Source: Bacteroidia bacterium
Lineage (GTDB): Bacteria; Bacteroidota; Bacteroidia; NS11-12g; UBA9320
Direction: 5' to 3'
Length of the DNA: 35,426 nucleotides
NCBI GenBank assembly: GCA_016779945.1
Contig: JADHMR010000010.1
Coordinates: 1-35,426, forward strand
Program-made: the position numbers and the translations under genes
In this document: piece after piece, positions 1 to 35,426 of the stretch
How positions within the stretch are numbered: position 1 is the first letter of the stretch
Layout of the letters: every line of letters starts with the position of its first letter
The notes under the pieces: model-generated
Database searches by the model: none
What the model saw: the letters and a program-made list of their open reading frames with translations, nothing else
What the model was told of the DNA's origin: nothing

Positions 1-1693
<1,693 letters not shown>

Positions 1694-1699
1694 TTATTA

Positions 1700-4600
1700 T
1701 TAATCAAAAGTTAACTCAATACCCAAACCTCGCAATTCATGTAATAAAACATTGAATGATTCAGGCAATCCTGGCTCGACCATATTCTCTCCCTTTACTA
1801 TAGCTTCGTATGCTTTAGCTCTACCGATAATATCGTCTGATTTAACTGTAAGTATTTCTCTTAGTATGTTGGCTGCACCGAATGCTTCAAGTGCCCATAC
1901 CTCCATCTCACCAAAACGTTGGCCACCAAATTGTGCTTTACCACCAAGAGGTTGCTGTGTAATTAATGAATAAGGACCGATGGATCTTGAGTGCATCTTA
2001 TCATCAACCATATGGCCTAATTTAAGCATATACATGATACCAACGGTTGTTCTTTGATGGAACTTTTCACCGGTTAGTCCATTGTATAATTGAGCTGAAC
2101 CAAATTGTGGCAATCCTGCCTTTTCGATTTGCTCATCGATTTCAGCTTCAGATGCTCCATCAAAAATTGGAGTTCCAAAATTTAAACCTAATTCGCTTCC
2201 TGCCCAACCAAGAACAGTTTCATAAATTTGACCAAGATTCATTCGAGAAGGTACACCTAATGGATTCAATACAATCTCAACTGGTGTTCCATCTTCAAGG
2301 TATGGCATATCCTCTTCAGGGACAATTTTGGCAACAATACCTTTATTACCGTGACGACCTGCCATCTTATCACCAACTTTAAGCTTACGTTTTTTAGCAA
2401 CATAAACTTTTGCTAGCTTCAAAATACCTGTTGGTAATTCATCTCCAACACTAATGGTAAATTGTTCTCTCTTGTATGCAGTTGATATATCTGTAAATTT
2501 AGATTTATAGTTGGTAAGAATTTTACCTATTAACTCATTGTTGTCAGCGTCAGTTGTCCAATTATTGTAGGAAACTGTGGCAAAATCTATCGATGCTAGA
2601 TTCTTTAAAGTAAACTTAGTACCTTTTGGAATTACATCCTCATAATAAACATTTTGAACACCAGAAGATGTCTTACCTGAGACAACTTTGTAGAGTTTTT
2701 CCAGCAAGGATGCTCTAAGTTTGTCAAGCTCGGCTAAATGCTCATTTTCAAGCTTGGTAAGTTTAGTTTTATCATCAGCTTTGTTAGCTCTGTTTTTTTT
2801 ACGTCTAACAAATAATTGTTTTGCAACAACAACACCTTCCTTGGATGGTGTGGCTTTGAGTGATGCGTCTTTAACATCGCCAGCTTTATCTCCGAAAATT
2901 GCTCTAAGCAGTTTTTCCTCGGGCGATGGCTCAGATTCTCCTTTTGGTGTAATCTTACCAATTAAAATATCACCTTCTTTAATTCTTGCACCAACACGAA
3001 TCAAACCATTTTCATCCAAATTCTTAGTAGCTTCTTCGCTCACATTTGGAATATCGTTGGTTAATTCTTCGATACCTCTTTTAGTATCTCTAACTTCAAC
3101 ATCGTGTTCAGTAACGTGGATAGAAGTAAAGTAGTCATCTTTTACTACTTTTTCAGAAATCACAATAGCATCCTCAAAGTTATAACCTTGCCACGGCATG
3201 AATGCAACTTTCAGGTTTCTACCTAAGGCGAGCTCTCCTCCTTGAGTACCATAACCCTCACTAAGAACTTGGCCTTCGACTACCTTATCACCACGCTCAA
3301 CAATTGGTCTTAAATTAACGACCATATTCTGATTTGTTCTTCTAAACTTAGTTAAGTGGTAAGTTTTAGTGTCACCAATAAAACTCGCAAGCATATTATC
3401 ATCTGTCAGATCATACTTGATTCTAATTTCGTCAGCATCCACATATTCTACTATCCCAACACCTTCAGCAACCAATTGTGTTCTTGAATCTTTGGCTACC
3501 TGAGCCTCTAGACCTGTTCCTACAATAGGTGCTTCAGGATTCATAATCGGTACAGCCTGACGTTGCATGTTTGACCCCATCAAAGCACGGTTAGCGTCAT
3601 CATGTTCCAAAAATGGAATCAATGAAGCTGCTATCGATACAATTTGATTTGGAGCAACATCCATATAATCAATTTTGCTTTTATCCTCAATCGGAAAATC
3701 ACCCTCAAAACGAGCTTTAATTAAGTCATTTTGTAATACTCCTTTTTTGTTAAAGGGGGAATTTGCCTGTGCAATCATATGCTCATCTTCCTCCTCAGCA
3801 CTCAAGTAAACAACATCTTCCTCAATCTTAACTCTTCCATTCTCAACTTTTCTATATGGAGTTTCGATAAAACCAAGATTATTAATTTTGGCATGAACAC
3901 AAAGAGAAGAAATCAATCCAATATTAGGTCCTTCAGGAGTTTCAATAGTACACAAACGACCATAATGGGTGTAATGAACATCTCTCACCTCAAAACCAGC
4001 TCGTTCTCTAGATAAACCACCAGGCCCTAAAGCAGACATTCTTCTTTTGTGCGTTATCTCGGCTAGTGGATTAGTTTGATCCATAAACTGAGATAATTGA
4101 TTCGTACCAAAGAATGAGTTAATTACTGAAGATAGTGTTCTTGCATTGACCAAATCAGTTGGTGTAAATACTTCATTATCTCGAATATTCATTCGTTCAC
4201 GAATGGTTCTTGCCATACGTGCAAGACCTACACCAAATTGGTTATATAACTGTTCTCCAACAGTTCTAACTCTTCTATTACTTAGGTGGTCAATATCATC
4301 TACATCTGTTCTTGAATTAACAAGTTCAATAAGATACTGAATTATTGATATGATATCTTGATTGGTTAATACACGATTGTTACTATCAATGTCTAACTCT
4401 AATTTTTTATTAATTCGATATCTACCAACTTCCCCTAAATCATATCTTTTGTCAGAGAAAAATAATCGTTCAATGATACCACGTGCTGTTTCCTCATCAG
4501 GTGGATCTGTATTTCTAAGCTGACGATAGATGTGTTCCACAGCTTCTTTACCAGAGTTGGAAGTATCTTTTTGTAGCGTATTAAGAATGATTTGAAAATC

Positions 4601-5506
4601 ATTCTTGTCATCATTTTCTTTACTTAAAATGATTGTTTTCACACCCGACTCCAAAATTTCAGCAAGATGTTCCTCTTCAAGCACAGTATCTCTCTCAATA
4701 ACTACCTCGTTACGTTCGATAGAAACTACCTCTCCAGTATCTTCATCCACAAAGTCTTCAATCCATGATCGAAGAACTCTAGCAGCTAATCTTCTTCCTA
4801 AAACTTTTTTGAGGCCCGTTTTGGTTACCTTGATATCTTCAGCAAGACCGAATAAATCAAGAATATCCTTATCAGTTTCGTAGCCTATCGCTCTAAGCAA
4901 TGTTGTTACTGGGAATTTCTTTTTACGATCGATGTATGCGTACATGACGTTGTTTACGTCAGTAGCAAATTCAATCCAACTTCCTTTAAATGGAATTATT
5001 CGTGCAGAATATAACTTAGTACCGTTGGTATGGTAAGATTGACCAAAAAATACACCAGGAGAACGATGCAATTGTGAAACAATTACACGCTCAGCACCAT
5101 TGATTATAAATGAGCCTGTAGGAGACATGTATGGAAGTGTCCCTAAATAAACATCTTGAACTACTGTTTCAAAATCTTCGTGTTCTACATCGTTACAACT
5201 AAGCTTTAACTTAGCCTTTAATGGAACTGCGTAAGTAAGTCCACGTTCAATACACTCTTGAATAGTGTATCTCGGAGGATCAACAAAGTAGTCTAAAAAT
5301 TCAAGTACGAATATGTTACGAGTATCAGTGATAGGAAAGTTCTCACTAAAAACTTTAAACAATCCTTCAAATTTTCTGTCTTCCGAAGATGTCTGCAGTT
5401 GGAAAAACTCCTGAAAAGATTTTAACTGAACATCCAAGAAATCTGGGTAGTCGATTACCTTAGCAATCTTCCCAAAATTTATTCTTTCGTTATATTTTGA
5501 TGACAA
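1700..5506 (-). CDS. rpoB: DNA-directed RNA polymerase subunit beta
   Basis: 1268-aa ORF with RpoB motifs ([79 protein letters not shown]). Confidence 0.99.
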
Positions 5507-5556
5507 GGTGTTGTTATTATTTGGTGTTAATGGAATAGAAAATTATAAAAACGCCA

Positions 5557-5583
5557 AAAGACCCACTGAAAACAGGGGTCTTT
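5557..5583 (-). terminator. Hairpin in the rplL-rpoB intergenic region, possible attenuator
   Basis: Inverted repeat AAAGACCC...GGGTCTTT. In the transcribed (minus) direction it is followed by GGCGTTTTTATAATTTT. Confidence 0.55.
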
Positions 5584-5604
5584 CGAACGTGTTGTTTTTA
5601 AAAA

Positions 5605-5985
5605 TTATTTAAGCTCAACTTCAGCTCCTGCTTCTTCTAAGGCTGCTTTAAGTGCATCTGCTTCGTCTTTAGAAACATTCTCTTTAATTTCCTTTGGAGC
5701 TGAGTCTACTAATTCTTTAGCTTCTTTAAGTCCAAGACCTGTCAAAGTTTTTACAGCTTTAACTACGTTTAACTTAGAAGCTCCAGCAGATTTAAGTAAA
5801 ACAGTAAATTCAGTTTGTTCTTCACCGCCTCCTGCATCTCCGCCTGCTGCTGGTCCTGCTGCAACTGCTACTGCCGCTGCTGCTGGCTCAATACCATACT
5901 CATCTTTAAGTACAGTTGCTAATTCGTTTACATCTTTCACTGAAAGATTAACCAATTCTTCTGCTAATTTTTTAATGTCAGCCAT
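5605..5985 (-). CDS. rplL: 50S ribosomal protein L7/L12
   Basis: 126 aa, [44 protein letters not shown]...[27 protein letters not shown]-type sequence. Confidence 0.99.
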
Positions 5986-6017
5986 TGTTGTTTTTGTTTA
6001 ATTGTTTTTTTTAATAA

Positions 6018-6539
6018 TTAATTTTCTCGTTCAGATAAAGCTTTTACTAAGCCTGCAATCGTATTTCCACCAGATTGAAGTGAGGAAATAACATTGTTTG
6101 CAGGAGAGCGAAGCAATCCGATAATTTCTCCGACAAGTTCTTCTCTCGTTTTGAGATCAATTAATGTTCCTAATTGATCATCACCGATAAAAATATCCGA
6201 GTCGATGTAAGCTCCTTTAAGTAACGGTCTATCACTATTTTTACGAAACTCTTTGATAGCGATAGCAGGTGCTTTAGGGTTGGAAGCAAACAAGAGTGCA
6301 GTTGTACCTACTAATGTGTCTTTTAGATCACCCCACTCTGTCTCACTTCGCTCAAGAGCTTTGTGAACAAATGTGTTTTTAATGACCTGCATTTTGACAC
6401 CATTTTTATGTAACAACTTCCGTAAGTCGTTATTAGAATTTGCAGACAAATTAGAACTATCAGTTACGTAGACGTACTGAAATTCTTTAAGATTTTCTGC
6501 TAACTCATCTATAATATTATTCTTTTCGTTTTTGTTCAT
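6018..6539 (-). CDS. rplJ: 50S ribosomal protein L10
   Basis: L10-like sequence. The ORF track starts at 6566, but the internal ATG at 6539 (MNKNEKNNIIDELAENLKEF) is the likely start because the longer version overlaps rplA. Confidence 0.96.
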   Translation of the reverse strand: MNKNEKNNIIDELAENLKEFQYVYVTDSSNLSANSNNDLRKLLHKNGVKMQVIKNTFVHKALERSETEWGDLKDTLVGTTALLFASNPKAPAIAIKEFRKNSDRPLLKGAYIDSDIFIGDDQLGTLIDLKTREELVGEIIGLLRSPANNVISSLQSGGNTIAGLVKALSEREN

Positions 6540-6558
6540 TGTTGTAATTTCTAGATGA

Positions 6559-7254
6559 TTAAACAATTAAGGTTTTTGTATCCACTTTGATCCCAGGGCT
6601 CATAGTACTTGATACAGTTACACTCTGAAAATAAGTTCCTTTAGCTGAACTAGGCTTTAACCTATTTAATGTATCAATAAGTTCTTTGGCATTATCATAA
6701 ATCTTATCAGCTTCAAAAGATACCTTACCAATTGATGTATGAATTATGCCAGTTTTATCAACTTTAAAATCAATTTTACCCGCTTTAATCTCAGTAACTG
6801 CTTTGGCTATGTCCATGGTAACAGTTCCACTTTTAGGGTTAGGCATTAGATTTCTAGGTCCTAAAACTCGACCTAATCTTCCAATTTTACCCATTACCGC
6901 AGGCATGGTGATGATTACATCAATATCTAACCAACCACCTTCAATTTTAGTTACATACTCATCCAACCCAACGAAATCTGCACCGGCTGCTTTGGCTTCC
7001 TCCTCTTTGTCTGGAGTAACCAACGCAAGTACACGAACTTCTTTTCCAATACCGTGAGGTAATGAAGCAGTTCCCCTAACCATTTGATTAGCCTGACGAG
7101 GATCAACACCCAATTTAACATCTAAGTCAACAGATGAATCAAACTTGGTCTTTGTAATTTTTTTAACTATTTCACAAGCTTCTGTAAGACTGTAAATAGC
7201 ATCTCTGTCGTATTGCGACAAAGCTTCTTTTCTCTTCTTAGTTATTTTTCCCAT
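6559..7254 (-). CDS. rplA: 50S ribosomal protein L1
   Basis: 231 aa, L1 motifs ([22 protein letters not shown]). Confidence 0.99.
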
Positions 7255-7272
7255 TATTTATAATCGATAACA

Positions 7273-7716
7273 TTAATTATCTTCCGGAAACTGTCCGGTA
7301 ACAGTAATACCCATACTTCTAGCTGTACCTGCAACCATTTTCATTGCCGATGCAGTAGTCATTGCATTCAGATCAGACATCTTGTCTTCAGCAATTGCTT
7401 TGACTTGATCCCATGAAACTTTAGCAACTTTTACTCTGTTAGGTTCAGCAGATCCACTTTTCTTTTTGGAAGCCTCCAATAGTTGTGCAGCCGCAGGAGG
7501 AGTCTTTATGATAAAATCAAAAGAATTATCCTGATAAACTGTAATCACAACAGGTAAAACCTTACCTGCTTTATCTTGTGTTCTACCATTGAATTGCTTA
7601 CAGAAATCCATGATATTAACTCCTTTAGCACCAAGTGCTGGACCAACTGGAGGTGCAGGATTAGCTGCTCCACCTCTAACTTGTAATTTTACGAAACCTT
7701 TTATTTGCTTTGCCAT
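7273..7716 (-). CDS. rplK: 50S ribosomal protein L11
   Basis: 147 aa, L11 motifs ([29 protein letters not shown]). Confidence 0.99.
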
Positions 7717-7721
7717 AAAGC

Positions 7722-8279
7722 TTATTCTTTTTCTACTTGTATATAATTTAATTCTAATGGTGTTTTTCTTCCGAAAATTTTCACCATAACTTTAAGTTTT
7801 TTCTTATCCTCATTCACTTCTTCAATGACACCACTGAAACCACTGAAAGGACCATCAGTGACTTTAACAAATTCACCAACGATGTATGGATTAAGAGCAC
7901 TCTCACCTTCTTGATTACTTTCATCCACTTGGCCAAAGATTCGATTTACTTCTGTTTGTCTCATCGGAACTGGTTCTCCATCTTGTCCAAGAAAACCAAC
8001 TACACCGTTAACAGCACGAATAGTAGGCACAACTTCTCCAACTAAATTTGCGTGAATAAGAATGTAACCCGGGAAATAACTTTTCTCTTTGGAGGTCTTT
8101 TTACCATTTTTAATCTCATACACTTTTTGTGTAGGTATGAGAATTTCTGGGACATACTTCGTTAACTTGGCGTATGCCAACTCAGATTCAATAATGGCTT
8201 TTACTTTCTTTTCAGAACCACTTATAGCACGGACAACGTACCACTTAAAATCCTCTTGAGTCTTTTCGATTATATCCAT
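7722..8279 (-). CDS. nusG: Transcription termination/antitermination factor NusG
   Basis: 185 aa, [15 protein letters not shown] at the N-terminus and a KOW region ([21 protein letters not shown]). Confidence 0.98.
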
Positions 8280-8281
8280 GT

Positions 8282-8476
8282 TTATTGTAAAAGACTGTAT
8301 AGTATATCCATGATTCCGCCAAAAGCTTTATCAATGAGTAATATTACCAAAGCAAATAAGATAGACGCAATGAGTACAATCGATGTACTGCTTCTTAACT
8401 CTTCCCACGAAGGCCAAGTTACTTTATTAATTAACTCGTCCGTGGTAGCTTTCCAAATTTCTACTATCTTACTCAT
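8282..8476 (-). CDS. secE: Preprotein translocase subunit SecE
   Basis: 64-aa single-TM protein (DELINKVTWPSWEELRSSTSIVLIASILFALVILLIDKAF) immediately upstream of nusG. Confidence 0.96.
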   Translation of the reverse strand: MSKIVEIWKATTDELINKVTWPSWEELRSSTSIVLIASILFALVILLIDKAFGGIMDILYSLLQ

Positions 8477-8491
8477 ATTTATCTTTTATTG

Positions 8492-8565
8492 CACGGGTGG
8501 AGAGATTCGAACTCCCGACACCTGGTTTTGGAGACCAGTGCTCTGGCCAGCTGAGCTACACCCGT
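8492..8565 (-). tRNA. tRNA-Trp (CCA)
   Basis: Reverse complement folds as a cloverleaf, ACGGGTG...CTGGTCTCCAAAACCAG...CACCCGT; anticodon CCA. Confidence 0.96.
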
Positions 8566-8591
8566 TTGTGCCTTATTATTTATAAATTGTA

Positions 8592-9779
8592 TTATTCAAT
8601 AATTTCAGTAACCTGACCAGCACCTACTGTTCTACCACCCTCACGGATAGCAAACTTCAATCCTTTCTCCATTGCTACTGCATTAATTAATTCTACTGTG
8701 ATACTCACGTTATCACCAGGCATTACCATTTCTGTACCATCTGGAAGTTTAATTTCTCCAGTAACGTCAGTTGTTCTAAAGTAGAATTGTGGACGGTACT
8801 TGTTAAAAAATGGAGTGTGTCTTCCACCCTCTTCTTTTGAAAGTACATATATTTCAGCTTTGAATTTGGTATGAGGTTTTACTGATCCAGGAGCAATGAT
8901 AACCATTCCTCTTTTGATGTCAGTTTTTTCAATACCTCTCAAAAGGATACCAGCGTTGTCACCAGCTTGTCCTCGATCGAGAAGTTTTCTAAACATCTCA
9001 ACACCAGTACAAGTTGATTTTAAATCTTCAGCACCCATACCAACGATGTCAACAGCGTCACCAACATTGATGATACCTCTTTCAATTCTTCCAGTAGCAA
9101 CTGTTCCTCTACCAGTAATAGAGAAAACGTCCTCAACTGGCATTAAGAATGGTTGGTCAGTCAAACGTGGTGGAACAGGAATCCAAGTGTCTACAGCATT
9201 CATTAATTCTTGAACTGTAGATACCCACTTATCGTCTCCGTTTAATGCACCAAGTGCAGAACCTTGAATAATAGGTGTGTTGTCTTCGTCAAATTCATAG
9301 AAACCTAAAAGTTCTCTGATTTCGATTTCAACAAGCTCTAATAATTCTTCATCGTCAACCATGTCAACTTTGTTCATAAAAACTACTAATCTAGGTACAC
9401 CAACTTGTCTTGCAAGTAGGATATGCTCTTTAGTTTGAGGCATAGGACCATCAGTTGCTGCCACTACAAGAATAGCACCATCCATTTGAGCTGCACCAGT
9501 AACCATGTTTTTAACGTAGTCGGCGTGACCAGGACAATCAACGTGAGCATAGTGTCTTGCTTCAGTTTGGTACTCAATGTGAGCAGTATTAATAGTGATA
9601 CCTCTTTCCTTCTCCTCTGGAGCCGAATCAATAGTACTGAAATCTGTTTTCTCTGCTAATCCTTGATTAGAGAGTACAGAACTAATCGCTGCTGTCAAGG
9701 TAGTTTTACCGTGATCTACGTGCCCGATAGTTCCAATGTTTACGTGTTCTTTCGAACGATCAAATGTTGCTTTTGACAT
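8592..9779 (-). CDS. tuf: Elongation factor Tu
   Basis: 395 aa, [22 protein letters not shown] and other EF-Tu motifs. Confidence 0.99.
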
Positions 9780-9822
9780 GATAAAAATTTAATTATTCTT
9801 TCTTTCTTTTTTAATAAATGCG

Positions 9823-9894
9823 AGCCAACGATGGGAATTGAACCCACGACCTCTTCCTTACCAAGGAAACGCTCTACCCCTGAGCTACGTCGGC
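9823..9894 (-). tRNA. tRNA-Thr (GGT)
   Basis: Reverse complement GCCGACGTAGCTCAGGGGTAGAGCGTTTCCTTGGTAAGGAAGAGGTCGTGGGTTCAATTCCCATCGTTGGC; anticodon GGT. Confidence 0.96.
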
Positions 9895-9974
9895 TTGTTT
9901 AGTTAAACAAACAATGTATCCTATATGGAGTAGAACAATGAGGCGTGAAAAAAAATCTCAACACTAACTCAAGT

Positions 9975-9994
9975 TTGTGAAGTAAACTTCACAA
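9975..9994. promoter_or_regulatory. Perfect palindrome between tRNA genes
   Basis: TTGTGAAGT-AA-ACTTCACAA, 9-bp arms with a 2-nt spacer. Function unknown. Confidence 0.4.
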
Positions 9995-10022
9995 TGCTTA
10001 GGGCTTTCGCACTAAAGCACAG

Positions 10023-10095
10023 AGCGGGAGACGAGGCTCGAACCCGCGACCTACAGCTTGGAAGGCTGTCGCTCTACCAACTGAGCTACTCCCGC
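10023..10095 (-). tRNA. tRNA-Gly (TCC)
   Basis: Reverse complement GCGGGAGTAGCTCAGTTGGTAGAGCGACAGCCTTCCAAGCTGT...CTCCCGC; anticodon TCC. Confidence 0.96.
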
Positions 10096-10129
10096 ATACA
10101 TATTATTTCCTTTAATGCTTTTAATTCAG

Positions 10130-10210
10130 TGGGGAGAGTAGGATTCGAACCTACGTAGCCGAAGCAGCAGATTTACAGTCTGCCCCATTTGACCGCTCTG
10201 GTATCTCCCC
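10130..10210 (-). tRNA. tRNA-Tyr (GTA)
   Basis: Reverse complement GGGGAGATACCAGAGCGGTCAAATGGGGCAGACTGTAAATCTGC...TCTCCCC with a long variable arm; anticodon GTA. Confidence 0.96.
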
Positions 10211-10217
10211 TAAAAGG

Positions 10218-10290
10218 AGCCGCCTATTGGACTCGAACCAACGACCGGCTGATTACAAATCAGCTGCTCTACCAACTGAGCTAAGGCGGC
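10218..10290 (-). tRNA. tRNA-Thr (TGT)
   Basis: Reverse complement GCCGCCTTAGCTCAGTTGGTAGAGCAGCTGATTTGTAATCAG...AGGCGGC; anticodon TGT. Confidence 0.96.
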
Positions 10291-10455
10291 AATATGCTAA
10301 AAATCAAAGGGTTATATCAAAGAACTTATTACTTTTCTCTACCCTCCTTATTTTAAGGACGGCAAAGGTAAGTATTTTGTTCAATGAAACAAACCATCAA
10401 TATTAAAAATTAATTATGTGACTATGGTTTACTAAAAATAGCCTTGCATTGTGCG

Positions 10456-10755
10456 TTAGTGCGTTTCAACTTTACCTTTATGTCGTTTTATTTGAGTCTT
10501 TAATGAATCAACCGCAAGGTCCGTTGCTGCCTCATATGAGATTGAAGTTTCTGTTTGAATGAAGCTCGTTTGACGGATATTAATTTTTATCTCAACCGTC
10601 TTATTTTCTTTAACATTGGTATTTTCTAGTTTTAAAAAAACTTGAGCATCAATGATACCATCATGAAATGTTTCTAACTTGCTTAATTTTCTTTCAATGA
10701 AATCAATTAACTTTTTGTCTGCTTTGAAATGGATAGATTGGATTTGTGTGTTCAT
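10456..10755 (-). CDS. hpf: Ribosome hibernation-promoting factor / RaiA family
   Basis: 99 aa, HPF/RaiA-like (MNTQIQSIHFKADKKLIDFIERKLSKLETFHDGIIDAQVFLKLEN). Confidence 0.85.
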   Translation of the reverse strand: MNTQIQSIHFKADKKLIDFIERKLSKLETFHDGIIDAQVFLKLENTNVKENKTVEIKINIRQTSFIQTETSISYEAATDLAVDSLKTQIKRHKGKVETH

Positions 10756-10777
10756 GTGTTTAAGTCTTTAATTTATT

Positions 10778-11668
10778 CTATTCTGAAAACGGATGAGTAT
10801 CCTTATATATTTTCTTTAATTGTGAAATATCATTATGAGCATAAATTTGAGTTGCAGCCAAACTACTGTGACCTAACAACTCTTTTATTGAATTCATGTC
10901 TGCCCCATTCTGCAATAAATGAGTCGCGAAGCTATGTCTTAATACATGCGGGCTCTTCTTGTCTGAAAATGTCTGATTGAGTATATTTTTAATAACTTGA
11001 TAAACCCATTTTTCTTTTAACTGATTGCCTTTAGCGTCACAAAAAACATATTCAGATATTATGTGATTTAATTTTTTACATTCTTGGAATCGTTGTAACT
11101 GTTGAATAATTTCATTATTCAATGGGATAATTCTTTCCTTCTGACCTTTACCCATCACTTTCAACTCCATTTTGCCCAATGATAAATCTACTTCCTTCAA
11201 AGAGATCAACTCTGAACGCCTCATGCCAGTATGATAGAAACTAGAAAATATGATAAATTCAATTGAGGATTGATAATCCTCTGAATCCAACTCGTAACTG
11301 TCTAATACTTGATTTAGTTCTCGTTCTTTGACATAAGTGGGAATTTGTTTTTTTAATTTAGGTAATTGAATTTCTAAAGCAATTTCATAGTCGATCTCTT
11401 CGGACACATATAAATAATTTGCGAATGACTTGATTGCACTCACTTTTCTATGAATGGATTTTTCAGCTATACTATTCAACATTAAAGATCGGACCCATTT
11501 TCTAAGAGATTTAGAATCTGGAATATAACTAGGTTTGAAATCCTCTAGGTAGGTTAAATATTGTTTTATGTCAGTAATGTAAGACTGAACAGTATGAATT
11601 GAGTAGTTACGATTTTTGAGTATGTAATCGTGATATTTATCAACTATGGTTGATGAGGCACTAATCAT
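10778..11668 (-). CDS. xerC: XerC/XerD-type tyrosine recombinase
   Basis: 296 aa, N-terminal SAM-like core-binding domain and C-terminal R...HxLRHSFATHLLQNGADMNSIKELLGHSSLAATQIYAH catalytic region. Sits in the hpf-rpsU context. Confidence 0.93.
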   Translation of the reverse strand: MISASSTIVDKYHDYILKNRNYSIHTVQSYITDIKQYLTYLEDFKPSYIPDSKSLRKWVRSLMLNSIAEKSIHRKVSAIKSFANYLYVSEEIDYEIALEIQLPKLKKQIPTYVKERELNQVLDSYELDSEDYQSSIEFIIFSSFYHTGMRRSELISLKEVDLSLGKMELKVMGKGQKERIIPLNNEIIQQLQRFQECKKLNHIISEYVFCDAKGNQLKEKWVYQVIKNILNQTFSDKKSPHVLRHSFATHLLQNGADMNSIKELLGHSSLAATQIYAHNDISQLKKIYKDTHPFSE

Positions 11669-11710
11669 AAGTGCACAATATACAAAAAAGGAATGAGTTT
11701 TCTACTCGGA

Positions 11711-11899
11711 TTACTTAGGGTTATTTAAGAACTGCTTATACCTTGCCTTAATTAATTGCTTTCTACGCTTAACTGAAGGTTTAGTAAATTGCTGTCTCTC
11801 TCTTAACTCTTTTACGACACCAGTTCTTTCAAACTTTTTCTTGTACTTTTTTAAAGCCTTGTCGATTGTATCGTTTTCTTTTAGATTTATTAATAACAT
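11711..11899 (-). CDS. rpsU: 30S ribosomal protein S21
   Basis: 62 aa, LKENDTIDKALKKYKKKFERTGVVKELRERQQFTKPSVKRRKQ. Confidence 0.96.
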   Translation of the reverse strand: MLLINLKENDTIDKALKKYKKKFERTGVVKELRERQQFTKPSVKRRKQLIKARYKQFLNNPK

Positions 11900-11945
11900 T
11901 TTTATAAAAAGGTCTGCAAATTTAGTGTTTATTTTAATATATCAA

Positions 11946-13088
11946 CTAATCTTTAAGGATATGTCGTGAAATAACCAGCTTTTGTATTTCTGAGGTACCT
12001 TCACCTATAGTACACAACTTAGAATCTCGGTAGAATTTTTCTACTGGAAAATCTTTTGTGTATCCATATCCTCCGAATATTTGTATCGCTTCAGTACTGA
12101 CTTGTACTGAGACTTCAGAGGCATAATATTTCGCCATGGCACTCTCTTTTGTCATTGGTAGTCCCTCATTTTTTAAATGGCAAGATTGATCTATCAATAA
12201 TTGAGATGCTTCAATTTGGGTAGCCATATCCGCTAATTTGAAACTAATTGCTTGAAAACTAGAAATGGGCTTACCAAATTGCTCACGTTCTTTACTATAA
12301 TTCAATGCGGCCTTGTAGGCTCCCTTTGCAATACCGAGTGATAAAGCAGCAATTGATATTCTGCCTCCGTCTAATATTTTCATGGCTTGAATAAAACCTT
12401 GACCTTCTTCTCCAAGCAAAGCATCATCAGGGACAAAACAATCTTCAAAAATCATTTCAGCTGTTTCTGAAGCTCTCATACCCAATTTATTTTCTTTTTT
12501 ACCTCCTGAAAATCCGGGGGTTCCTCTCTCAATTATAAAAGCAGATATCCCTCGACTATCAAGTAGTTCACCTGTTCTGGCAAGCACAACAGCTAAATCG
12601 CCAGTTATTCCATGTGTAATCCAATTTTTGGCTCCGTTGATCATCCAACCACCCTCAACTTTTTTTGCAACAGTCTTCATTCGCATGGCATCACTTCCCG
12701 TATTGGGCTCAGTAAGTCCCCATGCACCTATGAATTCACCCGAACTCAATTTAGGAAGATATTTTCGTTTTTGATCCTCATTAGCAAAATAGAGTATATG
12801 ACCTGTACACAATGAATTATGAGCGGCTGTTGAGAGGCCTATTGATCCACATACTTGAGCAATTTCGTCAACCACAGCAGAATATTCAAAATATCCAAGC
12901 CCCGAGCCACCATATTCCTCTGGCACTAATATTCCCATAAAACCTTGGTCTCCCATTTTTTTGAATAGCTCTCTGGGGAAATGTTGATTTTCATCCCATT
13001 CCATTACGTGTGGACGAATATTTTTTTCTGCAAAATCTCTCGCAGTCTGTCTGATTAGATTCTGGGTTTCTGATTGTTCAAAATTCAT
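11946..13088 (-). CDS. Acyl-CoA dehydrogenase
   Basis: 380 aa with ACAD signatures ([59 protein letters not shown]). Confidence 0.97.
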
Positions 13089-13149
13089 GGTTTAGTTTCA
13101 GTATATATGAATGAGTGCAATAATAACTAGCTAACAGATATAGTAAAAA

Positions 13150-14052
13150 TTAGTTTAGGTCTAAATAGGGTAATAATCGATGAATGGATTTATTCCTAAA
13201 GATATGCAACGACTTCAACGTAGATAATTTAGTATAATGACCATGTTGTTCTCTGTAGTTTATTATGGCTTTAGCTTCGTTGTATGAGAGATAAGGATGA
13301 CTAGAAAGTCCTTCAATATCCATCGTATTTAGTTTGATTTTTTTAATTTTCGTTGTATCTAGTATTAAATGTGGCAATATAATTTCTATAGTTTCTGTTG
13401 GTAAACCATATACCTCATTTAACTGATCTAAAGAGTAAAAACCACCTAATTTTGATCGAAAAGCGACTATTCTTTTTGCAAAGACAGGACCAATTCCTCT
13501 AAGATTTTCCAAACTATCTGCTGAGCAAGTGTTGATTGGAATGACCAAATTCTTTGGTTTTGATTTTAAGACACGGTTATTATAATTTTTAGTCAAGGTA
13601 TCTGGCAATGCAACAAATGGCCTTATTTTATCATACTCAGATTCAGATAGACTGTATAAACGAACCAAATCCTTTTTTACCCTAAAGATTCCACCTTTAT
13701 TTCTATAATTCAAGATATTCTTTACTATCCGACTTGATAATCCTTTCTGAATTAATTGTTCTTTAGTATCTGTATTTGGATTGAATAACTCAATAACGCG
13801 TAGTTTATTGGTAGTGTAATTCTGAAAATTTTTATTCTGACTTGTATCCTTTAACAGTTTTTCATTTTTAGCAATGAAATCATTGAGTACTTGAGAATCC
13901 TCTGTGATGGCATTTTTTTGAAAGTAGTTATGAATGTAGAATTGATAGGCACATACCAACGAAACGACAAAAATTAATGTAAAAAAACCGAGTCTTTCAA
14001 AATTTGAAACCTCTAGATATTTTTTTAATTGATCAAAAAAATTTCGTATCAA
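13150..14052 (-). CDS. Helix-hairpin-helix (ComEA-like) DNA-binding protein with N-terminal TM segment
   Basis: Multiple HhH-like repeats (IPINTCSADSLENLRGIGPVFAKRIVAFRSKLGGFYSLDQLNEVYGLP). Confidence 0.85.
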   Translation of the reverse strand: MIRNFFDQLKKYLEVSNFERLGFFTLIFVVSLVCAYQFYIHNYFQKNAITEDSQVLNDFIAKNEKLLKDTSQNKNFQNYTTNKLRVIELFNPNTDTKEQLIQKGLSSRIVKNILNYRNKGGIFRVKKDLVRLYSLSESEYDKIRPFVALPDTLTKNYNNRVLKSKPKNLVIPINTCSADSLENLRGIGPVFAKRIVAFRSKLGGFYSLDQLNEVYGLPTETIEIILPHLILDTTKIKKIKLNTMDIEGLSSHPYLSYNEAKAIINYREQHGHYTKLSTLKSLHIFRNKSIHRLLPYLDLN

Positions 14053-15293
14053 TCAAAGGCTGCTAGAGTTTCTGCTTTGTACTCTCCTTGCAGTAATTTA
14101 CCTTTAATATCTTGGAAAGCTTTTATAGTCTCGTCAACGTCCTCTAGGGTGTGAGCTGCAGTAGGTATTAACCTTAACATAATAATATCTTTAGGAACTA
14201 CTGGATATACCACAATCGAACAAAATATATTGTAATTTTCTCTCAAATCATGCGTAAGATGGGTTGCTTCAGCAACATTACCTTTGAGTATCACTGGAGT
14301 CACACAAGATGTAGTCGTACCAATATTGAATCCTTCTGCTTTGAGTCCTCCTTGTAGAGCGTTCACAATTTTCCATAAATTTGCTTTGTGCTCAGGTTGT
14401 GTTCTCAGCATTTCAAGGCGTTTGAGTGCTCCTTGGACGAAAGTCATCGGTAGAGATTTTGCAAAAATCTGAGAGCGCATACTATACCTCAAATAATTTA
14501 TGATAACAGTGTCTCCGGCAATAAATGCACCAATACTTGCCATTGATTTAGCAAATGTAGAGAAGTAAACATCAATTTCAGCTTGAACGCCTTGCTCTAC
14601 CCCTGCACCTTCGCCATTAGGCCCTAAAGTTCCAAAACCATGTGCATCGTCCACCAATAGCCTGAATTCAAACTTAGATTTTAACTCAACTACCTCACGT
14701 AGTTTACCTTGATTACCACTCATTCCAAAAACGCCTTCGGTGATTACTAAAATAGCTCCCCCTTGTTCTTCTGCAATTTTTGTAGCTCTAATTAGCTGCT
14801 TTTCTAAGTTTTCAATATCGTTATGGGCAAATACAAATCGTTTACCTTGGTGAAGTCTAACTCCATCAATTATACAAGCGTGTGATTCAGCGTCATACAC
14901 TATAACATCTCTTCGATCTACGAGTGCATCAATAGCAGATAAAATACCTTGATATCCAAAATTTAATAAAATAGCATCTTCTTTTTGCTGAAATTCTGCA
15001 AGTTGTCGTTCTAACTCCTCATGATAATCAGTGTTTCCCGACATCATACGAGCACCCATTGGGTATGCATTTCCGTATGCTGCTGCTGCATCCGCATCTA
15101 CTTTTCTTACCTCAGGGTGATTTCCTAATCCTAAGTAATTATTTAAGCTCCAATTCAATACTTCTTTTCCTCTAAACATCATTCGAGGAGCAAGTTCACC
15201 CTCCAATTTTGGAAAAGTGTAGTAGTGGTGAGCTGCTTCGGCAAATTGGCCTAAAGGGCTGGTTTTGTTAGCTAATTTCTCAAATAAATCCAT
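14049..15293 (-). CDS. PLP-dependent alpha-oxoamine synthase family (AONS/KBL/SPT-like) aminotransferase
   Basis: 414 aa with LLVDDAHGFGTLGPNGEGAGVEQG and the PLP-lysine region YFSTFAKSMASIGAFIAGD. Confidence 0.9.
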   Translation of the reverse strand: MDLFEKLANKTSPLGQFAEAAHHYYTFPKLEGELAPRMMFRGKEVLNWSLNNYLGLGNHPEVRKVDADAAAAYGNAYPMGARMMSGNTDYHEELERQLAEFQQKEDAILLNFGYQGILSAIDALVDRRDVIVYDAESHACIIDGVRLHQGKRFVFAHNDIENLEKQLIRATKIAEEQGGAILVITEGVFGMSGNQGKLREVVELKSKFEFRLLVDDAHGFGTLGPNGEGAGVEQGVQAEIDVYFSTFAKSMASIGAFIAGDTVIINYLRYSMRSQIFAKSLPMTFVQGALKRLEMLRTQPEHKANLWKIVNALQGGLKAEGFNIGTTTSCVTPVILKGNVAEATHLTHDLRENYNIFCSIVVYPVVPKDIIMLRLIPTAAHTLEDVDETIKAFQDIKGKLLQGEYKAETLAAFD

Positions 15294-15463
15294 GAAATGT
15301 ATTCGTTATTTGTGGCTGCAAAGATAATAAGTTTATATTTCTAATAAGCATACAACATTCACCTTATGAGTATTGTTTTTAACACATTAAAAACACCGTG
15401 TAAACATAAAATAAACACTAATCGTTTATTTGCGAGCGTTTTATTACTAAAATATCGTTAAAT

Positions 15464-16276
15464 TTGCAAGCATTTTTGTTGAAAAGCATATTATACATAT
15501 CAGCCATTTTATTGGTTTCGTCCTGCTCAAATTACCAAAAAATTGTTAAGGATGGTACACCTCAAGAGAAGCTAGATGCTGCCCGAAAATATTACAAAGA
15601 AAAAGACTATTTGAGGGCTCAACCGCTTTTGGAGGAACTGTTGGGATTATATTATGGCCGAGCTGAACGCGAGGAAATATATTATCTATTTGCTTACTCA
15701 TACTTTGGGAATAACGACTTTTTATTAGCTGGTTATCACTTTAATAATTTTGCAGAAACTTATACACTGAGCGATAAAAAAGAAGAAGCAGAATACATGA
15801 CTGCAGTATGTAAATTCAAAAAAGCAATGCCTCAGGAGCTGGACAAGACTCCAACTGAAGATGCAATTAAAGATTTACAAACGTTTATCAATGAATATCC
15901 AAATAGCTCATATGTTGCTGATTGCAACGATAAAATTGATCTTTTAAGAGAGCGAATTCTCATGAAAGTATATTTAAATGCAAAACTTTATTACGATTTA
16001 GGATATTATAAGAGTGCTATGGTTGCATGCCAAAATGCCATCGATGATTATCCCGATATAAATAATCGAACTGAATTGTCCTTTTTAGTAGCTGATGCTG
16101 CATATTTGTATGCCAAAAATAGTTTACAGAAAAAACAGCAAGAACGCTATCAAGAAGCACTAAAAAAATTAGAAGAATTTGAAAAAGAGTTTGGTAATTC
16201 AAATGATTTCTCGAATTCAATCGAAAAAATAAGAAAAAAGACACTGGCTGAATTAGCCCAAATTAACACAGAATAA
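15464..16276 (+). CDS. bamD: Outer membrane protein assembly factor BamD
   Basis: Lipobox (ILLVSSCSNY), TPR-like repeats, DGTPQEKLDAARKYYKEKDYLRAQPLLEELL. TTG start, alternative at 15479. Confidence 0.92.
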   Translation: MQAFLLKSILYISAILLVSSCSNYQKIVKDGTPQEKLDAARKYYKEKDYLRAQPLLEELLGLYYGRAEREEIYYLFAYSYFGNNDFLLAGYHFNNFAETYTLSDKKEEAEYMTAVCKFKKAMPQELDKTPTEDAIKDLQTFINEYPNSSYVADCNDKIDLLRERILMKVYLNAKLYYDLGYYKSAMVACQNAIDDYPDINNRTELSFLVADAAYLYAKNSLQKKQQERYQEALKKLEEFEKEFGNSNDFSNSIEKIRKKTLAELAQINTE

Positions 16277-16283
16277 AACTATC

Positions 16284-16613
16284 ATGACAAATAACGATAT
16301 CGAAATCCCAAATTCAACAATCACTCGTGACACTCGAGAAATTAGTATTCCAACTGACAACTTGTATGAGTCTGTTGCTGTAATATCGAAAAGAGCCAAC
16401 CAAATCTCTTCGTCACTAAAGGAGGAATTAGTTGCAAAATTGGATGAATTTGCATCTGACCACGATAACCTTGAAGAAATCTTTGAGAATCGAGAGCAAA
16501 TTGAAATTTCAAAATATTACGAGGGACTTCCTAAGCCTACCATCGTAGCTATAGAAGAGTTTTTAAGTAACAAAGTCTATTTCAGAAATCCTGCAAAAGA
16601 AGAATCTAAATAA
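16284..16613 (+). CDS. rpoZ: RNA polymerase omega-subunit-like protein
   Basis: 109 aa between bamD and coaBC, an arrangement seen in Bacteroidota. Sequence SVAVISKRANQISSSLKEELVAKLDEF is omega-like. Confidence 0.7.
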   Translation: MTNNDIEIPNSTITRDTREISIPTDNLYESVAVISKRANQISSSLKEELVAKLDEFASDHDNLEEIFENREQIEISKYYEGLPKPTIVAIEEFLSNKVYFRNPAKEESK

Positions 16614-17799
16614 AAAGATACTTCTAGGTATTACTGGAGGTATCGCAGCTTACAAAGCAGCTACACTCATCCGTCTACTTATTAAGAGTGGTGCAGAAGT
16701 AAAAGTAGTTTGTACCCCGAATGCCCTTGATTTCATTACTCCTCTTACGCTTTCTACCTTATCTAAGCAAGCTGTACACAGTCATTTTTTTGTTAAAGAA
16801 ACTGGGGAGTGGATAAACCATGTAGAACTCGGTAAATGGGCCGACGCAATGATTATTGCACCTGCAACATCCAATACTATTTCTAAAATGGCAACAGGTA
16901 GATGCGATAACTTACTTATAGCCACATATTTATCTGCAAATTGTCCGATATTTTTTGCTCCAGCTATGGATTTAGATATGTACAAACACCCTTCTACTTC
17001 TAACAATATTTCTAAACTTATTGAATTTGGTCATATTGAGCTACCAGCCTCTGCAGGTGAATTAGCAAGTGGACTTGTAGGTATGGGTAGAATGTGTGAA
17101 CCTGAGGATATCTTTGAATTGGTTTCCAACCACTTTGAAGTTTCAAATGCATTGACTGGAAAAACAATATTAGTAAATGCCGGACCAACGCATGAAAAAA
17201 TTGATCCCGTTCGATTTATAGGAAACCACAGTACAGGCAAAATGGGAAAGGCTATAGCTAACACTCTTGCGGATCGTGGAGCAAATGTTGAGCTTGTTCT
17301 TGGTCCAGTTGACACCCATGGATTATCTCCAAAAATCAATGTAACAAAAATCACATCTGCTCAGGAAATGTACGAAGCATGTCAAACTATTTTTAAAAAT
17401 TGTGATGCGGGTATTCTAGCAGCTGCAGTTGCAGATTTCACTCCCACAAACTACTCCAATAAAAAAATAAAAAAAGGACAAAACGACAACCTTCAACTAT
17501 CAATGACTCGTACCCCAGATGTTCTAGCATCGCTTGGAAAGTCAAAAAAAGAACATCAAGTTTTAGCTGGATTTGCCTTGGAAACGCATGATGAAATAAA
17601 TCATGCTCAAAAAAAATTAGATAAGAAAAATCTAGACTTCATCGTACTTAATTCCATGAACGATGTGGGTGCAGGTTTTGCAAAAGATACAAATAAGATT
17701 ACCATAATAGAAAAAAATGGTAAAAAACATACATTTGATACTAAATCTAAAAAAGAGGTTTCTGTAGATATAGTAAATCTACTTCAAAATTATTTATGA
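16591..17799 (+). CDS. coaBC: Bifunctional phosphopantothenoylcysteine decarboxylase / phosphopantothenate-cysteine ligase, start codon uncertain and non-canonical
   Basis: The conserved N-terminus KKILLGITGGIAAYKAATLIRLLIKSGAEV lies in frame upstream of the ORF-track start (16849). There is no ATG/GTG/TTG between the in-frame stop at 16564-16566 and 16849. Confidence 0.88.
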   Translation: MQKKNLNKKILLGITGGIAAYKAATLIRLLIKSGAEVKVVCTPNALDFITPLTLSTLSKQAVHSHFFVKETGEWINHVELGKWADAMIIAPATSNTISKMATGRCDNLLIATYLSANCPIFFAPAMDLDMYKHPSTSNNISKLIEFGHIELPASAGELASGLVGMGRMCEPEDIFELVSNHFEVSNALTGKTILVNAGPTHEKIDPVRFIGNHSTGKMGKAIANTLADRGANVELVLGPVDTHGLSPKINVTKITSAQEMYEACQTIFKNCDAGILAAAVADFTPTNYSNKKIKKGQNDNLQLSMTRTPDVLASLGKSKKEHQVLAGFALETHDEINHAQKKLDKKNLDFIVLNSMNDVGAGFAKDTNKITIIEKNGKKHTFDTKSKKEVSVDIVNLLQNYL

Positions 17800-18683
17800 G
17801 ATATCTAATTTTATTTTTTACCCTAATGATCAATGTTCTAATGTATGGACAAGATTTACAGTGTAACATTCAAATACGAACTGATCGAATTCAGGCTACC
17901 AACAAAGAAATTTTCGTTGATTTACAAAATTCCATTAACCAGTTCATGAACCAAAGAAACTGGATAAGCAACAAGGTTCAACCTCAAGAAAAAATCAACT
18001 GTAACTTTGTTATTAACATTACTGAATTTAATATCGATAAATTCAAAGCAGAGGTAAACATCACGAGTACTCGACCTGTATATGGCACCACTTATAACAC
18101 CACGTTATTCAGCCATTTTGACCAAGATTGGCTTTTTCAATATGCTCAATTTCAAAGTTTAGATTACCAAGAAAATGCCAATGTCATGGCACTTACTACA
18201 TTATTGGCGTTCTATGCGAATATTATCATCGGTGTTGATTTTGACACATATGCACTGGAAGGAGGACAAACATATTTTAATAAAGCTCTTCAAATTCGCA
18301 ACTTATCTCAAAATGTACCTGGTTGGAACCCGAGTGATGGAAGAGGTAATCGGAATAAATACTACATTATCGATCAATTATTAGATGATCGTTTTAGACC
18401 ATTTAGAGCTGGATTTTACCAATACCACATGAATGGTTTGGATAAGTTTAAAGACGATAACGATGATGCCCGCAAGGAAATCTACCAATCATTAGAAAAG
18501 ATTCGATCTATTCAAGAACGCATTCCTAATTCAGTTACCTTCAAAATCTTCTTTAATGCTAAACGAGAGGAGCTTATCAATATTTTTTTGAAAGCAGACC
18601 CTGGTTTAAAAAACAGAGCCATTGACCTCTTGGGTAAATTAGATCCATCCAACGCGATCAATTACGATAAAATAAAAGGCTAA
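17796..18683 (+). CDS. DUF4835-type protein
   Basis: 295 aa with signal peptide, directly after coaBC. QDLQCNIQIRTDRIQATNKEIFVDLQNSINQFMNQRNW resembles the Bacteroidota DUF4835 family. Confidence 0.8.
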   Translation: MRYLILFFTLMINVLMYGQDLQCNIQIRTDRIQATNKEIFVDLQNSINQFMNQRNWISNKVQPQEKINCNFVINITEFNIDKFKAEVNITSTRPVYGTTYNTTLFSHFDQDWLFQYAQFQSLDYQENANVMALTTLLAFYANIIIGVDFDTYALEGGQTYFNKALQIRNLSQNVPGWNPSDGRGNRNKYYIIDQLLDDRFRPFRAGFYQYHMNGLDKFKDDNDDARKEIYQSLEKIRSIQERIPNSVTFKIFFNAKREELINIFLKADPGLKNRAIDLLGKLDPSNAINYDKIKG

Positions 18684-18687
18684 AAGT

Positions 18688-19542
18688 TCAGGAGTTGAAC
18701 TCCATTGTAAAGCTTTTTGTAACCTCGTCATTACGTTCCAATGTAAGTATTCCTTTTTTCTGAAGAATATCCTTATTGTGGGATACATAGTCAGCCATAC
18801 CTTGCCATGGCTCTATACACACAAAAGGTGCTCCTGGTTTTGACCAGATTCCCAAATGGGGAAAATCAGTGATAGTTAACTTGACTTCATGTGTTGATGA
18901 TTTATGAGCGAGCTTAACCCAATTTGATTTTAAATCTTGAAAAATCAAGGCATCCTGATTAAATATATTTTTGTCTAATGGAATTTTATTTCCTTGTATT
19001 ACATCAATTAAGGTTTCTTTGATATATGGGCCTTCTAATGTATTTGCTTTTATGTCCTCTTCACATTCAAATTGAATATCATAGTCATCAATTGAGTGAA
19101 TATTGAAAGCAGGATGACCACCAAAAGAAAATGGCATTACCTTAGTATCATTATTAATTACCCTAAATTTTTGCTCTAACGAATTTTTATTTAATGTGTA
19201 GGTAATTAAAAGTGTAAAATTAAAGGGAAAACTTAAAAGGGTGTCTTGATTTTGTTGAAGAACAAAGCAAATTGAATGCTCACTTTGGTGCAACACCTCA
19301 AAATCCAAATTGCGAGCAAAACCATGGTGACTTAAACCATATCTTTTACTTTGATAGGTATATTCATGATCCAATAAACTTCCTACAATTGGGAACAAAT
19401 TGGGAGCATGGCGTTCCCAAATAGGTCCTGCCTGCCAAATAAATTCAGTTTGTGACTTATTCTTTACAGAGCAAAGTTCGGCACCTTTCCGCTTGATATG
19501 AACATCAATAAAATCGTTGTGAATTGAATATATATCCAACAT
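18688..19542 (-). CDS. Aldose 1-epimerase family protein
   Basis: 284 aa, FGGHPAFNIH, GIWSKPGAPFVCIEPWQGMADYVSHNKDILQKKGILTL. Confidence 0.88.
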   Translation of the reverse strand: MLDIYSIHNDFIDVHIKRKGAELCSVKNKSQTEFIWQAGPIWERHAPNLFPIVGSLLDHEYTYQSKRYGLSHHGFARNLDFEVLHQSEHSICFVLQQNQDTLLSFPFNFTLLITYTLNKNSLEQKFRVINNDTKVMPFSFGGHPAFNIHSIDDYDIQFECEEDIKANTLEGPYIKETLIDVIQGNKIPLDKNIFNQDALIFQDLKSNWVKLAHKSSTHEVKLTITDFPHLGIWSKPGAPFVCIEPWQGMADYVSHNKDILQKKGILTLERNDEVTKSFTMEFNS

Positions 19543-19636
19543 GAGTAATGCAAATTAAAGTAAACTAAAGGGTTTTGTAATAGGTATTATTTATCTTTGC
19601 CCGAAGAAATTAACTTGTATCTAACGAAAATTATAT

Positions 19637-19710
19637 GGGGGATTAGCTCAGTTGGCTAGAGCGTTTGACTGGCAGTCAAAAGGCCACCGGTTCGAATCCG
19701 GTATTCTCCA
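19637..19710 (+). tRNA. tRNA-Ala (GGC)
   Basis: GGGGGATTAGCTCAGTTGGCTAGAGCGTTTGACTGGCAGTCAAAAGGCCACCGGTTCGAATCCGGTATTCTCCA; anticodon loop CTGGCAG gives GGC. Acceptor GGGGGAT pairs with ATTCTCC. Confidence 0.96.
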
Positions 19711-19857
19711 CTAATTTTCTTTCTTAGTGACTCAACTTTCAAAGCCTTTCATTGTCAATAAGTTACATCTTTTGAACTTGCAATAACTTTTATTTTGTTC
19801 CTAATCTCATTATAAAATGTTTCAATTATGTTTCTTTGTAGCCTATTCTTCTAACCC

Positions 19858-20697
19858 GTGTATGAATTAAATTCTAAAATTGAGATATACATTCCACAGT
19901 CTTTGAAAGGTTTGGTTGACGTTATTGGTCAGCACATATCTCATTATCCCTCTCACATGCTGGCTTTACCAAATTCCAAAGTAGAAATCATGTTTATTCT
20001 TGAAGGCAGCCAATTTGAACAATTTCATATAGATAAAAATAAAAGTAAATTTCTACCTAATGATACCAATAAGTCAGTAATGGTGTTTTCCAGCCAAACA
20101 AGACCAGTTGAAGCAGAATTTAAAAATCTGAATGTCATGACAGTAGTAATGAATCCGATAGCTGCTATAGCCATTTTAGGTATTCCAGCATGGGAAATCA
20201 AAGACTTGCATTTTGAACCCAATACTTTGCCCCATCTTAATGGCATACAAGATGCATTGAATACTCTTCCTACCTTTCAACAACGAGCAAAATATCTTGA
20301 AAAATATTTATTTCAGCAGCTTATAAAATCAAGGTATTTAAATCAGACGCAACAAAAAATTCGTGGTATGCAAATGCTACTTGGGGAAAAAAACTCCATC
20401 TTAAATGAAACTGAATTAAATTTTGATCACCTCTACTATTCCAAATCCCACTTTAATAGAGTTTGCAGAGACTGGCTTGGTGTAACATATAGAGAATACC
20501 AGCTACATAAAAAGTTTCGCAAGGCCATGTATGCCATTAATAACAAAAATCAATCCTTGACTCAAATTGCATATGACCTTAAATATTATGATCAAGCTCA
20601 TTTCACACGAACATTTAAAAAATTTGCCGGGGTAAGCCCTAGTGAATATAGGAGTTCTAATAAAGGACAAATCCCAGAATTTATTATATTAAAATGA
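19858..20697 (+). CDS. AraC family transcriptional regulator
   Basis: C-terminal HTH with FRKAMYAINNKNQSLTQIAYDLKYYDQAHFTRTFKKFAGVSPSEYR. GTG start in the ORF track. Confidence 0.92.
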   Translation: MYELNSKIEIYIPQSLKGLVDVIGQHISHYPSHMLALPNSKVEIMFILEGSQFEQFHIDKNKSKFLPNDTNKSVMVFSSQTRPVEAEFKNLNVMTVVMNPIAAIAILGIPAWEIKDLHFEPNTLPHLNGIQDALNTLPTFQQRAKYLEKYLFQQLIKSRYLNQTQQKIRGMQMLLGEKNSILNETELNFDHLYYSKSHFNRVCRDWLGVTYREYQLHKKFRKAMYAINNKNQSLTQIAYDLKYYDQAHFTRTFKKFAGVSPSEYRSSNKGQIPEFIILK

Positions 20698-20762
20698 GAG
20701 ATTGATACAATTATTAGAATCAAATAGATTTTAAGTTTGTTAAAAATTTATAAATAATAAAC

Positions 20763-21179
20763 ATGAAATCATCATTGATCTACCTCATCTGTATCTTAAT
20801 ACAATTTATCTCCGGATTCGGACTTTTAATCGGTATTTTTTTAGACCCCATAGGCCTTATGCAACCTCAATTTGAAATTGACTTGAATAGCGAACCAGTA
20901 GCTGACCTATTGATTTTTTGGACGCAAGGAATTATTGATGTCACTGCCATGCATATGATTGGAATTGGACTATTACTCCTAGTTTTACGTTCATTTCGAC
21001 TTGAAAACCATGTAAATAAGAAGGTGTTCGCTGCCTTCGCTGCCTTCCAAGGCTCTGTTTTACTAGTAGCCCTATACAATCACTTTTTCCAAGGAGGTGG
21101 GCCGCCGCCGTTCATTGGTGTTCTTTTAATGGCTCAGGCAGTTTTAACTATATATGGTTGGAAAAAGGCAATAAATTAA
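20763..21179 (+). CDS. Small integral membrane protein
   Basis: 138 aa with about four hydrophobic helices. Family not recognised. Confidence 0.7.
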   Translation: MKSSLIYLICILIQFISGFGLLIGIFLDPIGLMQPQFEIDLNSEPVADLLIFWTQGIIDVTAMHMIGIGLLLLVLRSFRLENHVNKKVFAAFAAFQGSVLLVALYNHFFQGGGPPPFIGVLLMAQAVLTIYGWKKAIN

Positions 21180-21212
21180 ATTTCATTAACTACAACTAAA
21201 GTAATCTCTTTT

Positions 21213-21348
21213 AGCAGCCAAACTTTTCAACACAAGCGACCAGCCCAGAGTCCATCAAAAAATGTTTCACCTGTGTTTTTAAAGAGTTAATAAACGACTG
21301 AAAATTAGGTAGTTGTAAAAGAATGAAGGCGACCGGTATTCTCCACTA
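21213..21348 (+). repeat. Array repeat R1
   Basis: AGCAGCCAAACTTTTCAACAC...AAAAAATGTTTCACCTGTGTTTTT...AATTAGGTAGTTGTAAAAGAATGAAGGCGACCGGTATTCTCCACTA. Confidence 0.93.
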
Positions 21349-21625
21349 AAACAGTGATCTATACAATTCAAATCTATGCATTTTGCATAAATTTTTTGCA
21401 TAATTGACAGTTTTTTGACAGTAAAAAGCTAAAATTTTTGAACCAATTTTTTTGAAAATTCTACATCCATGTTTTTAATAATTAAAAATAAGCTAATAAC
21501 TTTTATTGGTGGGACAATTTTCATTTGATTTATTGAAAATAATGTAAGTTTGTTAATCTCTATTAACAAATGCCATAGGGTAAATCACATTTCAAACGGT
21601 ATAATAGTATAAATTTAATAAAATA

Positions 21626-21982
21626 ATGAAAAATACAATTAAGTTAATTTTAGCAATGTTTGTCTTTAGTTCTGTATTTATCACCTCATGTCAAAAGGTT
21701 GATTTTAAGGAAATTATCGAAAAAGTAAGAGACGATAAAGGAGACAGAGATCGTGACGATGACAGAGATCGTGATGATGACAGAGATCGTGACGATGACA
21801 GAGATCGTGATGATGACAGAGATCGTGATGATGACAGAGATCGTGATGATGATGACAGAGATCGTGACGATGACAGAGATCGTGATGATGATGACAGAGA
21901 TCGTGACGATGACAGAGATCGTGATGATGATGACAGAGATCGTGATGATGATGAGGAAGAAGACATAGAAGGACGAAGATAA
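21626..21982 (+). CDS. Lipoprotein with Asp/Arg (DRDRDD) low-complexity tandem repeats
   Basis: Signal peptide with lipobox (SSVFITSCQK), then 11 DRDRDD(D) units. Confidence 0.75.
   Translation: MKNTIKLILAMFVFSSVFITSCQKVDFKEIIEKVRDDKGDRDRDDDRDRDDDRDRDDDRDRDDDRDRDDDRDRDDDDRDRDDDRDRDDDDRDRDDDRDRDDDDRDRDDDEEEDIEGRR
21743..21953 (+). repeat. In-frame 18/21-nt tandem repeat (GACAGAGATCGTGAYGAT, some units with an extra GAT)
   Basis: 11 units visible. The distal half alternates 18- and 21-nt units. Confidence 0.97.
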
Positions 21983-22005
21983 TTTTCATACCAATTATAA
22001 TTTTA

Positions 22006-22031
22006 GGCCAGTTTCAATAAGGAAACTGGCC
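22006..22031 (+). terminator. Perfect 10-bp hairpin downstream of the DRD lipoprotein gene
   Basis: GGCCAGTTTC-AATAAG-GAAACTGGCC. The following T-tract is weak. Confidence 0.6.
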
Positions 22032-22054
22032 TATTACTTGTTTTAAACTAAAGG

Positions 22055-22549
22055 TTGAGAATCACCAAACGAATATTTGTTGAGTTATACAATGAATATT
22101 TTGACGATATCCGTCGATATATATACTACCGAAGTGGAGATGAACAACTAGCTGCCGATATAGCCCAAGATACTTTTGTCAAATTGTATCAAAACAAAAA
22201 ACTAAAAAAAGAGCACATAAAAAGTCTATTGTATAAGATAGCAAATCAATCTTTTTTAGATTACTTGAGAAGAAAGAAAGCCTCTACTGACTATTTAGAG
22301 CACATTAGACTATCTTTCAAAAGCAGTCATGATATAAGTAATTTAAATCTAAATGAATTAAAAATAGCCTATGAAAAAGCTCTCTCTACTATGCCTGAAA
22401 AAGACAGAATAGTGTTTCTTATGAGTAGAATGGAAGACAAAAAATACAGGGAAATAGCTGAAAGTTTTGATGTTAGCATAAAAACTGTCGAAAAACGCAT
22501 GAGCAGTGCATTGAAGTATCTTAAAAAAGAATTGAAAGAATTTGAATAA
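22055..22549 (+). CDS. Sigma-70 family (ECF-type) RNA polymerase sigma factor
   Basis: 164 aa, ELYNEYFDDIRRYIYYRSGDEQLAADIAQDTFVKLY (region 2) and KKYREIAESFDVSIKTVEKRMSSALKYLKKEL (region 4). TTG start. Confidence 0.93.
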   Translation: MRITKRIFVELYNEYFDDIRRYIYYRSGDEQLAADIAQDTFVKLYQNKKLKKEHIKSLLYKIANQSFLDYLRRKKASTDYLEHIRLSFKSSHDISNLNLNELKIAYEKALSTMPEKDRIVFLMSRMEDKKYREIAESFDVSIKTVEKRMSSALKYLKKELKEFE

Positions 22550-24131
22550 AAAAAACAACATACCGTGGTGGAATGATAATTTTATCAAAGGATTTGACTT
22601 GTCTTTTAAACAATCCAAAGAGGCCCTTCTTGCAAGCACAATGAAAGCTGCAGGAGTTGGATTTCCTATAATAATAGCAATAAAATCCTTTTGGCTAATA
22701 TCTTTAATTATCACAGTAGTATTTGGTTCCATAACCTATCGTGTTTATCAGATAACGCAACGGACTCCTGCTTCTCAATATCGGGCAGAAACACTTATAG
22801 ATAAGAAGGATAAATCGACTTTAGTAGTCTCGGATTCTGTAATTATGACCGGTGTTCCAATAAATAAAAAATTGACGAAAAAAGCCATTTTTGATTCTAG
22901 TAAGACTTCTGAACCTAACTCTTCAGTGGATGGTAATCTGACAATATCAGAGTTTGTTATTTATCCAGAAACCTCATCTCTAATCAGAAAAGAAAAAGGA
23001 GTTTTAAATAGTCATGCTTTTGAAGAAAAGATTATTACCGAAGAAACTGTTAAAGCCAATTCTGCATTTATTCCAAATCGAGAAACAATAATTAAATCCA
23101 CACCAGGACTAGCAGAATCAGAAAATTTTCAGTTAGAAAATAAAAAACTTGATTTTGTAGAATCTATATTGCATGTGGAACCCATTTTAAAAAATAATCT
23201 TAAGGGCACACCAGAAATTACTCCAATTTCAAAAACATTAAACATTGATTATAGCAAGGATTCGAGCTACAAAAGTTTAGATAGTATGCCAAATGATTTT
23301 TATAATTCTGAAGCATCAGCATTACAATCCAACGTCTCTTTTACATCCCCAAAACGTTCAAACACAACTTTGATGCTAGGAATAGAATACAATCTACAAT
23401 CTGATGAATTCAGTTCAAGAACTTTTCTGACAGATATGGAATCCGATGCGATTGAATCTTCAAAAAAACTTCAACTAAATTGGCCTGCCATCAACATTTC
23501 AAAAAAACTTTATAAAAATTTTTATGTCTCACTAGGAGGTGGCATAACCAAAACATTGGGTTCTCTGGATAATCAACTCATAGTACCTTATGACAGAAAT
23601 AATGATAATATTATAGATAGAGAGCTAATAGCTAACAGAAGTTCAATCACCTCAGAAAACACCTTTGAAATTAATGACTTGGCACTTGTTTATACCAGAT
23701 ACCCTCAGGATGAGTGGTCAGAAAGTGAAAAGCTAGTTCTTTTTTTCAATGAATCATTTGAATATAATGGATTCCAAATACCCATAAGCTTAGACTATTA
23801 CCAAAGTAATAATAGAATTCAATGGTACATAAAAGCAGGTGTTAATATAACATTATTGACGGTGATACATGAACTATCTCAGTTCGACTTAATTACTTTA
23901 AACGAAGATGTTTTTATCAGAGACTTTAATATTGTTAATAGTGAAGTTTCTGAGTATAAAATTCAATACATAACTCCATTCACTGTTGTCGGGATCAACC
24001 ATCGTATTACTAACGCTTGGTCTATAAGAACAGGTATACAGTCCAATTTTGATTGGTTTTCTAAAAAACTGATAGAGGATAGTAAAGTTCGCCTTTCTCT
24101 TTCTTTCGGAATAAACTACAGACTTCACTGA
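22542..24131 (+). CDS. Putative anti-sigma-like membrane protein with C-terminal outer-membrane-like domain
   Basis: Start overlaps the sigma stop by 8 nt. One TM helix near residues 40-65 and a long C-terminal region ending SLSFGINYRLH. Function inferred from context and architecture. Confidence 0.65.
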   Translation: MNKKNNIPWWNDNFIKGFDLSFKQSKEALLASTMKAAGVGFPIIIAIKSFWLISLIITVVFGSITYRVYQITQRTPASQYRAETLIDKKDKSTLVVSDSVIMTGVPINKKLTKKAIFDSSKTSEPNSSVDGNLTISEFVIYPETSSLIRKEKGVLNSHAFEEKIITEETVKANSAFIPNRETIIKSTPGLAESENFQLENKKLDFVESILHVEPILKNNLKGTPEITPISKTLNIDYSKDSSYKSLDSMPNDFYNSEASALQSNVSFTSPKRSNTTLMLGIEYNLQSDEFSSRTFLTDMESDAIESSKKLQLNWPAINISKKLYKNFYVSLGGGITKTLGSLDNQLIVPYDRNNDNIIDRELIANRSSITSENTFEINDLALVYTRYPQDEWSESEKLVLFFNESFEYNGFQIPISLDYYQSNNRIQWYIKAGVNITLLTVIHELSQFDLITLNEDVFIRDFNIVNSEVSEYKIQYITPFTVVGINHRITNAWSIRTGIQSNFDWFSKKLIEDSKVRLSLSFGINYRLH

Positions 24132-24174
24132 AATGAATTAATAAACAATTATTATTTTGAGATATTATTTGATC

Positions 24175-24310
24175 AGCAGTCGAACTTTTCAACACTCGCG
24201 AGTAGCTTGGAGTCCATCAAAAAATGTTTCACCCGTAAATTTAATTAATCAGTAAATAACTGATAATTAGATTATTACAAAGCAATGAAGGCGACCGGTA
24301 TTCTCCACTA
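24175..24310 (+). repeat. Array repeat R2
   Basis: AGCAGTCGAACTTTTCAACACTCGCGAGTAGCTTGGAGTCCATCAAAAAATGTTTCACCC...AATGAAGGCGACCGGTATTCTCCACTA. Confidence 0.94.
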
Positions 24311-24318
24311 AAACATTG

Positions 24319-24339
24319 ATCTATGCAAAATGCATAGAT
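24319..24339. promoter_or_regulatory. Perfect inverted repeat in the leader after R2, related hairpin after R1
   Basis: ATCTATGCA-AAA-TGCATAGAT followed by TTTTTTGCATAATTGAC. After R1, TATGCA-TTT-TGCATA (21375-21389) is followed by AATTTTTTGCATAATTGAC. Confidence 0.5.
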
Positions 24340-24389
24340 TTTTTGCATAATTGACTTTTGTATCCAAATTATAAATACTAAAATTGAAA

Positions 24390-24794
24390 ATGAAATTTAT
24401 CAAATTTTCGTTATTCATAATTTCTTTCTTATTCATAAATTCTGTTCATGCTCAAAGTACCCAATCATTTAAAGAGTTAAATGCAGGTATTGCATTTGAT
24501 GGATGGGGAGGTTGGCCAGGTGCAAGTTTTTTATGGGGTCAAACTTACCAAAATAATAAACGAATATTTGAATGGCAAGCAGGAATAGCATTTCCATCTC
24601 TAGTAACAGGAAAATTAACGCTAGCTCATGGTAAATTTGACAAATACTCTGGTATAAGTTTAAGGGTTTGGCCTCTGACCATTGGACCACAATTTAAAAT
24701 CAACAACAGTTTAACATTAAGTGCTGAACTTGGAACAGGAGAGGATATTAGTTTCTCTTCGTTTGGTATCTTAACTATTGGTTTTCGACGATAG
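24390..24794 (+). CDS. Small secreted/outer-membrane beta-barrel-like protein
   Basis: Signal peptide MKFIKFSLFIISFLFINSVHAQ. Preceded by TAAAATTG-AAA-ATG. ORF-track start is 24384. Confidence 0.65.
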   Translation: MKFIKFSLFIISFLFINSVHAQSTQSFKELNAGIAFDGWGGWPGASFLWGQTYQNNKRIFEWQAGIAFPSLVTGKLTLAHGKFDKYSGISLRVWPLTIGPQFKINNSLTLSAELGTGEDISFSSFGILTIGFRR

Positions 24795-24806
24795 ATGTTT
24801 AATGTA

Positions 24807-24843
24807 AGCAGTCAAACTTTTCCAAACCAGAGACTAGCTTGGA
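24807..24843 (+). repeat. Array repeat R3 (truncated, only the first ~37 bp)
   Basis: AGCAGTCAAACTTTTCCAAACCAGAGACTAGCTTGGA, then an abrupt junction to sequence identical to 28967-29013. Confidence 0.88.
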
Positions 24844-24890
24844 ATTCAAAATCATTGACAGTTAATATATATTTTCCCGATGGATTATTT
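24844..24890. repeat. 47-bp copy of the 3' end of a T9SS-protein gene (other copy 28967-29013)
   Basis: ATTCAAAATCATTGACAGTTAATATATATTTTCCCGATGGATTATTT is identical at both sites. Confidence 0.95.
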
Positions 24891-25805
24891 ACAATTGTAA
24901 ATTAACGTTTTGACTCCTAAAGTTATGTCTTCTGAAGTAAACCCAGGAATAGTTAAGCTAGAACTTGTGTAGTATTGTTTATCATTGTACTCGTATGAGT
25001 AGACAAAAGGAAAAGGAAAAAGATCATCTTTACCAAAGTCTACTGATATTGTACCACTTACAATGTTCTGATTACCAACTAAAAGAGGAACTAAATAAAT
25101 ATAACCAACGTTTTGACTCCTAAAGTTATGTCTTCTTTGATACATTATAAAGAATACAAAATTAGAATTGTTAGGATTTTTTCTATAGTCATATGTTGAA
25201 ATATCAAATTTTAGAAACTCTTCAAGTTCATTTGTTACTTCACCGTTAGTAGGGTCCAAGATAGGCCTTAACTCATTGAAAACACATTGAGTAAGGTTAC
25301 CACTATTATTGTAACTAAAAGTTGATATTGAATTAATGATGTCATCACCTGTAGAAAGGTCATGATCCTCAAATTCTGTGATATTTTGTCCTGATGATTG
25401 AATGACATAATAGCCAGTTATTTCTGTTCCTGACTTGACATCTACTCTTGAAGGAATTGAATTATTTCCACTGTATTTAAATTCATAAAGAATCACATCG
25501 TCAATATCGTTGTTTTGAATTTCAGTAGCTGTAACAATTCGGTTCCCGTCATATTCAAATGATATAGCACTAGTAGTACCTGTATTTTCAACTGAGCTAG
25601 CTATAATTATATTGTTGGTATCGTTGTATTCATAGGTAATGCTCTCTGTCTCTTCACCATAATCTATTACCTCTTGGATAATATAACATCTATTTGTACT
25701 TGGTGTGTTTTCCTCTTCGTCAGAACATGATTGTAAAAAGTTGCCTCCTAATAGAAGAGCTGCGAATAGAATAGTAGTTTTTTTGATTATTACCTTATAA
25801 TTCAT
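24885..25805 (-). CDS. Putative lipoprotein, unknown function
   Basis: MNYKVIIKKTTILFAALLLGGNFLQSCSDEEENTPS (lipobox). ORF-track start at 25856 is probably too long. End coordinate approximate. Confidence 0.75.
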   Translation of the reverse strand: MNYKVIIKKTTILFAALLLGGNFLQSCSDEEENTPSTNRCYIIQEVIDYGEETESITYEYNDTNNIIIASSVENTGTTSAISFEYDGNRIVTATEIQNNDIDDVILYEFKYSGNNSIPSRVDVKSGTEITGYYVIQSSGQNITEFEDHDLSTGDDIINSISTFSYNNSGNLTQCVFNELRPILDPTNGEVTNELEEFLKFDISTYDYRKNPNNSNFVFFIMYQRRHNFRSQNVGYIYLVPLLVGNQNIVSGTISVDFGKDDLFPFPFVYSYEYNDKQYYTSSSLTIPGFTSEDITLGVKTLIYNCK

Positions 25806-25858
25806 AATTGCAATATAATAAAAATTTATACTATGGACAGAAAAAAAGCCCCGCAATC

Positions 25859-25993
25859 TGCGTCAAACTTTTCAACACCAGAGACTAGCTTGGATTCGAT
25901 CAAAAAATGTTTCACCTGTATTTTTAAAAAGTCAATAATTAATTGAAAATTAGATAGTTACAAAGAAATGAAGGCGACCGGTATTCTCCACCA
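25859..25993 (+). repeat. Array repeat R4
   Basis: TGCGTCAAACTTTTCAACACCAGAGACTAGCTTGGATTCGATCAAAAAATGTTTCACCTG...AATGAAGGCGACCGGTATTCTCCACCA. Confidence 0.94.
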
Positions 25994-26047
25994 TTTTTCT
26001 TTTTGGGTTTCTAACTTGAGGAAAGAACCCTTATATCTTTTGTCTAT

Positions 26048-26335
26048 CTATGATGACACTTTATTTATCTCAAAAATCTCATAACTTTCCAAAACCTCAT
26101 CCCAAATAGGTTTTGAGACAGGATTTGATCCATCTAAGAAAGAGTTTAGTGCATTTTCATCGTGAACAGAAATCTTAAACATTACTGCACTCTTGTCAGG
26201 AGATACTGTACCTAGGGTTTTTGTTAAATCTGCAACTTTTCTTCTTTCATTCATCCCCTCTTCAGACTTCATAAAACCCATGAATTTCTCATAGCTTCCT
26301 TCGTTTAGTTTTGCAACTACAAGTATATTTTTCAT
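26048..26335 (-). CDS. Small conserved hypothetical protein
   Basis: 95 aa (MKNILVVAKLNEGSYEKFMGFMKSEEGMNERRKVADLTKTLGTVSPDKSAVMFKISVHDENAL). Preceded by TATATTTG-N4-ATG. Confidence 0.7.
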   Translation of the reverse strand: MKNILVVAKLNEGSYEKFMGFMKSEEGMNERRKVADLTKTLGTVSPDKSAVMFKISVHDENALNSFLDGSNPVSKPIWDEVLESYEIFEINKVSS

Positions 26336-26395
26336 ACCCCAAATATATCATTTTCTTTGACATTCTATTTATCTGAGGTAGATCTAAATAATTTC

Positions 26396-26532
26396 AGCAG
26401 TCAAACTTTTCCACACCGGAGACTAGCTTGGAGTCCATTAAAAAATGTTTCACCTGTATTTTCGATTAGTCAATAATCATCTGATAATTAGATAGTTACA
26501 AATGAATGAAGGCGACCGGTATTCTTCTCTAA
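26396..26532 (+). repeat. Array repeat R5
   Basis: AGCAGTCAAACTTTTCCACACCGGAGACTAGCTTGGAGTCCATTAAAAAATGTTTCACCTG...AATGAAGGCGACCGGTATTCTTCTCTAA (3' end diverged). Confidence 0.93.
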
Positions 26533-26605
26533 AAAATTGATCTATTCATTTTACATATATTATTTTATATATATAACTTTTATTATCACATATTAATTAA
26601 ATTCG

Positions 26606-26821
26606 TTGTTTATGAATGGTATTACTAAAAATATAAATAATCCTGAAAGATGGGCAAGAGGAATAATTGCAATATTCTTAATACCTGCAGTTTTTGTTAA
26701 TGGTTACACTTTGTTCCCTATAATACAGAGCTTTGTTGGGTTAGTCCTTGTCTACAACGCGCTTTCAGGAATATGCTGGACTTCCCGTTTTTTTGGAATT
26801 AAAACTTGTGAGCGAAGTTAA
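26606..26821 (+). CDS. DUF2892 / YgaP-like inner membrane protein
   Basis: NINNPERWARGIIAIFLIPAVFVNGYTLFPIIQSFVGLVLVYNALSGICWTSRFFGIKTC resembles DUF2892. Confidence 0.75.
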   Translation: MFMNGITKNINNPERWARGIIAIFLIPAVFVNGYTLFPIIQSFVGLVLVYNALSGICWTSRFFGIKTCERS

Positions 26822-26825
26822 GATC

Positions 26826-26961
26826 AGCAGTCAAATTTTTCCACACCGGCGTCCAGTTTAGATTCCCTCAAAAAATGTTTCACCTGTGTTTTTGGTTAAT
26901 CAATAATTAACTGACAATTAGATAGTTACAAAGAAATGAAGGCGACCGGTATTCTCCACCA
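26826..26961 (+). repeat. Array repeat R6
   Basis: AGCAGTCAAATTTTTCCACACCGGCGTCCAG...AAAAAATGTTTCACCTGTGTTTTT...AATGAAGGCGACCGGTATTCTCCACCA. Confidence 0.94.
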
Positions 26962-26963
26962 TT

Positions 26964-27941
26964 TTATTCCTTTATAAACTTCCATCTTAGATTAGAATTA
27001 TCTAAAATACTAAAAAAGTAAATGCCTTTTGGAATGTTGATTAAATCAATAATAGTGCTATTTGAATTAATTTTACCATTAACTATATTCCTTCCTAGTT
27101 GGTCGTAAATAATGTAATCAGATCCAAGATTATTTGCATTTGCAGTAATGTGCATTTTATTTTTAACAGGATTTGGGTAGATTGTCATGCCAGGATTTTT
27201 TAATATATCGACATTTAATGGACCTCCAATAACAAATTTGGTAACTTCGACAGTATTGCTTGGAGGACATGCACCAGATTGTGTCATAAGTATACTTTGA
27301 ACAACAGGAATGGCATATCCTTCAACCCACCATTGGTATGCATCATATGATGTTACGCAAGGTGAAGAACCAATTTGACGATCTGTCCAAGTTCTTCTTG
27401 AACGAACAAGCACAGCATTATTATGAACGCTGTTGTCTGGCATTGTAATTGTTCCTTTGGATATTGCTTCAGAAATTACAAGGTCATCTCTTATTAAGTA
27501 TGGTGGGCCGTTTAGCACTGTAAACGGAACCTCTTTTTCAAAATCAGTATGCTCATCTCCAACATTAAAAGGATATGGAATCAATACCAATGAATTTTCG
27601 TATGAAGAGGTGACAACAGAAATTTCACCATGGAACGTATATTTAGAGTTACTAAATCCAAGAAAAAATTGATTTCCGTCTTCATACTTTACGTGAGTAG
27701 CGTTAGGATAATTACTAGATTGGTTTGAAGTGTTGATTGGTGCAATATGTATGGTAGCTTTTGAAGTGGTTGAAATCGTTGAAAAATCCCAATCTCCTTC
27801 ATTTGAAAAGTTTATAGTATTACCAATGAGACCAACTTCATAATAAATACCTGCTTCAGGGATGGTCGGAATGCTGATTGATTGTGAGAAGATAGATGAT
27901 GATAAGGTTAGCAAAAAACTAAATAATAATAATTTTTTCAT
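26964..27941 (-). CDS. Secreted protein with C-terminal T9SS (type A-like) sorting domain
   Basis: Signal peptide, C-terminal MTIYPNPVKNKMHITANANNLGSDYIIYDQLGRNIVNGKINSNSTIIDLINIPKGIYFFSI...KFIKE. Confidence 0.88.
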   Translation of the reverse strand: MKKLLLFSFLLTLSSSIFSQSISIPTIPEAGIYYEVGLIGNTINFSNEGDWDFSTISTTSKATIHIAPINTSNQSSNYPNATHVKYEDGNQFFLGFSNSKYTFHGEISVVTSSYENSLVLIPYPFNVGDEHTDFEKEVPFTVLNGPPYLIRDDLVISEAISKGTITMPDNSVHNNAVLVRSRRTWTDRQIGSSPCVTSYDAYQWWVEGYAIPVVQSILMTQSGACPPSNTVEVTKFVIGGPLNVDILKNPGMTIYPNPVKNKMHITANANNLGSDYIIYDQLGRNIVNGKINSNSTIIDLINIPKGIYFFSILDNSNLRWKFIKE

Positions 27942-27964
27942 AATTCAAATATAACATACTTTAG

Positions 27965-28097
27965 ATCTAAACTTATTAACGCCCGCGAGTAGCTTGGAGT
28001 CCATCAAAAAATGTTTCACCTGTATTTTTAATAAGTCAATAATTAATTGAAAATTAGATAATTACAAAGAAATGAAGGCGACCGGTATTCTCCACTA
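27965..28097 (+). repeat. Array repeat R7 (5' end diverged)
   Basis: TCTAAACTTATTAACGCCCGCGAGTAGCTTGGAGTCCATCAAAAAATGTTTCACCTG...AATGAAGGCGACCGGTATTCTCCACTA. Confidence 0.93.
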
Positions 28098-28195
28098 TTT
28101 TCATCTATCTTTATTTTACCACCTACAAAGTCTATAGTTGAATATTAATTTTTTAATTTAAAAAGAAACTTGAGTTAAATCAATATATTTGGATT

Positions 28196-28780
28196 ATGAA
28201 TAATAAAACTATAGGCTTTATATCATTATTAATTTGTTTTATTTTAAATTCTTGTGATAAAAATGATGAATCAATAAATCCAATACAGTCACCTACAATC
28301 CAAAAATCAGTTGGAGATACTTTCCAGGGTGGTATCATATTTTACCTAGATGGAAATGGAGGAGGATTAATTGCTGCAACTTCAGATCAATCTACCGTTT
28401 CTGCCAATACCGATGGTTCAAATTGGGGATGTACAGGTAATAATATTAATGGAGCTGATTCTTCTGCTGTCGGATCAGGATATCAGAATACAATTGATAT
28501 CGAGCTAGGATGTATTTCAGCTGGAACAGCAGCAGATGTTTGTGCAAATCTTAATCTGGGCGGTTATAGCGATTGGTTTCTACCTTCAAAAGATGAATTA
28601 GATCTGATGTGGCAAAATTTAGCTGATTCAAATAACATTGGTGGTTTTGCTCCTTACACCTATTGGAGTTCGACTGAGGATAATAGCGAAAATGCATGGA
28701 TGCAAAATTTCTTTACTGGTATTCAACGTTCTAGAGCTAAATCTTCTGGTTACTGGGTAAGAGCTGTTCGTGCTTTTTAG
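28196..28780 (+). CDS. Lipoprotein with Lcl/DUF1566-like C-terminal domain
   Basis: Lipobox (FILNSCDKN), GDTFQGGIIFYLDGNGGGLIAA...GGYSDWFLPSKDELDLMW...YWSSTEDNSENAWMQNF...GYWVRAVRAF. Confidence 0.85.
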   Translation: MNNKTIGFISLLICFILNSCDKNDESINPIQSPTIQKSVGDTFQGGIIFYLDGNGGGLIAATSDQSTVSANTDGSNWGCTGNNINGADSSAVGSGYQNTIDIELGCISAGTAADVCANLNLGGYSDWFLPSKDELDLMWQNLADSNNIGGFAPYTYWSSTEDNSENAWMQNFFTGIQRSRAKSSGYWVRAVRAF

Positions 28781-28934
28781 CATAAAATGTCATTATAAAT
28801 TATAATTAATAAAAAAATATTTATAAACTACCATGATAGTAATTCCAATTCTATCTTAATCACAAAAGGTACATTCAGTTAATAAATAAACAAACCCCAA
28901 ATCATAGGGTTAAACTTCCATTCTGTACAAAGGC

Positions 28935-29894
28935 TTATTGCTTTATGAATATTTTACGTATTGTAGATTCAAAATCATTGACAGTTAATATATATTTTCC
29001 CGATGGATTATTTTCAATGTTCAATGTTTGATTTCCTGCTGAAAATAACTCTTGATAAACAACCTTACCTTGCAAATCGTAAATTGTAACTTCACTTTTC
29101 GATTGAAGATTTATGGTTAGATAGTCATTTACGGGATTAGGATAAAAATCAATAGTTTTTTGACTTAATGCATCAACAGACAAAAGCTTTTCTGCATTTA
29201 AGAAAGAAGATCGTTCATATTGAATGTCATCATCTAAATAAAATTTTTCTAAAGCTGCAACTGGTAAAGGAATTCCATCTACCCACCAATATTTTCCATA
29301 TTCAGTAATAGTTGCTTTTAGTACAAAAACAGAACCTTCCATAGCTTTTGTAGTTTCGACTAAAATTGCATTATCATACTTTTTACCATTTGGTAATATT
29401 AATGAAGAAACACCAAGAACTTTACTTGTACAATTATCTTTTACAGAACCTGATGCACCATTAAATTCGAAATCAGATTCAATTTCATCAGTAAATTGTG
29501 AGGTACTATTTAGAGGAAATTTCATCCATAGAACGGCATCTGAATAACTAGACTTAGTATTGTCAGTTATTCGACCATGATTATAAACTTCATTGCCTGA
29601 ATAAGAATAAAAGAATTCTCCATTTTGAGAGCTAATAAAATGGGTTGCTTTTGGATAGTCAGACTGAGATGAAGAATGACTAATAGGTAATAGTTTCATC
29701 TCGTAAATAGAAGTTGTTTTAACAGATGAAAAGTCCCATGGACCTTCATTACTGAATGAAGTGGGTTCAGAATTGTCTTCAAGTTGATCAAAATTGTAGC
29801 TTACTCCATATTCAGGAACGGTTGGCATATTGATGGTTTGACCAATAAGTGCAAAACTTATAATTTGGATTGAAATTAATATTGTGTAACGCAT
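28935..29894 (-). CDS. Secreted protein with C-terminal T9SS sorting domain, paralogous to 26964-27941
   Basis: IDFYPNPVNDYLTINLQSKSEVTIYDLQGKVVYQELFSAGNQTLNIENNPSGKYILTVNDFESTIRKIFIKQ. N-terminal halves of the two proteins align (PTVPEYGVSYN...FSNEGPWDFSSVKTTS vs PTIPEAGIYYE...FSNEGDWDFSTISTTS). Confidence 0.88.
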   Translation of the reverse strand: MRYTILISIQIISFALIGQTINMPTVPEYGVSYNFDQLEDNSEPTSFSNEGPWDFSSVKTTSIYEMKLLPISHSSSQSDYPKATHFISSQNGEFFYSYSGNEVYNHGRITDNTKSSYSDAVLWMKFPLNSTSQFTDEIESDFEFNGASGSVKDNCTSKVLGVSSLILPNGKKYDNAILVETTKAMEGSVFVLKATITEYGKYWWVDGIPLPVAALEKFYLDDDIQYERSSFLNAEKLLSVDALSQKTIDFYPNPVNDYLTINLQSKSEVTIYDLQGKVVYQELFSAGNQTLNIENNPSGKYILTVNDFESTIRKIFIKQ

Positions 29895-29922
29895 TTTACA
29901 ATTTTAGAAAAAATTATAAAAA

Positions 29923-30055
29923 TATTCAAACTTTTCCACACAGGAGGCTAGCTTGTACTCTATTAAAAATGTTTCGCCTATATTTTTTGATAGTCGATAA
30001 TTAACTGATAATTAGATAGTTATAAAGTAATGAAGGCGACCGGTATTCTCCACTA
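29923..30055 (+). repeat. Array repeat R8 (terminal copy, putative attR-like end)
   Basis: ATATTCAAACTTTTCCACACAGGAGGCTAGCTTGTACTCTATTAAAAATGTTTCGCC...AATGAAGGCGACCGGTATTCTCCACTA, followed by ATTTTCTTT as after the tRNA. Confidence 0.93.
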
Positions 30056-30090
30056 ATTTTCTTTTTGAGTTTAAATAAAAAAAACTGTTT

Positions 30091-30579
30091 TCAATTAGCT
30101 ATATTATCTGCGGCATAAACGCCTGGAAGTAATTCTGGCTTATATCTCGCCTTAAATCCATAACCAATTACATATCCAACAGCTGCTTTTACAAGCTTGT
30201 TAGACTTCTTCGTGGGGTCGATGTTATAATCTAAATCAATAGTGTCTATTTCAATTCCATGTTCTTTTAGATAAAGTGCAACTTCAACTGCTTTTTCGCA
30301 CTCTTTCCATAGACGAGTCCAAATATCTTTGATTTCTGGAAGAACTTCTTTTTTATAAATGACGTGACAACCAGTTGAAGACACATGAAACACTAAAGTA
30401 GTTGCATATGTGGTAGATCCATTTTTAGTTTTACTATCACATCCCAAGTAAATTACAATATCACAGGATTCATGAGCAGTAATGAATTGTTTAACATATG
30501 GGGCCAATTCAAATTGGTTGCTATCCGTAAGCTTTTTAAATTTCATGTAATTTTTAATTAATGAATAATAGGTCATCAA
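30091..30579 (-). CDS. YkuK/DUF458-like RNase H-fold protein
   Basis: IVIYLGCDSKTKNGSTTYATTLVFH...DTIDLDYNIDPTKKSNKLVKAAVGYVIGYGFKARYKPELLPGVYAADNIAN. Likely start is the internal MKFKKL at about 30546. Confidence 0.75.
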   Translation of the reverse strand: MMTYYSLIKNYMKFKKLTDSNQFELAPYVKQFITAHESCDIVIYLGCDSKTKNGSTTYATTLVFHVSSTGCHVIYKKEVLPEIKDIWTRLWKECEKAVEVALYLKEHGIEIDTIDLDYNIDPTKKSNKLVKAAVGYVIGYGFKARYKPELLPGVYAADNIAN

Positions 30580-30669
30580 TATAGGGGTGTTGATTCACAT
30601 ATAAAAAAGTATTTAAAAATTTACTTTTTATTTAATCACTTGTGCATTCATCAGTTGACATTTTCATAT

Positions 30670-32010
30670 CTACAGTAGCTCATTAGCTAAATTTGCGAGT
30701 TCACTTCGCTCTCCTTTTTCCAAATTAACATGACAGAATAGAGGATGATTCTTCACTTTATCAATCAGATAAGAAAGACCATTACTTTCAGCGTCAAGAT
30801 AAGGTGTATCTATTTGATTAATATCTCCAGTAAAAACAATTTTAGTATTTTCACCTGCTCTTGTGATAATAGTTTTTATTTCATGAGGAGTAAGGTTTTG
30901 TGCTTCGTCTACAATAAAAAACACATTACTTAAAGTTCTTCCTCGAATAAATGCTAATGGTGCAATAGAAATCTTCTCTTGTTGGACCATTTCATTTATT
31001 CTTTTAAATTCTTTATCGGTCTCTTTGTATTGACTTTTTATAAACTTTAGGTTATCCCAAATGGGCTGAATATATGGGTCTATTTTAGCATTTGCATCAC
31101 CTGGTAAAAAACCAATATCTCTATTACTAAGAGGTACTATGGGTCGGGTAATATAAATTTGTTGAAACTTACTTCTTTGCTCAAGTGCTGCGGCCAAAGC
31201 CATCAATGTTTTACCTGTGCCAGCAACACCTCGTAGGGTTATTAGTTTGATATCGGGGTCCATTAAAGCATGTAAAGCGAACGCCTGCTCGGCATTTCTT
31301 GGAGTTATTTTATAAATGGTTCTCTTTTCAACACGCTCTATAATGCCCTCCAAAAAATTATAGTATCCCAGTGCCGATTTTTTCCCATTTTTCATGATTA
31401 AAAAATGGTTAAATGGAAACTTATTTTTACTTATACTGCTTGCCTGAACTTGTTCTGATTTAAATAGTTTGTCAATGATTGACGTATCAAGATCCTCTAA
31501 AATTGTTTTACCTGAGTAAAGTTTATCTACGTCTTTCACCTTACCAGTCAAGTAATCTTCTGCTTGTAGTGTAAATGCTTTAGCTTTTACACGCAAACAA
31601 ATGTCTTTTGAGACAAGCACTACTTTTCGTTTTGGATACTCTTGTTGCAGTGATAGTGCAGCATTTATTATTTTATTATCATTTTTATAATCATCAAAAG
31701 TATCTGCAGCATTGTTCTTAAGATTTAGTATTTCTTTTACTATTTTCAAACTCCCCTTACTTCCACCTCCTATTTCTACCCAGTTATTTAACATTGAATC
31801 ACTGGAAACACTATTGAGAAAACGTATAAAGCTTCTGGCCTCGTAATTTTTAGATTCTCCTCCTTTTTTGAAAGTATCTAACTCCTCCAATACCTGAATT
31901 GGAATTGCAACATCATTATCTTCAAAATTATTTACAGATTTGTGATCATACAATATGACCGAAGTATCCAATACAAAAATCTTTTTAGTTTTATTCATGA
32001 TTCCATTCAA
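30670..32010 (-). CDS. PhoH family ATPase with N-terminal PIN domain
   Basis: KIFVLDTSVILYDHKSVNNFE (PIN), LITLRGVAGTGKTLMALAAAL (Walker A), VFFIVDEAQNLTPHEIKTIITRAGENTKIVFTGDINQID. Confidence 0.95.
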   Translation of the reverse strand: MNGIMNKTKKIFVLDTSVILYDHKSVNNFEDNDVAIPIQVLEELDTFKKGGESKNYEARSFIRFLNSVSSDSMLNNWVEIGGGSKGSLKIVKEILNLKNNAADTFDDYKNDNKIINAALSLQQEYPKRKVVLVSKDICLRVKAKAFTLQAEDYLTGKVKDVDKLYSGKTILEDLDTSIIDKLFKSEQVQASSISKNKFPFNHFLIMKNGKKSALGYYNFLEGIIERVEKRTIYKITPRNAEQAFALHALMDPDIKLITLRGVAGTGKTLMALAAALEQRSKFQQIYITRPIVPLSNRDIGFLPGDANAKIDPYIQPIWDNLKFIKSQYKETDKEFKRINEMVQQEKISIAPLAFIRGRTLSNVFFIVDEAQNLTPHEIKTIITRAGENTKIVFTGDINQIDTPYLDAESNGLSYLIDKVKNHPLFCHVNLEKGERSELANLANELL

Positions 32011-32194
32011 AACTAAATTTTAAAATTGGTTTAGAAACATCAATTTAATACGTTTTTCCCCAACTTTTACATGATTTTTATTTCCTTTTATTAAGTGCAA
32101 TTATTTGACTCCAAGATTTAATATATTGCTATAATTAAACTAAAAAATTAGTTTTACACTAAAGTTTAATTTTAATAATTTCATACGCAAATTC

Positions 32195-33517
32195 ATGATT
32201 CTCAGCCTTAATAAAATTAAAAACAAATTAGGTATTGATCGTTGGATGATAATTCTCATTGGTGTTATTAGTATTTGGGTATCAAGTAACCTCAGCTGGG
32301 GAGATGATAGACCTCAAAGTATTATTGAAGCGGACGGCAAAGGTTACTATTCACATTTGCCCGCTCTTTTCATATTCAATGATCTCAATTTCGGTTTTTT
32401 TGAGGAGTATGAAGGGAAAAAGTACTACAATAAAAATCTTTACTATGATTTTCTTAAGGAGTTTGAGGGCAAGAGGTACAACAAATATTATGTTGGTACT
32501 GCTGTGCCAATGGCACCATTTTTTTTGATGGCACACGTCCTATCAAAAATATATGGTTTACCCGCAGACGGATATTCTAATCTTTACCATATTTTCATCA
32601 ATATAGCAGCTATTTTTTACCTGATAGTAGCACTTATTTTCTTTGGTAAACTGATGGATCGTTTTAATATTTCTGCTATCAACAAAAGCTTATCTTACCT
32701 CATTATTTATTTCGGTACAAATTGGTTTTATTATGTAAATCTTGAACCCGCAGTTTCTCATGTGTATACTGTTGCTTTCGTTCCTATGTTTTTATATTAC
32801 TTTTTACGATTCTCAGATACTTGGAAATATAAGCACTTAGCACTGGCTTCCTTTATTTTAGGACTTATCGTTCTAATTCGTCCAGTTAACATAATTACTG
32901 TTCTCGCGATTCCAATTTTCTATCATTCTTGGGTAGATTTTAAACGTGTTGCAGTTCGCATTATTATGACTCCAAAATATCTATTTACATCAGTTTTGTT
33001 GTCTTTTTCTGTAGTTTCAATTCAGTTGATTTTATACAAAGTACAAATAGGTCAGTTTTTCATTTATTCGTATGAAGATGAAGGCTTCAATTTTCTTAAC
33101 CCCGAATTTTTTAACTTCCTTTTTAGCTATAAAAAAGGATTGTATTTATACACGCCTGTTTTTGCAATAGCCACTCTTGGTTTTTGGTTTTGGTTCAAAA
33201 ATCGTCTTTGGTCCGCAATGACAGCGATTGCTTTTCTTCTAATTGCTATATATGTATTATGTAGTTGGCATGTGTGGTGGTATGGCGGTGGTTTTGGCAC
33301 ACGAGTCATGATTGATTTTTATGTCATCTGGATATTAGCCATCGCTATTTTACTGAATGCAATTAAAGGTAAATACAGAAAAGCAATCATAACTGGATTC
33401 ACTATTTTAGTTTTGTTTACTCAGTATCAGACCTGTCAATATCGACACAGTATTATACACTGGGATGGACTTACCTCAACGGAATATTGGGATGTGTTCC
33501 TAAAACCTTGGTTCTAG
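32195..33517 (+). CDS. Multi-pass membrane protein, glycosyltransferase-like (unassigned)
   Basis: 440 aa with many hydrophobic helices. Family not recognised with certainty. Confidence 0.65.
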   Translation: MILSLNKIKNKLGIDRWMIILIGVISIWVSSNLSWGDDRPQSIIEADGKGYYSHLPALFIFNDLNFGFFEEYEGKKYYNKNLYYDFLKEFEGKRYNKYYVGTAVPMAPFFLMAHVLSKIYGLPADGYSNLYHIFINIAAIFYLIVALIFFGKLMDRFNISAINKSLSYLIIYFGTNWFYYVNLEPAVSHVYTVAFVPMFLYYFLRFSDTWKYKHLALASFILGLIVLIRPVNIITVLAIPIFYHSWVDFKRVAVRIIMTPKYLFTSVLLSFSVVSIQLILYKVQIGQFFIYSYEDEGFNFLNPEFFNFLFSYKKGLYLYTPVFAIATLGFWFWFKNRLWSAMTAIAFLLIAIYVLCSWHVWWYGGGFGTRVMIDFYVIWILAIAILLNAIKGKYRKAIITGFTILVLFTQYQTCQYRHSIIHWDGLTSTEYWDVFLKPWF

Positions 33518-33558
33518 TTAAGAAATAATGGAATTATAAAATCAATAGAGATAAAAAA

Positions 33559-34398
33559 CTACAAATACTGTTTTAGTCGACTTAGCAGCTTGTATTGCTC
33601 CTCCGAAAGATTATCAAACTTAACATTAAGAAACATCATGCTTCTGTTTGTTTCATCTGCATCCCAAATTCTAGGTTCCAAATCTTTCTTGTCTGAGTAA
33701 TCAATTCTTTTGAGTATATATCGAAGACTATTTAGTTGTGCTACTAGCTTGTTGTCAGCATTGATCACTAGCCAAGGGGCTTTATCCCAACCTGTTTTTT
33801 CAAACATTTTTTCTTTGTATGTTGTATAGGATTCCCAATGGTCAACCGACTCAAGATCATTCTGGGATAATTTCCAATACTTTAGATCGTGATTTCTTCG
33901 AATATCGAATCGAGTAGCTTGTGTATCTATGCTTATGGATAAATAGAATTTAATTAAAATCGTGTCATTTTCAACCATTTTCTTCTCCCAATCAACTACA
34001 TTCCGCATGAAATACTCATATTGATTGTCGGTGCAATAACCCATCGAGGGTTGAATTACTGCACGAGAGTACCAAGATCTGTCAAAAAATACAATTTCTC
34101 CTTCTTGAGGCAACAACTTCTGATAGGTTCTTAACCAATTCCTATTTTGTTTTTCAGTAGGTGTTCCTAATTCAACCACACGATAATGTCTAGTCATTAG
34201 ATTTTCGGATATCCTATTAATGGCTGATCCCTTACCCGCAGCATCTCTTCCCTCAAAAACAACTGCTAACTTTTTCTTATTTTTTAGCAACCACTCTTGA
34301 AGCTTTAACAACTCTCGCTGAAGATGAAATTTTTCCTCATGAAACTGATTATTAGTCAGGAGTTTATACTCTGAGTTTATATAAACAACATCTTTCAT
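33559..34398 (-). CDS. Polyphosphate kinase 2 family protein
   Basis: VVFEGRDAAGKGSAINRISENL (Walker A), FFDRSWYSRAVIQPSMGYC, WLVINADNK. Confidence 0.93.
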   Translation of the reverse strand: MKDVVYINSEYKLLTNNQFHEEKFHLQRELLKLQEWLLKNKKKLAVVFEGRDAAGKGSAINRISENLMTRHYRVVELGTPTEKQNRNWLRTYQKLLPQEGEIVFFDRSWYSRAVIQPSMGYCTDNQYEYFMRNVVDWEKKMVENDTILIKFYLSISIDTQATRFDIRRNHDLKYWKLSQNDLESVDHWESYTTYKEKMFEKTGWDKAPWLVINADNKLVAQLNSLRYILKRIDYSDKKDLEPRIWDADETNRSMMFLNVKFDNLSEEQYKLLSRLKQYL

Positions 34399-34462
34399 TT
34401 TTCAAACTTAAGAAAGTTATTACAGTTTAAGCAAAAGTTATGTATTAAGAAATAATGAAATT

Positions 34463-35362
34463 TTATTTCTTGCTTTGTAAATGATTAAAATGCATATCAT
34501 AAATCATACCATCTGCCAATCCAATTTTAGGAACTATAACTTGTTTAGATTTCATTTGTTTCAATATAAATAAATAGATATCCAATGCTGGAACAATTAA
34601 ATCGGCACGGTCTGGTTTTAATTGGTAATCTACAATTCGCTCTTGAATAGTTGCCTTGTTCAGGTCGCTTCTCAGCTTTTTGATTTTAGATACCTTAATA
34701 GGTTCCATGTGTCTTGCTCCGAGTATTTTATGTGCTTTGTTAATATTACCACCCGTAGCAAAAACATCATGTTTGACGGTCGAATCTACCTTTTCCGCTA
34801 ACCAATCACTAATTTTTTTCCAAACCCTTTTTGAAGTTTTATCTTTTATCATCCGCAAGGTTCCAACCTCAAAGGATTTGGCAGCTATTCTCTCACCATT
34901 TTCAAAAACACTCACTTCTGTTGACCCGCCACCTACATCAATTACAATATAAGGACTCTGATTTTCAGACAGAAGTAATGGGAATGATAAAAAAATTAAT
35001 TGTGCCTCTTCTTTACCTGATATTATCTCTACTGAAAGTTCAGCATATTTTTCTATAGCAGCTCTCACTTTATCCGCATTTTTTGCCTCACGCATCGCTG
35101 AAGTGGCACACACTCGTGTCTGTCTGACCTTGAAAACATCTGATATAAGTTTAAACGACTGCATCACTTTTAAAAAGTCTTCCAGCTTTTGTTCTGAAAT
35201 CAATCCATTTTCAAAAACTTCCTCACCCAAACGCAATGGTATACGGGTATAACAATACTTTTGGATATAAACAGATGTGCGATTAGTAACGACTTCTCCG
35301 ACTAAGAGTCTTACTGCATTTGTTCCAATGTCTATGGCAGCCAATTTCATCAATTGATTCAA
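34463..35362 (-). CDS. Ppx/GppA family exopolyphosphatase
   Basis: MKLAAIDIGTNAVRLLVGEV, CATSAMREAKN, VIDVGGGSTEVSVFENGE. Confidence 0.93.
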   Translation of the reverse strand: MNQLMKLAAIDIGTNAVRLLVGEVVTNRTSVYIQKYCYTRIPLRLGEEVFENGLISEQKLEDFLKVMQSFKLISDVFKVRQTRVCATSAMREAKNADKVRAAIEKYAELSVEIISGKEEAQLIFLSFPLLLSENQSPYIVIDVGGGSTEVSVFENGERIAAKSFEVGTLRMIKDKTSKRVWKKISDWLAEKVDSTVKHDVFATGGNINKAHKILGARHMEPIKVSKIKKLRSDLNKATIQERIVDYQLKPDRADLIVPALDIYLFILKQMKSKQVIVPKIGLADGMIYDMHFNHLQSKK

Positions 35363-35426
35363 ATAAAATTACATATACAATGAATACAACATCTTGTTAA
35401 AAGGTTGTTTAAAAAGTATATAAATA

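Follow-up and report, generated by a model that had tools for sequence, protein, structure and literature searches.

A probable tRNA-Ala-anchored array of mostly single-gene cassettes in a Bacteroidia genome, with sites of the type used by one tyrosine recombinase family

The 25-bp identity at the tRNA-Ala gene

What does a sequence of 25 bp signify when it occurs both at the 3' end of a tRNA-Ala gene and at the end of a repeat far downstream of it? This question is raised by a stretch of 35,426 nucleotides (referred to as the window) which forms the whole of contig C21 in a Bacteroidia draft genome (2.24 Mb, 144 contigs, 91% complete). A preliminary description of this DNA had taken the two copies as an attL/attR-like pair, so that the empty site would be formed by tRNA-Ala followed directly by a DUF458 gene. 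The identity of the 25-mer CCGGTATTCTCCACTAATTTTCTTT between the tRNA-Ala 3' end and repeat R8 was confirmed to be exact (Table 1) and its chance expectation is 0 (0 matches in 100 shuffles). The pair is not unique, as the identical 25-mer also ends repeat 2 inside the array of a relative, G011, in front of its AraC cassette, and one array repeat of another relative, G009. Within the window, a single further copy was found when up to 3 mismatches were allowed, which is located at R4 (25978-26002, 2 mismatches). The other repeats had been described as diverging right after CCACTA/CCACCA. This holds for R1, R2, R5, R6 and R7 but not for R4, which continues with TTTTTCTTTTTGGGTTT and has most of the 11-bp extension in common with R8 and the tRNA flank.

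The 25-mer is made up of two parts, with the first 14 bp being the tRNA-Ala 3' end CCGGTATTCTCCAC and the next ~11 bp a left-end flank. Flanks of this second type were observed in the relatives between tRNA-Ala and a ~420-aa tyrosine recombinase, where they follow the pattern [CT]NATTTT[CT]CTTTCTGAGTTTTTCGACC (G003, G006, G007, G011 on contig C8, G013, G014 and G017). Of 20 positions counted by hand, the R8 flank shares 15-17 with these leader-type flanks and 11 with the flank of the array-free G008; it is unlike the native flanks of both G008 and G010. Judged by its sequence, the 25-bp identity is the tRNA core together with the putative left-end (P') flank of an integrase-type element family. 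Part of the 11-bp flank may be old chromosomal sequence because the array-free tRNA flank of G016 likewise begins with TAATTTTCTT.

Table 1. Coordinates of the features in the window
Feature	Position	Strand	Remarks
tRNA-Ala(GGC)	19637..19711	+	intact; 3' end = attachment core (attB); sole full copy found in genome
25-bp identity, copy 1	19698..19722	+	14-bp tRNA core CCGGTATTCTCCAC + 11 bp left-end (P') flank
Integrase-leader remnant	19712..19834	+	85-91% identical to the region between tRNA and integrase gene in close relatives; arm box at core +119, worn
AraC-type regulator, gene 1 of cassette 1	19858..20697	+	
138-aa membrane-like protein, gene 2 of cassette 1	20763..21179	+	
R1	21213..21346	+	arm box 2 at 21262, core at 21333
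R2	24175..24308	+	core at 24295; terminator-like hairpin 24318-24340 downstream
R3, truncated (left part alone)	24807..24847	+	fused to a fragment found again at 28967-29025
R4	25862..25991	+	core at 25978; P'-like flank, then 95-aa gene (26048-26335, -)
R5	26396..26529	+	core at 26516, mutated
R6	26826..26959	+	core at 26946
R7	27962..28095	+	core at 28082
Lcl_C-domain cassette body	28096..28883	+	97.4% to first cassette of G031, 94.5% to G011
R8 (repeat of the preliminary description)	29925..30053	+	arm box 2 at 29969, core at 30040
25-bp identity, copy 2	30040..30064	+	tRNA core + P'-like flank TAATTTTCTTT
RNaseH_like (DUF458/YkuK-type) gene	30091..30579	-	accessory; same-genus relatives without orthologue
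Further accessory genes	30670..35362		PIN-PhoH, 440-aa glycosyltransferase-like protein, PPK2, Ppx/GppA

Composite repeats and the integrase family

Seven complete repeats of ~130 bp and a truncated one were found in the window and none elsewhere in the source genome. Every complete repeat carries arm box 1, arm box 2 and the tRNA core in this order, with the first box ~117 nt and the second exactly 71 nt ahead of the core. The box at 71 nt, ATGTTTCAC, keeps its distance in all seven complete repeats while the 14-bp tRNA-Ala core is present in six of them, the core of R5 being mutated (CCGGTATTCTTCTCT). As in other elements at tRNA and tmRNA genes, the 3' end of the RNA gene is repeated at the far end of the insert and the tRNA-Ala gene itself is intact. 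The left edge of the repeat is an arm box common to the window and G016 repeats; a likeness of this edge to the tRNA anticodon arm (GCAGTCAAA) was rejected as not significant, since it was reached by 59/1000 and 70/300 shuffles. Concerted evolution of the repeats within the genome was not seen, with identities of 80.1% between window repeats and 80.6% between window and other repeats. A search with a 21-bp site found no match in viral contigs and only four records in genome contigs, all of them draft genomes already in the comparison set. In the R3 region (24807-24902), the fused 59-bp fragment is 93% identical to its counterpart in a Por_Secre_tail gene and this fusion is a scar of decay or recombination.

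The tyrosine recombinase of the relatives contains the domains PF00589 and PF13102 and lies directly behind the syntenic tRNA-Ala in G003, G006, G007, G011, G014 and G017, and also behind tRNA-Ala in G013. Its catalytic residues R277, K304, H365, R368, H388/H391 and Y401 (L060 numbering) are invariant in 9 integrase members. In the leaders of seven tRNA-Ala integrases, the same box as in the repeats was found at +122, +133 and +155 from the core and in inverted form at +164. Leaders of relatives at tmRNA (G016), tRNA-Lys (G002) and another tRNA (G013) retain the boxes at +122 and +133, and the tmRNA integrase leader of G033 has boxes at +133 and +144; the leader arm boxes were absent from the array-free tRNA-Ala loci examined. 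In the window, the integrase gene is missing at 19.7 kb with the AraC cassette in its place, and a search of the source assembly (91% complete) found no orthologue, the best match being 33%. A cognate integrase with arm sites is therefore a feature of the relatives, and the source genome keeps the leader remnant alone. A phage origin of the integrase was not supported, with phage relatives below 60% identity in every record and at most 33% among the ten listed.

Two further observations concern the same tRNA. In G011, the regions upstream of tRNA-Ala in L054 (C10, 17422-19300) and L065 (C8, 4123-6001) are 98.1% identical and split right after the tRNA core, one into a cassette array and the other into an integrase gene; these are possibly two strain versions of one locus. 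In genus g3 (L076 1709; L056 8160; L077 1360), other short repeats of the form ...GGATCGCRAAGCAAT plus the tRNA-Ala core lie behind this tRNA and apparently belong to a different element family.

Sister arrays were observed at the tmRNA-integrase loci of G016, with two repeats ~16-18 kb downstream, and of G033, a member of another genus, with four repeats ~10-13 kb downstream. The cores of these repeats are the tmRNA 3' end and match the target gene of the integrase to which they are linked. Both arm boxes of the tRNA-Ala repeats in the window recur in the G016 tmRNA repeats. An arm box is located 71 nt before the core in 2/2 G016 repeats and 70 nt before it in 4/4 G033 repeats, a one-base difference that depends on where counting of the core starts. 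The G033 array holds three cassettes with one main gene each. Its repeats 1-3 are followed by a leader-type flank whereas the last repeat continues with CCTTCGCCC..., a sequence that G061 and G024 have as their native tmRNA flank. Judging from these flanks, the last G033 repeat shows a true array end and R8 is unlike it. An empty site was found for the G033 tmRNA array, whereas the junction predicted for R8 and the DUF458 gene was not found in the relatives compared. The DNA behind the tmRNA-linked integrases (L172 10612-17221; L179 12026-15786) encodes McrBC components, a C5-cytosine methylase and a Toprim protein, and this cargo is of a defence type.

Cassettes and the right side of the window

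The array in the window consists of variable tandem segments with the seven complete repeats between them and no integrase inside. The AraC cassette (19698-21346) is 97.8% identical, core to core over 1653 bp, to the third cassette of G011 and its position differs, as it adjoins the tRNA in the window and is internal in G011. The Lcl cassette (from 28082) has its match in G031, another genus, as the first cassette behind tRNA-Ala. The 95-aa cassette is also present in G014 and its gene in G009, while the esterase cassette is common to G011 and G003. Cassettes 94-98% identical are thus found at other array positions, one even in another genus, and the identity with G011 and G031 begins exactly at the tRNA core. 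The repeats had been proposed to act as att sites; this exact start of the cassette identity and the expected flank logic of the tmRNA array both agree with the proposal.

A break in identity was observed at the left edge of the repeat. The bodies of three shared cassettes are 94-99% identical whereas their downstream repeats are only 82, 84 and 83% identical, which is no better than random repeat pairs (81% on average). As read from these values, cassette bodies and repeats have separate histories. Recombination at the core only is not predictive of this split because a body and its downstream repeat would stay together. Candidate explanations are that the repeats exchange with one another or that cassettes are assembled onto local repeats.

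Some cassettes start with a terminator-like inverted repeat and T runs (21347-21408, 24309-24355 and 26533-26576 in the window; 636-675 in the tmRNA array L212) and these starts perhaps replace the terminator of the RNA gene. Positions 21736-21969 contain tandem 18/21-nt repeats, which code for repeated Asp-Arg within a predicted lipoprotein of small size, and an ECF sigma factor gene adjoins.

The orthologous tRNA-Ala loci did not bear out the predicted empty site. G008 and G010, which have no array, carry aldose epimerase, tRNA-Ala and the b5317 block in this order, with the tRNA 3' end facing aldose epimerase. Same-genus relatives have no DUF458 orthologue (best 28-30%, at other loci) and, in a comparison with 59 relatives, the protein has homologues of 51-53% in another family and no close counterpart in the genus. 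When 30080-35426 was searched against the DNA of 19 relatives, nothing orthologous was found except the PIN-PhoH gene of G008; the DUF458, 440-aa, PPK2 and Ppx genes have no orthologous DNA there. G008 is the one same-genus relative among those searched that has the PIN-PhoH gene (85%), and it is unlinked to tRNA-Ala (1127 kb and 1474 kb, ~350 kb apart). Unlinked genes or a different junction had been named in advance as observations that would count against the prediction, and they are what the relatives examined show.

In the nearest relatives of the window, the region right of tRNA-Ala ends in a DUF2490 / NAD-epimerase / PLP-decarboxylase block. This block is found on contig C122 of the source genome, which ends 106 bp past DUF2490, and no overlap was found between the window end and C122. 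The DUF2490 block is the likely right boundary of the locus. Because the relatives have no orthologous DNA and the block is on C122, the region from R8 to the window end (30.08-35.4 kb) is best read as accessory DNA between the array and the DUF2490 block. The extra 11 bp of R8 resemble an integrase leader, which is the left end of an element, and therefore R8 probably precedes another, larger inserted segment (DUF458-PhoH-PPK2-Ppx) and not the original chromosome. R8 is probably not the last repeat, with the true array end lying outside the contig; the right end of the array was not seen within this assembly. In a weaker form of the prediction, the DUF458 segment may be an earlier acquisition that neighboured the tRNA just before the later cassettes came.

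The orientation of tRNA-Ala also varies. Compared with G008 and G010, its orientation with respect to aldose epimerase is reversed in the clade of the window (window 18688-19711; L169, L176, L184), as is its orientation to b5317 in G006. The tRNA and its island seem to have been inverted once.

Mechanism, competing explanations and known systems

We consider it quite probable that this locus is a tRNA-anchored array of mostly single-gene cassettes with sites used by one tyrosine recombinase family. The anatomy of the sites, their fixed geometry, the cassette boundaries, the shared cassettes and the accessory nature of the right side are all evident from the sequences that were compared. In the proposed mechanism, an integrase-family tyrosine recombinase, such as the one beside the same tRNA-Ala in relatives, would recombine the 14-bp tRNA core with a composite site on small elements or circles, the latter as presumed intermediates. 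The enzyme would be supplied in trans in the source genome, or may formerly have been encoded at 19.7 kb. Each insertion would leave the tRNA intact, place a new cassette behind it and leave a repeat at the right end of this cassette, and older cassettes would be pushed rightward. We infer excision, the interaction of enzyme and site, and the route of transfer alike. The absent integrase orthologue, the split histories of bodies and repeats, the G016 flank beginning with TAATTTTCTT and the unseen right end of the array count against the cassette-array reading.

These points have to be weighed together with other explanations. The exact 25-bp identity is what would be expected if R8 and the tRNA flank were attR and attL of the whole array, with the ancestral tRNA-Ala followed directly by TAATTTTCTTTTTGAGTTTAAATAAAA and the DUF458 gene, and this logic is sound in principle as the last repeat of the tmRNA array does have a native RNA-gene flank. 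However, the R8 flank is integrase-leader-like and unlike the native flanks of G008 and G010, the same 25-mer lies inside the G011 array, the block that forms the right backbone in close relatives (DUF2490 ... PLP decarboxylase) is located on C122, and orthologous DNA for the genes beyond R8 was absent from the 19 relatives searched except for the unlinked PIN-PhoH gene of G008; such a pair is unlikely. Growth of the array by duplication of tRNA-3'-end repeats and homologous recombination, with no site-specific integrase, is quite improbable. It would fit the different histories of repeats and bodies, the truncated R3 and a source genome without an integrase gene, but it is opposed by cassette identity that starts exactly at the core, by an arm-box geometry common to integrase leaders at several different RNA genes, and by cores in other arrays that match the target RNA gene of the integrase linked to them.

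A chimeric contig of this metagenome-assembled genome might be suspected as every relative with repeats is a draft assembly, several have contig breaks at the array, and relatives lack an equivalent of the right side of the window. Such an artefact is very unlikely since identical cassettes and repeats recur in independent genomes and the R8 sequence is continuous with both sides. We give almost no weight to a true integron (IntI with attC sites), even though tandem, mostly single-gene cassettes with ~130-nt sites between them are present and the array adjoins an integrase gene in relatives. The integrase scored 43 bits against the integron-integrase family TIGR02249, for which the cut-off is 265, and none of the 8 repeat strands folded as a single strand better than its shuffles (z 0.04 to 1.58, or about 0.0 to +1.6). 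Integron membership was rejected on this profile and folding; the receiving site, in addition, is a tRNA gene.

The cassette-array reading shares several properties with integrons, in which a platform with integrase and receiving site takes up mobile cassettes with one common recombination site and integrase-less arrays occur. Cassettes with a common site, mobile between arrays, were found here (AraC, Lcl, esterase, 95-aa), whereas the enzyme is not IntI, attC-type folding is absent and the receiving site is the 3' end of a tRNA or tmRNA. The locus is integron-like in its working, yet it is no integron. Known accretions of cis-mobilizable elements are usually few, with lengths of kilobases to tens of kilobases, whereas at least seven mostly gene-sized units are stacked here. 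Such elements, reviewed together with tandem accretion (PMC5704250), are alike in being att-flanked, integrase-less, accumulated at a single site and mobilized in trans.

The ssrA islands of Dehalococcoides are likewise arranged in tandem downstream of an RNA gene, and each terminates in a direct repeat of the 3' end of this gene as here; a short conserved motif is located upstream of the repeat, and many lack an integration module and were read as cis-mobilizable (PMC3146451). Those islands use a serine recombinase and 20-bp repeats and carry dehalogenase genes (PMC3146451), whereas the present locus involves a tyrosine recombinase family, ~130-bp sites in which the arm-box geometry is fixed, and cassettes roughly one gene in size. 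Additive flexible islands at tRNA-Lys in Methylophilaceae (PMC10872708) and fGI1 in Alteromonas (PMC4119200), in the portions of these reports available, are further cases of a conserved tRNA targeted by variable cassettes which repeat the last ~20 nt of the tRNA, with sizes down to 330 bp in Methylophilaceae. Variable tandem segments without their own integrase and with att repeats between them were likewise observed in the window. In contrast to the present locus, the same portions describe no composite site, arm boxes, assigned recombinase or transfer of the same cassette between array positions of different genera.

Tandem islands at RNA genes are known; as far as shown by the literature searched, the novelty here lies in units the size of a gene, in an arm geometry that is fixed and in the integrase family. 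We lean slightly towards the broader view that, in these Bacteroidia, integron-like cassette arrays arise behind RNA genes (tRNA-Ala, tmRNA and probably tRNA-Lys) through the action of a tyrosine recombinase family, with a fixed arm box and a core that follows the target. The site anatomy yields a simple search rule, an arm box 71 nt before the 3' end of an RNA gene. Furthermore, the type of flank tells the end of an array, with its native RNA-gene flank, from the left end of an element, with its leader-type flank; the attL/attR reading had mixed up the two. Integrons are usually regarded as the makers of single-gene cassette arrays. At the present loci, an integrase family that targets tRNA genes and has ordinary arm-and-core sites seems to do likewise and to move near-identical cassettes between genera; if this is true, it would be a second natural route for collecting single-gene cassettes, independent of IntI and attC.
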